Source: Dictyobacter arantiisoli (lineage in GTDB: Bacteria > Chloroflexota > Ktedonobacteria > Ktedonobacterales > Ktedonobacteraceae). Taken from it: a stretch of 64,000 nucleotides of DNA. The number at the start of each line of letters is the position of its first letter. Position 1 is the first letter of the stretch. The notes under the pieces were generated by a model. The model was not told the origin of the DNA, searched no databases, and worked only from the letters and a program-made list of their open reading frames with translations. This document shows, one piece after another, positions 1 through 64,000 of the stretch. Location: positions 1 to 64,000 of the forward strand of contig NZ_BIXY01000032.1 of assembly GCF_008326305.1 (NCBI RefSeq), written 5' to 3'. A program made the position numbers and the translations under genes.

Positions 1-1
1 G

Positions 2-565
2 CGAGGCTCCATTGTGGGCATGACCGATAGTGCTGGCAACCAGGTAGAGCACTATGACTATGATCCCTTTGGTGGCATCTCCTCGCAGAGTGGCACCGTC
101 AGCAATCCCTGGCAATATGCTGGCGGCTACTATGACAGCACTACTGGACTCACCAAGTTCGGTATCCGTTACTACGATCCACAGTTCGGCCGTTGGACCC
201 AGGCAACACCCATCGGCGGCAGCCTGCAGGAGGCGTTGAAGGCCAACCCGTATGTCTATGCGGATAATAGTCCGGTCAATGAGACTGATACGAGCGGAGC
301 AGGCTTTTTTAATTGCCTTGGGGCGATTATAACTAACAGTATACAGTTTATCGGCACAGAAACATTTATTGTAGCTGGATACGTTTGGCTCATGGGAACC
401 GATGTAGTTGTTGGAGCATTTCTTGGCGGTCCTGTAGGTGCAGCCATAGGTATTCTAGTCGCAATGCTTGGTTTAGGGGCATTCTGGGTTGGTACGGCTG
501 CAAACTTTGTTTATAACTGGAATTCAGTTGCCTCTGGTTGTGGTTGGCAACAAATAAATTATTAG
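2..565 (+). CDS. Rhs-family protein, C-terminal end with variable tip (5' part outside window)
   Basis: The reading frame is open from the first bases, so the gene begins before the window. The first ~95 codons are the conserved end of an Rhs/YD-repeat core: DYDPFGG, then [23 protein letters not shown], here given only as its key parts YYDS and RYYDP, then NPYVYADN. This is the hallmark sequence just before the cleavage and toxin boundary in Rhs and polymorphic toxins. After about position 290 the sequence changes to a roughly 90-residue tip that differs from every other Rhs piece in the window. The tip is rich in Gly, Ala, Val and Ile, with a long hydrophobic stretch around positions 375-510. 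I infer a membrane-acting tip. No nuclease or deaminase motif is visible. The AT-rich gene at 727 follows it and may encode its immunity partner. Confidence 0.85.
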
Positions 566-726
566 TACATATTCCTTAAATCGGGAAATGATTTCTTAGC
601 TGATATTCAGTTGTGTAGTACTTACATATCACGAGCTTTATTAAAGGATTGAGATATGTAAGTACTAAGATGAAGTAAAATCGAGAAATGACTTTTAGAT
701 AAAAAATAGCTAAAGGAGAAATAAAC

Positions 727-993
727 GTGAGCTCACTTATTCCATTTTTTGTTACAGCATTTTGTTTGTATACTATTGTGGGTGTAGTTACTATAATCGG
801 GATTCGTCGTTTTCATATTGTATTTCATTTTAACGAATACATAATAATACCATTTATTATGATAAGTGCATTTGTACTTACGGTGGTAATAGGGATTGTT
901 AGCATTTATCATCTGCCATTTTTCTATTTAATGTTTTTGTTTTTATTTCTAATAGTCGTGAGCGTCCCTATATATTTTCTTTCTCATCGATAA
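727..993 (+). CDS. Small membrane protein, candidate immunity protein
   Basis: An 88-residue protein that starts with GTG behind a good ribosome binding site (AAAGGAGAA, ending 6 bases upstream). It is almost wholly hydrophobic, with about three predicted membrane segments (residues ~5-28, 35-60, 62-84). I recognise no family. It is much richer in A+T than the Rhs core DNA around it, which is typical of recently acquired immunity genes in polymorphic toxin loci. It lies directly after an Rhs tip that is itself hydrophobic, so a role as a membrane immunity protein is plausible but is an inference from position. Its stop codon lies inside a large palindrome (960-1014). Confidence 0.6.
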   Translation: MSSLIPFFVTAFCLYTIVGVVTIIGIRRFHIVFHFNEYIIIPFIMISAFVLTVVIGIVSIYHLPFFYLMFLFLFLIVVSVPIYFLSHR

Positions 994-1014
994 AGAAAAT
1001 ATATAGGGACGCTC
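960..1014. repeat. Perfect 23-bp inverted repeat over the end of the 727 gene
   Basis: Positions 960-982 and 992-1014 are perfect reverse complements with a 9-base spacer. The left arm encodes the last residues of the upstream protein and the stop codon is in the spacer. No run of T follows, so it is not a classical intrinsic terminator, although the RNA stem would be very stable. A GAGCACC box starts 15 bases after it. Confidence 0.9.
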
Positions 1015-1039
1015 AGTTAATTGAGAACTGAGCACCGAA

Positions 1040-1425
1040 AAGGTTTCAGGAACCACCTATGAGTATGTCCGCTGTAGCTGTGGCATGCTCAATAGTGAAC
1101 GCACCCCGGATGGCAAAGTCTCCTACTATCTCTTTGATGGGCGAGGCTCCATTGTGGGCATGACCGATAGTGCCGGTAACCAGGTCAAGCACATTGACTA
1201 TGATCCCTTTGGTGGCATCTCCTCGCAGAGTGGCACCGTTGCCAATCCCTGGCAATATGCTGGCGGCTACTATGACAGCACCACCGGCCTCACCAAGTTT
1301 GGCATTCGTTACTATGATCCACAGTTCGGCCGCTGGACCCAGGCGACACCTATCGGCGGCAGCTTACAGGAAACGCTCAAGGCCAACCCGTATGTCTATG
1401 CCGATAATGATCCAGTCAATGAGAT
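1040..1425 (+). repeat. Rhs core direct repeat, copy A
   Basis: This block is nearly identical at DNA level to 3690-4075. A third copy of its second half is at 2-285, and a stub (about 60 bases) is at 2682-2745. Near-identity of the core beside unrelated tips indicates recent recombination or gene conversion between cassettes. Confidence 0.85.
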
Positions 1426-1717
1426 TGATTCCACAGGAAAATTTCCTAGTTTTTGTACTTGGACTGTTATTGGGTCAGCAATAGCAATTGTAGGTGGTAT
1501 TATTAGTGCAATTGCAAGTTGGTTATCAGTAGCATCTGCCAGTGCTGCTGTGTCTGCAGCAGAAAATCCTTTAGTGGACTTTGATGCAGCAGCAAGTGCA
1601 GTATCAGCCCTTGGAACTGCCACCTTAAACGCTATTGGAGTAACGCTTGGGGTTGTAGGAGCTATTATTGTCATCCTTGCTGCAGCTGCATGGGCTTGTG
1701 GCGACCTACATTCTTAG
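1085..1717 (+). CDS. Orphan Rhs core end with a second tip
   Basis: A 210-residue frame from an internal ATG. Homology to the Rhs core extends upstream to about 1028 ([19 protein letters not shown]), but an in-frame stop at 1022-1024 cuts it off, so this is a promoterless core fragment and not a full gene. Core residues run to [15 protein letters not shown] near 1425. They are almost identical at DNA level to the copy at 3690-4075. The tip (about 95 residues) begins with STGKF and contains two long Ala/Gly/Val/Ile stretches (about 1465-1560 and 1630-1700), again suggesting a membrane-inserting domain. Such displaced pieces are known in Rhs and CDI loci as silent cassettes that can be swapped onto the full gene by recombination in the shared core. 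That role is inferred here. Confidence 0.75.
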
Positions 1718-1724
1718 AATATAG

Positions 1725-1772
1725 ATGAGCATTGGGGTTATAAAACTATGTGTTTATAACTTCGATGCTCAT
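1725..1772 (+). terminator. Stem-loop after the second Rhs tip
   Basis: Arms 1725-1744 and 1753-1772 pair over about 20 positions with a few wobbles, followed by a T-rich stretch. This is a likely terminator for the Rhs piece ending at 1717. Confidence 0.5.
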
Positions 1773-2020
1773 GTTTTGGATTTAAGGCTTTAATGTTATA
1801 TCTGCCTTAGCGGTTAAGCTATGGACCGAACGACACACAACAGTGGATAAGCACCTGACATTCCAGTTGCCTGTATAGCATTGTTCTACACTCAAACTGA
1901 CGTATGTCTACTGAAAAATCGTTTCAATGCGTCTGCGCTCTGATGAGAAGCAAATTTTTTACGAATCATAGAAAATTATGCCATACTCGAAGAGTGCTAT
2001 TTACTCATTAGGAAGAATAA
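1773..2020. other. Non-coding gap in the Rhs array
   Basis: No convincing gene on either strand. The last bases carry a GGAAGA ribosome binding site for the gene at 2021. Low G+C, like the small membrane genes of this region. Confidence 0.4.
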
Positions 2021-2398
2021 ATGTTTATGTTTCAAATGCTAGTAAGCCCTCCTTTTTCCTATGTTTTAGCATTGTTCATAGGCTTCATAATAGGAGCAGG
2101 TATACAGCTAACTTATGGTGCATCAATACTTTTTTCACTTTCAAAGAATAAAATTATTAAAAAGCGGCTATTTCTCTTTACTGGCATAATTTCCTTTTTA
2201 TTAGGTATTTTATTTATTATAGCTGGAGCTATTTTCTTTATACGGTTATTAATAGATATTTACTTAACTAAATTCCAGTCCTTTTCCCTTGATATCAATT
2301 TATTGTTAGTTGTAATTTCATTGTTTTTAATGATGTTGCCTTTTTTCATAAAGAGATATAAAAAGCAGGTGGGACCCAAAATAATTGATAGGGAGTAA
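2021..2398 (+). CDS. Membrane protein, candidate immunity protein
   Basis: A 125-residue AT-rich gene with four predicted membrane segments (about residues 10-35, 45-75, 88-108 and a C-terminal one just before a basic tail with KRYKKQ). The start ATG follows GGAAGA at suitable distance. No family is recognised. It follows the second Rhs tip in the same tip-then-membrane-protein order seen at 565/727 and 3071/3160, which is the basis for calling it a possible immunity protein. Its end overlaps by 14 bases the chimeric frame starting at 2385. Confidence 0.6.
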   Translation: MFMFQMLVSPPFSYVLALFIGFIIGAGIQLTYGASILFSLSKNKIIKKRLFLFTGIISFLLGILFIIAGAIFFIRLLIDIYLTKFQSFSLDINLLLVVISLFLMMLPFFIKRYKKQVGPKIIDRE

Positions 2399-3071
2399 GC
2401 GTAAAAGAATGAATTGGCAATTGGGTAGGGAACATCCTCAGACACAACAAACCCTTAAGAACTATCTCTTTCTCTTAGCAAAGATGCATGTAGGTGCCCT
2501 CCTTTTACTTGCACAAAAGGAAAAGTTGCCCGCACCTGCATTTTTTGTTATTCTCTTGCTAATGTCTGAAGTGGCGTTTGCCGGTGAAGATCATGGCTAT
2601 GACGTAGCGGTTGGCCATGCGAATGGCTTCTTCGTCGCGTTGGGAGTCGCCGGGTTGGATGATGGCGGTGATGCCAGCTTTGGCGGTAGCTTACAGGAAA
2701 CGCTCAAGGCCAACCCGTATGTCTATGCTGATAATGATCCTGTGAATAATTATGACCCAGACGGGAGGGATTGTTTACCAGATGCATTAGGCTCTTTCTT
2801 TTCTGCTGTGGGTGTTATACGGGGATTTCAAACAACGCTTAGCTTTACAAGTAAAGCACTAGGTGGGCCATTGGGTGACGACCTTGCAAGTATGGTAGCT
2901 TCTGGCAGCGAAGTTGGACTTTCACAAGGTGTAACAGCTGATATGCTTGATGCTGCAGCTGTAGGTGCCACGGAAGCCTCTCCTGTAGGAATTGCTATTG
3001 ATGGGGCTATCCTTGGAGGAAGTTTAGTACTCGGAATTTATTCTATTATACAGACAACTCAAGAGTGTTAA
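2385..3071 (+). CDS. Chimeric Rhs tip fragment
   Basis: The frame is open from a TTG at 2385 (first ATG 2409, with GGGAG upstream), but only positions 2682-3071 are Rhs. That part opens with [20 protein letters not shown], matching the core end of the other copies, then a unique tip of about 105 residues with Gly/Ala-rich hydrophobic stretches (around 2790-2890 and 2960-3060). The first ~100 residues come from reading non-coding DNA and an antisense purH end, so they are junk fused in frame by a recombination event. Whether the chimera is translated is unknown. The tip itself looks intact. The membrane protein at 3160 follows it. Confidence 0.6.
2489..2540. repeat. GCACC-type imperfect palindrome
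   Basis: Outer arms 2489-2497 and 2532-2540 (TGTAGGTGC against GCACCTGCA, one mismatch) enclose a second small stem (CCTTTT 2501-2506, AAAAGG 2515-2520). Read on the minus strand it lies just beyond the purH stop, so it was probably the 3' flank of the purH gene that supplied this segment. Its ends resemble those of the element at 12954-13130. Confidence 0.45.
2559..2681 (-). pseudogene. purH: 3' end of purH (AICAR transformylase/IMP cyclohydrolase), fragment
   Basis: Read on the minus strand, 40 codons followed by a TAG stop give [18 protein letters not shown], then [20 protein letters not shown], then RH. This is the well-conserved C-terminus of PurH, the last enzyme of purine synthesis (family ending: AVIQPGGS..DEEVI...IAMVFTG.RHFRH). 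No upstream part of purH is present. At 2682 the sequence switches abruptly to the Rhs core on the other strand. It is a non-functional remnant that shows a recombination or rearrangement join. A complete purH must be elsewhere if the cell makes purines. Confidence 0.9.
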
Positions 3072-3159
3072 CAATACGATACCGCTTTTGCTAGCACATT
3101 ATTTCAGGGAGCAACGCATATGTGTTGCTTCCTGGACCTGTAGACAAGGATAAAATATC

Positions 3160-3438
3160 ATGCACTTTTTTGGAAGCCTAAATGCACTTATTCTATTTGG
3201 AATAATAGCTGTGGTAAGTATTGTGGGTGCTTTGCTGACAGCTAAGCGTTACCCAAAAGTATCAGAATCTCTTATACTCTATGGACTCGGTGCGGTTTTT
3301 GGCACTTTTTTGTGCTTGAGACTTTCTACCATTTATTCACAATTGAGTCCTCTTTGGATTAGTTTGTGGGTTATAATGCTTATTGCTACTCCTTTTCTAA
3401 ACTTAATGCACAATAACAGGAAGAGAAGCAAAAAATAA
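3160..3438 (+). CDS. Small membrane protein, candidate immunity protein
   Basis: A 92-residue protein with an AAGGA ribosome binding site 9-10 bases before ATG. Three hydrophobic segments (about residues 8-27, 37-55, 64-82) end in a strongly basic tail (NNRKRSKK). No family is recognised. It is AT-rich and placed right after the third Rhs tip. Function as immunity to that tip is inferred from the repeated order in this array only. Confidence 0.6.
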   Translation: MHFFGSLNALILFGIIAVVSIVGALLTAKRYPKVSESLILYGLGAVFGTFLCLRLSTIYSQLSPLWISLWVIMLIATPFLNLMHNNRKRSKK

Positions 3439-3506
3439 GGTGTTTAAGTAACTACTCAGATGCATACAGGACTTCTTGATCGAATAGTGGTAAATATAGA
3501 CAATCA

Positions 3507-4379
3507 ATGTATTTCGAATATGCGCCGTATCCATTGCAAAAAACTTCGCTTGAGCAAGGCAAAAATGCTACGGGAACGGCTCCTGGCTCATCTACCAGCT
3601 ATAGCTATGGCTATAGCGGCACGGATCAGTCACAGCGCGTTACGAATACGGGGAACACAGCCGTCTATACCGGCCTGGGACTGAGCAGCGAGAATGTAGG
3701 AGGAACCACCTACGAGTATGTCCGCTGTAGCTGTGGCATGCTCAATAGTGAACGCACCCCGGATGGCAAAGTCTCCTACTATCTCTTTGATGGGCGAGGC
3801 TCCATCGTGGGCATGACTGATAGTGCCGGCAATCAAGTCAAGCACATTGACTATGATCCCTTTGGTGGCATCTCCTCGCAGAGTGGCACCGTTGCCAATC
3901 CCTGGCAATATGCTGGCGGCTACTATGATAGCACCACCGGGCTCACCAAGTTTGGCATTCGTTACTACGATCCACAGTTCGGTCGCTGGACACAGGCAAC
4001 ACCGATCGGTGGCAGCTTACAGGAGGCACTCAAGGCCAACCCATATGTCTATGCGGATAATAATCCGGTGAATAATGTCGATCCGAGTGGCGCTCTAACA
4101 CCCCTTGACTTTCTTGCCGGGGTTGCTGTTGGAGCAATTGTTGGCGTCTGGTCAGGTTTACAGGCTGGAGACAGTGGAGGGGCTTTGCTTAAAGATGCTG
4201 GTTGTGGGGCTTTAGGAGGAGCCATCACAGGAGCACTTGTTACCACACTAGGGCCATTCCTCGCCCCCGCTGGAGATGCAATAGGAAATTTTGCCGGAGA
4301 TGCTCTTGGGACAGCATTTAAAGGTTTTTTTCCATCAGCAAATGGAGGAATAGCAGGTTTCATTTGTGCCAAAGCATAA
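3507..4379 (+). CDS. Rhs core end with fourth tip
   Basis: A 290-residue frame, the longest Rhs piece seen whole. It includes more of the core ([20 protein letters not shown], then [16 protein letters not shown]) before the shared DYDPFGG...[10 protein letters not shown]...NPYVYADN block. The ATG at 3507 has no good ribosome binding site, and typical Rhs proteins are far longer, so this is another truncated cassette without its own start signals. The tip from about 4084 ([16 protein letters not shown]...) is Gly/Ala-rich with glycine-zipper-like spacing, a feature of membrane-inserting domains. No small membrane gene follows it. Instead there is a stem-loop and then mutL on the other strand. 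The core block 3690-4075 is nearly identical to 1040-1425. Confidence 0.75.
3690..4075 (+). repeat. Rhs core direct repeat, copy B
   Basis: Partner of 1040-1425. Differences are scattered and mostly at third codon positions. Confidence 0.85.
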
Positions 4380-4393
4380 AATAATATGATTTA

Positions 4394-4442
4394 ATACAGA
4401 ATATGCGTGGATATATATTATATATCTTCACATATTCTGTAT
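4394..4442 (+). terminator. Stem-loop after the last Rhs piece
   Basis: Perfect 12-bp outer arms (4394-4405, 4431-4442) with an AT-rich inner helix. It lies between the convergent Rhs piece and mutL and could end transcription from the Rhs side. Confidence 0.5.
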
Positions 4443-4577
4443 AATTGGTACAGCACGTAAAAATATTAGTATGTATTAATTGGGCATACCTTAGCAGTTT
4501 TTATTTTGGTGGCGATCTTCACAAAGGATCAGCTAAAACAAGGCGAGGTGCTATAACCAGCAGCCTGAGAAGAGAGG

Positions 4578-6365
4578 CTACCAGTCGAATTTGTTGACCA
4601 GGAAGTTGCGGCTGTAGTGCAGGAGGATGGGGCTACCATGTGGGCATACGGCGGGGGCGCTGGCGTTGGAGAGGGCTTTGAGCAAGGTGCGTTGCTCGCC
4701 AATGCTGAGTTCGCGCCCCCGCCGCAGGGCGGAGTGGCAGGCCAGGCCGATCAAGAGCTGATCTTCCCATTCGGTGCTGTCTTCTGCGGCGATTTCTGCC
4801 AGCTCTTGCAGATGGGCGACCAATTGCTCGCTCCCCTGACTGACAGGCACGGAGCGGACCAGGAAGCTGCGTCCTCCGAAACGCTCACAATCGATACCCA
4901 GGCTGCGCAGGTTGGGAAGGCGTTGCTCCAATAAATCGGCTTCGTAGCGCTTCATTTCGATCATCACTGGTTCGAGGAGCAGATGGGCATTGTTTTCAGC
5001 CTCTACGTCCGAGATGCCACTATAGGTGCTGCGCAGGTGTTCATAGATGGCGCGCTCATGGGCGCGGTGCTGATCGATCAGATAGAGGCTGCCATCCGGG
5101 GCTTCGGCGAGGATGACGGCCTGTTGCAGTTGTGCTAGCGGATGCAGGCTGGCAATCACGGCGGGGCTGGCGGGTGCCAGACTTTCAAGATACTGTCCTT
5201 CAGCGCTTTCAGCGACATGCAGGCCGTGCCGCCGGGGTCCCGGGAGACGGTGCTGGTTGCCAATAATCGGTCCAGGAAATGGGATACTGTCCGGGGCCAG
5301 GGCTGAAGCCGGTACGCGTTCCAATACGGCTTTGAGAGCGGCGGTGAGGGCCTCTTTGAGCAGTCCCTCGTGCAAGAAATGGATCTCTGTCTTGGCGGGA
5401 TGGATGTTGACATCGATCTCTTCAGGTGGCACGTCGATAAACAAGCTCAGTAAAGGATGCTTGCCTTTGGGCAATAAGGGGCGATAGGCGCGCTCAAGGG
5501 CGTCCTGGATGGCTCTGGATTGGATGAGGCGTCCATTGACGAAGAGGGTGATGTATTGTCGACTATTCTGCGCGAGGACACGATTGCCGATGATGCCGTG
5601 GATGCGGTAGTGCTGCTCGTCAGTGGCAAGGATATCGTGCAATAGGCCGCTCAGGGAGAGATGATAGAGTTCGGTCAGGGCGGTGGCGAGATCCCCACTC
5701 CCACTGGTCTGAACGGCGTTGTGCTCGTCAATGCGCAGCGTAAAACGAATGCCGGGATATCCAATGGCATAGCGCCGGACCAGTTGGATGATATGTCCAT
5801 TCTCGGTGCGAGCCGCTTTACTATATCCCAGGCGGACCGGTACGTTGTAGAAGAGGTCTGAGACGGTGATGGTGGTGCCATGGGGACGGGCACGGTGTCC
5901 ACGCTGGATTTGTTCGCCGCCGCGCCATGTAATCCAGAGCGCGGGCTGCATCAGTTCATCCATTTCGGTCTCGCTGGCTCGACTCAAGATTGTCAGCTCG
6001 GAGATGGTGGCGATACTGGCTAAAGCCTCGCCACGAAAACCCAGCGTATGCAAATGCTCCAGATCTTCAAAATTCTGAATCTTACTGGTGGTATGGCGGA
6101 TACAGACCTGCGCAAGTTCTGTTTCAGGAATGCCATGTCCATCATCGCTCACGCGGATCAGGCGTAATCCCCCACCGCGCACCTCAATACGAATCTCCTG
6201 TGCGACGGCGTCCAGGGCGTTCTCAAGCAACTCCTTCACAACGGAGGCTGGGCGCTCGATAACTTCACCGGCGGCAATGCGTTCAGCTACGGCCGGTGGT
6301 AAAAGATGCAATGGCACGCGCTCAAAAGCGGGATACGATCCTGAAGCATCCGACAATTGACTCAT
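4578..6365 (-). CDS. mutL: DNA mismatch repair protein MutL
   Basis: 595 residues. The N-terminal GHKL ATPase is clear (IAAGEVIERPASVVKELLEN, NALDA, DDGHGI, TLGFRGEALASI). The C-terminal dimerisation/endonuclease domain has DQHRAHERAIYE, ACHSALRRG and CPHGSP, matching the metal-binding motifs of endonuclease-type MutL (DQHA.xE....E, AC.xA, CPHGRP) with A-to-R and R-to-S changes. MutL couples MutS recognition to strand incision in organisms without MutH. The start ATG at 6365 overlaps the mutS stop (TGATG), which indicates translational coupling. A TTG one codon upstream (6368) is less likely. Confidence 0.95.
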   Translation of the reverse strand: MSQLSDASGSYPAFERVPLHLLPPAVAERIAAGEVIERPASVVKELLENALDAVAQEIRIEVRGGGLRLIRVSDDGHGIPETELAQVCIRHTTSKIQNFEDLEHLHTLGFRGEALASIATISELTILSRASETEMDELMQPALWITWRGGEQIQRGHRARPHGTTITVSDLFYNVPVRLGYSKAARTENGHIIQLVRRYAIGYPGIRFTLRIDEHNAVQTSGSGDLATALTELYHLSLSGLLHDILATDEQHYRIHGIIGNRVLAQNSRQYITLFVNGRLIQSRAIQDALERAYRPLLPKGKHPLLSLFIDVPPEEIDVNIHPAKTEIHFLHEGLLKEALTAALKAVLERVPASALAPDSIPFPGPIIGNQHRLPGPRRHGLHVAESAEGQYLESLAPASPAVIASLHPLAQLQQAVILAEAPDGSLYLIDQHRAHERAIYEHLRSTYSGISDVEAENNAHLLLEPVMIEMKRYEADLLEQRLPNLRSLGIDCERFGGRSFLVRSVPVSQGSEQLVAHLQELAEIAAEDSTEWEDQLLIGLACHSALRRGRELSIGEQRTLLKALSNASAPAVCPHGSPILLHYSRNFLVNKFDW

Positions 6366-9079
6366 CAATAAGATCTCTTCTTTTTCTGACGTAAAAACAA
6401 CAAATTCAAAGCATCGAGCGGTGTGATCGCATAGACATCGATCGTATCCAGTGCAGCCTCCTGGTCTTCCTGTTCGAGCAAGAGAGCGATGCTGCGCGCC
6501 TCAGCACTCTGCCAGGCAAACGTTGCGGCGGAAGGCGTAACTGGCTGTGCACCATTCTGCGCGTAATATGGTGCGGAGGTTTCAGCTATGCGCGCCGAGG
6601 AACGCTTCTCAGGCCGTTCGCTGGATATGACTGGATAAATATGCTTGCCTGTTTCCAATTGTTGCAGGACCTTTTCGGCCCGCTGGACAAGCGAGGGCGG
6701 CATACCGGCCAGTTTGGCGACATGTACCCCAAAACTCCTGGTAGCACAACCAGGAACCACACGATGCAGAAAGACAATCTCGCTCTGCTCATCCTCGCTG
6801 ATCGCAACGGTATAGACGCGTAGATGTTCCAATTCATCGGTCAGCACCGCCAGTTCATGATAGTGGGTCGCGAACAGGGTGCGGGCCTTGACCTCATTGT
6901 GCAAATATTCAACCACCGCGCGCGCAATTGCCAGCCCATCATAGGTGCTGGTTCCACGGCCAATCTCATCCAGGATGATCAGGCTATGGCTGGTGGCGTG
7001 ATGCAAAATTGTCGCCGTCTCTTCCATCTCCACCATAAAGGTGCTCTTGCCAGAGGCGATATCGTCTTCCGCACCAACACGGGTGAAGATGCGATCCACC
7101 AGACCAATACGTGCCTGACGTGCGGGCACAAAGCTTCCGATCTGCGCCAGTAAAGCGATCAAAGCTACCTGCCGCAGATAGGTTGACTTGCCCGCCATAT
7201 TGGGTCCGGTCAACAGCAGGATACGCTCCCCCTGCTCGGCCTCCTGATGAGTATCGTTGGGAATAAAGACATCGCCATCCAGGGTATACTCGACGACAGG
7301 ATGACGGCCTCCCAGGATATCTAAACGCTGGCCCTGTTCCAAAACTGGTCGTACATAGCCCTGATGGGCGGCGACTTCAGCAAAACTCAACAATACATCG
7401 AGACGAGCGATCAGGGCCGCGCTTGTCATCAGAGCTTGATAATGCATCGCCAGTTGGCGCAACACATCCGCATAGATGCCGCGTTCCATCTCTTCAATAT
7501 GCTCAACGGCGCTGAGGATACGCGCCTCATGCTCTTTCAACTCAGGCGTAATATAGCGCTCGGCATTGACCAGCGTCTGTTTGCGCATATAATCATCGGG
7601 AACAAACTTGAGATTAGCATTGCTGACTTCGATATAGTAGCCAAAGACCTTATTAAATCCCACTTTGAGCGCACGAATACCTGTTCGTTGCCGCTCACGC
7701 AACTCAAGCGAGATCATCCAGCGGCGCGAGTCCCGAATCGCATCATACAAGGCATCCAGTTCCGCATGATAGCCGGGACGGATCAAACGTCCCTCATCGC
7801 CCTCTTCACCTTCCTCATCGCGTCCCAGCAACGCCTGACCGATCAAAGCGCTGACCTGGGGACAGGGATCGAGTTCCTCGGCCATCTCCAGCAAGAGCGG
7901 AGCTTCACAGCTCTGCAAAAGATCGCGTACCGTAGGCAAGACTGCCAGATATTCACGCAGGCCCAACACCTCATTGCGCACCGCTGTCCCCTGCCGGATA
8001 CGCCCGGAGACGCGTTCCAGATCCCCCAGTTCCTGCAAGCAGGATGAGAAACGGCTGCGAATAGCAGGGTTCTCATAAAGCTCTTCAACGCTGCGTAGAC
8101 GCGCCTGTAATTCCTGAAGATCCAATAGCGGCTGTGTAATTGTCCGCCGCATCTGACGGGCACCCATCGGTGTAATAGTGCGATCCAGCACACCCAGCAG
8201 ACTTCCCTGCAACGAACCGCTACGCGCACCCTGTAACAATTCCAGATTGCGTTGCGTATGCGCATCCAACACCATATAGTTATCTGTACGATAGGAATAC
8301 AAAGCCGTCAGCAGAGAAAGTAAGGAAGGATTCATTTTATCGAGATAAGCCACGATAGCACCCGCCGCCGCAATTGCCTGCGGCTCCCGCGCACAGCCAT
8401 ACGCCTCCAGGGATTGCACCCCAAACAGACGGCATAAACGCTGTTGCGCGGCCTCCTGCTGATAAAAATAGGGCGGACAATAAGTTACAGTAAGGTTGTG
8501 GCTGGGAAACTGATAGGATGAGGCATCGCTATTCTCGACCAGCAGGCACTCGACTGGCGCGAGGCGCTGCAATTCAGCATCCAATGCCAGCGGCAATTCG
8601 TCAGGTCTGAACCAGGTTACCATAAACTCGCCGGTACTGACATCGACGGCAGCCAGTCCCGTTTGCTGGCGGCCAGGCGCAATGGATACCAGATAATTAT
8701 TCTGGCGTACTGGCAAGAGATCAGGTTCTGAGAGCGTCCCGGCGGTCAAAATACGTGTCACCGCCCGCTCGACTACATCCCTCCCCTTCGCTTCGCCTTG
8801 CTGCTCACAGATCACTACTTTATAGCCACGCTGAATCAGCTTCCCCACATAATTATCCAGAGCATGCACCGGAATACCCGCCAGGGGCACACGCTCCTTC
8901 CCTTTGCTATAGCTGCGTGTGGTACGCACAATCTGCAATTCACGCGCAGTAATATACGCATCCTCATCAAAGGTCTCAAAGAAATCGCCCACCTGATACA
9001 TGAGGATCGCGTCGGGGAATTGTTTTTTGAACTCCAGATATTGTTTGCGAGCAGGACTCAGACTCGACAGAGCAGACAT
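6365..9079 (-). CDS. mutS: DNA mismatch repair protein MutS
   Basis: 904 residues, the usual length for MutS1. The mismatch-reading motif is near the N-terminus (YQVGDFFETF). The ATPase core has the Walker A GPNMAGKST (Lys at about residue 631) and Walker B DEIGRGTSTYDG, followed by ATHYHEL. The protein binds mispaired bases as a dimer and recruits MutL. I place the start at ATG 9079 because GAGGTG sits at the right distance. A frame-open ATG at 9097 lacks a good site. First gene of a mutS-mutL operon. About 360 bases separate it from the divergent gene at 9443. Confidence 0.97.
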   Translation of the reverse strand: MSALSSLSPARKQYLEFKKQFPDAILMYQVGDFFETFDEDAYITARELQIVRTTRSYSKGKERVPLAGIPVHALDNYVGKLIQRGYKVVICEQQGEAKGRDVVERAVTRILTAGTLSEPDLLPVRQNNYLVSIAPGRQQTGLAAVDVSTGEFMVTWFRPDELPLALDAELQRLAPVECLLVENSDASSYQFPSHNLTVTYCPPYFYQQEAAQQRLCRLFGVQSLEAYGCAREPQAIAAAGAIVAYLDKMNPSLLSLLTALYSYRTDNYMVLDAHTQRNLELLQGARSGSLQGSLLGVLDRTITPMGARQMRRTITQPLLDLQELQARLRSVEELYENPAIRSRFSSCLQELGDLERVSGRIRQGTAVRNEVLGLREYLAVLPTVRDLLQSCEAPLLLEMAEELDPCPQVSALIGQALLGRDEEGEEGDEGRLIRPGYHAELDALYDAIRDSRRWMISLELRERQRTGIRALKVGFNKVFGYYIEVSNANLKFVPDDYMRKQTLVNAERYITPELKEHEARILSAVEHIEEMERGIYADVLRQLAMHYQALMTSAALIARLDVLLSFAEVAAHQGYVRPVLEQGQRLDILGGRHPVVEYTLDGDVFIPNDTHQEAEQGERILLLTGPNMAGKSTYLRQVALIALLAQIGSFVPARQARIGLVDRIFTRVGAEDDIASGKSTFMVEMEETATILHHATSHSLIILDEIGRGTSTYDGLAIARAVVEYLHNEVKARTLFATHYHELAVLTDELEHLRVYTVAISEDEQSEIVFLHRVVPGCATRSFGVHVAKLAGMPPSLVQRAEKVLQQLETGKHIYPVISSERPEKRSSARIAETSAPYYAQNGAQPVTPSAATFAWQSAEARSIALLLEQEDQEAALDTIDVYAITPLDALNLLFLRQKKKRSY

Positions 9080-9442
9080 GGCAACACACCTCAACATAGC
9101 ACAAAGGACATATTGGTTCTAACAGCGAACATCTGTACATTACCGTATTCTGTGCCCATTGTCAAAAGGCGGAACTTGCTGAAGCGACGAAGAAAGCAGA
9201 CCTACAGCAAGAACAGAAAAAAGGGCTAGTTAGAGCGCGAAAAAAAGAGAAGACAAAACTTTTTTAAGCGTATCGCGTATTGCATAATAGGGACTATGAG
9301 CATAAACAAGACCTCCGTGGAACCGGCAGAGACAGGCAGTCAGAGACACTGCTATTGCTACGAGCATTGCTCATCTCACTAAAGCGCAAGTTGGATCACA
9401 CAGGTTGAATGCCAGAAACCAGAAGAAGGATTTTGATCTAAG
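9080..9442. promoter_or_regulatory. Divergent promoter region, mutS / DUF4139 gene
   Basis: Non-coding gap between two divergent genes, so it must hold promoters for both. A possible -10 for the rightward gene is CATAAT at 9283-9288, without a convincing -35. No gene seen. Confidence 0.4.
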
Positions 9443-11092
9443 ATGACAGATATCGCTGCACCAATTACAGCCGTCACAGTATATTCAGATCGAGCTTTAA
9501 TCACACGACGGGGGAAAATCACGCTTGAAGCAGGCGAACATGAGCTACGTATCAATAATCTCCCCCCCTTTTTGCGCGACTCGCTGCGCGCCTCCGGCCG
9601 TGGTCCACAAGGCACACGCATCCTGAATGTGGATGTCACCACAGCCTTTAATCCTCGCCCGCCCGAGAAGGATTTCGAACAGCTTCAAACAGATCTGGAG
9701 GATCTCCAACAGCAGCGCCAGATCTTACAGGCCAAACAGGATGCCTTGCATGATCGCCGCCAATGGCTCCGTGCACTGGGTGAACAATCCAAAGACTTCG
9801 CCCGCGGTCTGGCACAGGGACAGATGACCCCCAAAGATTGCGCGGACTTTTTCCAGTATATGTCATCCCAGGCCGCGCTGGATGCCGAGTCTGCCCTGGA
9901 TCTGGAAGTGGATATGCAGCGGATTCAGCAGCAGGTAGAGGCCAAGAAGCGCGCCTTTAATCAGCGTCAGGGAGATCTCATCCTGGCGGATCGCCAGGCA
10001 GCGATTGTCGCTGTCGAACTGGCCAGCGCAGGTGATCTCGAACTTGAAATCTCCTATCTGGTGCGCAACGCCTCCTGGTATCCTCAATACGATATCCGTG
10101 TCCAGCGAGATGAGACACAAAATCGCGGGAGCGTCGAGCTCACCTATATCGGTATGGTACAACAATCGACCGGAGAGAACTGGGAGAATGCCGAACTATC
10201 GCTCTCAACAGCCCGTCCCAGTCTGGCCGCCATCTTACCAGAATTACAACCCTGGTATTTGAGAGAATATAATCCCCCCCCACGCCCCATGGCAGTGCCA
10301 GCCGCCGCGCCCATGTCGTCCTATGGACGAGGTTCTACCGTCCCCCATGCTAAGAAGAACGCCCTTCTTTCGAGTACAGCAGATTCTGAGAGTCTCGAAC
10401 TCGATCAGATGGAGCCACCAACCCCTGAACTGGTGGAAGCCGAAGTTGCCATTGCCACGATCGAAAAAAGTGGCACCGCCCTCGTCTTTCACATCAGCCG
10501 CTCCATCGACATTCCATCAGACAACTCGCCGCATAAAACAACCATTGCACGCGACGATCTCCCCTGTGAATTCGATTATGTCAGTGCCCCCGCCCTGGAG
10601 ACCAATGCCCACCTGCGAGCCACGATTATCAATTCAACGGAACGCACCCTGCTCGAAGGTCAGGCCAGCATCTTCCTGGGCGCGGAATATGTCGGCACCA
10701 CCGCCCTGGCCTTCACCGCCTCCCGTGAAGAATTCAAAGTCTTCCTGGGCATCGATGACAGCCTTAAAATCAAACGTGAACCAACCGAGCGTGCCGTCGA
10801 TAAAGGAAATCTCTTGCAGGGAGATATTCGCCGCAGCACCTATGCCTATCGCATCAATATCTACAATTATGCGGCCGCGCCGCGCAAGGTTATCGTGCGC
10901 GACCACATCCCGGTTCCACAACATGAACGCATCAAAGTCAGAGTGCAGAGCATCACGCCCCAGCCAATTGAACGTAGCAAGCTTGAACTGCTCACCTGGG
11001 AATTCACACTACCCGCCAATGGAGAGCAAATTATCGAGTATCGCTTTACCGTTGAACATCCCCAGAGCCTGCGCGTCGTTGGCCTGCCATAG
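9443..11092 (+). CDS. DUF4139/DUF4140 (mucoidy inhibitor MuiA-like) protein
   Basis: 549 residues. The N-terminal region (residues ~10-65, ITAVTVYSDRALITRRGKI) is the DUF4140 module. A coiled coil follows (about 72-110, rich in Q, L, E and D), and then a long beta-rich DUF4139 domain from about residue 195 (LEISYLVRNASWYPQYDIRV) to the end. This two-module layout defines the MuiA-like family, found in bacteria and fungi. Its biochemical role is not established. No signal peptide is visible, so it is probably cytosolic. A low-complexity linker (residues ~275-320) splits the DUF4139 region. It stands alone on this strand after mutS. Confidence 0.85.
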   Translation: MTDIAAPITAVTVYSDRALITRRGKITLEAGEHELRINNLPPFLRDSLRASGRGPQGTRILNVDVTTAFNPRPPEKDFEQLQTDLEDLQQQRQILQAKQDALHDRRQWLRALGEQSKDFARGLAQGQMTPKDCADFFQYMSSQAALDAESALDLEVDMQRIQQQVEAKKRAFNQRQGDLILADRQAAIVAVELASAGDLELEISYLVRNASWYPQYDIRVQRDETQNRGSVELTYIGMVQQSTGENWENAELSLSTARPSLAAILPELQPWYLREYNPPPRPMAVPAAAPMSSYGRGSTVPHAKKNALLSSTADSESLELDQMEPPTPELVEAEVAIATIEKSGTALVFHISRSIDIPSDNSPHKTTIARDDLPCEFDYVSAPALETNAHLRATIINSTERTLLEGQASIFLGAEYVGTTALAFTASREEFKVFLGIDDSLKIKREPTERAVDKGNLLQGDIRRSTYAYRINIYNYAAAPRKVIVRDHIPVPQHERIKVRVQSITPQPIERSKLELLTWEFTLPANGEQIIEYRFTVEHPQSLRVVGLP

Positions 11093-11210
11093 CCTATCAT
11101 AACCGTTTGAAAAAAGCCCTGCAGTTTCGTTTATAGTAACACATGATTCTTTTAATCAAATTGATCACTATACGCGGGATAATCACCGCAACAAAGGAGC
11201 GAGCAAACCT

Positions 11211-11648
11211 ATGGCTGGACCACGCAACGCAATGGAAGTGCGACCAGGTTATCGCGGCAGGGCTTTTACCTCTGACCTCAGTGGTCAGGAATTCTGGCTG
11301 GTGGTGGATAAAGGCTTTCAACCTATGGGCCTGGTAGTAGGCAACTGTATTTATTCAATGGGCGCGGTACGCAACTGGCTGGTTGGCATTAAAGGCAACT
11401 TCCAGGGCGAGCTAAAAGAATATTCCGAGCTGATGTATCAGGCACGCGAACTGGCGATCAGCCGCATGCAATTTGAGGCGGATCAATTGGGTGCCGATGG
11501 CGTGATCGGCGTCGATATTAAAGTCGAATTCATGCACAACAATGAGTGGATGGAAGTCACAGCTATTGGTACCGCTGTACGCTACGTCGGCGCAGGGCCT
11601 AATCTGCCTCCCACCAATCAGGGCAAAGTGGTAATTCCTACCAACTAA
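11211..11648 (+). CDS. YbjQ/UPF0145-like heavy-metal-binding-domain protein
   Basis: 145 residues. The segment from about residue 60 (GELKEYSELMYQARELAISR, then MQFEADQLGADGVIGVDIKV) matches the conserved core of the YbjQ/UPF0145 family, pentameric beta-barrel proteins sometimes called putative heavy-metal-binding proteins. Their real function is unknown. Here the N-terminus is longer than in typical members (about 105 residues) and contains LVVDKGFQPMGLVVGNCIYS. The start ATG follows AAAGGAG with a spacing of about 12 bases. Confidence 0.75.
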   Translation: MAGPRNAMEVRPGYRGRAFTSDLSGQEFWLVVDKGFQPMGLVVGNCIYSMGAVRNWLVGIKGNFQGELKEYSELMYQARELAISRMQFEADQLGADGVIGVDIKVEFMHNNEWMEVTAIGTAVRYVGAGPNLPPTNQGKVVIPTN

Positions 11649-11735
11649 CCAGCTATTTTCAGGATAGAAAAGGCCTTCAATAAGCGAGGCATGATCTGCT
11701 ACAATACAAACAAGATTAAAACCGAGGAGTGGATC

Positions 11736-12920
11736 ATGCCTTCTTTTGATATCGACCGTGCCCGCAGCGCAACGCCAGCTAGCGCCAATATCCTGCATTT
11801 CAATAACGCTGGCTCTTCATTGATGCCACAACCCGTACTCGACGCAACGATTGAACATCTGCAACTGGAAGCGCAAATCGGCGGCTACGAAGCATTCGAT
11901 CAGCAACAAGACCTTCTGGAGCATGGCTATGCCGCCGCCGCCCAACTGATCAATGCCTCATCCGATGAGATCGCCTTTCTGGAGAGCGCCACCGCCGCCT
12001 GGAATGCCGCCTTTTACTCGATTCCCTTCAAGCCGGGTGATCGTATTTTGACTTCAATGGCTGAATATGCCAGTAACTATATCGCTTATTTACAGGTCAC
12101 CCGGCGCACCGGAGCCGTCGTCGAAGCTATTCCCGATGACGAATATGGACAACTTTCGATAGAGGCATTGCGCAACACCATTGATGAACACGTCAAACTG
12201 ATTGCCGTCACGCATGTTCCCACCAGCGGCGGGCTGGTAAATCCAATTGAAGCTATCGGCAACGTGGCACGCGAGGCCGGTATCCTCTATCTGGTCGACG
12301 CCTGCCAATCCGTGGGACAGATGCCAATCGATGTACAGAAAATCGGCTGCGATATGCTCTCCACCACGGGTCGTAAATACTTACGCGCACCACGCGGCAC
12401 CGGCTTTTTATATGTACGCCAGGGCTTGATTGAACAGATAGAACCAGCAACATTGGATATGCATGCCGCTACCTGGGTAGCGCGGGATCGCTATGAAATG
12501 GTCTCTAATGCGCGCCGCTTCGAAGCTTTTGAAGCCAATTATGCCAGCAGGATTGGTCTGGTCACTGCCATCGATTATGCCCTGGATTGGGGTATGGATA
12601 CGATCTGGAGACGGATCAAAGAGCTGGCATATCGACTGCGCACCCGGCTCACAGCCATTCCAGGGGTCATCGTCCATGATCGCGGCATTACTCAGTGTGG
12701 AATTGTCACCTTCACCATTGATGGCGTCGATCCAGTAGACATCCAAAAACAGCTCAACGCGCAACGCATCAACGTCTCCATCGCCCAGCGCAGTTCAACT
12801 CGCCTGGATCTGGAGGCCAGAGGACTGACCACTATGATCCGCGCCTCGGTCCATTACTACAACACAGACGAAGAGATCACCCGCTTCTGTCAGGCCATCG
12901 ACAAGCTCGCAGCCATCTAA
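11736..12920 (+). CDS. PLP-dependent aminotransferase class V (cysteine desulfurase-like)
   Basis: 394 residues. Fold-type I class V enzyme: N-terminal LHFNNAGSSLMPQPVL, an Asp in the cofactor-binding stretch (YLVDACQSVGQMPIDV), and the Schiff-base lysine in STTGRKYLRAPRGTGFLYV, at about residue 214. Related enzymes are NifS/SufS-type cysteine desulfurases, kynureninase-like lyases and the ergothioneine lyase EgtE. No active-site cysteine loop typical of SufS is obvious, so the substrate cannot be assigned. The start at 11736 follows GAGGAGTGG. The frame is open further upstream to 11691 without a good site. It converges with the YbdK-type gene, with a big palindrome between them. Confidence 0.85.
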   Translation: MPSFDIDRARSATPASANILHFNNAGSSLMPQPVLDATIEHLQLEAQIGGYEAFDQQQDLLEHGYAAAAQLINASSDEIAFLESATAAWNAAFYSIPFKPGDRILTSMAEYASNYIAYLQVTRRTGAVVEAIPDDEYGQLSIEALRNTIDEHVKLIAVTHVPTSGGLVNPIEAIGNVAREAGILYLVDACQSVGQMPIDVQKIGCDMLSTTGRKYLRAPRGTGFLYVRQGLIEQIEPATLDMHAATWVARDRYEMVSNARRFEAFEANYASRIGLVTAIDYALDWGMDTIWRRIKELAYRLRTRLTAIPGVIVHDRGITQCGIVTFTIDGVDPVDIQKQLNAQRINVSIAQRSSTRLDLEARGLTTMIRASVHYYNTDEEITRFCQAIDKLAAI

Positions 12921-12953
12921 TGAGTTAAACTACCCATTAGATAAAAAAGAACA

Positions 12954-13130
12954 AAAACATAGGTGCGGCACGAACGCATGTGAGTCCCGCTTTCCCGTTC
13001 ATCGTAGGATATGCTCACCCCAACGCGTTGTGATGCCTCCGGGTAAGACGGATGAGCCTACGGGCAAGCATATCCTACGATGAACGGGAAAGCGCACCTC
13101 GGCTGCGGCCTTGGCACGCACCTACGTTTT
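12954..13130. repeat. Nested inverted-repeat element between convergent genes
   Basis: Inner arms 12988-13015 and 13067-13094 are a perfect 28-bp inverted repeat. Outer arms 12954-12967 and 13117-13130 pair over 14 bp with one mismatch (AAAACATAGGTGCG against CGCACCTACGTTTT). The whole element is about 177 bp, has no coding frame and ends in a T run on the right side. It could act as a two-way terminator, or be a non-autonomous repeat of MITE or REP type. Confidence 0.8.
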
Positions 13131-13149
13131 TTGTCTTGATTTTCGTTCA

Positions 13150-14310
13150 CTAAACGGTTTTACCTATGAAGCGGAGGAATTTGTCGTTGAGCATGGCGTC
13201 ATCCAATTGAACTCCTTGCATGGTTTGTTCGATCAGGAATTGGCTGACTTTGTTGGCATCATGGGTATCCTCAAAGATAGCTATCTGCCGATCAGCTCCG
13301 GTGCCACGTGGATCGTCGAGGAGCTTGTGGAGATACTCGATTTCACGGCGACTGCCCAGTTCATCCACAACATCATCAATAAAGGCTAGCATTTCGCGAA
13401 TCGCATCGCGCATCGAGAGATGGCTACGTTTTACAAAATCAATCACCTCGGCATCCAGGCCGTAACGCATCGCCCGCCACTTGTTCTCGTCAATATAGTC
13501 ACGAGACAGCACTGGTACTTCCTTACCGCGCTCATCCAGTTGAACAAGTTTCGCGATCAGGCTCTGGCAGAGAGCGGCCAGGGCCAGTGTATCCTCAATG
13601 GTAGCTGGCATATCACAGATGCGGAACTCGATAGTATCGAAGAAGGGATGCGGACGAATATCCCACCAGATCTTTTTACCATTGTCGATACATTCCATTT
13701 CAACCAGATCATCCACAAAGTGATCAAAATGGGCGCGGTCCTTAAAAATGTCAGGCGTTCCACTGCGCGGGAAACGTTTCCAGACCACCGAACGATAGGA
13801 TTTAATGCCCGTCATGCGTCCACCCCAGAAAGGCGCGTTGGTTGAAAGGGCCAGGATATGGGGTAACCAGGTACGCACCTGATTCATGATCTTGATTGAC
13901 TGTTCCTTTGGCAAAGAGACATGGATATGCAGGCCAAAGATTAAAAGTGAGCGCGCGATATCCTGATATTCTTCTTCCAGTTCCTGATAACGCTCTTTGG
14001 GTGTAGGCTTCTGCTCATGCCAGGATGAGCTGGGATGCGTGCCTGCACTGATCAATGCCAGCTGTTCTTTTTGTAAGAGTTGGGCCATCAATGCCCGTGA
14101 GGTATACAATTCCATACGTGCAGCACTGATATCCGGCAAGATCGGCGAGACAAACTCTAAGACGGATTGCAACATTTCGGGCTTAATCTGCTCTTCAAAA
14201 ATAGGCGCGCCCTTATCCAGAATTCCCTGCGCACGCGAAGCCAGTTTTCCTGTCTGAGCATCCACAAGTTGAAATTCTTCCTCAATACCAAGCATAAAAC
14301 GTTTTTCCAT
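13150..14310 (-). CDS. YbdK-type carboxylate-amine ligase (glutamate-cysteine ligase family 2)
   Basis: 386 residues, about the length of YbdK. Family signatures: GIEEEFQLVDAQTG at the start, HPSSSWHEQ, GLHIHVSLP (metal and substrate region), RSGTPDIF and FDTIEFRICDMPAT. GCS2-family enzymes join a carboxylate to an amine using ATP. E. coli YbdK has weak glutamate-cysteine ligase activity, but many members are uncharacterised, so the product is not certain. The start ATG 14310 follows GAGGAGAGG. A GTG three codons upstream is too close to that site. Confidence 0.88.
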   Translation of the reverse strand: MEKRFMLGIEEEFQLVDAQTGKLASRAQGILDKGAPIFEEQIKPEMLQSVLEFVSPILPDISAARMELYTSRALMAQLLQKEQLALISAGTHPSSSWHEQKPTPKERYQELEEEYQDIARSLLIFGLHIHVSLPKEQSIKIMNQVRTWLPHILALSTNAPFWGGRMTGIKSYRSVVWKRFPRSGTPDIFKDRAHFDHFVDDLVEMECIDNGKKIWWDIRPHPFFDTIEFRICDMPATIEDTLALAALCQSLIAKLVQLDERGKEVPVLSRDYIDENKWRAMRYGLDAEVIDFVKRSHLSMRDAIREMLAFIDDVVDELGSRREIEYLHKLLDDPRGTGADRQIAIFEDTHDANKVSQFLIEQTMQGVQLDDAMLNDKFLRFIGKTV

Positions 14311-14510
14311 CGCCAACACCTCTCCTCAAAGCTAGTGCGTCGCTGTTCAATTACACATGTACTCTTACCCTTTCTCACGATTCAAACGATAGTTGGGTTT
14401 CCAGATTATCCTCCAGTGCTGAAAATGATAGATGGGATAAGCGAAACATTTTCCTGGCACTTCAGCTCTAATCTAGTACATAGCTTATCAGTAAGGCATG
14501 GAGCGCATGG

Positions 14511-14516
14511 TATAAT
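14511..14516 (+). promoter_or_regulatory. -10 box before the PfpI-like gene
   Basis: A perfect TATAAT about 37 bases before the start codon at 14553. A fitting -35 is unclear (TTATCA lies 20 bases upstream). Confidence 0.5.
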
Positions 14517-14552
14517 GCACCATACGATAGATACACCAAAGAGAGGTTCACT

Positions 14553-15083
14553 ATGCGCCTACAAGGAAAAACCATCGGATATTTTGTAGCCCAGGAGGTT
14601 GAGGATCTGGAGTTCTGGGTGCCGGTTATGCGCCTGCGCGAAGAGGGTGCTCGGGTGATCGTGATTGGTCTCGATAAGCAGACGGTGCATGGCAAACATG
14701 GACTTGAGATGACGCCGGATGTGAGTATTGATGAGGCCCCAGGTGCCGCCGATCTGGATGGACTTGTGATCCCTGGTGGCTGGGCTCCTGATAAGTTGCG
14801 TAGAAACCAGCGCGTACTGCAACTGGTACGCGAGATGCATACCCAACACAAGATTATTGGTACGATCTGCCACGGTGGATGGGTCCCCATCTCCGCCGGT
14901 ATTCTACATGGACAGAAAGCAACCGGCTCAAAAGGCATTAAGGATGATATTACCAACGCCGGTGGGATCTGGGTGGATGTGCCCGCCTTCCGCGAGGGGC
15001 ATTTTGTCTGGGGCCGCGTTGTCGAAGATATACCAGCCTTCTGCCATGAACTGGTAGATGCTCTGGCTACAGCACAAAATTAA
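14553..15083 (+). CDS. DJ-1/PfpI family protein
   Basis: 176 residues. Flavodoxin-like fold with the nucleophile elbow GTICHGG (Cys-His) and an upstream acidic site in FVAQEVEDLEFW. DLDGLVIPGGWAPDKLR is the conserved stretch before the elbow. PfpI/YhbO-type members have been described as proteases, chaperones or deglycases. The true activity is disputed. Start ATG follows GAGAGG. Confidence 0.9.
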   Translation: MRLQGKTIGYFVAQEVEDLEFWVPVMRLREEGARVIVIGLDKQTVHGKHGLEMTPDVSIDEAPGAADLDGLVIPGGWAPDKLRRNQRVLQLVREMHTQHKIIGTICHGGWVPISAGILHGQKATGSKGIKDDITNAGGIWVDVPAFREGHFVWGRVVEDIPAFCHELVDALATAQN

Positions 15084-15209
15084 TTCTGGCTAGTTAATCC
15101 TGCCGGTTGTGTCACCGTGGCATGACCGGCGGTAAAAATACTACAGCAATACATAGTTACAATGCTCTAATTACTTATAAGATCGCAATCCCAAGTGTCC
15201 GGAGGGAAC

Positions 15210-18200
15210 ATGAGCCAATTTCTCGCTGCCCTGGCCCAACATATTTTAATCTATGATGGAGCGATGGGAACCAATATTCAACGCTATGAACTGACCGCCG
15301 AGGATTATGGCGGTGCTAAGACTGAGGGGTGCAATGAGTACCTCGTTTTGACGAAGCCATCGGTTATCGAGGAGATCCATGCAGGCTTTTTGGAGGCTGG
15401 GTGCGATGTTATCGAGTCCGATTCGTTCACGGCCAGCCGCCTGAAACTGGATGAGTATGGCCTGGGACATCTGACACATGAGATTAATTTTGCGGCGGCA
15501 CAACTCGCTCGTAAGGTGGCGGATCGCTATAGCACGCCAGAACAACCTCGCTTTGTGGCTGGCTCGGTCGGCCCTACCGGTATGTTGCCCTCCTCGGATG
15601 ATCCTCTGCTGAGCAATATTACCTATCAGCAGTTGCTTGAGCTGTTCCGCGAGCAGGGCCGTAGCCTGCTTCAGGGTGGCGTGGATGTCTTTATCATTGA
15701 GACCAGCCAGGATATCCTTGAGGTGCGCGCTGCAATCACAGGTCTGCGTAAGGCGATGGAGGATGAGGGTCGCGAGGTGCCGATCCAGGCTCAGGTGTCA
15801 CTGGATACCAGTGGACGTATGTTGCTGGGTACCGATATCGCGGCGGTGATGACAACGCTGGTCGCCCTGCGGGTGGATATCGTGGGCCTGAACTGTTCCA
15901 CGGGTCCAGAGCATATGCGCGAACCAGTGCGCTTTCTGGCCGAGAACTGTCCACTCCCCATTTCGACCATCCCCAATGCGGGTATCCCTCTGAATGTGAA
16001 TGGGCAGGCAGTCTATCCTATGGAGCCAGAGCCAATGGCGCAGGCGTTGTTGGACTTTGTGACGGAGTTTGGAGTCAATATTATTGGAGGTTGTTGTGGC
16101 AGCAGCCATGAGCATTTACGTGCTATTGTGCAAGCCTGTCGCAATGCCCCCCGTCAGGCCCGTCCCATCGCCGACCAGAACATCCTCAACAAACGCTTCC
16201 AGGACATCATTCTCCCCGCCGTCTCCAGCGGTATCCGCGCCACCGATATGCAGCAGAGTCCTGCTCCTTTGATTGTGGGTGAGCGCGTTAACGCCACAGG
16301 CAGCCGTAAGGCGAAACAGGCCCTGCTCGCCGATGATTATGATACCCTGCTGGCAATTGGACGTGAGCAGGTCGAGGGCGGTGCCCATGTGCTAGATGTC
16401 CAGGTAGCTCTGACTGAGCGCACCGATGAGGATGTGCAAATGGCAACATTGGTCAAGAAACTCTCGATGGGCCTGGAAGCCCCCCTGGTGATCGATAGTA
16501 CCGAAGCCAATGTGATCAAGGCCGCCCTGGAGATCGCTCCCGGTCGCGTGATCATTAACTCGATCAATATGGAGACTGGCCGCCAGCGTATCGACAGTGT
16601 AGTGCCGCTGGCGATCGAACACGGCGCAGCGGTGATCGCGCTCACCATCGATGAGATCGGCATGGGCAAGACGACGGCGCGTAAAGTCGAGATTGCCCAT
16701 AAGATCTATGATATCTGTGTCAACGAATATGGCCTGGCCCCGAACTCGCTGATCTTTGATGCTCTGACCTTCCCGATCACGACTGGACAGGAAGATCTAC
16801 AGACGGCGGCGATTGAGACCCTGGATGCCATTAAACAGATCAAGGCTGAACTGCCCGGTGTTATGACGATCCTGGGTGTCAGCAATGGCTCCTTCGGCTT
16901 GAAGCAGCATGCCCGCGCCGTCCTGAATAGCGTCTTCCTCTATCACGCCATCCGAGCGGGTCTGGATATGGCGATTGTTAATCCCACCCATATCAAACCC
17001 TATGCGGAAATCGACCAGGAACAACGCCAGCTTGCCGATGATCTGATCTTCAATCGGCCAGATGCCTTGCCCCGCTATATCGCCTACTTTGAAGCGCATG
17101 GACCACAGAAAAGTGAGGGCGACGAAAAGGTTGATCCAACCGAAGGCATGAATGTGGCCGAGAAAATTCACTGGCAAATCCTGCATCGGCGCAAAGAAGG
17201 CATCGAGCCACTCATCGATCAGGTTATCGTGGAACGCAGCGAGAGCCTGAGCATGCCAACCAATGACGCCGCCGTCAATGTGCTAAATACGGTCCTGCTT
17301 CCCGCCATGAAAGATGTCGGTGATCGCTTTGGCGCTGGCGAATTGATCCTGCCCTTTGTACTGCAATCCGCTGAAGTGATGAAGCGCTCGGTCGCCCATC
17401 TGGAACGCTATCTGGAGAAGCAGGAAGGCTATACCAAGGGTAAAGTTGTCCTGGCAACCGTCTTCGGAGATGTCCACGATATCGGCAAAAACCTCGTCAA
17501 TACCATCCTGAGCAACAACGGCTATACCGTCTATGACCTCGGCAAACAGGTACCGCTCAACACCATTCTCGAAAAAGCTATCGAGGTGAATGCGGATGTG
17601 ATTGGACTCTCGGCCCTGCTGGTCAGTACCTCCAAACAGATGCCACTCTGCGTTAAAGAATTGGATAAGCGCCATCTCAACTTCCCGGTGATTATTGGCG
17701 GAGCGGCCATCAACCGTTCCTATGGCCGACGTATCCTCTTTGTCGACGATCAGGCAGCCCAGACCGAACCACGTCCCTATGAGGCCGGTGTCTTCTATGC
17801 CCGTGACGCCTTCGAAGGACTGGATATCGTGGATAAGCTGACTAACTCACCTGAAGAGCGCGCAGCGTTTGTAGGTAAAAACCAGCTTGAGGCCCTCAAT
17901 GAGCGCCTGAAGAAACAGAACAAACCAACGGTTGCCAGTCCAACGGCCGGTGTGGATATGACCACACCATCCAGCAGCATCAAGCCCGCATTGTCCATTC
18001 CTAAAGCACCCTTCTGGGGACCACGTGTCCTGGAGCGTATTGGATTGGAAGATGTGGCCGCGTGTATGGACTTCAAGACGCTGTATCGCCTGCACTGGGG
18101 CGGCAAATCACATGGGGCGGAGTTTGAGAAACTCATCAAGCAGGACTTTGAACCTCGGCTGGAAAGGATGTTGCGCGAAGTTCGTCAACAGCGCAGCCTG

Positions 18201-18797
18201 CATCCTGCCGTCATTTACGGCTACTATCCCTGCCAATCAAACGGCAATGAAGTGATTATCTATGATCCAGTCGCCTATCAGCAAAATGGAGCACGCAACG
18301 AAATATCCCGTTTTAGCTTCCCCCGGCAGGCCGAACGTGACCGTCTCTGTCTCGCAGACTACTTCGCCTCTGTGCAGAGTGGACAGGTCGACGTCGTGCC
18401 CTTGCAGGTCGTCACGATGGGGCAATCCGCCAGCGATGCCATTCAGGCCCTACAGGATCAAGGGAACTATTCAGAGGCCTACTTCCTGCATGGTCTGGCG
18501 GTAGAAATGGCCGAAGGATTAGCGGAATACACCAACCGCCTGATCCGCCGCGAACTGAGGATTGAACAGGATGAGGCCCGTGGCCGCCGCTATAGCTGGG
18601 GCTATGCCGCCATCCCCGAACTCGCCGATCATGAGAAACTCTTCAAGCTCATGCCGGTCAAGCAAAGCATCGGAGTCAATCTCACCGAAGCCTACCAGTT
18701 TGATCCCGAGCAAACCACAGCCGCCATCGTCGTCCATCATCAGCAAGCCGTCTACTTCGCCGTCCGCGCCGAAGCCAGCGAAGCCGTTGGTGTGTAG
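15210..18797 (+). CDS. metH: Methionine synthase, cobalamin-dependent (MetH)
   Basis: 1195 residues, the full length for MetH. N-terminal homocysteine-binding domain with zinc cysteines C229 (GLNCSTG) and C295/C296 (GGCCGS). Pterin-binding domain from about residue 355 (VGERVNATGSRKAKQAL). Cobalamin-binding module with DVHDIGKN (His756 ligates cobalt) and GLSALLVST. C-terminal activation domain from about residue 930 (AWGYAAIPELADHEKLFKL-type end; here SWGYAAIPE). It transfers a methyl group from methyl-tetrahydrofolate to homocysteine. The start ATG at 15210 follows GGAGGG. A GTG at 15195 would place that site inside the gene. No B12 or SAM riboswitch was recognised upstream. Confidence 0.96.
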   Translation: MSQFLAALAQHILIYDGAMGTNIQRYELTAEDYGGAKTEGCNEYLVLTKPSVIEEIHAGFLEAGCDVIESDSFTASRLKLDEYGLGHLTHEINFAAAQLARKVADRYSTPEQPRFVAGSVGPTGMLPSSDDPLLSNITYQQLLELFREQGRSLLQGGVDVFIIETSQDILEVRAAITGLRKAMEDEGREVPIQAQVSLDTSGRMLLGTDIAAVMTTLVALRVDIVGLNCSTGPEHMREPVRFLAENCPLPISTIPNAGIPLNVNGQAVYPMEPEPMAQALLDFVTEFGVNIIGGCCGSSHEHLRAIVQACRNAPRQARPIADQNILNKRFQDIILPAVSSGIRATDMQQSPAPLIVGERVNATGSRKAKQALLADDYDTLLAIGREQVEGGAHVLDVQVALTERTDEDVQMATLVKKLSMGLEAPLVIDSTEANVIKAALEIAPGRVIINSINMETGRQRIDSVVPLAIEHGAAVIALTIDEIGMGKTTARKVEIAHKIYDICVNEYGLAPNSLIFDALTFPITTGQEDLQTAAIETLDAIKQIKAELPGVMTILGVSNGSFGLKQHARAVLNSVFLYHAIRAGLDMAIVNPTHIKPYAEIDQEQRQLADDLIFNRPDALPRYIAYFEAHGPQKSEGDEKVDPTEGMNVAEKIHWQILHRRKEGIEPLIDQVIVERSESLSMPTNDAAVNVLNTVLLPAMKDVGDRFGAGELILPFVLQSAEVMKRSVAHLERYLEKQEGYTKGKVVLATVFGDVHDIGKNLVNTILSNNGYTVYDLGKQVPLNTILEKAIEVNADVIGLSALLVSTSKQMPLCVKELDKRHLNFPVIIGGAAINRSYGRRILFVDDQAAQTEPRPYEAGVFYARDAFEGLDIVDKLTNSPEERAAFVGKNQLEALNERLKKQNKPTVASPTAGVDMTTPSSSIKPALSIPKAPFWGPRVLERIGLEDVAACMDFKTLYRLHWGGKSHGAEFEKLIKQDFEPRLERMLREVRQQRSLHPAVIYGYYPCQSNGNEVIIYDPVAYQQNGARNEISRFSFPRQAERDRLCLADYFASVQSGQVDVVPLQVVTMGQSASDAIQALQDQGNYSEAYFLHGLAVEMAEGLAEYTNRLIRRELRIEQDEARGRRYSWGYAAIPELADHEKLFKLMPVKQSIGVNLTEAYQFDPEQTTAAIVVHHQQAVYFAVRAEASEAVGV

Positions 18798-18844
18798 TGG
18801 TGTACAATTACAATAAAAACGGGCGTATGATGTTTTTTCTTATC

Positions 18845-18906
18845 CTATAATTACTGTGATGCACCAAAGACTCCTAGGAGTCTTTGATGCATCACAGTAA
18901 TTATAG
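18845..18906 (+). repeat. 62-bp near-perfect palindrome after metH
   Basis: Arms of 31 bases (18845-18875, 18876-18906) pair with a single mismatch and no spacer beyond the hairpin turn. Long enough to be a dispersed palindromic element. It may also end metH transcription, but no T run follows on the plus strand. Confidence 0.85.
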
Positions 18907-18910
18907 ATCC

Positions 18911-18932
18911 TGAGCACCGCAGGTTCGAAAAA
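18911..18932 (+). repeat. GAGCACC box
   Basis: TGAGCACCGCAGGTTCGAAA lies 4 bases after the palindrome. Similar boxes occur at 1029, 49006 (inverted) and 50557. Confidence 0.5.
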
Positions 18933-18950
18933 TCATGAAAAACAGACAGA

Positions 18951-18987
18951 AGTATCATCCCACTTTGAGGCGAAGTGGGATGATACT
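18951..18987 (+). terminator. 15-bp perfect stem-loop upstream of cysS
   Basis: Arms 18951-18965 and 18973-18987, loop of 7 bases. No T run, so it may be structural and not a terminator. Confidence 0.45.
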
Positions 18988-19364
18988 CATCAGACCCCCT
19001 ATACCTGATGCGACTTTTATGCTATACTGAACGAGAAATAATTCAGCCAGATCCTTTTTCGTTGGAGTTAGATGTGAACGTTAACCTATACCGACACACC
19101 TGTACCTGTCGCTACGTTTACAGAGGCAGCATCCAGCAGTAGCTCAGCCCTCTGTAAACGTATTGGCGTGTTCTCCAACCAGTTTATCCCTTCCCCACAC
19201 GTCTTCTGCCTGAGCTACCACTCCAGATGGTTTTATCCTGTACACGAACAAGCATACAGACATACATAAAAGCCAGCCTTGCGCTTGCTAACGTACTAAA
19301 CACACCAGACATACCAGGCACACCATAACGCAAGCAATAGCATAAAGATAGAGGAGATCAGCTC
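18988..19364 (+). promoter_or_regulatory. Long cysS leader with stem-loop
   Basis: No gene is visible. A TATACT-like -10 lies near 19024. A perfect 14-bp stem (19113-19126 with 19149-19162, 22-base loop) lies within what may be a 5' untranslated region of up to 330 bases. I looked for T-box features (the conserved TGGNACCGCG antiterminator) and did not find them, so any leader control would be of another kind. Confidence 0.4.
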
Positions 19365-20789
19365 ATGACGAACCTTCCAGACAAACCAGTCTATCTATAT
19401 AACACCCTGACACGAACCAAAGATCTGTTTCAACCCCTGAATGCCCCCAATGTAGGCATTTATAACTGCGGCCCTACCGTCTATAAAGATATCCACATTG
19501 GCAATCTGCGCTCATTTACGACCACAGACTGGCTGCGGCGCGTCCTTGAGTATAATGGCTACAATGTAACGCTGGTGCGCAATATCACGGATGTCGGGCA
19601 TTTACATGATAACGACGATACACGCGGTGGAGAGGATAAGCTGGAACATGAGGCACGTGAGACAGGACGTTCGGCCCAGGAAATCGCGGCCTTCTATACC
19701 AGACAGTATCTGGAAGATAGCGATGAGATGAATATCCTGCCACCCCACCAGGTGCCGCGCGCGACCGATCATATCCAGGAGATGATTGCGATTACAGAGC
19801 GCTTGATTGAAAATGGCCTGGCCTATGAGAGTGATGGAAATGTCTATTACGCGGTTAGTAAATTCGCTAATTATGGCGCGCTCTCTGGTAATACGGTAGA
19901 GAATCTGCGCTTGGGTGGACATGGGCGCGTGCAGATGGAGGTAGCCGAGGATAAACAGAACGCTGAGGATTTCGCGCTCTGGAAACATGGTGATGCAACC
20001 CGGCAGATGAATTGGGAGAGTCCCTGGGGAACTGGCTTCCCTGGCTGGCATATAGAGTGCTCCGCGATGGCGACCAAATACCTGGGCGAGCAGTTCGATA
20101 TCCATACGGGCGGTATCGATCTGGTCTTCCCGCATCATGAGGACGAAATCGCGCAGAGCCAGGGTGCAACGGGTAAGCAACCGGTACGATACTGGGTGCA
20201 TAACGAGTTTCTGGACTTCGGGAATAGCAAAATGTCCCGCTCGGTCGGCAATGTCTTGCTCCTCAAGAACCTGAAAGAGCGTGGAATTGAGCCGATGGCC
20301 TATCGCTATCTCTTGCTGACCGCTCACTATCGCTCGAAGCTCAATTTTACGGATGACTCGATCAATGCCGCTCAGAATGCCTTGAATAATCTGCGCTCTG
20401 ATCTGGCCGAACTCCCGATCACCGAGGCACCTACCGCCTGGTCCACGGAAGCCCAGAAGTTCCATGCCGCCTTCCATGATGCAATCAATAACGATCTGGA
20501 TTTCCCGACCGCGCTCAGTATCACCCGCGAGGCGGCCCGTACCAATAAGATCGAGCCTGCCGAACGCCGACATCTTGTGCTGGACTTTGATCGCGTGTTG
20601 GGACTGAAGCTCGATACGGTTGTTCCTAAAGCTCCAGTGACAATTGGCGAGGATGCGCAAGAGTTGGTACGTCAACGCGACGACGCCCGCGCTGCCCGCA
20701 ACTGGAAAGAGTCTGATCGCCTGCGCGATGCCTTGAAGGATCTGGGCTTCGAAGTACGCGATACCCCACAGGGTACGCAACTGGTGTAG
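19365..20789 (+). CDS. cysS: Cysteinyl-tRNA synthetase
   Basis: 474 residues, normal length. Class I synthetase with the CysS-specific YNCGPTVYKDIHIGNLRS (HIGN variant of HIGH at about residue 44) and KMSRS (Lys289). The zinc-site cysteine and histidines are in GWHIECSAMA and FPHHEDEIAQ. It charges tRNA-Cys. The start follows AGAGGAG. Single gene, probably with its own promoter in the long upstream leader. A long opposite-strand frame (19602-21074) overlaps it but has no recognisable product. Confidence 0.97.
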   Translation: MTNLPDKPVYLYNTLTRTKDLFQPLNAPNVGIYNCGPTVYKDIHIGNLRSFTTTDWLRRVLEYNGYNVTLVRNITDVGHLHDNDDTRGGEDKLEHEARETGRSAQEIAAFYTRQYLEDSDEMNILPPHQVPRATDHIQEMIAITERLIENGLAYESDGNVYYAVSKFANYGALSGNTVENLRLGGHGRVQMEVAEDKQNAEDFALWKHGDATRQMNWESPWGTGFPGWHIECSAMATKYLGEQFDIHTGGIDLVFPHHEDEIAQSQGATGKQPVRYWVHNEFLDFGNSKMSRSVGNVLLLKNLKERGIEPMAYRYLLLTAHYRSKLNFTDDSINAAQNALNNLRSDLAELPITEAPTAWSTEAQKFHAAFHDAINNDLDFPTALSITREAARTNKIEPAERRHLVLDFDRVLGLKLDTVVPKAPVTIGEDAQELVRQRDDARAARNWKESDRLRDALKDLGFEVRDTPQGTQLV

Positions 20790-20857
20790 ATACGTTGCCT
20801 GACAGACCAAATACCCATATAACGCAACTGGCATGTGGAATCGGATTGGGCTACAAT

Positions 20858-20904
20858 ACAAGACATGGATAGTTTGCGCTATCAAGCCGCTATCCATGCC
20901 TTGT
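20858..20904 (+). promoter_or_regulatory. Stem-loop before the penicillin acylase gene
   Basis: Arms 20858-20872 and 20890-20904 pair over 15 positions with one mismatch. It lies just after a possible -10 (TACAAT, 20851-20856), so it could be at the 5' end of the acylase mRNA and protect it, or it could end cysS transcription. Confidence 0.4.
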
Positions 20905-20960
20905 AAGATAGTAGTGCCACTATTATCCTGGTGGTCTTTCTTCCAGTAAAGGAGAAGCGG

Positions 20961-23447
20961 ATGGCATCCTGGTGGCAAAAGACACGCACCCAGACAGCCA
21001 ATGTTACGGCGTTTGTGAATAGCAGTTTTGAGCTGGCCCGGCGGCGTGCTCCTGCCAGTAGCGGCACACAGCAACTGACTGGATTACATGCGACGGTCGA
21101 AGTGCTAACTGATCGCTTCGGTGTTCCCCATATTTATGCCCAGAATGATGACGATCTCTATTATGCGCAGGGCTATATCCACGCACAACAGCGCCTCTGG
21201 CAAATGGATCTCAATCGTCGCATTGGGAGCGGGCGCCTCTCAGAAATCTTCGGTGACGTGACGCTGAAAACCGATCGTTTCTGCCGCCGTCTTGGCATGC
21301 ATCGCATCGCAGCTGCAGAAGTTTCCAAACTTAATCCCGAAGATCTGCGTATCGTAGAAGCTTATGTACGCGGTATCAACAGCTTTATTGAGCAGAACAG
21401 CAAGCAACTGCCGATTGAATTTACGCTACTGCGCTACCAGCCTGAAGCATGGAAGATCGCGGATGTGATCCAATGGGGGAAACTCCAGGCCTGGAGCCTG
21501 AGCGGCAATTGGGAATCCGAGTTGATCCGTGCGCGTCTGGTGGCGAAGCTGGGGGTAGAACGCACCGCGCAACTGGAAGCGGGCTACGATCCCCAACATC
21601 CATTGATTATCCCTTCGGGGGTTGCCTATCAGGGCACCAATCTGGGACTGCTCGAACAATATGAGCAGATCCGCAATCTGAGCGGTCTGGGTTCGCAGGG
21701 CGGCAGTAATAACTGGGTAGTGGATGGCAGTATGACACAGAGCGGCTCCCCTATCCTCTGTAATGATCCTCATCTGGAACAGACGACGCCCTCAATCTGG
21801 TTTGAGTGCCATCTGATTAGCGCTGATATGGATGTAAGTGGAGCCAGTTTTCCAGGTGCACCCGGTATCATTATTGGCCGTAATAAACATATCTCATGGG
21901 GCGTCACCAACGCCGTCTCAGATATTCAAGATCTGTATATTGAGAAATTCGATCCTGAACAACCGGGCCGCTACGAGTTCGCCGGACAATGGGAAGAAGC
22001 CCAGATCTTTCGCGAAGAGATCATCGTCAAAGGACAGGATACTCCCTGTATTGAAGAGGTGCGCGTCACCCGGCATGGTCCTATCATCACCTACATGCCA
22101 TCCCTGGCACAATCCTTAGCAAACGCATTTGAAGCAGGTACAGTAGAACAGCCACTGGCGTTACGCTGGACAGCCTTTGATTCCAATACGATGTTAACCG
22201 CCATCCGCCAGTTGAATCGCGCCAGCAATTGGGATGAATTTCGGACTGCTTTGCACGATTGGGATGCGCCACCACAAAATATTGTCTACGCTGATACCAC
22301 TGGCAATATCGGCTACATCATGGCAGGAGCCATCCCTATCCGTGAACAGGGGCAGGCCCTGCTTCCTGTCCCTGGCTGGACCGGCGCATATGAATGGACT
22401 GGACTGATCCCTTTCAATGAATTGCCCCAGAGCTATAATCCTGCCGAGCATTTTATTGTCACGGCCAACAATCGCGTTATCGACGATACGTATCCTTACT
22501 ATATCAGCCACGAATGGGTGAATGGCTATCGTGCTCAACGCATCAAGGATCTGCTGGTCAGTAAGGAAAAGCTCACAGTGGATGACATGGGTGCTATTCA
22601 AAACGATCAATATGCGTTACCGGCGCAAGAAATCGTTCCAATGATCCTCAAGCTTGAGGCCACGACAGGCATCAAACGGGCCACCCATGAGATCTTGCAA
22701 GCCTGGGATTATCAGATCAAGACGGATAGCATCGGAGCCAGCCTCTATACCACCTTCTTGCGCACCCTGGAACGTATCGTCCTGGATGCTATCATCGGCG
22801 ACGACGAAGAACTGCTTCAATATTATCAGGGAAAGAGCCAGGGTGCATTGGGTGATGCCAATGGCTATCGCAATCGAGATATTCCCTTGCTGATTCGCCT
22901 CCTGCGGAGACAGGATGATGCATGGTTTAGCCATTCAGCCCTTCCCAATGGACCTACCAGTTGGAAGATGGCACTTGAGCGCGCTTTTGATGCCACCATT
23001 GAGGGGCTCAGAGCCAAACTTGGCAACAATATCTTACGCTGGCAATATGGCCTGATCCATACCATGATCTACAGACATCCACTTGGAAATAACAAAGCTT
23101 TGGCAGCACGCTTCAACCGCGGTCCCTTCCAGGTTGGTGGCAATGGGGATACCGTCAATGTCAGCCATGCCACGCTCAATGATCCCACCAATGTTGTGGT
23201 CGTCGCCTCTTATCGCCAGATCATCGACATGCAGCCAAATGGTACCTCATGCGCGATCCATGCACCAGGCCAATCGGGACATCCAGCCAGTAAGCACTAT
23301 GACGACTTCATCCCACTCTGGCTAGAAGGCACATCTCATCCCATGTATCGGGACCGAAAGGATATCATTACCAATAGTGAAGGGAAACTCATCTTAAATC
23401 CCAAGATTTTCTCAAGTTTTCCAGATCAAAAATTTACAAATCCATGA
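20961..23447 (+). CDS. Penicillin acylase family protein (Ntn-hydrolase)
   Basis: 828 residues. Conserved features of the S45 family: DRFGVPHIYA, DDLYYAQGYIHAQQRLWQMD, then the autocleavage site GGSNNWVVDG with the catalytic Ser at about residue 249. The precursor would be cut into an alpha chain (1-248) and a beta chain beginning with that Ser. NDPHLE and the later Asn region (TANNRVID) are also present. Family members hydrolyse amides such as penicillin side chains or acyl-homoserine lactones. The substrate here is unknown. No signal peptide is visible, unlike many relatives, so it may be cytosolic. Start at 20961 after AAAGGAG. Confidence 0.9.
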   Translation: MASWWQKTRTQTANVTAFVNSSFELARRRAPASSGTQQLTGLHATVEVLTDRFGVPHIYAQNDDDLYYAQGYIHAQQRLWQMDLNRRIGSGRLSEIFGDVTLKTDRFCRRLGMHRIAAAEVSKLNPEDLRIVEAYVRGINSFIEQNSKQLPIEFTLLRYQPEAWKIADVIQWGKLQAWSLSGNWESELIRARLVAKLGVERTAQLEAGYDPQHPLIIPSGVAYQGTNLGLLEQYEQIRNLSGLGSQGGSNNWVVDGSMTQSGSPILCNDPHLEQTTPSIWFECHLISADMDVSGASFPGAPGIIIGRNKHISWGVTNAVSDIQDLYIEKFDPEQPGRYEFAGQWEEAQIFREEIIVKGQDTPCIEEVRVTRHGPIITYMPSLAQSLANAFEAGTVEQPLALRWTAFDSNTMLTAIRQLNRASNWDEFRTALHDWDAPPQNIVYADTTGNIGYIMAGAIPIREQGQALLPVPGWTGAYEWTGLIPFNELPQSYNPAEHFIVTANNRVIDDTYPYYISHEWVNGYRAQRIKDLLVSKEKLTVDDMGAIQNDQYALPAQEIVPMILKLEATTGIKRATHEILQAWDYQIKTDSIGASLYTTFLRTLERIVLDAIIGDDEELLQYYQGKSQGALGDANGYRNRDIPLLIRLLRRQDDAWFSHSALPNGPTSWKMALERAFDATIEGLRAKLGNNILRWQYGLIHTMIYRHPLGNNKALAARFNRGPFQVGGNGDTVNVSHATLNDPTNVVVVASYRQIIDMQPNGTSCAIHAPGQSGHPASKHYDDFIPLWLEGTSHPMYRDRKDIITNSEGKLILNPKIFSSFPDQKFTNP

Positions 23448-23526
23448 TAGTTTATTGATGAATCATAAGTATACTGTGCATATGTAAGAAGCAAGAGTAA
23501 GTCACAGGCTCTGCTTCGCTTGAAAA

Positions 23527-23562
23527 GAGGCTTGTACATGCGAACGAGCCTCCTTCTTTTTG
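23527..23562 (+). terminator. Terminator after the penicillin acylase gene
   Basis: GAGGCT (23527-23532) pairs with AGCCTC (23547-23552), followed by CTTCTTTTT. Confidence 0.65.
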
Positions 23563-23721
23563 TCCATTTCTCACCAAATAGCATCAATGACATACTTGAT
23601 GGCCTCTGATTTCTCGAGTCTTTCTCTATATTTTCGCGCCTTCAGCACCTGCTGATATCTCTACTATTGAAGCAAATATTCTTCTCAGTCCTATCAAATA
23701 CAAAATCACCGCTGTTTGCTC

Positions 23722-23750
23722 TTGACAAGGAAATAACAGAAAGCTATACT
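23722..23750 (+). promoter_or_regulatory. Sigma-70-type promoter of the XRE gene
   Basis: TTGACA at 23722-23727, a 17-base spacer, TATACT at 23745-23750. The start codon is 30 bases further on. The best consensus promoter in the window. Confidence 0.85.
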
Positions 23751-23759
23751 GCTTATAGC
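23743..23759 (+). promoter_or_regulatory. Candidate operator overlapping the -10
   Basis: GCTATACTGCTTATAGC: 6-bp arms around a 5-base centre, covering the -10 and the likely start of transcription of the XRE gene. Autorepression is inferred. Confidence 0.5.
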
Positions 23760-23779
23760 AAATAGTTATGAGGATTATT

Positions 23780-24268
23780 ATGAATCTAGCGGAGAAGATT
23801 AAACATTTACGTGAAGTCGAAGGGGAATTACGAGGGTTTAATCGCCCAATGACACAAATGGAAGTCGTCAAAACGATGCAGCAGGAACTGGGGGTGAGTA
23901 TCAGTCAGGCATATCTTTCACAGCTTGAAAGCTCAAAGAGGGTTCATCTGACCGCCTCCAGCCGTGATCTGCTCTCGCGTTTCTTTAAAGTACATCCTGG
24001 TTATCTCGTGAGTGATCCACCCGATTTCAGTACGGATCTACAAACCGAAATGGGTCAGGATACTGATCGTCTGAGCACCTGGCTGATGGCAAGTGCATCC
24101 GAATGGCGCGCCGAACCAGTGTTACATGATCTGTTACAAATTCTCTCAGAAGTAGAAGAACCACGGCGCTATCTCGCCGCCTTTCGCACCTTTATGGAAC
24201 TGTCAATTGAAGAACTCGATGCGATTATCGATGCACTAGATATGCAAGAAGAATACGAAGAAGACTAA
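23780..24268 (+). CDS. XRE-family transcriptional regulator
   Basis: 162 residues. The N-terminal helix-turn-helix (about residues 4-75) reads LAEKIKHLREVEG..., TQMEVVKTMQQELGVSISQA, YLSQLESSKR, with an inserted stretch, then HPGYLVSDPP. It resembles XRE regulators of Ktedonobacteria-like genomes and actinobacterial EspR-type proteins. The C-terminal half (80-162) is helical and very acidic (ends EEYEED) and is probably a dimerisation part. It lies ~190 bases upstream of the NfeD-flotillin genes on the same strand, but hairpins separate them, so co-transcription is uncertain. The likely operator within its own promoter suggests self-control. Confidence 0.85.
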   Translation: MNLAEKIKHLREVEGELRGFNRPMTQMEVVKTMQQELGVSISQAYLSQLESSKRVHLTASSRDLLSRFFKVHPGYLVSDPPDFSTDLQTEMGQDTDRLSTWLMASASEWRAEPVLHDLLQILSEVEEPRRYLAAFRTFMELSIEELDAIIDALDMQEEYEED

Positions 24269-24356
24269 AGAGACACAAAAATACCAGTACCTTTTTATCA
24301 ATTGTATTTTCAGCCCGATGCGTCGTCTATACCATGTAGGAGATGCATAGAAAAGA

Positions 24357-24424
24357 AACTATCGCGCAGATAGTTGTTCTAGCCTCGGTTCTGAGGCTCG
24401 TTTATACCAGGCGCAGTTTCCTGG
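24357..24424 (+). other. Three consecutive small stem-loops
   Basis: Stems 24357-24363/24369-24375 (7 bp), 24381-24386/24393-24398 (6 bp) and 24407-24411/24420-24424 (5 bp) follow each other closely before the start at 24461. They may form a structured leader or a weak terminator of the XRE gene. Confidence 0.4.
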
Positions 24425-24460
24425 ATCTGTATCTCTATTCAGTAACAAAGAAGGAAGGAA

Positions 24461-24796
24461 ATGACTCAGAGACAGGGTAATGTCCACAGTCAACAAAGGT
24501 ATACCCATCACTGGCACCGACGCCATCCGCTTCTCCAACATCATCCCGTGTTGGTTTCATTGACGCTGATTAGTGTTGCCATCCTCCTTGCTATCGTCAG
24601 TTATTCTGCTGATAGCTTATTTCCCGTTCTCGCTTTTATTGGAGCATCTCCCACCGTCCCAGGCTTGTTATTGGCCTGTGTGTTGGGGACCTGCGGCATC
24701 CTCACCAGTATCATCAACATCATTGAACATGTTGAGCATGGACGAGCATATGCTGTATTATCTCCAGAGGCAAAGGAGCAACGCTATGATCTTTGA
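24461..24796 (+). CDS. Small two-span membrane protein of the NfeD-flotillin operon
   Basis: 111 residues. A basic, His- and Gln-rich N-terminus (RQGNVHSQQRYTHHWHRRH) is followed by two membrane segments (about 32-53 and 60-88) and a short polar tail. I recognise no family. The start follows AAGGAAGG. Its end overlaps the next gene by 11 bases, so the two are co-transcribed and probably translationally coupled, which implies a role with the NfeD/flotillin pair. Confidence 0.7.
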   Translation: MTQRQGNVHSQQRYTHHWHRRHPLLQHHPVLVSLTLISVAILLAIVSYSADSLFPVLAFIGASPTVPGLLLACVLGTCGILTSIINIIEHVEHGRAYAVLSPEAKEQRYDL

Positions 24797-25553
24797 TCAA
24801 CTCTCTTTACTGTTTATTACCTGTTTTCTCATCGGCCTTCTCTACCTGATTGTCACGGCCCTCTTTGGATCGATTGGTCATAGCCATAGCCTCGGTGGAG
24901 ATCACCATGGCATCGCCCATCATATCCATGTGGATGGACCGGGACATCATGGCACCCATGCTGGCGCGCAGCACAGTGGCGGCAGTGGAAGACTCCATCT
25001 CCCGCTCTTGGCGTTTCTCAATCCAACCAGTATTGTGTTCTTCCTGATTGGATTTGGTTTCTTTGGTTATGCCATTCATATTACTACATCCTTTACCATA
25101 CCAATTATATTAGCGCTATCTTGTGTGAGCGGCATTGTAGTCGCGTTTCTCCTCTTGATGCTGTTTGCTCGTATATTTGGGAATAGTGAAGCCGCCACGG
25201 TTCAAGACATCTCTGACCGTACCGGATTAATCGGCAAGGTCAGTATTACAATCCAGCCCGACGGCATTGGGGAAATCCTCTATCTCTCGCCGGGTGGTAT
25301 GCGTAAGAGCATTCCCGCCCGTAGCATTGATGGTCGTCGACTTGAGCGTGAACAAGAAGTCGTGGTAGTCAACTATCAAAATGGCATCGCGGACGTTGAC
25401 ACCTGGGAGCATATCGTCAATCAGGAAAACGCGCTCTCATCGCTGTCATCCGAATCCGATGATCTCAGCACGCTACGAGCACTTCTCGAAGAGCCATCTA
25501 AAAATGATTCTGCATATGTTATGCCTAATGATACTCAAAAGGAGCATCTATAA
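24786..25553 (+). CDS. NfeD-like membrane protein with a His-rich loop
   Basis: 255 residues. TM segment 1 (residues 6-27), then a remarkable loop with 12 histidines between residues 32 and 71, two further TM segments (about 75-97 and 100-125), and a C-terminal soluble domain (from about 140: TGLIGKVSITIQPDGIGEI) that matches the OB-fold domain of NfeD/YuaF proteins. NfeD proteins work with flotillins in membrane domains (YuaF-FloT in Bacillus). The stop overlaps the flotillin start (TAATG). The start ATG 24786 follows AAAGGAG. Frame-open sequence further upstream is a shadow of the preceding gene. The His-rich loop is not usual in the family and may bind metal. Confidence 0.85.
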   Translation: MIFDQLSLLFITCFLIGLLYLIVTALFGSIGHSHSLGGDHHGIAHHIHVDGPGHHGTHAGAQHSGGSGRLHLPLLAFLNPTSIVFFLIGFGFFGYAIHITTSFTIPIILALSCVSGIVVAFLLLMLFARIFGNSEAATVQDISDRTGLIGKVSITIQPDGIGEILYLSPGGMRKSIPARSIDGRRLEREQEVVVVNYQNGIADVDTWEHIVNQENALSSLSSESDDLSTLRALLEEPSKNDSAYVMPNDTQKEHL

Positions 25554-27103
25554 TGAGTTTGCTAGTTCTCATAGGAATCGGAGTGGTCGCCTTCTTACTG
25601 ATTGTGACCATCATCGTCCGGGTCTATTCAAACCTCTTACGCAAGGTCGGACCTAACCAGGCCTTGATCGTCTATGGCAATGGTGGGACCGAGGTTGTGA
25701 CCGGGGGTGCCAAACTGGTCATCCCAATGTTCAGCCGTGCCCAGGAGTTCTCGCTGGAATTAATGTCCTTTGATGTTGCTCCCCCACAGGCCCTCTATAC
25801 AACCCAGGGCGTGGCAATGAACGTCGAAGCCGTGACACAGATCAAAGTACGTTCCGATGACGAGAGTATCCGTACCGCTGCCGAGCAGTTTTTGAGTAAA
25901 ACGCAAGAGGACCGCGAGAATTTGATCCGTCTGGTGATGGAAGGTCATTTGCGCGGTATCGTCGGTCAGTTGACCGTCGAAGATCTGGTAAAAGATCCTG
26001 AGAGCGTCGGCGGCAAGATGCTGCGTACCGTGACACCAGATATGCAAAAGATGGGCCTGGAAGTCATCTCCTTCACCATCAAAGATGTCCGGGACGAGAA
26101 TGACTATATCGTCAGCATGGGTCGTCCACAGATCGCGCAGATCCGTAAAGAGGCCGATATCGCCTCTGCTCTGGCCCAACGCGACACGCAAATTCAGCAG
26201 GCCAATGCCTCGCGTGAGTCTGCGGTAGCCCGCGCCAAAGCTGACCAAGAGCGTGTAAAAGCGGAAGCCGAGTCGATGGCCTTGCAGGCTGAGTCACAAC
26301 GTAACCTGGCCTTGAAAAAAGCCACCTTCGATGGTGAAATCAAGAAGCAGCAAGCAACCGCCGACAAAGCCTATGATATCCAATCCAATATCACGCAACA
26401 GCAGGTGATCGAAGAAGCCATTCGTGTCACTGAGGTCGAGAAGAACGCTCAGATCAAAGTACAACAGGCTGAAATTCATCGCCGCGAATTAGAATTGGAA
26501 GCGACGATCCAGAAAGCCGCTGAAGCCGAGCGCCGCCGGATCGAAACGGTTGCCGGAGCCGAACGCCAGCGCTTAATCCTGGAAGCCCAGGGTCAAGCAG
26601 ACGCTGCCAAAACACGTGGTACTGGTGAAGCAGATGCCAACCGTGCTCGTGGTCTTGCCGATGCCGATATCATTCGTGCGCGTGGTCTGGCGGAAGCAGA
26701 AGTTATTCGTGCCAAAGGTGAAGCAGAAGCGGATGCCATGAAAGTCAAGGCCGCTGCGTTCCACGAATACAACCAGGCTGCGGTATTGGATAAGTTGCTG
26801 ACAGGTATGCCTGAAATGGTTCGTGCTATTGCTGAGCCACTCAGTAAAGTGGACAAAGTCACTATCGTCTCTACTGGCGGTGATGGCAACCACAATGGTG
26901 TTGGAGCCAGTCGTCTCACTGGTGATGTCATGAACATGGTCGCACAGGTACCAGCGCTGTTCGAACTACTCAGCGGCGCTAATATCGGTGAGCTCATGAA
27001 CAATGTCCCTGCCTTGAAGAAAAATGAGCAGGAGAAAGCCAGTCAGAACGGTGCCACCGTCAATGGAACTGGAACCGTTGAGCCCCCCACTCAAAAAATG
27101 TAG
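25553..27103 (+). CDS. Flotillin-like SPFH-domain protein
   Basis: 516 residues. One N-terminal membrane segment (residues 3-26), the SPFH/band-7 domain (about 30-195: KVGPNQALIVYGNGGTEVV, VAMNVEAVTQIKVRSDDESI), then a long Ala/Glu-rich coiled coil (about 200-400, many AEA and KAE repeats) and a C-terminal tail like YqiK/FloT. Flotillins scaffold membrane microdomains. It follows the NfeD-like gene with a one-base overlap, the order known from YuaF-FloT pairs. An inverted repeat ends the operon at 27113-27142. Confidence 0.93.
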   Translation: MSLLVLIGIGVVAFLLIVTIIVRVYSNLLRKVGPNQALIVYGNGGTEVVTGGAKLVIPMFSRAQEFSLELMSFDVAPPQALYTTQGVAMNVEAVTQIKVRSDDESIRTAAEQFLSKTQEDRENLIRLVMEGHLRGIVGQLTVEDLVKDPESVGGKMLRTVTPDMQKMGLEVISFTIKDVRDENDYIVSMGRPQIAQIRKEADIASALAQRDTQIQQANASRESAVARAKADQERVKAEAESMALQAESQRNLALKKATFDGEIKKQQATADKAYDIQSNITQQQVIEEAIRVTEVEKNAQIKVQQAEIHRRELELEATIQKAAEAERRRIETVAGAERQRLILEAQGQADAAKTRGTGEADANRARGLADADIIRARGLAEAEVIRAKGEAEADAMKVKAAAFHEYNQAAVLDKLLTGMPEMVRAIAEPLSKVDKVTIVSTGGDGNHNGVGASRLTGDVMNMVAQVPALFELLSGANIGELMNNVPALKKNEQEKASQNGATVNGTGTVEPPTQKM

Positions 27104-27112
27104 TATCATAAA

Positions 27113-27142
27113 AGAGTAGGATCATACTGCTGGTCCTACTCT
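27113..27142 (+). terminator. Stem-loop after the flotillin gene
   Basis: Perfect 9-bp arms 27113-27121 and 27134-27142. No T run, so termination may be partial and pspA could still be read through. Confidence 0.5.
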
Positions 27143-27189
27143 CCACTCATAACCATCAAAACTAGCACAGAACTTACGGAGTAAAGCCC

Positions 27190-28062
27190 ATGAATTTGTT
27201 GGAACGCGTACTCACACTGCTACGAGCCAACCTCAATAGCGTTGCCGAAAAATCCGATAATCCTGAAAAGGCGTTACGGCAACTCCAGCTTGATATGCGT
27301 AACCAACTGGTACAGGTGAAGACAGAGGTTGCTAAGGCCATCGCTGAAAACCATGTGCTACAAAAACGTGGGCAGGCCAAGAAAGTGGAAGCAGATACGT
27401 GGCTCAAAAAAGCTGAACAGGCAGTGCATGAACAAAACGACAATAGTGCACGGCAGGCGCTTGCCCAATATAATGCCCTCAATAAGATCTATCGCCGCTA
27501 TCAACAGCAGAGAAAAGAACAAGAACAGCTGATCATGACATTGCGTGCAGCCCTACAACGGCTCGAAGCTAAGATAGATGAGGCTGAGACAACGATTGAA
27601 TTATTGGAAACACGCAAACGCAACGCATTGATTCAACAACGTGTCTATGAAGCCCTCCAAAAAACGGATAGCCAGAAGCAGGATTTCACAACCCAGACCA
27701 TGGAGACATCCCAGACAGCCGAAGCACAGACACTCGCCAATCTCCAACCGTATAACAAGAACAGCACCGTAAAGCCACTACAGAGTGATCATGCCATTGA
27801 AAAACAACTCCGCTCGATGAAACGCCAGCAAAATGGGGCATCAGAACCACTCAACCAGCAGCAGGAAAACTATCGACCACACACGGGACCACTCGCTCCA
27901 CAGACACAGATACCGACAAACAACGAGTTAACCACAACTCGCAGGCGTCTCCGCCCCCAGAGCAGAAATATGCAGCAGCCAGTCGAGCCATCGACTGACG
28001 CAGATCTGGATCTTGAATATCTGAAAAAACTGCTGGATACGCGACAACCTCAGGATTCATAG
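27190..28062 (+). CDS. PspA/IM30 family protein
   Basis: 290 residues. The first ~190 are the helical PspA/Vipp1 core: MNLLERVLTLLRANLNSVAE, PEKALRQLQLDMRNQLVQVK, then long coiled helices rich in Q, E, K and A. Members bind to damaged membranes and form rings or rods (ESCRT-III-like). The C-terminal 100 residues are low-complexity, polar and Gln/Pro-rich, an extension not needed for the core. It follows the NfeD-flotillin operon by 86 bases. The combination fits membrane-stress protection. Ribosome binding site GGAG before ATG. Confidence 0.9.
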   Translation: MNLLERVLTLLRANLNSVAEKSDNPEKALRQLQLDMRNQLVQVKTEVAKAIAENHVLQKRGQAKKVEADTWLKKAEQAVHEQNDNSARQALAQYNALNKIYRRYQQQRKEQEQLIMTLRAALQRLEAKIDEAETTIELLETRKRNALIQQRVYEALQKTDSQKQDFTTQTMETSQTAEAQTLANLQPYNKNSTVKPLQSDHAIEKQLRSMKRQQNGASEPLNQQQENYRPHTGPLAPQTQIPTNNELTTTRRRLRPQSRNMQQPVEPSTDADLDLEYLKKLLDTRQPQDS

Positions 28063-28119
28063 GCAAACTGAACACCAACGCTGTATACAGTGCAAACTGC
28101 TACTATCAGTCAATGCCGA

Positions 28120-28242
28120 CTAGTGTGAGAAATAGAGTGCCAGCAGGACCACTACGACTATCGCGATGATGCCACCCACGATAATCGAAAACATCTTATT
28201 TGGGCTCTCTTCTTCTGTGGACTCAATCTGATCATGATTCAT
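28120..28242 (-). CDS. 40-residue single-span membrane protein
   Basis: A short gene: ATG at 28242 after TGGAGC, stop at 28120. The product is a polar acidic N-terminus (MNHDQIESTEEESPNKM), one strongly hydrophobic segment (FSIIVGGIIAIVVVVLLALY) and the end FSH. The clean ribosome binding site and the perfect single-span layout support a real small membrane protein. It lies between pspA (convergent) and the response regulator (same strand, 53 bases upstream), so it may be the last gene of that unit. Confidence 0.6.
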   Translation of the reverse strand: MNHDQIESTEEESPNKMFSIIVGGIIAIVVVVLLALYFSH

Positions 28243-28295
28243 AGTATGCTCCAGCCTTTCAACTCTCAAATCTTGCTAAGACACACGATTACACG

Positions 28296-30239
28296 CTAAC
28301 GCAAAGCAGCACTAATTGATTCATCAACATTTGCCATTACTTCCAGGCATTCGGTTGGATTGGCTTCACGGGTTGTAATCAGGACCTGAAAAGCTTTGTT
28401 TTCATTGCCAACCATACGCAGCAATAGATGACGTTTCGCACTGGTAATTACAATCGTCTCCTGCTCCCCCCACTCAGCTTGATCAAGAGCAGCGGCAGAG
28501 ACACTTCTTTGAATGGTACTAAAAGAACGACAGATTTTAGACACATCGATATCATCGATAGCTACCTGCGCAATCGGCTGACCATCCACAGTAACGACAG
28601 CGGCGGCAACAAAACCGGATATCGAATAACCCAATGTTTGCAATGCAGAAACGAGAGAAGCATAGTTCCGTCGTGCGGCCTGCTGGGCCCGCAAAATGCC
28701 AGAGGATAACTGTGCATTGCTCTCCTGTAAATCGCTCTCCGGCGCTTTAGGCTGAGCTTGCTCTAGACGTGTCTGATGTACAGGCGGCATTTGACTGCTA
28801 TTTTGATTGGCATAGAGTGAAGGCAATGGACCAGAAACACCAGGTTGCTTGCTCTGGCTCATCTCTTTTGGAAACTTGATATGAGGAGATGAGCCCCATT
28901 CGGCAGAGGAGGGCCGCAACAGATTTGTCTCTGGAAATGCGCTCTCAGGATATTGATTCGTCTGGACAAATTGATTCTCTTGCGACTCTGGTAGCTGTCC
29001 CTTTGAAGCAGCCCAATCGCCCCTGTTTGACTCAATTTTTGGCGTGCTGGGTAGCGCATGCATGGCGCTCGATGATATTCCCGCTATAGGAGCAGGTGCA
29101 GGTGCAGGTGCAGAGGGAGATGGTGGTACAATGGCACGCTGCGATGAGGTGGGTTGATCTGTTAACCAGCCCGGCAATGCGGGTGCAGGAGCAGAGTTCT
29201 GCGCAGAAACCTCTCCCATACGCTGCAACAACTCATTCAAGGCATTTCCATCCATCGCCATAGTTGGGGCGGCAGAAGCATCCTCGAATCCGCTCTGGCC
29301 GGGATGGCTGGCCGATCCATTGCCATTCACCTGTGCGAAGTGGCTGGTACTCTCCCACCATTCTTTTTCGCGCCCGGGATGAGAGATGTCGATATTGGGT
29401 AGTGCGTTGTTCATTCCCATATCCATATTTGGAGCCGGTGACAGATCAGGCTGATATTCGGTCAGGACCGCAAAAGGGGTATCATCGATCTCGCCCGGCG
29501 AAAAAGGAACTGGTGCGCTACGGATAGTTTCCATTTCGCCACTGTATTGCGGCTGATTGGCATATTTTGTACGATATTGTAGGGCCTGAAAGATCAAGCG
29601 TGAGAGCGGTTGCGTCACATTCGCCACGCCCTGTTGCTCATTCCACGGTTGCTGAATCACGGTTCCATTTTTATGGGCGGCCAGTGCAAAAAATGCCTCT
29701 TCCCCACGGAGAACCCCATATTCAGCCCAGGTTAATTCTCCATTCTGGAAACAGAGAACGCCACGCTCCTCTAGACCAGTATTGATCAGCAAGGTAATAC
29801 TTTTGCGACTCATGGTAATAATCTGGATTACATCCAGCAAATCGAATGAATCCAGGCTAGCGGAAAAGCCAGTTTGCTGTAACAGGCGTCGTAGTTCTTC
29901 TTTCAGCAAACGAACATCTAATGGCTTCTCAAAATAGCTGACGGCCCCACTTTCTAGAGCCTGCATACGTAGCGCAACGGCATCGCCCTCACCCAGCATA
30001 ATCATACGGGTCGTGGGGCGATATGCGCGCAACCATTGAAGCAGTTCAAAGCCATCAGAGCCAGGTGTCTTCAAGTCGCAAATCACCACATCATACTCTT
30101 CAGACCAGAGGGCACGCACAGCATCCGCCCCACTCAACGCCCCTTGTACAACGTAGCCATCTTTGCGAAGAGCGTTGACTAAATTCTGGTTGAGAGCATC
30201 CTCACCCGCAACCACAACAATGCGCCAGACATCAGACAT
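28296..30239 (-). CDS. Response regulator with PATAN (DUF4388) and roadblock/LC7 domains
   Basis: 647 residues. Receiver domain 1-120 with acidic pair E13/D14, phospho-acceptor D55 (VVICDLKTPGSDGFELL) and Lys in YFEKPLD. Next a DUF4388/PATAN domain (about 128-235: FDLLDVIQIITMSRKSITLL, GVLCFQNGELTWAEYG). Then ~300 residues of low-complexity Pro/Ser/Gln linker, and a C-terminal roadblock/LC7 domain (about 540-645, VSALQTLGYSISGFVAAAVV). LC7/MglB-like domains often act on small GTPases in gliding, polarity or development. No kinase or GTPase gene is near. Start ATG 30239 after AGGTGG. The order receiver-PATAN-linker-LC7 suggests a signal-output adaptor and not a DNA binder, as no HTH is present. 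Confidence 0.85.
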   Translation of the reverse strand: MSDVWRIVVVAGEDALNQNLVNALRKDGYVVQGALSGADAVRALWSEEYDVVICDLKTPGSDGFELLQWLRAYRPTTRMIMLGEGDAVALRMQALESGAVSYFEKPLDVRLLKEELRRLLQQTGFSASLDSFDLLDVIQIITMSRKSITLLINTGLEERGVLCFQNGELTWAEYGVLRGEEAFFALAAHKNGTVIQQPWNEQQGVANVTQPLSRLIFQALQYRTKYANQPQYSGEMETIRSAPVPFSPGEIDDTPFAVLTEYQPDLSPAPNMDMGMNNALPNIDISHPGREKEWWESTSHFAQVNGNGSASHPGQSGFEDASAAPTMAMDGNALNELLQRMGEVSAQNSAPAPALPGWLTDQPTSSQRAIVPPSPSAPAPAPAPIAGISSSAMHALPSTPKIESNRGDWAASKGQLPESQENQFVQTNQYPESAFPETNLLRPSSAEWGSSPHIKFPKEMSQSKQPGVSGPLPSLYANQNSSQMPPVHQTRLEQAQPKAPESDLQESNAQLSSGILRAQQAARRNYASLVSALQTLGYSISGFVAAAVVTVDGQPIAQVAIDDIDVSKICRSFSTIQRSVSAAALDQAEWGEQETIVITSAKRHLLLRMVGNENKAFQVLITTREANPTECLEVMANVDESISAALR

Positions 30240-30530
30240 TATTACTACCACCTGAAACAGATTTTGATCCTGGATCACTCTTGTATAGCGAAAGATTTAT
30301 TGTGACGGCCATCGACTATACCGCCCAGATATATTGCCTTAGATATGATTATAATCAATACACAGTTGTTTAATAAATAATCAAAATGAGCGCACTTCAC
30401 CACTGTTTCCCGCGCTAAAAATGAGAACGATTCTGGTTAAATTCGGCAATGCTTCGAAGAAGTGTATCACGCTACCGTAGGTATGGCAAGATAGATAGGG
30501 ATCAGGTACCAGGCAACGTGAGAAGCACAT
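30240..30530. other. Divergent gap, response regulator / rpiA
   Basis: No gene seen. Very AT-rich around 30340-30390, with a palindromic TGATTATAATCA at about 30345 that could belong to the leftward promoter. Confidence 0.35.
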
Positions 30531-30560
30531 TTGTAGCACCCCGATGGAACGTGCTATACT
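30531..30560 (+). promoter_or_regulatory. Promoter of rpiA-pan operon
   Basis: TTGTAG (30531-30536), 18-base spacer, TATACT (30555-30560), about 100 bases before the rpiA start. Confidence 0.55.
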
Positions 30561-30658
30561 CCACACAGCAAGCGGTACCCTGCCGCACAAAAGTCGTAGT
30601 ACTTCTGTTCGCGCAACCACGGGCACCTACTCATAATAGAGAAGGAGCATTCTTAATA

Positions 30659-31357
30659 ATGACTTCACCAATAAATCCACAAGATATTGGAAAACAAAAA
30701 GCTGGCGCGGCCGCCGCAGAACTCATCAAAGAGGGTATGGTGATTGGCCTGGGTACAGGTTCAACTGCTAAACGCCTGATTGAAGCGCTAGGCGAACGCG
30801 TGAAAAATGGACTGCATATTGTCGGAGCCGTTCCCAGTTCAGATGAGACCGCTGCCTATGCCGCTCAATATAATATTCCAATCACAAATCTGGATGAACA
30901 TCCTGAGTTGGATATCTATATCGATGGTGCCGATGAGATTGATCCACAATTGCGCCTGATCAAGGGCGCGGGTGGGGCCTTGCTACGGGAAAAGATTGTA
31001 GCTACCGCTGCGAAACGCTTTGTCGTGATTGCCGACCCATCCAAAAAAGTTGAGCAATTGGGACATAAATATCCATTGCCCGTCGAGGTTGTGCCGCTGG
31101 CCGTGACTCCGGTCAAAAATCGGCTCGCCAGGCTGGGAGCACAGGTAGCGATCAGAGAACGCAACGGGCAAAAATTTTATACCGATAGTCACAATCTGGT
31201 TATTGACTGTACCTTTCCCGAAGGTATCACTGATCCCACCGCACTCGATGCCACCATCCATAGCATCCCCGGTGTCATCGAGACAGGACTCTTTATCAAT
31301 CTGGCCAAACAGATCATCATTGGAAAACCAGACGGGGTTGAGATCTATCCCCAATAG
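30659..31357 (+). CDS. rpiA: Ribose-5-phosphate isomerase A
   Basis: 232 residues, normal length. GLGTGSTA phosphate loop, SSDETAAYA, DGADEID (catalytic Asp), KGAGGALLREKI (catalytic Glu and Lys) and the usual tail TGLFI...GKPDGVE are all present. It interconverts ribose-5-phosphate and ribulose-5-phosphate. Start ATG 30659 follows AAGGAG. The frame is open for another 70 codons upstream, but these have no family match. panC begins 34 bases after its stop. Confidence 0.96.
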   Translation: MTSPINPQDIGKQKAGAAAAELIKEGMVIGLGTGSTAKRLIEALGERVKNGLHIVGAVPSSDETAAYAAQYNIPITNLDEHPELDIYIDGADEIDPQLRLIKGAGGALLREKIVATAAKRFVVIADPSKKVEQLGHKYPLPVEVVPLAVTPVKNRLARLGAQVAIRERNGQKFYTDSHNLVIDCTFPEGITDPTALDATIHSIPGVIETGLFINLAKQIIIGKPDGVEIYPQ

Positions 31358-31390
31358 CTGCTAGCAAAAGAAAGAGAGAGTTATTCAGCT

Positions 31391-32284
31391 ATGCACATAG
31401 TTCGCACTGTTCAAGCAATGAAGCATGAACGCGCACAATGGACCGGTTCTGTTGGTTTGATACCGACAATGGGCTATCTGCATGAGGGCCATCTCTCCCT
31501 GGTGCGTCAGGCCCGGGCGGAACAGGAACATATCGCCGTCAGTATTTTTGTCAATCCAACCCAATTTGGTCCACATGAGGATCTCTCCAGCTATCCCAGG
31601 GATGTTGAACACGATCTGCAACTGCTCGAAACTCTGGGGGTAGATAGCGTCTTTCTTCCTACTGCCGCTGAAATGTATCCCTCTGGATTTTCTACTTTTG
31701 TTAATCCAGAGGGGACTGTGGCGGAAGAGATTGAAGGGGCGGCGCGTACAGGACATTTTCGTGGTGTCGCAACCATTGTATTGAAACTATTTCATATTAT
31801 TCAGCCGCAGCAGGCGTACTTCGGACAGAAGGATGCACAACAGGTCGCCATTATCCAGCGTATGATTGCTGATCTGAATGTACCCGTCGAATTACGTGTA
31901 CAGCCTACAATCCGTGAGCAGGATGGACTTGCGATGAGCAGTCGCAACAGCTATCTTGATCCCATTGCCAGGAAACAGGCAACAATTGTGTATCGAGCCC
32001 TACAAGCCGCGCAAGCCGTGTTTAATCCCCAATCACCACCGAGCGCGCAAGCTGCCATCCAGGCCGCCCGGCAAGTCATTGCCAGCGAGCCAGCAGCTCA
32101 ACTGGACTACATAGAAATCCGTAATCCTGACAACTTCCAGCCTCTTGAGATCTTACGCGCCCCGGCCCTCCTCTTGATCGCTGTACGCCTGGGCAACACA
32201 CGCTTGATTGATAATTTTGTGTTACACCCCGATGGCACATGGGATAGCGGCCAGATCCAATCCCATTCATCAACACAGCAATAA
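31391..32284 (+). CDS. panC: Pantoate-beta-alanine ligase
   Basis: 297 residues. Nucleotidyltransferase fold with TMGYLHEGHLSLV (HxGH motif), FVNPTQFGP.EDLSSYPRD, GHFRGVATIV and the KMSKS-like MSSRNSYL. It makes pantothenate from pantoate and beta-alanine with ATP. Part of rpiA-panC-panB-KARI on one strand with short gaps. Confidence 0.97.
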   Translation: MHIVRTVQAMKHERAQWTGSVGLIPTMGYLHEGHLSLVRQARAEQEHIAVSIFVNPTQFGPHEDLSSYPRDVEHDLQLLETLGVDSVFLPTAAEMYPSGFSTFVNPEGTVAEEIEGAARTGHFRGVATIVLKLFHIIQPQQAYFGQKDAQQVAIIQRMIADLNVPVELRVQPTIREQDGLAMSSRNSYLDPIARKQATIVYRALQAAQAVFNPQSPPSAQAAIQAARQVIASEPAAQLDYIEIRNPDNFQPLEILRAPALLLIAVRLGNTRLIDNFVLHPDGTWDSGQIQSHSSTQQ

Positions 32285-32408
32285 AATCAGGCACCAACAT
32301 ATACATAATATAGATTGTTTACTCACTATTTACTATCCAGTGTGTGTATATCCAGATTACCCCAAGCGCTAAATGATATACCAAGTACAAAGAGAGAAGA
32401 AAAAAACA

Positions 32409-33278
32409 ATGCGCGATAAAGTAACAATTCCAGCTATTAAAGCTCGCAAACATGGTCCAAAGCTCACAATGGTCACAGCCTATGATGCTCCAATGGCCCG
32501 CATCGTTGATCAGGCAGACATCGATATGATACTCGTTGGTGACTCGCTGGCAACGACAGTACTGGGACAGACAGATACGCTTGCCGCGACCGTTGATATC
32601 ATGATTCATCATAGTGCGTCGGTCGCTCGGGCCAATCCTCGCGCTCTGATTGTCACCGATATGCCGTGGCTGAGCTACCATGTCTCGCGTGAAGAAACGA
32701 TCCGCAATGCCGGACGCCTGATACGTGAGGGCAAGGCGGAAGCGCTCAAGTTGGAGGGTGGACGTAAACGCCTCCCGATGATCGAGGCGATCCTGGCAGC
32801 TGAGATTCCGGTCATGGGACATCTGGGACTCACTCCTCAATCGTTTCATGCTATGGGTGGCTATCGTGTCCAGGGAAAAGATCTGGAGGCGGCGCGCGAA
32901 TTGATTGCGGATGCGAAGGCGCTAGCACAAGCAGGTGCCTTTGCCCTGGTCCTAGAGGGCATCCCTGATGTGCTAGCAGAGATCATAACGCAAGAAATCG
33001 CTATTCCAACCATTGGCATTGGCGCGGGCGTACACTGCGATGGGCAGGTGCTTGTCTTCCATGATGTGCTGAGCTTTAATCCCGATCCCACTGGCAAGCA
33101 GGCAAAATTTGTACGCCAGTACGCCCAATTAGCGGAACTGGCAACCACAGCGCTTCAACAATATAGTGCCGATGTACAGGCTGGAACCTTTCCTGCCGAC
33201 AATGAAACGTATCATACCAATGCTGAAGTGGCTCGCACATTGCGTGTAGCGATTAACAATCCACAACACGAGCAGTAA
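32409..33278 (+). CDS. panB: 3-methyl-2-oxobutanoate hydroxymethyltransferase
   Basis: 289 residues. TVTAYD-type start (TMVTAYDAPMARIVDQADID), VGDSLATTVLG (Mg-binding Asp), KLEGG, GHLGLTPQS, LVLEGIPD (catalytic Glu) and GIGAGVHCDGQVLV all match PanB. It makes ketopantoate from 2-oxoisovalerate. Start ATG 32409 is weakly preceded by AGAGAG. Ketopantoate must next be reduced to pantoate, normally by PanE, which is missing from this cluster (see the next gene). Confidence 0.96.
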   Translation: MRDKVTIPAIKARKHGPKLTMVTAYDAPMARIVDQADIDMILVGDSLATTVLGQTDTLAATVDIMIHHSASVARANPRALIVTDMPWLSYHVSREETIRNAGRLIREGKAEALKLEGGRKRLPMIEAILAAEIPVMGHLGLTPQSFHAMGGYRVQGKDLEAARELIADAKALAQAGAFALVLEGIPDVLAEIITQEIAIPTIGIGAGVHCDGQVLVFHDVLSFNPDPTGKQAKFVRQYAQLAELATTALQQYSADVQAGTFPADNETYHTNAEVARTLRVAINNPQHEQ

Positions 33279-33334
33279 GACATCCAGAATGAATTTTAGC
33301 GGAGTAGCAAACAAGAGGAAAGGCGAGTACAAGC

Positions 33335-34309
33335 ATGGCAACGATTATTTATGACGCGGATGTGAACGCCGAACTAATCCGCCAGAAGCGGATTGCGATT
33401 ATTGGCTATGGCAGCCAGGGACACGCCCATGCACTCAATCTGCGCGATAGTGGCTGTGATGTGCTGATAGGCTTGCCAGAGACCAGTAAGAGTCGTATAA
33501 GGGCAAGTAAAGATGGCTGGACACCAGTTTTACCAGCCGAAGCGGCAGTTCAGGCGGATGTTATCATGCTCCTGGTGCCGGATCAATATCAGGGACAGGT
33601 CTATCAGGAGAGTATCAAAGAACATCTTACGGCGGGCAAATTGCTGCTGGTAGCGCATGGCTTCAGTCTTCAATATCATCAGATCGAGCCACCTGATACG
33701 GTCGATGTTGCCATGGTTGCGCCCAATGGCCCGGGCGCGCAGCTACGGTATATGTATAGCCTTGGAAAAGGCATTCCCGCGCTCTGGACTATCTGTCAGG
33801 ATGTCACCGGGCAGGCCAGAACATTGACACTGTCCTATGCTCACGCTTTGGGCTGTACCCGCGTTGGCGTCATCCAGACCACGCTCTCCGAAGAGACCGA
33901 GACGGATCTGTTTGCCGAACAGGTAGTTCTCTGTGGTGGCCTCACCTCGCTGATCCGCACGGCCTTTGAGACACTGGTCGAAGCTGGTTATCAACCAGAG
34001 GTAGCCTATACCTGCTGCTTACAGGAAGTCAAACTTATTGCGGACCTCCTCTATCAAGGAGGTATTCATTTTATGCACAACTCGATCAGTGATACCGCCG
34101 AATATGGAGACTATATGACAGGGCCGCGTATTATCGATGAGCATACACGAGAAAATATGCGCACAGCACTCCATGCTATTCAGAACGGTAGCTTTGCGCG
34201 CCAATGGATCACGGAAAATCAGGCTGGTCGTCCAGCCCTTGAGGCGATGCGACGACAAGATGCCAACCATGCAATTGAAGAGATAGGCAAACGAATGCGT
34301 CAGATGTAA
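33335..34309 (+). CDS. Ketol-acid reductoisomerase-family protein, divergent; possible ketopantoate reductase
   Basis: 324 residues, class I KARI length. NADPH-binding GYGSQGHAHALNL and the C-terminal knotted domain (LFAEQVVLCGG, EVKLIADLLY, NSISDTAEYGDY) are clear. In the KARI active site two key residues are changed: the APKGPG lysine is Asn131 (APNGPG), and the metal-binding Glu of FECLHE is Cys227 (TCCLQE), while His108, Asp191, Glu195, Glu231 and Ser250/252 remain. Classic KARI needs two Mg ions for its isomerase step, so this protein may keep only reductase activity. KARI can reduce ketopantoate in bacteria without PanE. Directly after panC-panB, that role is likely. A usual ilvC should exist elsewhere. 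Confidence 0.85.
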   Translation: MATIIYDADVNAELIRQKRIAIIGYGSQGHAHALNLRDSGCDVLIGLPETSKSRIRASKDGWTPVLPAEAAVQADVIMLLVPDQYQGQVYQESIKEHLTAGKLLLVAHGFSLQYHQIEPPDTVDVAMVAPNGPGAQLRYMYSLGKGIPALWTICQDVTGQARTLTLSYAHALGCTRVGVIQTTLSEETETDLFAEQVVLCGGLTSLIRTAFETLVEAGYQPEVAYTCCLQEVKLIADLLYQGGIHFMHNSISDTAEYGDYMTGPRIIDEHTRENMRTALHAIQNGSFARQWITENQAGRPALEAMRRQDANHAIEEIGKRMRQM

Positions 34310-34362
34310 TTGTAGCATTTGCTGTAAGGATCTGTTATGGGTCTCTGTCTTTTAGGATGAAA

Positions 34363-34390
34363 GCGAGGACGGAGCGCGAGGTGTCCTCGC
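34363..34390 (+). terminator. Stem-loop after the KARI-like gene
   Basis: GCGAGGAC (34363-34370) pairs with GTCCTCGC (34383-34390). No T run. Confidence 0.4.
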
Positions 34391-34500
34391 AATGATTCCC
34401 TTCCCCCATCACCCGGAAGGATAAAGAGCCTCTATTATTCTATAGTCAGTTTGGCCGAAAAAGCACAATTACCATTATATGTAATAACGCCAGGTCAGGT

Positions 34501-34564
34501 AGTTTCCTGTGTCGTACAAAAAATGAACCGGGCTCATTTTTTGTACGACACAGGAAACTTTTTT
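34501..34564 (+). terminator. Long terminator-like inverted repeat
   Basis: Perfect 26-bp arms (34501-34526, 34534-34559) with a 7-base loop and six T at the end. Very long for an intrinsic terminator. The rest of the 495-base gap (34310-34804) shows no gene. Confidence 0.75.
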
Positions 34565-34804
34565 GGGTTTCACAAGTGTGGAAAGTCATAGTGGACGATT
34601 ACAAGAAGGAAACACAGCCAATTTATTTAAAGTGCAACAAAGTAACAGCATAAAACGTCTAATCTACTAGCAACAGCAAACCAATAAACTCATACATACT
34701 CTTGAATATTTATACTTAAAAGCTCTCTCCAAAGATTATCGCTGTGACAGAGCTAAAAAATCAGGCATTATGATATGTCTGGATACATAGAGAGGCTCAG
34801 GGAT

Positions 34805-37567
34805 ATGCTGATAAAAAAGAGGCGGCCTTGGCGCACGTTATCACTCATGCTATACATTGGCGTCTTTGTGATTGTATTTCTACCTGGCTTATTTTTACCC
34901 GCATCCGTCGCGGCAAAATCATCTCACAATACCAGTAAGGGCCCCAGTATTCTCAAAGTCAGTATGGGCTTTGATGGTACATATGAAGATGGCAACTGGG
35001 TACCTATTCAAATTGCGCTCGCCAATAGCGGGAGTGATTTCACTGGGAAAATAGCGGTCAGCGTGCCAAATACCCCCCTCAATGGCATCAATAATATGAC
35101 GATGACCGATACCTATCAAGAGAATATTAATCTTCCCCCTGGATCGCAAAAACAAGTTTCGCTCTCAGTCCCATTGAATCTTAGCTTGCAAGGTGCAACA
35201 GCCCAGATCTCTGTAGATCTACTGGATAGCGCTGGTCATAACGTGGTCCATAAAACGCTCAGTCCCATGTTCATCAATACTAATCTCACACTGGTCGGGG
35301 TCTTATCTGATACACCGAATAACTTCAACCAGCTTAATCTGGCGCTCTCCTCCCTTTTCAGCACGCAGGCACAGACAAAGAATCTGACAGCCGCTACGAT
35401 GCCGACACAGGCCGCCGTACTGAATAACTTTAATCTAATCGTCATCGATAATTACACGACCGCCAATCTAAGCCAGAGTCAGCTAAATGCTCTGCAAAGC
35501 TGGGTCAATCAGGGAGGAAACCTGATCGTCACGGGTGGGCCCGAATGGAAACGGACTCTGAGCAAGCTGCCGTCCAGTCTCTTGCCAGTCAGTATCAATG
35601 GCACTGGCAACCTATCTGCGGGTACCCATCTGCTTCCAGTTAATGCCTATAGCAATGCGAACCAGGCTCCGCAGGACACGCTGTCAGCAACACTAGCGGT
35701 CAGTCAGGGAAAGACAGCGGCGAATAGTACGACCCTGCTGGCAGCGGGACAAACACCCCTGATAACCCAAAAGATCCTGGGACAGGGGACCACCTACTAT
35801 CTCGCCTACGATCCTACCCTTGAACCACTGGCAAGTTGGTCAAAGACCAGTCAGATCTGGTCCAGCATCCTCTATCGAGCGTTGGGAGATCGCTCTATCG
35901 CTAATACCGCAAATTCCAATGCTGGACCGGTCACACAATGGCAAACAAGCAGCTATGATAGCTCATCACTCATTACCTTGTTGCAAAGTTTCTTTCCTAA
36001 CGCCTATCCTTCCGTCTGGTTAGTGTTAGTACTCTTACTCAGCTATGTCCTGATATTGGGGCCAATTCGTTTACTGATCATTCGCGTCTTGAAACGAAAA
36101 AACTGGAGTTGGCGCATCGCCCTGACGACGATCGCCGCCTTTACTCTCCTGAGCTATGGCCTGGCCCTGCAACAAAAAGGATCAGCCATTATCAATAGCA
36201 GTATTACCGTCGTGCAACTGAATACACCTGATCAAAAAGGAAACACGGTCGGACAGGTGACAACATTCGTGGGGGTTTTTGTACCCAGTCAGGGAGACTT
36301 TCAAGTCCATGTGCCCGGTTCGGAACTGGTCCAATCCGCGCAACAGAATAACTACAACTATAGCTATAATCCGTCGCGGACCAATACCAATCAGCAATCC
36401 ACCTTTACGCAAGGAAACAATAGCACAGATGTCGATCTACAGGGGGTGGATATCTGGACGACACGTACACTGGTCGCGCAACATGATTATCAAACAACTG
36501 GTGGCATTACCTCACAACTACAACTACACCAGAACAGCGTGAGTGGCACCGTTACCAATACATTGCCCTATGCCCTGACCGATACCTTTGTCATCCTGGG
36601 CAATAATTATGTAGCCCTGGGCGATTTACCTGCCAATGCCACCAAACAGGTCTCGCTCAAGCTCACCAGTAACAGCAGCACTAATAATACCAGGATGTCG
36701 GGAAGCAGTCTGACAATTGCGGATCAGATCGCTAATAGTCGAGGTCTCTCCGCCAGCGGCAATATGGGGCCTTATTATTCTAATGCTCCTGGCAGTCAGT
36801 TGCAAGATATGCAACATCGCCACGCGTTGATGCTTGAAGCAATGAGCGGGGGAACGTGTGATAACAATAATAATTGCTATCATCAAAATATGCCCAATGT
36901 GCCAATCATGAATAAGAATGGCATAATTGTCAAACGCATGGTTGGTGCCACCACTTCCAGTAACCGCGATCCACTCCTGCTGCCAGGCACAACAGCAACA
37001 ATTATCGGCTGGGCGCAAAACACTGGCAGGCATGATGAAGCAGTCACCGTAAATGGTCAGATTACCAATGGGTCACAGGAAACGCTCGTACAAGCCCCAT
37101 TGAACGTGAACTATATTGGTGCAGTACAAATCCCTTCCAGCGCTATCAATAGTCAGGTTGTGCACCTGGAACAAGGCAGTTCTGGTAGTATTCAAGAACC
37201 CGCTCCTGGCTATTATATGCTGAGCAATGGCAGTATGACGATTGAATATAGCATGTCAGGCACCACAAAACTACAAAATAGTAGCCTGGCATTTAGCTCA
37301 TCAAATAATGCCATCAATATGATCACGAGTTCCAATGGCATCAATGCGGGTGCGACGACCAATATTAATCGCGTGCAAACGTATCTCTACAACTGGCGCA
37401 CAAAAACCTGGGACCCGATTTCGTTCAGTGAGTATGCCTGTACCGTTTCATCGGCCCAGGACTATATAGGACCAGATGGCCGTGTACTATTACACCTCAG
37501 CAATCACGATGGCAACGCGATTTTTGACAAGCCAGCCTTAGAAATACAAGGGACTGTCACCCACTAG
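34805..37567 (+). CDS. Large secreted/membrane protein, first gene of the MoxR-VWA operon
   Basis: 920 residues, family not certain. N-terminal signal/anchor (basic KKRRPWRT then LSLMLYIGVFVIVFLPGLFL). A beta-rich extracellular part follows (VPIQIALANSGSDFTGKIAV), then a glutamine-amidotransferase-like fold (about 170-260: NLIVIDNYTTANLSQSQLNA, WVNQGGNLIVTGGP), two membrane segments at about residues 400-458, and a second long extracellular region rich in N, S, T and Q. Similar proteins accompany ABC-2 transporters in Chloroflexi and Firmicutes. Start chosen at ATG 34805 because AGAGAGG lies upstream. ATG 34775 is also open but has no such site. The ABC ATPase gene starts 12 bases after the stop. 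Confidence 0.7.
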   Translation: MLIKKRRPWRTLSLMLYIGVFVIVFLPGLFLPASVAAKSSHNTSKGPSILKVSMGFDGTYEDGNWVPIQIALANSGSDFTGKIAVSVPNTPLNGINNMTMTDTYQENINLPPGSQKQVSLSVPLNLSLQGATAQISVDLLDSAGHNVVHKTLSPMFINTNLTLVGVLSDTPNNFNQLNLALSSLFSTQAQTKNLTAATMPTQAAVLNNFNLIVIDNYTTANLSQSQLNALQSWVNQGGNLIVTGGPEWKRTLSKLPSSLLPVSINGTGNLSAGTHLLPVNAYSNANQAPQDTLSATLAVSQGKTAANSTTLLAAGQTPLITQKILGQGTTYYLAYDPTLEPLASWSKTSQIWSSILYRALGDRSIANTANSNAGPVTQWQTSSYDSSSLITLLQSFFPNAYPSVWLVLVLLLSYVLILGPIRLLIIRVLKRKNWSWRIALTTIAAFTLLSYGLALQQKGSAIINSSITVVQLNTPDQKGNTVGQVTTFVGVFVPSQGDFQVHVPGSELVQSAQQNNYNYSYNPSRTNTNQQSTFTQGNNSTDVDLQGVDIWTTRTLVAQHDYQTTGGITSQLQLHQNSVSGTVTNTLPYALTDTFVILGNNYVALGDLPANATKQVSLKLTSNSSTNNTRMSGSSLTIADQIANSRGLSASGNMGPYYSNAPGSQLQDMQHRHALMLEAMSGGTCDNNNNCYHQNMPNVPIMNKNGIIVKRMVGATTSSNRDPLLLPGTTATIIGWAQNTGRHDEAVTVNGQITNGSQETLVQAPLNVNYIGAVQIPSSAINSQVVHLEQGSSGSIQEPAPGYYMLSNGSMTIEYSMSGTTKLQNSSLAFSSSNNAINMITSSNGINAGATTNINRVQTYLYNWRTKTWDPISFSEYACTVSSAQDYIGPDGRVLLHLSNHDGNAIFDKPALEIQGTVTH

Positions 37568-37578
37568 AGAGGGGCCTT

Positions 37579-38571
37579 ATGCAATCGAGTGCACTATCAG
37601 CTACTCCGGCGGAAACGATAGAACCGCTGATAAAAATTCAAAATGTTTCCAAACGATATCATACAACCAACGCCCTTAATGATATTAATCTGGACATACC
37701 TCGTGGCTCCATTTATGGCTTGATTGGTCCTAATGGCGCGGGTAAAACTACCTTGATGCGGATTCTGGCGGCGCTTCTCACGCCCTCGTCTGGACAGGTC
37801 TGGTTTGATCAGCAAGAGGTTAGCACAATGCCCGGCATCATTCAACGCAAGGTTGGCTATATGCCAGACTTCTTTGGTGTGTATCCTGACCTGACCTCGG
37901 CAGAATATCTGGAATTCTACGCGGGCATTCATGGCATCCCACGTCAGAAACGAGCGGGCATCATCAACGATCTCTTGGAATTGGTTGAGCTAACATCCAA
38001 ACGCGATGCACTGGTCGAAACGCTCTCGCGTGGTATGAAGCAGCGTCTCTGTCTGGCACGTGCCCTGGTCCATGATCCAGAGATTCTCCTGTTGGACGAA
38101 CCGGCATCAGGGCTGGACCCACGCGCCCGTGTGGAACTGCGCGAATTAGTACGTACTCTCCAGGAACTGGGAAAAACCATCATCATTAGCTCACATATCC
38201 TGCTTGAACTGGCGGAGATGTGCAGTGATATCGCGATTTTGCAGAACGGTCAACTCATCATCGCGGGCAATGTCGAACAGGTGACACGCCAGTTAGGAGG
38301 CGAACGTCAGGTAGAAATTCGCCTGCTGGATAACACACGCGTTACAGAGACAATTGAATATCTTAAACAGCGCACTGAGGTTCATGCGGTGACGAACAAC
38401 GAAGATACCCTCATTCAAGCGGATATCGAAGGGGATGATCAGGCATTGCATCAGGTGTTAATCGATCTGATCACGCAAGGTTTTCCAGTCGTCTCCTTCG
38501 CGCCCCGCTCAGGTGGCGGACGACTTGAAGAGGTCTTTTTACATATTACGGAAAGGGGCAATCAGGAATAA
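37579..38571 (+). CDS. ABC transporter ATP-binding protein
   Basis: 330 residues. Walker [15 protein letters not shown] (about residue 50), signature [15 protein letters not shown], Walker [13 protein letters not shown]-loop SSHILLEL. The 90-residue C-terminal extension resembles those of ABC-2-type exporters (DrrA/CcmA-like). Its stop overlaps the permease start by one base (TAATG). With the next gene it forms an exporter of unknown substrate linked to the MoxR operon. Start after GAGGGG. Confidence 0.95.
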
Positions 38572-39488
38572 TGTTTATAGCGCTCCTGATTAAAGAGATG
38601 CGCCTGCGGATGAGGCGTGAGCGTACTATCTGGCTGATTGTGGCTTATATCCTGCTCTTAGGTCTCCTGGGCTGGATGTATATCAGTCTGATCAATACAA
38701 ATTCAAACAATGGTGCTAGCTGGGGTAGCATTGGTAGCGGCCTCTATACCATACTCTTAATTGTACAACTCTTTCTAATTCTCTTTATCACCCCTGCCTT
38801 TACGGCTACCGCAATCAATGGAGAGAAAGAACGCCAGACCTTTGATTTACTGCTCTGCTCGCGCCTCTCATCAACCTCACTGATTATTGGAAAATTGCTG
38901 GCAGGGCTGATCAATGCCCTGTTGCTGATCGCAGCCTCCATACCGATTTTCAGTCTGGTCTTTTTCTTTGGTGGTGTCTCACCATTACAGGCTGCTGGAG
39001 CGCTCCTACTCTCTGTCCTGACGGCAATCTTCATTGCCAGTCTGGGCATTTGCTGCTCAACCCTGGTTGCCCGCCCGGCGCTTTCAACTGCCATCACCTA
39101 TATGCTCATTCTGCTCTGGCTGGGGCTACCGCTACTACTCGCGATTATCGCGCCCAGCACGCTCAATAGAACCGTCACTATATCTGGAAACACACCAACG
39201 CTTCAACCTCCTATCTATTTTATCTGGCATCCGATTATTGCTATTTTAAATACCTATAATCCGGTGACGCTTACACAATCTTCACAATACACCTGGGGAG
39301 CAATTTCTTTGAGCTATTGGGAAACATATAGCATTCTGACGGTTATCACGACGGCTGTATTCTTGCTGATCAGCATCTGGCGCGTGAAACCACGCTCCTC
39401 TCGACTGTACAGAAGACTCCGTTCTCAACCAAAAAGCAAGCTATCAGGTTCCAATAGTCAAGAAACGCCGGCTTCGGCTACAGCGTAA
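38571..39488 (+). CDS. ABC-2-type transporter permease
   Basis: 305 residues with about six membrane segments (first at ~20-42, then ~60-85, ~105-135, ~140-170, ~175-200, ~255-280) and a basic C-terminal tail. ATAINGEKERQTFDLLLCSRLS is the conserved cytosolic turn of ABC-2 permeases. Partner of the preceding ATPase. Confidence 0.9.
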   Translation: MFIALLIKEMRLRMRRERTIWLIVAYILLLGLLGWMYISLINTNSNNGASWGSIGSGLYTILLIVQLFLILFITPAFTATAINGEKERQTFDLLLCSRLSSTSLIIGKLLAGLINALLLIAASIPIFSLVFFFGGVSPLQAAGALLLSVLTAIFIASLGICCSTLVARPALSTAITYMLILLWLGLPLLLAIIAPSTLNRTVTISGNTPTLQPPIYFIWHPIIAILNTYNPVTLTQSSQYTWGAISLSYWETYSILTVITTAVFLLISIWRVKPRSSRLYRRLRSQPKSKLSGSNSQETPASATA

Positions 39489-39579
39489 TGACACAAGAGA
39501 GTAACAAATGGAGCGAACCATCTGTATCATAAGCAATGCATCAACAGTGAGATGGTTGTGTTACAAGAAAGGCTGATAA

Positions 39580-41448
39580 ATGGCAACAGTATTACCATCA
39601 CACACAGCGCCCGGTGCCCGGGAATCCCGTGCAGGTGGAAAACTTGCCACAGCGCTTTATCCCTGGCGGCGGCGTATCTGGTTACAGCAAATCGTGTCCT
39701 GGGGAACTGCGGGACTCCTGATAGGAATTTTCGTAGCCTGCCTGCTATTGGTAATCTCACGTTTTATCCCCTGGGCAACTGCATATTACTGGGCAGGTGC
39801 CAGTGGATTGGGATGTCTGCTACTGGCCCTGGCCCTGGCTATCTGGCTACGCCCATCTCTGGATGCGACTGCTCGCAACGTGGATGAACGCCTCGCCTTG
39901 CACAATCGCATGGGAACAGCCTGGGAGTTACGCGAGCAACGTTCAGTACTGGCAGGCTTGCAACGCAAGGACGCTTTAAAACATCTCAGCGCCAGTCAAC
40001 CAGCCCACATCATCTCACTTCGTCTCAGTCGCTTTACCACAGGCATCCTGATCATATTGCTGCTGGTACTGGCGGCGCTCATCTATGCGCCCAATCCTAT
40101 GACTGGCATTTTAAAACAGCAAGCAGCCATTCAGGCACAGGTCGCCAAACAGATCAGTGTTATCGATAAACTAAAGCAAACAATAGATCAGCAACCCTCT
40201 CTAACTCAGGATCAAAAACAAAAGATTGATCAGGTCTTACAAAATCTTAAATCACAACTCCAACAGGCAAAAAATCCGACTGAAGCACAGCAAGCTCTCT
40301 CAGAGGCACAGGCCAAACTGAACCAACTGCAAAATCCGCAGGCCAGCAATCGCAATCAAGCGCGCAACGCAGCCGGACAGGCCCTGCAAAGTAGTAATAA
40401 TGCCGCTGTCAAAGCAACTGGACAGGCCCTGAGCAATGGAGATAGCAAAAGTTTAGCCCAGGCGCTTCAAAATCTGCAAAAACAAGCCAGTAGTATGTCG
40501 CCTGAGCAACGTAAACAGCTCTCACAAGAGATAGAAAACGCCGCCAATCAGGCCAGCAAAGACACTAGCCAGAGCTCAGCACTGCATCAACTGGCAAAAT
40601 CGCTCGCCAGTGGTAATGCCAGCGAAACTGCCGATGCATCCAAAGCGGTCAGTAATGCTAACAGTCAGGCTGCCAGCGATCAAGCGGGAGCAAACGCCAT
40701 CAATCAATCCACACAGAGCCTGCAAAACGCCGCCAATAACCTGGCCGCTTCCACCGACAATAGCACCGGTCAAAATCAGGCCAATCAAGGTCAGCAAGGT
40801 CAGCAAGGCCAACAAGGTCAGCAAGGTCAGCAAGGTCAGCAAGGCCAACAAGGTCAACAAGGTCAACAAGGTCAACAAGGTCAACAAGGTCAGCAAGATC
40901 AGCAAGGTCAGCAAGGTCAGCAAGGTCAGCAAGGTCAACAAGGTCAGCAAGGTCAACAAGGTCAACAAGGTCAGCAAGGTCAACAAGGTCAGCAAGGTCA
41001 ACAAGGTCAGCAAGGTCAACAAGGTCAGCAAGGTCAACAAGGTCAGCAAGGTCAACAAGGTCAGCAAGGTCAGCAAGGTCAGCAAGGTCAGCAAGGTCAA
41101 CAGGGGGGACAAGGGCAAGGCAAAGGGCAGGGTCAGCAGGGTGGTCAGGGGCAAGGTCAGGGTCAGGGTCAGGGGCAAGGTGGGAGCGGTGGTACAAGTG
41201 GGAGCAATGGCTCTGGCAATCACAAAGATGATCCGGTTTATGTCCAGGGGCAAACTGGACAGGGTTCCAGTACCCAGAGCGCAGATAATAATACTGGTAC
41301 CGTACAACCGGGTTCGGATGTGCCCTATTCACAGGTCATTGAGCAATACAATCAGAAAGCACATGATGCCATCGATAACAGTAACGTGGCACCCAATGTT
41401 AAAGATTTAGTGCATGACTATTTTAATTCACTAGAAGGACAAAAGTAA
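39580..41448 (+). CDS. Membrane protein with coiled coil and (Gly-Gln-Gln)n repeat
   Basis: 622 residues. Two membrane segments near the N-terminus (about 40-65, 68-90), a third at 145-168, then a helical coiled-coil stretch (170-400, rich in Q, N, A, K) followed by 35 triplets of Gly-Gln-Gln (residues ~404-508) with one Gly-to-Asp change, then a GQ/GS-rich region and a short acidic C-terminus (SQVIEQYNQKAHDAIDNSNV). The layout resembles the DUF4175-type proteins found beside MoxR operons. Function unknown; likely exposed outside the membrane. It follows the permease by 91 bases, and moxR starts 4 bases after the stop. Confidence 0.8.
   Translation: MATVLPSHTAPGARESRAGGKLATALYPWRRRIWLQQIVSWGTAGLLIGIFVACLLLVISRFIPWATAYYWAGASGLGCLLLALALAIWLRPSLDATARNVDERLALHNRMGTAWELREQRSVLAGLQRKDALKHLSASQPAHIISLRLSRFTTGILIILLLVLAALIYAPNPMTGILKQQAAIQAQVAKQISVIDKLKQTIDQQPSLTQDQKQKIDQVLQNLKSQLQQAKNPTEAQQALSEAQAKLNQLQNPQASNRNQARNAAGQALQSSNNAAVKATGQALSNGDSKSLAQALQNLQKQASSMSPEQRKQLSQEIENAANQASKDTSQSSALHQLAKSLASGNASETADASKAVSNANSQAASDQAGANAINQSTQSLQNAANNLAASTDNSTGQNQANQGQQGQQGQQGQQGQQGQQGQQGQQGQQGQQGQQGQQDQQGQQGQQGQQGQQGQQGQQGQQGQQGQQGQQGQQGQQGQQGQQGQQGQQGQQGQQGQQGQQGQQGQQGGQGQGKGQGQQGGQGQGQGQGQGQGGSGGTSGSNGSGNHKDDPVYVQGQTGQGSSTQSADNNTGTVQPGSDVPYSQVIEQYNQKAHDAIDNSNVAPNVKDLVHDYFNSLEGQK
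40789..41103 (+). repeat. 9-bp tandem repeat encoding Gly-Gln-Gln
   Basis: 35 units of the type GGTCARCAA/G. Unit 13 begins GAT, giving DQQ. Prone to slippage, so copy number may vary between strains. The opposite strand reads as a long Leu-Thr-Leu frame, which is an artefact. Confidence 0.95.
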
Positions 41449-41451
41449 GAC

Positions 41452-42660
41452 ATGGCACATGCAAGTGATAACACGGTCAATCCATACGATGATTCGCAAA
41501 TCGATCTCCATCTACCAGCCTATGAATACCCTCAGCAAACAATACAGGATCAGGTGACGCCTGTACAAAAGAGTGCCACACCGACAAAAGCCAAAACGAA
41601 TACGGTTCCGGCACAGGCATCTGTAGCCTCACCTGTTCAATCCACGCCAGATACCACAACAGAGCCCGGCGAGGAAGATGTGACACAGTTTATCGAAGTG
41701 ACACAACAGCTTGAACAGGAACTGTGTAGAATTGTCGTCGGGCAGGATCGGGTGATCCGAGAGCTACTTCTGGCGATGCTGGCAGGCGGACATGCTCTGC
41801 TGGAAGGTGTACCGGGATTAGGGAAGACGCTCCTGGTACGTACCCTCTCGGATGCTCTGGCCCTCAAATTTGCCCGTATCCAGTTTACGCCCGATCTGAT
41901 GCCTGCCGATATTGTGGGCACCAATATCGTCACGGAACAAAATGAAGTCGGGACATCGGGTAGCAAACGTGGCTTTAGCTTTCAGCCCGGCCCAATCTTT
42001 GCGAATATCGTGCTGGCAGACGAGATCAATCGCGCTACACCTAAAACGCAATCCGCGCTACTTGAAGGGATGCAGGAGCGTACCGTTAGTGTGGGTGATC
42101 GCACGCGGCCCTTACCACAACCTTTCTTTGTACTGGCAACTCAGAATCCTCTGGAAATGGAAGGCACTTATACGCTCCCAGAAGCTCAGCTTGATCGCTT
42201 CCTACTAAAAATCATGGTCACATTCCCAAAGGCCGAGGATCTGATGCGCATTATTGATACAACGGTCGGGACACAGGTATTGCGAGCCCACGAAGTGACC
42301 AACGGTGAACAACTGGCACATATGATCAATGTTGCCCGCGCAGTACCCATTGCCACATCCGTTAAAGAATACGCCGTGCGCTTGCTCCTGGCGACGCATC
42401 CTGATCAGGAGGATGCCCCTGAAAAGGTCCGGCAGTATGTTCGCTATGGAGGAAGCCCACGCGGCCTGCAAGCCTTGATCAGTACCGCAAAAGTACGTGC
42501 GCTCCTGGAAGGTCGCTACAATGTCTCGCGTGAAGATATTAAAGCAGTTGCCTATCCCGCCCTGCGCCATCGTATGGTACTGAACTTTGATGGCCTGGCG
42601 GATAACATTAGTACGGAGCATTTGATCGAGACGATTATCAATGAGTTGGATGCCGACTAG
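41452..42660 (+). CDS. MoxR-family AAA+ ATPase
   Basis: 402 residues. Polar N-terminal extension of about 80 residues, then the MoxR core: GVPGLGKTLLVRTLSDALAL (Walker A near residue 120), FTPDLMPADIVGT, VLADEINRATPKTQSALLE (Walker B), and ATQNPLEMEGTYTLPEAQLD (sensor 1 and arginine region). MoxR ATPases act as chaperones that activate or insert VWA-domain and metal-containing proteins. Next to DUF58 and VWA genes, as is classic. Confidence 0.96.
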   Translation: MAHASDNTVNPYDDSQIDLHLPAYEYPQQTIQDQVTPVQKSATPTKAKTNTVPAQASVASPVQSTPDTTTEPGEEDVTQFIEVTQQLEQELCRIVVGQDRVIRELLLAMLAGGHALLEGVPGLGKTLLVRTLSDALALKFARIQFTPDLMPADIVGTNIVTEQNEVGTSGSKRGFSFQPGPIFANIVLADEINRATPKTQSALLEGMQERTVSVGDRTRPLPQPFFVLATQNPLEMEGTYTLPEAQLDRFLLKIMVTFPKAEDLMRIIDTTVGTQVLRAHEVTNGEQLAHMINVARAVPIATSVKEYAVRLLLATHPDQEDAPEKVRQYVRYGGSPRGLQALISTAKVRALLEGRYNVSREDIKAVAYPALRHRMVLNFDGLADNISTEHLIETIINELDAD

Positions 42661-42677
42661 CACGAGAAAGAGAAATC

Positions 42678-43574
42678 ATGCCAGATACTGAAAAAGCACG
42701 TTTTCCTTTAGATGCCCGGGTTCTTCAACGTCTTGATAATATCGCCCTGCTCACACGTCATCCCATGGCGACAGGACGACAGGGACGCCGCCGCTCACCA
42801 CAGGCAGGATCATCTATGGAATTCGCCGATTATCGACGCTATGCGGCGGGCGATGACTTCCGGCGTATCGATTGGCGAGCCTTCGCCCGCCTGGAACGCC
42901 TCTTCCTGCGTGTCTTTGAGGCAGAAGAGAATATCACAGTCACGATTCTTATCGATTGCTCGGCATCGATGCAACAGGGAACGCCCGAGAAGGCCCAACT
43001 GGCAATGGCAGTCGCGGCAGCCCTCTCCTATATCGCGCTGAAGTGTGAGGATAGCGTGATGGTGGGTGCACTGACGGATCGTCTCAGTGCCTATCGTAAG
43101 ATCAGTGGTGGTAAAAATGCCATCTGGAACGTCGGTGAATTTCTCACCCATCTACCACGTTCTGGTACAACCGATCTCAACCGGGCCCTCTATGATGTAG
43201 GACGTGTTGTGAGCACACCCGGCCTGACGATTATCATCTCAGATTTTTTGACGGCGCAGGGCTATCAAACAGGCGTGCGAGCGATCCGACAGCTACGGCA
43301 GGAAATAGCGCTCCTCCAGATACTTGCACCGGATGAGCTTGATCCACAGATCCAGGGTGACTGGCGTTTAAAAGATAGCGAGGGAAATAACAGTGTTGAG
43401 GTTAGCGCATCCTCAAACATACTGCAAAGCTATCGCGACCGTCTGGGGCGCTTCACCACAGAACTGGCCGCCTTTGCCCATACCAATATGGGCACCTATA
43501 CCCTGATTGCCAGTGACATGGATATCATTGACGTTGTACAGCGCCTATTGCGACAGGTCGAACTGGTTCGCTAA
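42678..43574 (+). CDS. DUF58 domain protein with VWA fold
   Basis: 298 residues. DUF58 signature: GRRRSPQAGSSMEFADYRRY and AAGDDFRRIDWRAFARLERLF. VWA-like core from about 85 with an intact metal-site motif D93-C-S-A-S, followed by TDLNRAL (second metal-site Thr). It is the usual MoxR partner. 17 bases after moxR. Confidence 0.93.
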   Translation: MPDTEKARFPLDARVLQRLDNIALLTRHPMATGRQGRRRSPQAGSSMEFADYRRYAAGDDFRRIDWRAFARLERLFLRVFEAEENITVTILIDCSASMQQGTPEKAQLAMAVAAALSYIALKCEDSVMVGALTDRLSAYRKISGGKNAIWNVGEFLTHLPRSGTTDLNRALYDVGRVVSTPGLTIIISDFLTAQGYQTGVRAIRQLRQEIALLQILAPDELDPQIQGDWRLKDSEGNNSVEVSASSNILQSYRDRLGRFTTELAAFAHTNMGTYTLIASDMDIIDVVQRLLRQVELVR

Positions 43575-43603
43575 CAGGATAAGGATAGAGAGTAAAAGAG
43601 CCT

Positions 43604-45670
43604 ATGAGTATACTGGTTCCAGCAGCCCTCGCCTTCGCGGCAATCATACCTATTATCCTGCTGCTCTATTTTATGCGACCCAAACGTCAGGAGCGTATCG
43701 TCGGCAGTACCTTCTTATGGCAACAGGCCATGCAAGATCTCCAGGCGAGCCGTCCCTGGCAGCGCCTGCGCATCACTCCCCTGCTGCTCTTACAACTGCT
43801 AGCCGCCATTGTCATTATCCTGATACTTATACGCCCGGCGATCTTCATGAGCAGTCCGGTCAGCGGCAACACCATTGTTATTCTGCAATCTTCTGCCAGT
43901 ATGCAGGCGACCGACGTTGCGCCCAGCCGCTTCGAGAAGGCCAAAGATACCATTAATGACTATATCGGTGCGCTTGGTCCTGGCGATCATCTCTCCCTTA
44001 TTTCGATGGCGCGCACACCGCAGGTCCTGATAGCCAACTCACAGGATAAAGGGCAACTGACAAACGCGCTCCAACGCGCCACAATCACCAATCAAGATGC
44101 AGACCTGCAACAGGCGCTCTCCCTGGCGGGTTCACTGGCCGTGGGGCAGGAAAACGCCCAGGTCATCGTCATAGGTGATGGACATGTCCTCAATGGCAAT
44201 CAGCCAATCGACACGCCTTTCCCGGTACGCTATCTTGCGATTGGGACCGATGCGCCCAATGTGGCGCTGACGACACTCTCCTCGCGTTCTGAACAGGGAA
44301 AACTGATCGCCTTTGCCCAGGTAAGTAATTACAGTCATGCGCAACGCTCGATACCCGTTGAGCTCTATACTGATGGCAGGCTCTTTGGTATTAAAACGGT
44401 CACGCTCAACGCCGAAGCCAGTGGTAGCATCGAATGGGGAGCATTGCCCGCCCAAACCAGTCTCTTGCATGCCCGCCTGGTCTCACAGGACGCCATGACC
44501 AGTGATCACGATGCCTGGTCGCTGGTGGGTAGTTCCATTCATGGACGAGTCCTGCTGGTGACAAATGGCAATATGTATCTGGAAACGGCGCTGCGCCTGC
44601 AAAGCAATGTAACCCTCTACACCATCCAGCCATCTCAATATCCAAAGAATGTCGGCACCTACGATCTCACAATTTTTGATGGCTATGCACCATCCACCAT
44701 GCCTGCAGGCAACCTGCTCTTTATCAATCCGCCCAAACAGAATTATCCTTTTGGCTCATCGGGACCGCTGATCGCCGTCAGCCATATCAACGCTGGCAAC
44801 GATCCCTTAAATCTGCTCAACAATGTAGATTTAAGTAGTATTCATACCATGCACGACAGCCATCAACTCAAGCCAGCACTCTGGGCTCAGAGCATCATCG
44901 GGGCCCCCGAAACACCCCTGTTGATCGCAGGCGAAAACGAGAACCGGCGTATCGCAGTCTTTGGCTTTGATCTCCATGAGACGGATCTACCGCTACAGCC
45001 CGCCTTTCCGATCCTTATCCTCAACATTATGAACTGGTTCCTACCAGCACCCGTCGCAGGGAGTGGACAGGTTATCGCAGGCGCGCCGGTGACCGTGCAG
45101 AGTTGGCCGGGCGCCGATCAAATCACTATCACTGGACCGGATCAACAAACGGTAAAAGTTGGCCCCCCCTTTCCAGTGACACCTTACGCCCATACCAATA
45201 ATGTGGGTGTCTATCAAGTCAGCCAGCGTGTGCATGGACAAATATTGAACGGCGCCTTCACCGTCAATCTCTTCAATGCCAATCAATCCAACTTACCACC
45301 AGCGCATGCGTTACCGGTAAACAACAGCACCAACATTACAGGCAATAAAAACGTCATCTCACGGCAATTGCGTGAGATCTGGCCCTGGATCGCCGCCATC
45401 TTGCTGCTGGTACTCTGTGTTGAATGGTGGCTATTCAGTCATAATTATCGTCCCCAGCAGGCTACGGGGGGACAGAGCAACGCACCACATACCACGCTTC
45501 GTGGTAGCCGACGCAAAGGTGTATTCGACAGCTATCCACGACTGGTCATGTGGCAAGATCAGTTCAATACGCGAATCAAGAGGATTCAACGCCAGAGTAA
45601 AAAAATCCAGAAACGTCTCCGTGCAATCGTAAAAAAACAGACGAAAGGGGAGCGCCGTGTTAAATTTTGA
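43604..45670 (+). CDS. BatA-type VWA membrane protein with altered metal site
   Basis: 688 residues. Two N-terminal membrane segments with the aerotolerance (BatA) domain: FMRPKRQERIVGSTFLWQQA and ASRPWQRLRITPLLLLQLLA. A VWA domain follows (about 88-220), but the metal site that should read DxSxS is Q95-S-S-A-S. The protein has a periplasmic or outside part with weak similarity to amidotransferase folds, a C-terminal membrane segment near 595-615 (WPWIAAILLLVLCVEWWLF) and a basic tail. Its 3' end overlaps the next gene by 14 bases. A substituted Asp suggests it does not bind metal in the normal way. Confidence 0.88.
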   Translation: MSILVPAALAFAAIIPIILLLYFMRPKRQERIVGSTFLWQQAMQDLQASRPWQRLRITPLLLLQLLAAIVIILILIRPAIFMSSPVSGNTIVILQSSASMQATDVAPSRFEKAKDTINDYIGALGPGDHLSLISMARTPQVLIANSQDKGQLTNALQRATITNQDADLQQALSLAGSLAVGQENAQVIVIGDGHVLNGNQPIDTPFPVRYLAIGTDAPNVALTTLSSRSEQGKLIAFAQVSNYSHAQRSIPVELYTDGRLFGIKTVTLNAEASGSIEWGALPAQTSLLHARLVSQDAMTSDHDAWSLVGSSIHGRVLLVTNGNMYLETALRLQSNVTLYTIQPSQYPKNVGTYDLTIFDGYAPSTMPAGNLLFINPPKQNYPFGSSGPLIAVSHINAGNDPLNLLNNVDLSSIHTMHDSHQLKPALWAQSIIGAPETPLLIAGENENRRIAVFGFDLHETDLPLQPAFPILILNIMNWFLPAPVAGSGQVIAGAPVTVQSWPGADQITITGPDQQTVKVGPPFPVTPYAHTNNVGVYQVSQRVHGQILNGAFTVNLFNANQSNLPPAHALPVNNSTNITGNKNVISRQLREIWPWIAAILLLVLCVEWWLFSHNYRPQQATGGQSNAPHTTLRGSRRKGVFDSYPRLVMWQDQFNTRIKRIQRQSKKIQKRLRAIVKKQTKGERRVKF

Positions 45671-48602
45671 GCAACCGCTGTTACTCTTGCTCTTATTACC
45701 CATCGGGATACTGATCTATCTGACATGGAAACGCATGTCGCTTCCCTATCCCAAAACACAGCGCAGGCTGATACTGGGTAGCCGTCTCCTCCTCTTTAGC
45801 TGTATTATCATGGCGCTGGCGGGTACGGCCTGGGTGATGCCTGTCTCACGTCAGGCGACCATCTTTGTAGGGGATATCTCAGCCAGTACGGGACCCCAGA
45901 GAAGCTTTATCGAGCAATGGATTGGCTCTGCTGTCAAGCATAAAGGGGTTGATGATCAGGTAGGGATCGTAGCGGTTGGGCGCAATGCACTGGTAGAACA
46001 ATCCATTCAATCCCAGTCCGTCGATTTCTCCCATTTTGAATCAACACCTGATACCAACTATACCGATCTGGCGGCGGGCTTACGGCTGGCCTCAGCCATC
46101 CTTCCCTCCGATAGCCAACGTCACGTGGTCCTCCTGACCGATGGACAGCAAAATCTTGAGGATGCCTTACAGGAAGCACAATTGCTACAACAACAGGGAA
46201 TTCGACTGGATATCGTGCCACTCCCAACAGTGAATACCGACGATGCGCGCATCGATAGTTTTAATGCACCCAGTAGCCTGCATACTGGCGAACGTTTTAC
46301 CCTGCGCACCAGGATAAATAGTACCGTGGCGCAACCAGCTACGGTGCGCATCTATCTCGACTCGGCAATTATCTCACAACAGAAAGTTTCACTTCCCAGG
46401 GGCGAGCAAGAATTTAGCTTTAATATGGCCGCTCCTACCGTTGGCTTTCATACCTTTCGCATCACGCTTGAGGCTCCCAAAGATGCCATTACACAGAATG
46501 ATGAGGCGGCGGCCTTTGTAAATGTACAGGGGGCACCACGCATCCTGGTGGTGGAGGGCGAGCCCGGCAATGGACATAATATTGTCTCCGCGCTCCAGGC
46601 TTCACATATCAATGTGAGCGTGGTGACACCCAATGATGTTCCCAGCAGCCTGGATGGTCTGGTGCCTTACAGTAGCGTCATTCTGGCTGATGTACCGGCT
46701 ATCGCGCTGGGCAATACACGTATGCAGGTATTGCAATCATTTGTACGCGATCTTGGACACGGTCTGGTGGTGAGTGGTGGACAAAACAGCTATGGCGTGG
46801 GTGGCTATACAGGGACGCCGCTGGAGCAGACGCTACCGGTAAATATGGATATTCCTCAACATAAAGAAACGCCCAGTATCGCGGTCGTCCTGATTGTTGA
46901 GAGTCTCGAAGAACAGGTCCAGATTAATATCTCGAAAGAGGCCGCCAAAGGAGTTGTAGGATTATTAACACCACGCGATCAGGTGGGAATTTCAGCTGGT
47001 TATGGCACACTGAGTATCAAAATGCAGCATGTCAGCGACAAAAAAACCATCGACAAGGCTATCGATAATATGAATCCGGTTGATCCACCGAGCTATAATC
47101 CAGATCTCAGTAATGCGGAACAAGAATTGCTGCATACGGATGCCAAAATCAAACATATCATCTTACTTGGTGACGGAGACGCGTATGACAATTACGCTCC
47201 GGTCGTAACCAAACTGGCAAGTGAGAATATCACTGTCTCAACCGTGGAAACCAATGCCTTAAGCTCTGAAGATCTGCTCACCATGCAGAATATCGCCCAA
47301 TGGGGCAAGGGCCGTTTCTATCGTGCGGACAATCCATCGATCATCCCTCAAATCCTGCTTAAAGAGACTGAGCGGGCCTCGCGACGCTCACTGATCAACG
47401 AGAGGTTTAATCCCGCTGTGGTGGGAAATAACACTATTCTCACCGGTCTTACCAGTTTTCCCACGCTCGATGGCTATGTCGCGACGACACCCAAACCTGC
47501 CGCCCAGATGGTCCTTGTCAGCCATCTGGATGATCCAGTGCTGGCGGTCTGGCAATATGGCCTGGGACGTGTGGCAGCCTGGACCAGTGATGCACTAGGA
47601 TTATGGACGAAGAGCTGGCTGACCTGGAATGATGCGTCGCGCTGGTGGGCAAATCTTACCACCTGGACCCTGCCTGCCAGCAACGATGGTGGGATGAATA
47701 TCAATGGCAGTGTCGTCAATGGTACCGGCCAACTCAGCGTGGATCTGCCTTCCGGCACAACCTCTGAAGGAGGACAACAGCAGGTTCAGGTCCATATCAT
47801 TGCGCCGGACCTATCGCAACAAAATATTAATCTTCAACCCTCGGCACCCGAACGCTGGCAGGGCACATTCCCTGCGGATCAGGTGGGGGCATATCTCTTG
47901 CAGGTCACCTGGCAAGGAGCCAATAAGAAACAGGGCATGCTAACTGCAACAACTGGCCTGGTGGTACCCTATTCACCCGAATATCAAAATCAAGGCACCG
48001 ATAGTCGCTTCCTGCAGCTACTGGCACAGGCAGGTGGCGGCATCCTGCTTGATCCCAATAAAGTCGAAGCGGCCTTCACACAAAGTTTACTGCCCACCAA
48101 CGCTTCAATTCCACTGGCCTTCTGGCTTTTAATACTGGCAGCCATCTTACTACCACTGGATATTGCAGCCCGCCGCCTGGCGAACCTGGACTTTATCGTC
48201 GTAGGCTATCGCTGGCTGCTCAAACACTTCCAGCCGCGCAATGCTCCGACACCGGCAACTGCCAGTACAACAGAAGAAGTGCCAGGTATAGCGCCACTCA
48301 GCACAATCCGTGCCAGCCGTGAAAAGCTACGCAACCAACTGGCAGGTGCAATACCGAACCTATCCAAACCACCTGCCACAGAAGTACCGAGAAAAGCGCC
48401 TCAACAGAACAAGACGGTGCGCACCAGAACAGTCACTCAGGCAAAAACAACGCCCGCGCCACAGATACGGCAGACGCCACCAACACCTGCGAAAACTGAG
48501 CAGACAGTGGTCAAAGCTAATCAACCACCCGTCGAAACCGGAGCATCAACCTCCTCACGCCTGGTAGATGCCAAGCGCAAACGTGCACAGGAGAGAAACT
48601 GA
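45657..48602 (+). CDS. Large VWA-domain membrane protein (two VWA domains)
   Basis: 981 residues, GTG start after AAAGGGGAG. N-terminal membrane segments (about 6-22, 38-62), first VWA with an intact D73-I-S-A-S motif and TDGQQNLEDAL, then a beta-sandwich (CARDB-like) region. A glutamine-amidotransferase-like fold follows (RILVVEGEPGNGHNIVSALQ, VSGGQNSYGVGGYTGTPLEQ). In the second VWA (from ~405) the metal motif is lost (E415-S-L-E-E where D-x-S-x-S is expected). A C-terminal membrane segment (~820-845) precedes a basic, Pro-rich tail. This matches large proteins that end MoxR-DUF58-BatA operons in many phyla. Last gene of the operon. Confidence 0.88.
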   Translation: MLNFEQPLLLLLLLPIGILIYLTWKRMSLPYPKTQRRLILGSRLLLFSCIIMALAGTAWVMPVSRQATIFVGDISASTGPQRSFIEQWIGSAVKHKGVDDQVGIVAVGRNALVEQSIQSQSVDFSHFESTPDTNYTDLAAGLRLASAILPSDSQRHVVLLTDGQQNLEDALQEAQLLQQQGIRLDIVPLPTVNTDDARIDSFNAPSSLHTGERFTLRTRINSTVAQPATVRIYLDSAIISQQKVSLPRGEQEFSFNMAAPTVGFHTFRITLEAPKDAITQNDEAAAFVNVQGAPRILVVEGEPGNGHNIVSALQASHINVSVVTPNDVPSSLDGLVPYSSVILADVPAIALGNTRMQVLQSFVRDLGHGLVVSGGQNSYGVGGYTGTPLEQTLPVNMDIPQHKETPSIAVVLIVESLEEQVQINISKEAAKGVVGLLTPRDQVGISAGYGTLSIKMQHVSDKKTIDKAIDNMNPVDPPSYNPDLSNAEQELLHTDAKIKHIILLGDGDAYDNYAPVVTKLASENITVSTVETNALSSEDLLTMQNIAQWGKGRFYRADNPSIIPQILLKETERASRRSLINERFNPAVVGNNTILTGLTSFPTLDGYVATTPKPAAQMVLVSHLDDPVLAVWQYGLGRVAAWTSDALGLWTKSWLTWNDASRWWANLTTWTLPASNDGGMNINGSVVNGTGQLSVDLPSGTTSEGGQQQVQVHIIAPDLSQQNINLQPSAPERWQGTFPADQVGAYLLQVTWQGANKKQGMLTATTGLVVPYSPEYQNQGTDSRFLQLLAQAGGGILLDPNKVEAAFTQSLLPTNASIPLAFWLLILAAILLPLDIAARRLANLDFIVVGYRWLLKHFQPRNAPTPATASTTEEVPGIAPLSTIRASREKLRNQLAGAIPNLSKPPATEVPRKAPQQNKTVRTRTVTQAKTTPAPQIRQTPPTPAKTEQTVVKANQPPVETGASTSSRLVDAKRKRAQERN

Positions 48603-48697
48603 CAGGTTCGCGTCATACAACTTATTGGAATAGCTAATCCATGCTATGATAGGTATATAGACATGCAATATCGATACTAACGAGGGGAAGTTATCCT

Positions 48698-48961
48698 ATG
48701 CAACAAGCCAGGATACAGATTCAGAATGAGGTTGGCCTCCATGCCCGGCCCGCTGCTCAATTTGTCAAATGTGCCAAACAATTTAGCAGTAAAATCACCG
48801 TTACCTATGGCGGCAAAACGGTCGATGCGAAAAGCCTGATACGCGTGCTCAGCCTCAGCATCTCCAGAGATGGAGAAATCGAAATCACAGTTGAGGGAAG
48901 CGATGAAAAAGAGTCTATCGCCTCTCTGCTTGAACTGATACAGGGTAACTTCTCCCTTTAA
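48698..48961 (+). CDS. ptsH: Phosphocarrier protein HPr
   Basis: 87 residues. NEVGLHARPAAQFVKCA with the phosphorylated His15, and KSLIRVLSLSI with Ser46, the site of HPr kinase. It passes phosphate from enzyme I to EIIA proteins or other targets. No EII gene is in the window, and ptsI is about 1.7 kb away on the opposite strand. It may belong to a regulatory PTS. A -10-like TATGAT is at 48645-48650. Confidence 0.95.
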   Translation: MQQARIQIQNEVGLHARPAAQFVKCAKQFSSKITVTYGGKTVDAKSLIRVLSLSISRDGEIEITVEGSDEKESIASLLELIQGNFSL

Positions 48962-49005
48962 GGATATGCCAGACTCCCGTGGTCTCCATGGTCTCTGTGC
49001 ATGCG

Positions 49006-49028
49006 TTTTCGCACCTACGGTGCTCAAA
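49006..49028 (-). repeat. Inverted GAGCACC box
   Basis: On the minus strand: TTTGAGCACCGTAGGTGCGA followed by AAA. Ten bases before the long palindrome 49036-49088. Confidence 0.5.
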
Positions 49029-49035
49029 CATCTTT

Positions 49036-49088
49036 TTAGTGTGTGGTATAGAAAAAGTTCTTCGAACTTTTTCTATACCACACACTAA
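49036..49088. repeat. 25-bp perfect inverted repeat after ptsH
   Basis: Arms 49036-49060 and 49064-49088, 3-base loop. A second stem (49090-49098 / 49108-49116) follows. It may terminate ptsH. No T run. The rest of 48962-49272 has no gene. Confidence 0.85.
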
Positions 49089-49272
49089 GAGAGATCACTA
49101 GATTCTGGTGATCTCTGCGAAGGTTTTCTCCTCCAAATGGTGAGGGAAAAATCATTGTAAAACGCAAATATTACCGTTACTGCCCATTCCCCTATCTCCT
49201 GGTTTTACATGTATCTCGGTCCTGGGTCAACACAGCTCGAAGCTGAGTACCAATGGTGTCCTTCATGCGTAT

Positions 49273-50202
49273 TTACTCCTTATGCATAGCTTTTGATATG
49301 GCCAGGCCCAGATAAGTAATGCCAAGAGTTGCCCCCTGACCGACTGCGGTTTGACCTATTTTGTCCCACGGTTTGGATAACTTATCTAGTGTTTTGTTCG
49401 CAGCGATTGTACCAATAAAACTTCCGACTGCGGTTACTGGGATTATTTTCCCAGCTTGAAGCCAGGTGTTAGCATTATTAGCAGTTGCTATAGCTGCATT
49501 AATACCTACATCAGCAAGCGGGGTCAAAAGCGCTCGTCGTGCATCTATCTCCTTGGATTCTAAATAGGACTTCCAGCCTGTACCAGGAACAAATTCAATC
49601 CTCTCAGGCACACTATTACCTTGCGGGGTCACCAAGTATGTACCAAAATCCCCCGCCTTTCTCTGCGTGTATGTACCAAAATCCCCCGCCTTTCTCTGCG
49701 TGTATGTACCAAAATCCCCCGCCTTTCTCTGCATGAAAGCACTCCAGCTTTCAGAAACATCACCTGAGCGATCGTTACCCATCTCTTCATCATTCCTGAG
49801 AAGCGCAGGCTGATACGCTGTTTGGTCAGGAGCATCATCTAAGCGATCTGTCTGGTTTCTTTGGAACTCTTCTCTGATCTGGGAGAGCCTTGGGATGTTA
49901 ACAAGAAAATCATTCTCGCTTCTTGTCCGGCGGAGAGCGCCTTCCTCCCGGTATTGGACCTCTCCAACAGAACGCAGAAAGCCTGGTGCGGTAGAGAACC
50001 CCTCACTCCGGGGATTGTGTCCGATATTGGACATCTCAATCTCAGGATTCATCATAGAACTGTTTCCTTGTCCGGCATCGGACCTCTCCAACCCACGCGG
50101 GCGGAGAAAGTTTGGTGCGGTAGCGAACCCCTCACTCTGGGGATTGTGTCCGGCTTCGTATCCGGTATCGAGTCCGTCATTGGACATCTCATGATTCATC
50201 AT
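49273..50202 (-). CDS. Hypothetical repeat-containing protein
   Basis: 309 residues from ATG 50202, preceded at suitable distance by AGAGGAA. The frame stays open to 50541, but those 113 codons look unlike protein and lack a good start. Internal repeats: two copies of a unit with GNSSMMN, GHNP.SEGF.TAP.FLR, and three perfect 11-residue units RKAGDFGTY plus TQ. The C-terminal ~100 residues are Ala/Gly/Thr-rich with a hydrophobic stretch (GKIIPVTAVGSFIGTIAANK). No family recognised. A secreted or surface-associated role is a guess only. It is isolated between ptsH and ptsI. Confidence 0.55.
   Translation of the reverse strand: MMNHEMSNDGLDTGYEAGHNPQSEGFATAPNFLRPRGLERSDAGQGNSSMMNPEIEMSNIGHNPRSEGFSTAPGFLRSVGEVQYREEGALRRTRSENDFLVNIPRLSQIREEFQRNQTDRLDDAPDQTAYQPALLRNDEEMGNDRSGDVSESWSAFMQRKAGDFGTYTQRKAGDFGTYTQRKAGDFGTYLVTPQGNSVPERIEFVPGTGWKSYLESKEIDARRALLTPLADVGINAAIATANNANTWLQAGKIIPVTAVGSFIGTIAANKTLDKLSKPWDKIGQTAVGQGATLGITYLGLAISKAMHKE
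49636..49734 (-). repeat. Three tandem 33-bp repeats in the 49273 gene
   Basis: Three nearly identical units starting at 49636, 49669 and 49702, encoding an 11-residue repeat on the minus strand. Only the last unit has a base change near its end. Confidence 0.95.
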
Positions 50203-50556
50203 GGAACTGTTTCCTCTTAATCCGTTAAATTTTTTTCTGGCCCTTTTGACCAGGGGTTTGCAACAGGAGCATGCTCTCTCTGGTTTTCCATAAGGCTTGA
50301 CCAATTGCGTGGGAATCGTTTTTCCTCCAGCAGACTTCCGGCTCACGAGGAAAACACTGCTTGCCAAAGAACGGAGGATTGACTCTCCCCCGGTCGCTTC
50401 GCATTCCCATGGTAAACATGCATCCATGTTGTATTCTCTAGTATAGCTAGAGAAACAGGAGGTTGCAAGGGGAAAAAGAGACATTCTTATAGAGAAATAG
50501 AAAGAGTAACCCGTGACATATCTTTCAGACTTTTGCAACACATACTAAAACATTTT
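50203..50556. other. Upstream region of the repeat protein gene
   Basis: The minus-strand frame remains open here but with unusual residues (Cys clusters, basic tracts). No convincing gene. A second reading frame (50225-50419) is also open, so this may be a structured or mobile-element-derived leader; I cannot identify it. Confidence 0.3.
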
Positions 50557-50577
50557 TGAGCACCTCGGGTGTGAAAA
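50557..50577 (+). repeat. GAGCACC box
   Basis: TGAGCACCTCGGGTGTGAAA; the sequence just before it (ACACATACTAAAACA) resembles the flank of the box at 49006 read on the minus strand. Confidence 0.5.
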
Positions 50578-50613
50578 CTCATCAGCAAGATCGCGAAGAC
50601 TCTAAAGAAGTTG

Positions 50614-50661
50614 GCAGAGGAGACAGATCAATTCATGAATAGCTTGATCTGTCTCCTCTGC
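50614..50661 (-). terminator. Stem-loop at the end of ptsI
   Basis: Perfect 18-bp arms 50614-50631 and 50644-50661, 12-base loop, 40 bases after the ptsI stop. Confidence 0.7.
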
Positions 50662-50701
50662 TATACATCTATACCAGTTGTTGAACTAAAAAACACACGG
50701 G

Positions 50702-52462
50702 TTACGAGAGGATATCTTCAATGGCTGCTGAGCTATCGGCTGCCAGGACGCGCTCAACAATTTCCAGTGCCTGAGGGATGGTGGTACCGCGTATCGCTTG
50801 CTTGACTGCGTTTAGCGAACCAGCTTCCATACTTAGCTCATCGATGCCCAGACCGAGCAAAAAAGCGCTGGCACGTGGATTACCTGCCATCTCACCACAC
50901 ATACCAACCCAGCGCTGGTATTGATGAGCGATACGCACAATATGGGCAATCGTTCTCATAACAGCAGGATGGAAGGGACGTTGTAGCTCATTCAGACAGG
51001 CATTCATGCGATCACTCGCCAGTGTATATTGGGCCAGATCATTGGTTCCGATACTGAAGAAATCAGCTTCCTGCGCTAACTGATCCAATACCCAGACCGA
51101 AGCGGGCGTCTCGATCATAATACCCAGACGTAACAGCGATAATACGGGAGCGGCTAACTTCCCTTCTTGCAACAGTTGAGCCTCGGTTTCAGCCACAAAG
51201 GCCCGTGCTTGCCGTAACTCGCGTAGATCACAAATCATTGGGAACATAATCCACAACGACGTCACCTGTGTTTGAGCCGCTAACAACAAAGCTCGTATCT
51301 GCGTCCGAAACAGATGCTGATGCTCAGGTTCCAGGCAGAGGCGAATGCCACGTACGCCCAGAAAAGGATTATCCTCATGTGGGAGATCCAGATAAGGGAC
51401 ACTTTTATCGCCACCGATATCCAGCGTACGCACGATCACAGTCTTAGCGGCGAAGGTGTTGAGCACGGTCGTATATGCTTCTACCTGCTCCTCTTCAGAG
51501 GGTGGGGTAGCGCGATCCAGGAAAAGGAACTCTGTGCGGAAGAGACCAACACCACCTGCGCCAGCCTCCAATGCAGGCTGAGCATCTCGTGGACGGCCAA
51601 TATTAGCGGCAACTTCAATAGTTTTTCCATCGAGTGTTGTCGCGGATAGTGTACGCAAACTCTGCAATTGCTGCTGCTGCTGGCGATAGCGCTCCAAAGT
51701 CTGCTGATAGCGCGCTACAGTCTCAATATCTGGATGCAGAACGATCTCGCCACTGCTCCCATCCAGCAGCAACTGACTGCTGGCTGCATGCTCTGCCGTT
51801 GCAGCCGCAATCTGTTCAAACAATCCATTGACACCCACAACAGCAGGAATTCCCATCTGACGCGCCAGGATAGCGGTATGCGAAGTCGCGCCGCCCTGCT
51901 CGGTCACCAGTCCCAAAACCAGTGCGGGATCAAGGCCAGCGGTATCGGAGGGCAACAAGTCGCGTGCCACTACGATCACTGGCTCTTTGAGAGAGCGCAA
52001 CTGGGCCGTAGGTCGTCCCAAGAGATGATTGACAATTCGAGCACGGATATCATAGACATCGGCGGCACGGGCGCGGAAATACTCATTCTCCATCCCCGCA
52101 AACATCTGAGCAATCTCATCCGCAGCATCCCAGACGGCCCAGACCGCATTCTGATGCTCCTGCTCGATACGCTGATGGGTACTTTCCAGCAACGAATCAT
52201 CCTCAAACATCAGCAAATGGGCATCGAAAATCTCAGCCTCTTCAGGCCCAACTTTTGCCAGCACATGATCGCGCAAAGCTGTAACCTCAGCAATTGACGC
52301 CTGGATAGCCTGCTGTAACCGTTCCTTCTCAGAGGCAAGCGCATCGGCATCGATGGTCGTATGAGGAATAGCAGGAGGGAAAGGATCATACACGATCCAG
52401 GAACCAATTGCCACGCCACCTGTAACTGGAATACCGTGTAACGTTTGTAACGTTGAAGACAT
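50702..52462 (-). CDS. ptsI: PTS enzyme I (PEP-protein phosphotransferase)
   Basis: 586 residues. Phosphohistidine motif GGATSHTAILARQMGIPAVV, PEP-binding regions GVGLFRTEFLFLDR and GIMIETPASVWVLDQLA, and FSIGTNDLAQYTLASDR, then CGEMAGNPRA (active Cys). Autophosphorylates with PEP and loads HPr. The start ATG 52462 follows AAAAGGAGGAG. Transcribed towards ptsH, not in one operon with it. Confidence 0.97.
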   Translation of the reverse strand: MSSTLQTLHGIPVTGGVAIGSWIVYDPFPPAIPHTTIDADALASEKERLQQAIQASIAEVTALRDHVLAKVGPEEAEIFDAHLLMFEDDSLLESTHQRIEQEHQNAVWAVWDAADEIAQMFAGMENEYFRARAADVYDIRARIVNHLLGRPTAQLRSLKEPVIVVARDLLPSDTAGLDPALVLGLVTEQGGATSHTAILARQMGIPAVVGVNGLFEQIAAATAEHAASSQLLLDGSSGEIVLHPDIETVARYQQTLERYRQQQQQLQSLRTLSATTLDGKTIEVAANIGRPRDAQPALEAGAGGVGLFRTEFLFLDRATPPSEEEQVEAYTTVLNTFAAKTVIVRTLDIGGDKSVPYLDLPHEDNPFLGVRGIRLCLEPEHQHLFRTQIRALLLAAQTQVTSLWIMFPMICDLRELRQARAFVAETEAQLLQEGKLAAPVLSLLRLGIMIETPASVWVLDQLAQEADFFSIGTNDLAQYTLASDRMNACLNELQRPFHPAVMRTIAHIVRIAHQYQRWVGMCGEMAGNPRASAFLLGLGIDELSMEAGSLNAVKQAIRGTTIPQALEIVERVLAADSSAAIEDILS

Positions 52463-52706
52463 AGACAGACTCCTCCTTTTGTGGTCTGCTTCTCTGAAGG
52501 TGCTAGCAACGTAGTAACGACCACAAATCAGAAGTTTCAATGCAATGCCTATTTTGTATGTTTGCACATGGTAGCATCCCTAATACGCATTGCTATTGAA
52601 ATATTCACAAAATTCATTTCCAACCATGATTGTAGAAGCTGTCTCATAGTTTGTCAATGCACAGTAGAGCATCAGCTAAAAAGATGCCAGCCGCCGTTTA
52701 CTCGAG

Positions 52707-53744
52707 CTATTTATGTACTATGACCACTTTGGTAGCGCGATTCTTGCGCAGAGTGATCGTATCCAGAGCGTCTTGAAAATCGTCCAGGGAGAAGCGGTGT
52801 GAGATGAGCGGGGCCAGTTGTAGCGAGCCGTTACTGAACAATTGGACCGCCTCGCTCCAGGCTGCCGAGTTGGCACCAAACACAGCCTGAAGCGCTAATT
52901 GCTTTAGAATAAAAATGTCATTGGAGACGCTTAAAGGCGCACCCGAGGCTTCAAGGCTGCTTAAGAGGACGGTGCCACCACGTTTGACAGAGAAGCAGGC
53001 CTCTTCAACGGCCTGTACATGGCCTGTACCTTCAAAAACGAGGTCTGCTCCGTGTCTACTTGTCAGTTCGTTAATGATTGTCTGTGAGTCCTCACGGCTC
53101 ATATTGATGGCATGGTTGGCCCCAAATTGACGGGCCAGTTCCAGGCGCTCTTCCCGAAAACCCAGGACAATCATTACTTTGGGACTATACAAGCGCGCCA
53201 TCTGGACAGCAATCAGGCTGATTGGTCCATCACCAACGATGACAATAATATCGCCAGGTTGGGGCGCTGTATGCTGAAAAGCATGGGCGACGACAGCCGT
53301 TAGCTCTAACAGTGCCGCTTCCTCAAAAGAAGCATTTTCAGGCAAGATATGTACCTGTCGAGCAGGAACGGCTACATACTCAGCCAGGCCGCCGGGACGC
53401 GTAAAACCGATCTCATCATAGCCAACCTCACAGAGATTGGTACGTCCGGCACGACAATTGCGACATACGCCACAACTCACCAGACTCTCCACCACCACTC
53501 TGGCTCCCGGTGTAATCTGCTGTACGAGATCACCAACAACCACGACCTCACCAGACCATTCATGTCCCGGAGTCACAGGATAGCGCACATATTCAGCGGC
53601 ACGCTTCCCCTGATAGAGGGCGACATCGCTTTCACACAGACCGACGACTCGCGCGCGTACCAATACTTCATCAGGACGGATCGTTGGCCGTTCCAACTCG
53701 GTCACTTCAGCCCAATTTGGCTTCGTAATTATCACGGACTTCAT
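52707..53744 (-). CDS. Zinc-dependent alcohol dehydrogenase (MDR family)
   Basis: 345 residues. Catalytic zinc residues in GLCESD (Cys) and GHEWSG (His-Glu). The structural zinc cysteines are C-GVC-RNC-xxxxxxxC (SCGVCRNCRAGRTNLC). The NAD(P) fold has GDGPISLIAVQMA. Likely a sorbitol/threonine dehydrogenase-like enzyme; the substrate is unknown. Start ATG 53744 with a weak AAAGG site. About 240 bases upstream of ptsI on the same strand. Confidence 0.92.
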   Translation of the reverse strand: MKSVIITKPNWAEVTELERPTIRPDEVLVRARVVGLCESDVALYQGKRAAEYVRYPVTPGHEWSGEVVVVGDLVQQITPGARVVVESLVSCGVCRNCRAGRTNLCEVGYDEIGFTRPGGLAEYVAVPARQVHILPENASFEEAALLELTAVVAHAFQHTAPQPGDIIVIVGDGPISLIAVQMARLYSPKVMIVLGFREERLELARQFGANHAINMSREDSQTIINELTSRHGADLVFEGTGHVQAVEEACFSVKRGGTVLLSSLEASGAPLSVSNDIFILKQLALQAVFGANSAAWSEAVQLFSNGSLQLAPLISHRFSLDDFQDALDTITLRKNRATKVVIVHK

Positions 53745-53854
53745 ACAGTAGCAAACCTTTCCATGGTAGCGATTGAGGACGCTGCGATGGTTATATCCCA
53801 TCGCAGCGATTGAAACATTGAGATATTATACACTGTAGAAAGCGTACGCTCGCT

Positions 53855-54667
53855 TTATAATCTGGCATTGCGAAACTGTTGCCAGAGACGTCGCGCCAGT
53901 TGCGTCGCATCGCGCTGTAAGCCATAGCGCGCGACATATTTACAGATATTGTCGATATCGCGTTCTAACAGGGTATAAGCGTGCGAGTTAAAACGTGGAT
54001 CAACCGCCTGCGGGAAATCAATCACGGTGATTTGACCCTGCCAGTAGAGAATGTTGTAAGGTGAAAGGTCACCATGGATGATGTTTTTGGACAACCATAA
54101 CTCAATATTATCCATTAAAAGTTCGAACACGGGATAAACCTCGTGCGGTGCCAGGGTGACATGCTGTAAGGCTGCCGCTGGCTCCTGTTCCGCACCCAGA
54201 TACTCCATCAGGATCGCATGGCTGCTCTGAGCAATCGGTCTGGGGGTGGTTGCGCCAGCGGCATGCAGGACGGTCAGGGTGGCAAATTCATGCCCGACCC
54301 ACATGGCAAACTGTCCGTCACGGCCTACACGCGACTTATTTTTGATCGCCCGACGCAGATGTTGATCCGTTACAACACGCCCGTCTTGATAGACGGAATC
54401 GTTCTTAAAGCCACGATTATTGCGCGAACGATAGACTTTGGCCGCCAGATAGGGTACACCCTGCGACGGATGAGCCCGACAACAATAGACCGTCGCCTCT
54501 TTTCCGCTCTTCACGACATGGATAATTTCAGTAATCAAGCCATCAGCAAAGAAGCTATCCAGTGTCTCCTCCAGAGGATCACGCTGCTGCTCCTGTTCCT
54601 CTAATGCCAGCAAAGCCTCAAATTCTTCCTGCTCGTCCGATAAACGGAATTGTTTTCGCTTAGACAA
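53855..54667 (-). CDS. RIO-type serine/threonine kinase
   Basis: 270 residues. RIO1-like kinase core: VVKSGKEATVYCCRAHP (ATP site, Lys), AAKVYRSRNNRGFKNDSVYQ, catalytic IIHGDLSPYNILYW and metal-binding VIDFPQAVDPRFNSHA. RIO kinases function in ribosome maturation in archaea and eukaryotes. Bacterial members are rarer and their substrate is unknown. The start is a TTG at 54667, supported by AAAGGAG 13 bases upstream. No ATG lies nearby in frame. Upstream there are two terminators and a leader peptide gene. Confidence 0.92.
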   Translation of the reverse strand: MSKRKQFRLSDEQEEFEALLALEEQEQQRDPLEETLDSFFADGLITEIIHVVKSGKEATVYCCRAHPSQGVPYLAAKVYRSRNNRGFKNDSVYQDGRVVTDQHLRRAIKNKSRVGRDGQFAMWVGHEFATLTVLHAAGATTPRPIAQSSHAILMEYLGAEQEPAAALQHVTLAPHEVYPVFELLMDNIELWLSKNIIHGDLSPYNILYWQGQITVIDFPQAVDPRFNSHAYTLLERDIDNICKYVARYGLQRDATQLARRLWQQFRNARL

Positions 54668-54753
54668 AAATCATTACTCCTTTGATAATTGAATTGATGA
54701 CAAACGTTAATGCAGCTAAAAGCAAAAGCACGGACATAAGAATTGTTGTGCAT
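54601..54753 (-). CDS. Possible 50-residue upstream frame overlapping the kinase start
   Basis: ATG 54753 has a very strong site (AGGAGGT, 6-base spacing). The frame runs 67 bases into the kinase gene out of frame. The predicted product is Cys/Asn-rich without family match. A different short frame (54660-54737, MSVLLLLAALTFVINS...) encodes a 25-residue hydrophobic peptide that ends 3 bases before the kinase start. Which, if any, is translated is unclear. Confidence 0.3.
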   Translation of the reverse strand: MHNNSYVRAFAFSCINVCHQFNYQRSNDFCLSENNSVYRTSRKNLRLCWH

Positions 54754-54793
54754 GTGGCACCTCCTATAGATGAATAGATGCAGCATCTAGACA

Positions 54794-54833
54794 ATAAAAA
54801 AAAGGTCACGAGCATCACGCTCATGGCCTTTTG
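54794..54833 (-). terminator. Intrinsic terminator in the RIO kinase leader
   Basis: Minus-strand stem of 13 positions (one mismatch, one wobble; 54801-54813 with 54819-54831) followed by eight T. Confidence 0.75.
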
Positions 54834-54837
54834 ACAC

Positions 54838-54866
54838 AAAAAAAGCCATCTCTCCAGGAGATGACC
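54838..54866 (-). terminator. Second terminator in the RIO kinase leader
   Basis: Minus-strand stem CATCTC/GAGATG (54847-54852, 54858-54863) with a 5-base loop and seven T. Confidence 0.65.
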
Positions 54867-54903
54867 AGTTGTCAGGATTAGCAGGTTATTTCCTACTTAT
54901 ACT

Positions 54904-54978
54904 CTACCCGTGTAGAATACTCCCATACTTGCTACTGTGGCCTTCCCGGAGACGTGATGCAAAAGAAAATGTTTTCAT
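54904..54978 (-). CDS. 24-residue leader peptide
   Basis: ATG 54978 preceded by GAAGGAGAG with good spacing. The peptide is MKTFSFASRLREGHSSKYGS then ILHG and stop. A -10-like TACTTAT lies upstream on the minus strand. It sits before two terminators and the RIO kinase, an arrangement typical of ribosome-mediated attenuation. The peptide has no run of one amino acid, so a sensor for an amino acid is not obvious; sensing of ribosome stalling or an antibiotic is possible. Confidence 0.45.
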   Translation of the reverse strand: MKTFSFASRLREGHSSKYGSILHG

Positions 54979-55282
54979 GATGTCACTCTCCTTCGTGATA
55001 AGTATCAATAAACTGCAAATTCAAAGCCAAACAGTAACTTGAGGTTCTAAAGAGATTATGACAGATCGGGCACACTCTTGTCAATAACCAATGGATGCAA
55101 TTCAGGGCCCGCCGTCCCTCGCACCACTGCTTAAGCATGGTTATATGGTTTGAATAGTGAATAGGACTTTTGCGGCTGATCTATGAGAGTTACAACGCTG
55201 AACTGATAAGGTGCGTATTTCTAACAGTAGAGTCTTTAGCATGTGGATGCTTTATCAACAGGAAGTGAAAGAGAGAATCAAT
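54979..55282. promoter_or_regulatory. Divergent gap, leader peptide / DUF5808 gene
   Basis: Non-coding, should contain both promoters. TTGAAT and a TACTTAT-type -10 on the minus strand fit the leader. Confidence 0.4.
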
Positions 55283-55573
55283 ATGGGCAAGAAGAAACGG
55301 GCTAAGAAAAGCCTGCTTAATGGTTTAGTGGGAACTGCGGTAGTGGTTTTAGCGGGGATGGCAATCTCAGAGCAGTTGCGCCGTCCGGCAGCCGAGCGTA
55401 CCTGGCAGGGAAATATCTTTGGTATCCCCTATAATTTCCGTTTGCCGAATAAAGAACAGCTACAGAACACATTCTGGAATAGCGAAACTTCGCAGGTTCT
55501 GGTACCGCAGAGCTTCGGCATAGGTTGGACAATCAACTTCTATCCCCTTGTCCATCCTAAAACAGTCGCGTAA
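55283..55573 (+). CDS. DUF5808-like small membrane-anchored protein
   Basis: 96 residues from ATG 55283 (AAAGAGAG upstream). Basic start (GKKKRAKK), one membrane segment (about 14-31), then a region ending NSETSQVLVPQSFGIGWTIN, which resembles the DUF5808 motif (fVPk.fG.GWtiNF). Function unknown. A strong terminator follows. Confidence 0.7.
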   Translation: MGKKKRAKKSLLNGLVGTAVVVLAGMAISEQLRRPAAERTWQGNIFGIPYNFRLPNKEQLQNTFWNSETSQVLVPQSFGIGWTINFYPLVHPKTVA

Positions 55574-55586
55574 TATGGATGGTAGG

Positions 55587-55648
55587 AAAAAGAGGGAGGA
55601 TGGATCTCCTGCATTCGCTTGCCATGGAGATCCATCCTCCCTCTTTTT
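55587..55648. terminator. Two-way terminator
   Basis: Perfect 23-bp arms (55587-55609, 55626-55648) flanked by A and T runs, between convergent genes. Confidence 0.85.
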
Positions 55649-55672
55649 TAAAGGATCATTCTTGATCTGCTA

Positions 55673-56596
55673 CTAGAAGAGGATCGCCAATAACAGGGAT
55701 AGGGCAAATACAAGGCCAAAGATAAGCAGGAGTTTAGATGTTTTCTTGATGCCTACCATATAAGCCTGCCGCCGGGTTGCATGGAGGACTGCACGCAGAT
55801 TGGTAAATGCCAGCGGGAAGGTGATCCAGACCAGGAGCGCCAGCCAGGGGAGTAAACCCAGAACGACAAAGAGAGTGACTGCTATATAGCTGCCAAGCAA
55901 CAGAGAGGCATGGAAGCGCTGTCCAAACAGGACACCAAAGCGTACCGGCAAAGTTTTCTTGTTCACAGCCAGATCGTCCTCGTAGTCGCGTGTGTTATTC
56001 ATATTGAGGATGGCAACTTCCAGGAAGCCTATTGGTATGCTGGCAGCAATGGCGCTCCATGACCAGTGATGGATGTGCACATAATATGAACCCCAGGTCA
56101 TTAAGAGACCCATGGCGAGAAAGACCATCACGTCACCCAGGCCGCGATTAGAGAATTTGAAAGGTCTGGCACTGTAGAAGTAGGCAATTAAAATGCCTGC
56201 AACCCCGAAAAGGATAATTTCTGGTCCAACCCAGAACATTAAAATAATACCAAGCAAGGCTGCAATGATAAAACAGCCTATCGCCCCACCTAATACCTGT
56301 CCGGGTGTCATCTCTTTCTTAAAGATCACCGTCGATGCACCGAGCGAACCCGCATGATCCAGACCATAACGATAGTCAAAATATTCATTGAAGTAGTTGG
56401 TGCCTATTTGCAGGAACAGGCACGATAGAAAGGTAGCCAGAAAGATCCAGATATGAAAGGTTCCCTGATAAGCGGCCAATGCGGTTCCAACAAAAACCGG
56501 GGCGACCGTGGCCGTTAAAGTAAATGGGCGGCTCGTTTTGAGCCATGCTCTCCACACAAAGGGCTGCGATGGGGTTGGGGATGCTGCGTCTCTCAT
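55673..56596 (-). CDS. menA: 1,4-dihydroxy-2-naphthoate polyprenyltransferase-like (UbiA family)
   Basis: 307 residues with about eight to nine membrane segments. The first Asp-rich motif region is NYFNEYFDYRYGLDHAGS (NxxxDYxxGxD-type of MenA) and the second is NNTRDYEDDLAVNKKTLPVR. MenA attaches the isoprenoid chain during menaquinone synthesis. Menaquinone fits the nearby cytochrome bd. Start ATG 56596 after GAGAGAAG. Confidence 0.88.
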   Translation of the reverse strand: MRDAASPTPSQPFVWRAWLKTSRPFTLTATVAPVFVGTALAAYQGTFHIWIFLATFLSCLFLQIGTNYFNEYFDYRYGLDHAGSLGASTVIFKKEMTPGQVLGGAIGCFIIAALLGIILMFWVGPEIILFGVAGILIAYFYSARPFKFSNRGLGDVMVFLAMGLLMTWGSYYVHIHHWSWSAIAASIPIGFLEVAILNMNNTRDYEDDLAVNKKTLPVRFGVLFGQRFHASLLLGSYIAVTLFVVLGLLPWLALLVWITFPLAFTNLRAVLHATRRQAYMVGIKKTSKLLLIFGLVFALSLLLAILF

Positions 56597-56754
56597 GTTT
56601 TCTTCTCTCGTATGTACACCAATGGCGGATGGACAACGTCATTTATATGCTTTGTAGTTGATTTATTACCTAATCAAGGATACCAAAAAAATCCGGCTAA
56701 CACAAATTGGCTGGCGCAGAAACAAAGCTTTCCAATTCTCATGCGTGGGGCAGG

Positions 56755-56862
56755 ATGCCAGATCCAATGCCTAATCCTACCTTTCCAGCGCAACAGGTTA
56801 CGCGCTATGGACAAAATGTACTGGTTATCCCTGACTCCGTGGCGTTAGAACTCGTGAAATAA
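56755..56862 (+). CDS. Possible 35-residue small protein
   Basis: Frame MPDPMPNPTFPAQQVTRYGQ then NVLVIPDSVALELVK and stop. The sequence looks protein-like, but the ribosome binding site (GGGG) is poor and the gap is long. It may be a fragment of a longer gene. In-frame TTG at 56707 would extend it. Confidence 0.35.
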   Translation: MPDPMPNPTFPAQQVTRYGQNVLVIPDSVALELVK

Positions 56863-57094
56863 TCGATGCCGACCACTGTAATGGAATACATTCCCTGTAT
56901 TCCCACTAGACAGCCAATCCTGCTATACTGTACTGATTGACTGTACATTGTCTTCACAAACACAATCTAATTTCATAGATATACTACAAAGACAGTACCC
57001 ATTTTCTCAAGATGATGCATCCTGTACTAAGATAGTTCATCGCGCAAGTCTACTTAAAAGCCTGATATGATACAGAAAGAAAGGGTTTCGATAC
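56863..57094. other. Gap before the 57095 gene
   Basis: No gene. Possible -10 (TATACT) at about 56924. Confidence 0.3.
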
Positions 57095-57322
57095 ATGGCT
57101 GATCCAAAAGATACGACGCAAAATGTGCAGGAGCAATACTTCCGCATAACCGATGAAGTGCCAGAAGAGATCTGGTATTGGGCGGCCCTGGCCTCCATCG
57201 TCACCTCGGCGCTCCTGTTTGTATCCAACAAACGAGACTGGAGCATCTTTGTCGGTCAATGGCCTCCTACCTTTTTACTTTTCGGTGTCTTCCATAAAGT
57301 ACTCCGACCACATACTCACTAA
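57095..57322 (+). CDS. Small membrane protein
   Basis: 75 residues: acidic start (MADPKDTTQNVQEQYF), two hydrophobic segments (about 27-42 and 52-65) and end KVLRPHTH. No family recognised. Weak ribosome binding site (AAAGGG). It converges with cydB, sharing a terminator. Confidence 0.6.
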   Translation: MADPKDTTQNVQEQYFRITDEVPEEIWYWAALASIVTSALLFVSNKRDWSIFVGQWPPTFLLFGVFHKVLRPHTH

Positions 57323-57329
57323 AACAGAA

Positions 57330-57372
57330 AGAGAAGAGTTTAGCGTAGATATGCTAAACTCTTCTCTGTTTT
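57330..57372. terminator. Terminator between the 57095 gene and cydB
   Basis: Arms 57330-57344 and 57353-57367, followed by a T run on the plus strand and by A/T on the other. Confidence 0.75.
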
Positions 57373-57427
57373 TGCTCTCCATTCCCCACCAGAAGCATGT
57401 AAGCTAAGATTGTAACGTTTTCCCTTC

Positions 57428-58480
57428 CTACCTGTGCTGGTCCTGCCTCTCCTGCTCCAACTTGCGCAATCCTGGCACCGGATAGGGCAGTTTAAAGACC
57501 GAGAAGAGATAGTAGAGCGACGGCAACAGGATAATCAATCCAATCACAATCCCTACCAGCAGAATCGTAATCACAGCCGGATCATTGGCAGAATTCGCGA
57601 TGGTATAGTTGGGTGGAATAATGTAGGGATACTGAGAGAGTCCCCACGATCCCAATAAGAAAGCCGTTTCAGCGATCATCAGCAAACGGGCAATCCGATA
57701 ATGACGCAAGAACAGTGTGACAGCAGTCGCGACACCAATGATCATTGTCGCAACTACAATCGGGATCGCGCGGGCCAACAGTCCCTGCCAGATTACCGGT
57801 GCCTCTGAGATGGAAAGCAGGAGGCCCAGAGCACCCAGGACAGCGGTCACCGCCCCGGCAATCAAGGCTTTAGAACGATAGGACTCTGTTAATCGCTCGT
57901 CCCCATCATTGTGGGCTTCAACCACCAGATATGTAGCTGCCAGAGTGGCACAGAGTGCAACAGCCATCAAGCCAATTATCACCGCAAAAGGTGTTAGCAT
58001 GCCAGCAATATAATTTGCCCGTGGCACTCCTGTCTTATCGATCAAATCACCACTGGCAACCACCGCTGCCGATACCCCTAGAAAAAAGGGAGTAATCACG
58101 CTCGCGACACTAAACACCTTGCTCCAGGAACGTGCAAACATTCCCGTCTCATTCAACGCATAATAGCGATAGACAAACGCCGCTCCACGTAATACAATCC
58201 CAATCAATACAATAGAAAATGGGAAGAAGAGGGCTATCGAGAGCGCGTAAAACGCATTGGGAAAGACGTTAAACAATCCCACAATCAAGAAGATCAGCCA
58301 GACGTGATTGGCCTCCCAGACCGGGCCAAGGGCATGATTGATCAGTTGATGCTGACGTTTGGCATTATGGCCGACCGCGAACAGGTCCCAGACGCCTGCC
58401 CCAAAGTCGGCCCCGCCCAGTACAGCATAGACAATCAATGCCCACCATAAAACGACCAGGGCAACCAGAGCAACGTTCAT
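57428..58480 (-). CDS. cydB: Cytochrome bd quinol oxidase subunit II
   Basis: 350 residues with about nine membrane segments. GGADFGAGVWDLFA and ALGPVWEANHVWLIFLIVGL are the CydB signatures. Directly abuts cydA (start codon right after the cydA stop). Both form a bd-type terminal oxidase that takes electrons from quinol to oxygen. Confidence 0.95.
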   Translation of the reverse strand: MNVALVALVVLWWALIVYAVLGGADFGAGVWDLFAVGHNAKRQHQLINHALGPVWEANHVWLIFLIVGLFNVFPNAFYALSIALFFPFSIVLIGIVLRGAAFVYRYYALNETGMFARSWSKVFSVASVITPFFLGVSAAVVASGDLIDKTGVPRANYIAGMLTPFAVIIGLMAVALCATLAATYLVVEAHNDGDERLTESYRSKALIAGAVTAVLGALGLLLSISEAPVIWQGLLARAIPIVVATMIIGVATAVTLFLRHYRIARLLMIAETAFLLGSWGLSQYPYIIPPNYTIANSANDPAVITILLVGIVIGLIILLPSLYYLFSVFKLPYPVPGLRKLEQERQDQHR

Positions 58481-59845
58481 TTAAACACCGACCTTTTCTA
58501 TCTCAGGCTCATGCACTTCATAGCCATGCTCAGAGATCGAAACCTGTGGTAAGGGACGGCGGGCAACTTTGAGCAGTAACCAGACTAAAGCAACCCCTAG
58601 AAGAATATAGATGAGCGAAAAGATGACAAAGCTAAGATTGAGTAAAGGAGCAGTTGTTACAGCATCCTTCGTTCGCAGGTAGCCATAGATTGTCCACGGC
58701 TGGCGTCCAATCTCAGTCACCATCCATCCCAGTTCAACCGCCAGGAAAGACAGGGGGCCAGCAATGACAATGCCCAGCAGTAACAGGCGGTTACTCGGCA
58801 TCGTGAACTTCTTCAGCAGGTAATAGCCCCAGAAAAGCAACGCCATCAAGAGCGCAAAGCTTCCGCTCCCTACCATGCCATCAAAGGAGGTATGGACAAT
58901 CTCGGTGTTCGGCCAATCCATACGCGGAAACTGATCCAGACCTTTGACGGTCGCATTGGGATTATAATTTGCCAGGATGCTTAACCCTTTGGGGATCTCT
59001 ATCGCGTATCTGACCTCACCAGTATTGGGATCGGCCAAACCGCCAATCGAGATGGGAGCACCGCTCTGGGTTTTAAAGATACCTTCCATAGCGGCAAACT
59101 TGACAGGCTGATAGACCGATAGGAAACGAGCATTGAAGTCACCACTCACCATCTGTAAGGGTGTCGCCACGACAGCGATCATCATCGCCAGCATCAAGCC
59201 CTTGCGGTAATATTCAGAACGCTTGCCACGAAGATAGGCAAATGCGTAGACAGCGGCCACGCCAAAGCCAGTTGCCACATAGCTAGCCAGAATCATATGT
59301 ACCGTCTCAAATGGCGTGCTAGGGTTAAAGACAGCTTTAAAGGGATTAATATCTACCACTTTCCCATTTTTGATGACAAAGCCAGCCGGTGTGTTCATCC
59401 AGGAATTAGCCGCGACAATAAACCAGGCAGAAAGCATCCCGCTGATCCAGATGGGGAATGAACACAGCCAGTGGGCACGTGGAGAAAGCCGTTCCCAACC
59501 ATAGAGATAGAGTCCCAGGAAAATAGCCTCAACAAAGAAGGCAAATCCCTCTAATAAGAAAGGCAGGCCAACCACCGCACCGGCGAAACGCGTATAGGTC
59601 GGCCAGAGCAATCCCAGTTCAAAAGAGAGGATCGTTCCAGAAACCGCACCAATTGCGAAAAGGATGGCCGCAGCACGCGCCCAACGCCGTGTCAACATCA
59701 TCCAGACAGGATTCTTTGTATACAGAGCAAAACCTTCTGCGATACATAATAGCAGAGGTACTCCAACACCGAGAACAGAGAAGATGATATGAAAGACCAG
59801 CGAGGTACCCATCTGAGCACGGGCTGCGATCAATTCAGGTAACAT
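58481..59845 (-). CDS. cydA: Cytochrome bd quinol oxidase subunit I
   Basis: 454 residues. Haem ligands are expected in FHIIFSVLG (His), FFVEAIFLGLYLYGWER (Glu) and VHMILASY (His), and the W and G residues around QPWTIYGYLRT are present. The Q-loop region (about 260-300) is short, like CydA of Gram-positive and other phyla and unlike the E. coli long loop. Start ATG 59845 after GAGGGATG. Confidence 0.95.
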   Translation of the reverse strand: MLPELIAARAQMGTSLVFHIIFSVLGVGVPLLLCIAEGFALYTKNPVWMMLTRRWARAAAILFAIGAVSGTILSFELGLLWPTYTRFAGAVVGLPFLLEGFAFFVEAIFLGLYLYGWERLSPRAHWLCSFPIWISGMLSAWFIVAANSWMNTPAGFVIKNGKVVDINPFKAVFNPSTPFETVHMILASYVATGFGVAAVYAFAYLRGKRSEYYRKGLMLAMMIAVVATPLQMVSGDFNARFLSVYQPVKFAAMEGIFKTQSGAPISIGGLADPNTGEVRYAIEIPKGLSILANYNPNATVKGLDQFPRMDWPNTEIVHTSFDGMVGSGSFALLMALLFWGYYLLKKFTMPSNRLLLLGIVIAGPLSFLAVELGWMVTEIGRQPWTIYGYLRTKDAVTTAPLLNLSFVIFSLIYILLGVALVWLLLKVARRPLPQVSISEHGYEVHEPEIEKVGV

Positions 59846-60012
59846 AATTGGACATCCCTCATAGCAAAACGCATGGCGCACAGCAAACAGCGTGCTTTAA
59901 CTCCTACATACTTATCTCTTAACACTCATATTCTAGGAGCTTTGTTTCATTACCACAAATTCAACTATAAGAAATTCCCAATCTGGACGTATCATCTTAA
60001 ACAGTGCAGGCA

Positions 60013-60555
60013 TCACTGCCTTGCTGGCAACAAAGTGCGGATATCGGGCCAGCCATAGGCCCTCTCTTCAATCTGCACACCCTCAATTTCAAATGATTGT
60101 GTGCGAAGATATTGTCCACCCAACCGCTCATAAAAGCGACAGGCAGGATTTTCTGTCAGAGCCCAGAGGTACATAGATGTTAGATCGCTCTGCAGCAGGG
60201 TCTCGCTCAATGCCTGGATCAGTCGGCGACCTAAACCATGTCCCTGGGCAGATTCCAGTAAATAGATGGCATAAAGCTCACCTGGATAATCCAATAACGC
60301 ATCACGGGCCGGGCCACCGCTCACAAAACCCACGATCTGCTCATCCTCATTGAGCGCCACCAGCACGGTTTCCCGACTCTCAGGATTATTAAAAATCGTA
60401 TTCCAACTCTGAATACGCTTATCATAGGAAAGCGTATCCAGATAGTGATCAGGGACGATGCCACGATAGGTGCTACGCCAGGAATCGACGTGGACACGCG
60501 CAATCCCAGACACATCTTGTGGGTGCTGTCCATTGACCTGACGAATGGTCTCCAT
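60013..60555 (-). CDS. GNAT-family N-acetyltransferase
   Basis: 180 residues. GNAT fold with the acetyl-CoA loop QGHGLGRRLIQAL, EL YAIYLL strand 4, and NPACRFYERLGG near the end. Target unknown. Start ATG 60555 after GAGGAG. Divergent from the gene at 60627. Confidence 0.9.
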   Translation of the reverse strand: METIRQVNGQHPQDVSGIARVHVDSWRSTYRGIVPDHYLDTLSYDKRIQSWNTIFNNPESRETVLVALNEDEQIVGFVSGGPARDALLDYPGELYAIYLLESAQGHGLGRRLIQALSETLLQSDLTSMYLWALTENPACRFYERLGGQYLRTQSFEIEGVQIEERAYGWPDIRTLLPARQ

Positions 60556-60626
60556 AGCGAACGAATATTTCTCCTCATAGTGTGTGTTATAATCTTCCCA
60601 GATTAACAGAAAGGTTCCGGTAAGGC

Positions 60627-61337
60627 ATGCCGAATACAGAGAGTACAAAGAGTACAGCAGATAAGATACTGACGCGCTTTAAGGGTCTGCGCGCCCAGAT
60701 GCAGACGGATGAAGAGCCCATTCTAGCGCTACCCGCGATCTGGGATAGCGGCAGTAGCCAGCATAGCACAGCCTGCGATGTAATTGTCACCAACCAGCGT
60801 GTGATTGGCTATTATTATCGTGGCTTTCCGCGTGAGCGCATCTTCGTGGAATCCATCGATCTCAATACACTGCGCACCGTGACATGGCGCGATAAGAATT
60901 ATGAGCCTGTGTTCCGCGAAATCATGATCAGCGATGGCGTGCGTAAGATCTATATCCGCACACAACGTCAAAAGAGTCAGCAACTCTATGATACCATCCA
61001 GATCCTTACCGAACATAACGAACTACAAGAGGCACCTGAGATAGCTACAGCATCCAATCCAGATGTAGACACAACAAACCCGCTAGAGACACAAACACAA
61101 AAACAGGGACAGATGATGCAGCATCAAGCGCCTGTCTATGGACGTGAAGAGGTACGCCGCTCGTTTGAAAGCTCATCATTAGGCATGATGCTATTGATCG
61201 TGGGAGGTATCCTGCTGGAGTTTCTGGCAATTATCCTACTCTTTACGACCCATAACGCATCCATCAGCCTTCCACTCTTTATTGCCGGGCTCATCGCAAT
61301 CCTTGCCAACTACTTTACTCGTCGTATGGCAAAATAA
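60627..61337 (+). CDS. PH-like domain membrane protein
   Basis: 236 residues. N-terminal PH-like (bacterial PH/YokE) region with ACDVIVTNQRVIGYYYRGFP and ESIDLNTLRTV, then a polar linker and two membrane segments at the end (about 185-207, 212-228). Function unknown. Weak ribosome binding site GGTTCCGGTAAGGC. Confidence 0.75.
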   Translation: MPNTESTKSTADKILTRFKGLRAQMQTDEEPILALPAIWDSGSSQHSTACDVIVTNQRVIGYYYRGFPRERIFVESIDLNTLRTVTWRDKNYEPVFREIMISDGVRKIYIRTQRQKSQQLYDTIQILTEHNELQEAPEIATASNPDVDTTNPLETQTQKQGQMMQHQAPVYGREEVRRSFESSSLGMMLLIVGGILLEFLAIILLFTTHNASISLPLFIAGLIAILANYFTRRMAK

Positions 61338-61353
61338 GCAGCCGTACAAGAAA

Positions 61354-61385
61354 GCCAACGAGAGAAAAAGATCTCACGTTGGCTG
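61354..61385. terminator. Terminator between convergent genes
   Basis: 13-bp arms with one mismatch (61354-61366, 61373-61385), near the ends of the 60627 gene and the aldo/keto reductase gene. Confidence 0.65.
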
Positions 61386-61413
61386 CTTAAAAACCGCTTC
61401 AGGGATACCTTTC

Positions 61414-62370
61414 CTAGGGATGCTCTGCTATATACGCCTCAATCTTCGCGATCTCAGTCTCGCTCAGGCGGAAATCTCCGGCACCGATAATCTCATCGAC
61501 CTGTCCGGGATGACGTCCACCGACGATAGCAGCGGTAACAGCGGGATGATGCAGGGTCCAGGCCAGCGCAATCTCTCCGGCGGATCTTCCATGCTCCTGC
61601 CCTACCACGGCGAGAAACTTCGCCAGGGCAAGATTGCGATACAGGCGCGGCGGCGTGAAGTTGGGATTGCGGCTACGCCAATCGGTACTCGGTAAATTTT
61701 GTACCCGTTGTTCATTCCAGGTTCCAGTAAGCAGGCCAGAAGCCATTGGGGAATATACAATTACCCCAATCGCATGTTCCAGACAAAAGTCGAGTACGTC
61801 TTTTTCGATATCGCGCTGCAACAAAGAATAGGGAGGTTGTAACGAACTCACAGGCGCAATCTTCTGGGCACGAGCGAGTTGGTTGACATTGAAATTAGAG
61901 ACCCCGATATGGCGTACCTTACCTTCAGCCTTCAAGGCCGCCAGTGTGGTCCAGCCCTCCTCAATATCCTCATCGGGATTGGGCCAGTGGATCTGATAAA
62001 GATCGATCACATCAACCTGCAAGCGCCGCAGGCTCTCCTCGACCTCCTCACGGATCGAGGCGGCCTTTAAATTACCAGCGATTTTGCCATCCGCGGTCCG
62101 GCGACGCGAACATTTCGTGAAGATATAGGGACGCTCGCTGCGACCTTTCAAGGCGCGCGCCACAACCTCTTCAGCATGCCCAAAACCATAGACTGCCGCA
62201 GTATCGATCCAGTTCATACCCAGATCCAGGGCATGTTGGATCGTCTTGATCGAAGCCTCATCATCCTGAGGTCCCCAGGCCGCAGGCCAGCCTTCACCGC
62301 CCAGGGCAAATGTCCCAAATCCCAATGCGCTAATTTCAAGATCAGTATTCCCCAAACGTCTCTTTTCCAT
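61414..62370 (-). CDS. Aldo/keto reductase
   Basis: 318 residues. TIM-barrel with catalytic tetrad: Asp and Tyr in NWIDTAAVYGFG, Lys in FTKCSRR, His in YQIHWPNPD. VSNFN and the NADPH-binding end AIVGGRHPGQVDEI are present. Substrate unknown. Its start ATG 62370 follows TGGAGG. Confidence 0.95.
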   Translation of the reverse strand: MEKRRLGNTDLEISALGFGTFALGGEGWPAAWGPQDDEASIKTIQHALDLGMNWIDTAAVYGFGHAEEVVARALKGRSERPYIFTKCSRRRTADGKIAGNLKAASIREEVEESLRRLQVDVIDLYQIHWPNPDEDIEEGWTTLAALKAEGKVRHIGVSNFNVNQLARAQKIAPVSSLQPPYSLLQRDIEKDVLDFCLEHAIGVIVYSPMASGLLTGTWNEQRVQNLPSTDWRSRNPNFTPPRLYRNLALAKFLAVVGQEHGRSAGEIALAWTLHHPAVTAAIVGGRHPGQVDEIIGAGDFRLSETEIAKIEAYIAEHP

Positions 62371-62528
62371 ATATCCTCCAAATAGAACAGCAAAAACAGC
62401 ATATCCGCTTTCACTTTAATCTTATCCCATGCAAACAGTTAGCCACAAACGCCTTTCAATTCAAGCACACCAGACATAGCAGGCCAGAAGAGGCTTCCTA
62501 TCAGGAAGGAATATGTTAGCCAGTTACA

Positions 62529-62558
62529 TTGACACTCTATTTTTTTCACGGGTACAAT
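62529..62558 (+). promoter_or_regulatory. Promoter of etfBA
   Basis: TTGACA (62529-62534), 18-base spacer, TACAAT (62553-62558), 75 bases before the etfB start. Confidence 0.75.
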
Positions 62559-62632
62559 AATATAGCTCAGGGAAACAGCGTTGTTTTCCGTATATCCTAC
62601 GTCCCCCACAACAGAAGACGAGGCGATAAACA

Positions 62633-63418
62633 ATGAAGATGTTTGTTTGTATAAAACAGGTACCTGATCCTAATACAGCTATCAGTAAATTAGATCCTGC
62701 TACAAAACGACTCGTACGCAGCGGTGTGTCACTGGTGCTCGATCCCGGTGATGAGAGCACGATTTCAGCGGCCATTAAGCTGCGCGACAAGGTTGGCAAT
62801 AGCGAACTGGTCGCGCTGAGTATGGGGCCAGCCAGCGCGCAAGAAGCGACACGCCGCGCACTGGCCATGGGTGTTGATCGCGCTATTCTGATTACCGATC
62901 CTGCCCTGGCTGGTTCCGATGCCTTCAGCACCGCACAGGTGCTGGCCGCCGCCCTGAAAAAAGAGGGCGCCGATCTGATCTTCTGCTCAACTGAGAGTAC
63001 CGATGGCTACACGGGTATGGTCCCCGGTGGCATCGCGGAATTCCTTGGTATTCCCCAACTGACCTTTGCTCGCGAAATTACTATCGAGGGGCAGAAGGCC
63101 ATTATCAAACGCGTGATCCCCAAAGGCTATCAAACTATCGAAAGCACATTACCCGCAGTGATTACCATTGCCAGCGGCTCCTATGAAGCTATTTATCCGA
63201 CGATGAAGGGTATTATGGGTGCCAAAAAGAAAACTTTAACTCAGATGAGTCTGGCTGATCTGGGCATCGCTGCCACACAGGTCGGTGAGGCTGGCGCACA
63301 TGAACGTGTGCTCTCGATTGGCAAGGCTGAAGCACGTGCAGCCGGACAAATCATCAAAGACGATGGCAACGCCGCCCAACAGATTGCGGAGTTTTTGCAG
63401 CGTTACCAGTTACTCTAG
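62633..63418 (+). CDS. etfB: Electron-transfer flavoprotein beta subunit
   Basis: 261 residues. KQVPDPN.AI start, NPGDE-like DPGDEST, VALSMGP, ALAMGVDRAILITDPALAGSD and CSTESTDGYTGMVPGGIAEF (ETF/AMP signature) are present. Works with the alpha subunit to pass electrons from dehydrogenases to quinones. etfA follows by 12 bases. Confidence 0.96.
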   Translation: MKMFVCIKQVPDPNTAISKLDPATKRLVRSGVSLVLDPGDESTISAAIKLRDKVGNSELVALSMGPASAQEATRRALAMGVDRAILITDPALAGSDAFSTAQVLAAALKKEGADLIFCSTESTDGYTGMVPGGIAEFLGIPQLTFAREITIEGQKAIIKRVIPKGYQTIESTLPAVITIASGSYEAIYPTMKGIMGAKKKTLTQMSLADLGIAATQVGEAGAHERVLSIGKAEARAAGQIIKDDGNAAQQIAEFLQRYQLL

Positions 63419-63430
63419 GAGGTACACAAC

Positions 63431-64000
63431 ATGCCACATACTATTTGGGTCCTGGTAGAGCTGGAAGATGGCGCGCCGGTACGCTCTTCGCTCGAAGTTT
63501 TGGGGAAAGCCGCTAAATTGGGACGAGCGGAAGCGATTGTGCTGGGCAGTGCCGCAGCCGAGGTGGCTCCCATCCTGGGGCAATACGGTGCGGAAAAAGT
63601 CTATGTCCATGCCGATGCCACCTATGATAATTATCTGACCTTACCGGCGGTCGAGACGGTAAGCGCATTATTACAGCAGCATCAACCATCATTGATCCTG
63701 CTACCAACCACATATGATCTCCGCGATATCGCAGCCCGCTTGAATATACGCAACAATCTGGGATTGATTACCGATGCGACTGATCTGATGCTGGATGCGG
63801 ATGGCATCAAAGCAACTGTGCCCTGGGGTGGTGAGACAATTGTTACAGCCACGCTGACACAGCGAGGTCCCGGTATCGTCCTGACACGACCAAAGGCCTT
63901 TGCCGTTGAGCAGTTTGAGGGACGTAACGCGGAAATTGAGCATATCAATCCCAGCTTTAGTAGCGCAGCCCGGACTATCAAGATACTGGAGACGGTGGTA
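63431..64000 (+). CDS. etfA: Electron-transfer flavoprotein alpha subunit (cut by window end)
   Basis: 190 codons to the window end, no stop. ATG 63431 after AGGAGG. Begins IWVLVELEDGAPVRSSLEVL, then LGQYGAEKVYVHAD and PTTYDLRDIAARL. The N-terminal domain of EtfA is complete; the FAD-binding C-terminal domain lies outside. Confidence 0.93.
   Translation, partial: MPHTIWVLVELEDGAPVRSSLEVLGKAAKLGRAEAIVLGSAAAEVAPILGQYGAEKVYVHADATYDNYLTLPAVETVSALLQQHQPSLILLPTTYDLRDIAARLNIRNNLGLITDATDLMLDADGIKATVPWGGETIVTATLTQRGPGIVLTRPKAFAVEQFEGRNAEIEHINPSFSSAARTIKILETVV

Follow-up and report, generated by a model that had tools for sequence, protein, structure and literature searches.

The trp, his and ilv attenuators follow a logic of exclusive pairings (1:2, 2:3 and 3:4) around a leader open reading frame (ORF). 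In the vmlR system of Bacillus subtilis (PMC9226507), which controls an ABC-F resistance factor, an anti-antiterminator hairpin contains a 3-codon upstream ORF (uORF); stalling of an initiating ribosome there, with a toeprint at +16, frees an antiterminator that acts against a single intrinsic terminator, and a further translational layer follows. In hflXr/rli80 of Listeria (PMC6310831) a small ORF overlaps the anti-antiterminator, an alternative terminator and antiterminator are present, the downstream gene, a GTPase, acts on ribosomes and the leader peptide contains RLR, a hallmark of macrolide leaders. Devices of this kind, comprising a leader ORF, an anti-antiterminator, an antiterminator and a terminator, are already known.

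The unit described here precedes a RIO1-like kinase gene in a 64-kb window (the whole stretch of DNA that was analysed) of the 7.2 Mb genome of Dictyobacter arantiisoli, the nearest relatives of which are Dictyobacter species. The kinase gene and the leader array are all on the minus strand (Table 1). An earlier note on this DNA had claimed a 24-codon frame with a strong ribosome-binding site (RBS), two intrinsic terminators and a TTG-started RIO kinase, all of which are borne out by comparison with relatives. It had also claimed one or two overlapping short frames; one of these (uORF2) is conserved together with its Shine-Dalgarno (SD) sequence, whereas the other, a hydrophobic frame at 54660-54839, lacks a well-placed start of its own. 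The sole strong promoter-like site near the RIO gene on its strand is the one 5' of the leader. Terminator-like structures in the window alone number four compared with 3.4 expected from shuffles, which is no excess, and the weight of the case therefore rests on conservation.

Table 1. Features of the RIO kinase locus, in window coordinates.
Feature	Position	Strand	Remarks
Sigma-70 promoter TTGACA-18-CATAAT, TG before -10	55055-55084	minus	11/12 matches
Leader SD region GGAGAGTGA	54983-54991	minus	Can pair with M1; candidate anti-antiterminator
Leader ORF, 24 codons, MKTFSFASRLREGHSSKYGSILHG	54904-54978	minus	GAAGGAG 5' of ATG
Element M GCATCACGTCTCCGGGAAGGCCA, putative switch strand within leader ORF	54938-54960	minus	Two-frame conservation; pairs with RBS, T1 and T2
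M1, first 8 nt of element M	54953-54960	minus	
Terminator 1 (T1)	54844-54866	minus	Present in 14/14 complete loci
Terminator 2 (T2)	54800-54832	minus	Compensatory changes in 10/12 counted pairs
CGTGATGC, loop and top of T2	54812-54819	minus	Complementary to M1
AGGAGG, SD of uORF2	54760-54765	minus	
uORF2 (second upstream ORF)	54601-54753	minus	Overlaps RIO start, out of frame
RIO1-like kinase, TTG start	53855-54667	minus	SD AAGGAG at 54677-54682

Elsewhere in the window, a near-perfect long inverted repeat with T runs at its ends on both strands (55584-55653) sits between a DUF5808 gene (plus strand) and a UbiA gene (minus strand). It is probably a bidirectional terminator, and the microRNA-type Rfam matches that it causes in the window were rejected as spurious.

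The kinase matches the RIO1 family of Pfam over most of the protein (E = 3.7e-35; 121.7 bits against a cut-off of 22), and its translation contains the catalytic motifs HGDLSPYN and IDFPQ. Orthologs begin with LSKRK or MSKRK at the site of the TTG start. The closest solved structures are those of archaeal Rio1 (Archaeoglobus type, E about 1e-21). The RIO1 domain is common to the archaeal and eukaryotic RIO1 kinases, the PA4780 family of RIO1-like kinases in NCBIfam and the kinase in the window, although the match of the latter to the PA4780 family is below threshold (170 of 350 bits). In archaea and eukaryotes, RIO kinases are tied to maturation of the small ribosomal subunit; some bacteria carry them as well. 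The alcohol-dehydrogenase-like neighbour of the gene is also present in D. aurantiacus and is absent at the K. robiniae and Tengunoibacter loci; since the neighbour is not constant among relatives, the gene context gives no function. One genome of the same genus (G002) is without the short RIO kinase and has a longer paralog only (about 340-400 residues). Short ORFs with a strong SD apparently lie upstream of this longer paralog in some genomes, and the M motif described below is absent from the longer-paralog upstream regions inspected (L022, L023 and L032).

Full-length matches (54-75% identity) identify orthologs of the short RIO kinase in 14 relatives, and a partial match adds one from a further relative. 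Complete upstream DNA is available in 14 loci, the window included; L018, in which a run of N lies upstream yet the leader and M are visible, and L019, with unrelated DNA close upstream, were not usable in full. The sample amounts to about 11 non-redundant loci from a single order, the Ktedonobacterales. Wherever the DNA upstream of an ortholog is intact it contains the same array, in one case in another family of the order, and the succession of the parts is kept: sigma-70 promoter, leader ORF, two terminators and uORF2 overlapping the kinase start. In all 14 complete loci the leader ORF spans 20-31 codons and is preceded by a strong SD, TTGACA is located 88-106 nt 5' of the leader ATG in 13 of them, and two intrinsic terminators lie between leader ORF and gene in 13/14, with one clear terminator in L020, the most distant locus. 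Judged by this conservation, the leader and two-terminator array before the RIO kinase is confirmed as real and well beyond chance. uORF2, with its own SD, starts 52-86 nt before the kinase start; in 12/12 loci it continues beyond that start in a frame other than that of RIO and stops 41-112 nt into the gene. Multiplying the chances of an open frame over the loci gives about 7e-7, although the loci are not independent. It is conserved as an ORF and not as a peptide. Translation of the kinase is probably dampened by it or coupled to it.

A covariance model of the unit matched 14 RIO loci of the order at E < 1e-6 (one over the leader part only) and two strong-scoring non-RIO places; as its source sequences match by construction, the new information lies in these two extra places and in the lack of others. 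No further match above 35 bits was obtained in 400 genomes of the phylum, and weak matches elsewhere (e.g. G000:C20:50501) were rejected as a tRNA gene plus terminator or as plain tandem terminators. At the gathering score, neither the window unit (L064) nor a Tengunoibacter copy (L082) matched any Rfam family. That genome has, besides its RIO copy, a second unit that closely copies that of Ktedonobacter and has its own promoter (L082:3147-3354, G010:C1:4196146-4196353). It lies about 210 nt 5' of a Hen1-Pnkp RNA-repair operon (Hen1 at 3566 and Pnkp at 5050 in L082), the U run of its second terminator has been lost, and the unit is separated from Hen1 by a MITE-like inverted repeat (GTTTAGACTAA...TTAGTCTAAAC). 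Inspection of Hen1 loci from other genomes did not reveal the unit. A decayed copy, with RBS, leader and M and without terminators, is present in another Ktedonobacter genome (L083:5338-5521, G023:C2:1719337-1719520), where it adjoins genes that by eye are transposase-like. A search for conservation of a 5' hairpin ahead of the RBS gave energies no different from those of shuffles; a hairpin at the leader stop codon is clear in the window (z -2.85) and in some other loci, is not so in others and was rejected as a conserved element.

Every leader ORF contains the 23-nt element M (GCATCACGTCTCC-N5-GGCCA). It is read as GCA TCA CGT CTC (ASRL) in the window and six other loci and as CAT CAC GTC TCC (HHVS) in eight; the Leu codon is always CTC in the frame-0 loci, with no synonymous drift. 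Conservation in two frames with an invariant CTC indicates that the constraint acts on nucleotides, and thus that the RNA rather than the peptide is selected. The leader ORF, its SD and its start codon are always kept while peptide and frame vary, suggesting that translation matters and that the peptide does not. Conservation of the leader peptide and terminators, which had been put forward as a check, is accordingly divided: the ORF and the terminators are kept, whereas the peptide is not and the frame of M changes. Nucleotide constraint within a leader ORF can therefore outlast the reading frame, a property that separates RNA-acting from peptide-acting leaders.

The T2 loop and top carry CGTGATGC, to which M1 (GCATCACG) is complementary. 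In the alignment, 99% of the cells of M1:T2 are paired and double changes occur in four of the eight pairs, which was equalled in 0/500 shuffles. Compensated M1/T2 variants are found (GCATTGCG/CGCAATGC in Tengunoibacter, L015; GCATCGCA/TGCGATGT in L011; ACATCACG/CGTGATGT in L031), and duplex energies favour own-species over cross-species pairing (permutation p = 0.0003). One M1:T2 pair is broken in L016, which models poorly. M can also pair with T1, in a local duplex stronger than the T1 hairpin in ten of the 11 non-redundant loci that have both terminators; covariation of this pairing is weak (permutation p = 0.048). A third possible pairing joins M1 to the leader RBS (GGAGCGTG with CACG-N-CTCC; in the window, GGAGAGTGA with TCAC-G-TCTCC). 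It was chosen unaided by RNAalifold, with 92% of cells paired and double changes in two pairs, and its energy permutation is not significant (p = 0.14). As read from the sequence, these mutually exclusive pairings of M have the anatomy of a transcription attenuator.

Folding models of RNA cut just after the T2 loop give a probability of M1:T2 of at least 0.93 in nine of 11 loci. The value is 0.00 with a ribosome over M1 and at least 0.97 in ten of 11 loci with a ribosome at the start codon, and its mean falls to 0.01-0.14 when M is shuffled; M1:T2 is also favoured over M1:RBS when no ribosome is modelled. When full-length RNA is folded to equilibrium, the terminators prevail at any ribosome position in most loci, and equilibrium folding with ribosome footprints thus failed as a demonstration of the switch. 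This outcome implies that antitermination must be kinetic, occurring before the 3' arm of T2 emerges. Switching during transcription is usual for attenuators.

The preferred interpretation of the comparative evidence, with a probability of roughly 0.7, is that the RIO kinase is under a ribosome-controlled transcription attenuator with vmlR-like logic. RNA polymerase would start about 70 nt 5' of the leader ORF, and the nascent RNA would carry M, which could pair with the leader RBS as an anti-antiterminator or with T1 and next with the 5' arm and loop of T2 as an antiterminator. During normal translation of the leader, ribosomes would cover M, T1 and T2 would fold and transcription would end before the kinase. 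If a ribosome were held at the start codon of the leader, it would instead block the RBS with a footprint that stops short of M; the free M would then block both terminators and the RIO kinase would be transcribed, with uORF2 overlapping the kinase start as an added translational layer. Counted from the leader ATG, M1 has its first nucleotide between +19 and +34, always past the +16 toeprint reported for the vmlR uORF (PMC9226507), which makes the release of M by a start-held ribosome the most economical reading. Ribosome-mediated attenuation, as proposed in the earlier note, is thus upheld in its first part: the leader ORF, the terminators and the exclusive pairings are conserved and M1:T2 covaries, all of which is evident from sequence comparison, and transcription attenuation via a translated leader is strongly supported. 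Control by ribosome position, the ON/OFF polarity and kinetic switching are what we infer from this arrangement.

So interpreted, the RIO unit is like vmlR in that a short uORF would lie within the anti-antiterminator hairpin, a start-stalled ribosome would free the antiterminator against an intrinsic terminator and a translational layer would follow. It differs in its kinase target, its longer leader and its pair of terminators countered by a single strand; the anti-antiterminator partner would here be the RBS. With hflXr/rli80 it shares a small ORF overlapping the candidate anti-antiterminator, the alternative terminator and antiterminator and, in the window leader, RLR; however, RLR is not a conserved feature of the RIO leaders and the downstream gene encodes a kinase rather than a GTPase. 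The exclusive-pairing logic is common to the trp, his and ilv attenuators, but a run of regulatory codons is absent and neither peptide nor frame is conserved.

A resemblance to the leaders of antibiotic-resistance genes had also been suggested, and in a macrolide-type mechanism RLR would stall drug-bound ribosomes and so induce the kinase. RLR does occur in the leaders of the window (54946-54954), L017, L020 and L031, but these are only four of the 14 complete leaders; two others have RLQ, and in eight the same nucleotides are framed differently and read as HHVS-type. Moreover, footprint arithmetic places a ribosome stalled at RL/R over M, which predicts termination and not induction. Macrolide RLR sensing was therefore rejected as a conserved signal; with a peptide that is not conserved and two reading frames, the resemblance is an analogy only, and peptide sensing of this type is improbable here. 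The type itself may exist in the phylum: in another Chloroflexota family, an unrelated leader ORF (MTVNNTITIRLRIPSG...) with RLR and tandem terminators lies just before an ABC transporter ATPase gene (L113:1432-1720, G325:C27) and has the look of a separate attenuator of the macrolide type. Amino-acid sensing by the leader was ruled out, as no cluster of codons for one amino acid was found in the leader peptides.

It is similarly unlikely that a protein or ligand reads the attenuator, in a riboswitch-like manner or through kinase autoregulation, with the leader merely supplying ribosome traffic. That M and the T2 loop are conserved at the RNA level would suit such a reader, and the lack of Rfam matches at the gathering score leaves room for a new ligand RNA, but retention of the leader ORF, SD and start codon in 14/14 loci through changes of peptide and frame argues against it, as does the simple strand-exchange form of the unit, in the alignment of which no further conserved aptamer-like domain is seen. 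Least probable is that the unit is a separate short gene for a small RNA or protein, closed by ordinary terminators, which do win at equilibrium, and that RIO is expressed by readthrough or from an unseen promoter, since compensated M1:T2 complementarity would not be expected, the unit accompanies RIO in every genome tested, the leader peptide is not conserved and, near the gene, its strand has no strong promoter-like site other than the one before the leader.

Relative to the known devices, the new features are the kinase as target, a single strand that serves against two terminators, the two-frame conservation, the overlapping second ORF and the copy upstream of a Hen1-Pnkp operon; among the publications that a literature search listed, none joins RIO kinase and Ktedonobacter. 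The purpose of the ribosome-controlled attenuator would be to raise RIO kinase upon failed translation initiation or early elongation. A related Pnkp1-Rnl-Hen1 complex repairs ribotoxin-cut RNA (PMC4411300); a translation-damage signal would therefore suit the Hen1-Pnkp operon of Tengunoibacter, a single case that could be an accident. A ribosome-position attenuator before a bacterial RIO kinase would make a link to translation directly testable. More tentatively, and with considerable doubt, the unit could be a translation-initiation sensor specific to the Ktedonobacterales, in which stalls at the start codon would switch on ribosome- and RNA-maintenance genes (RIO and, in Tengunoibacter, Hen1-Pnkp), with one frame-independent strand beating two terminators in turn and the overlapping uORF acting as a second check.
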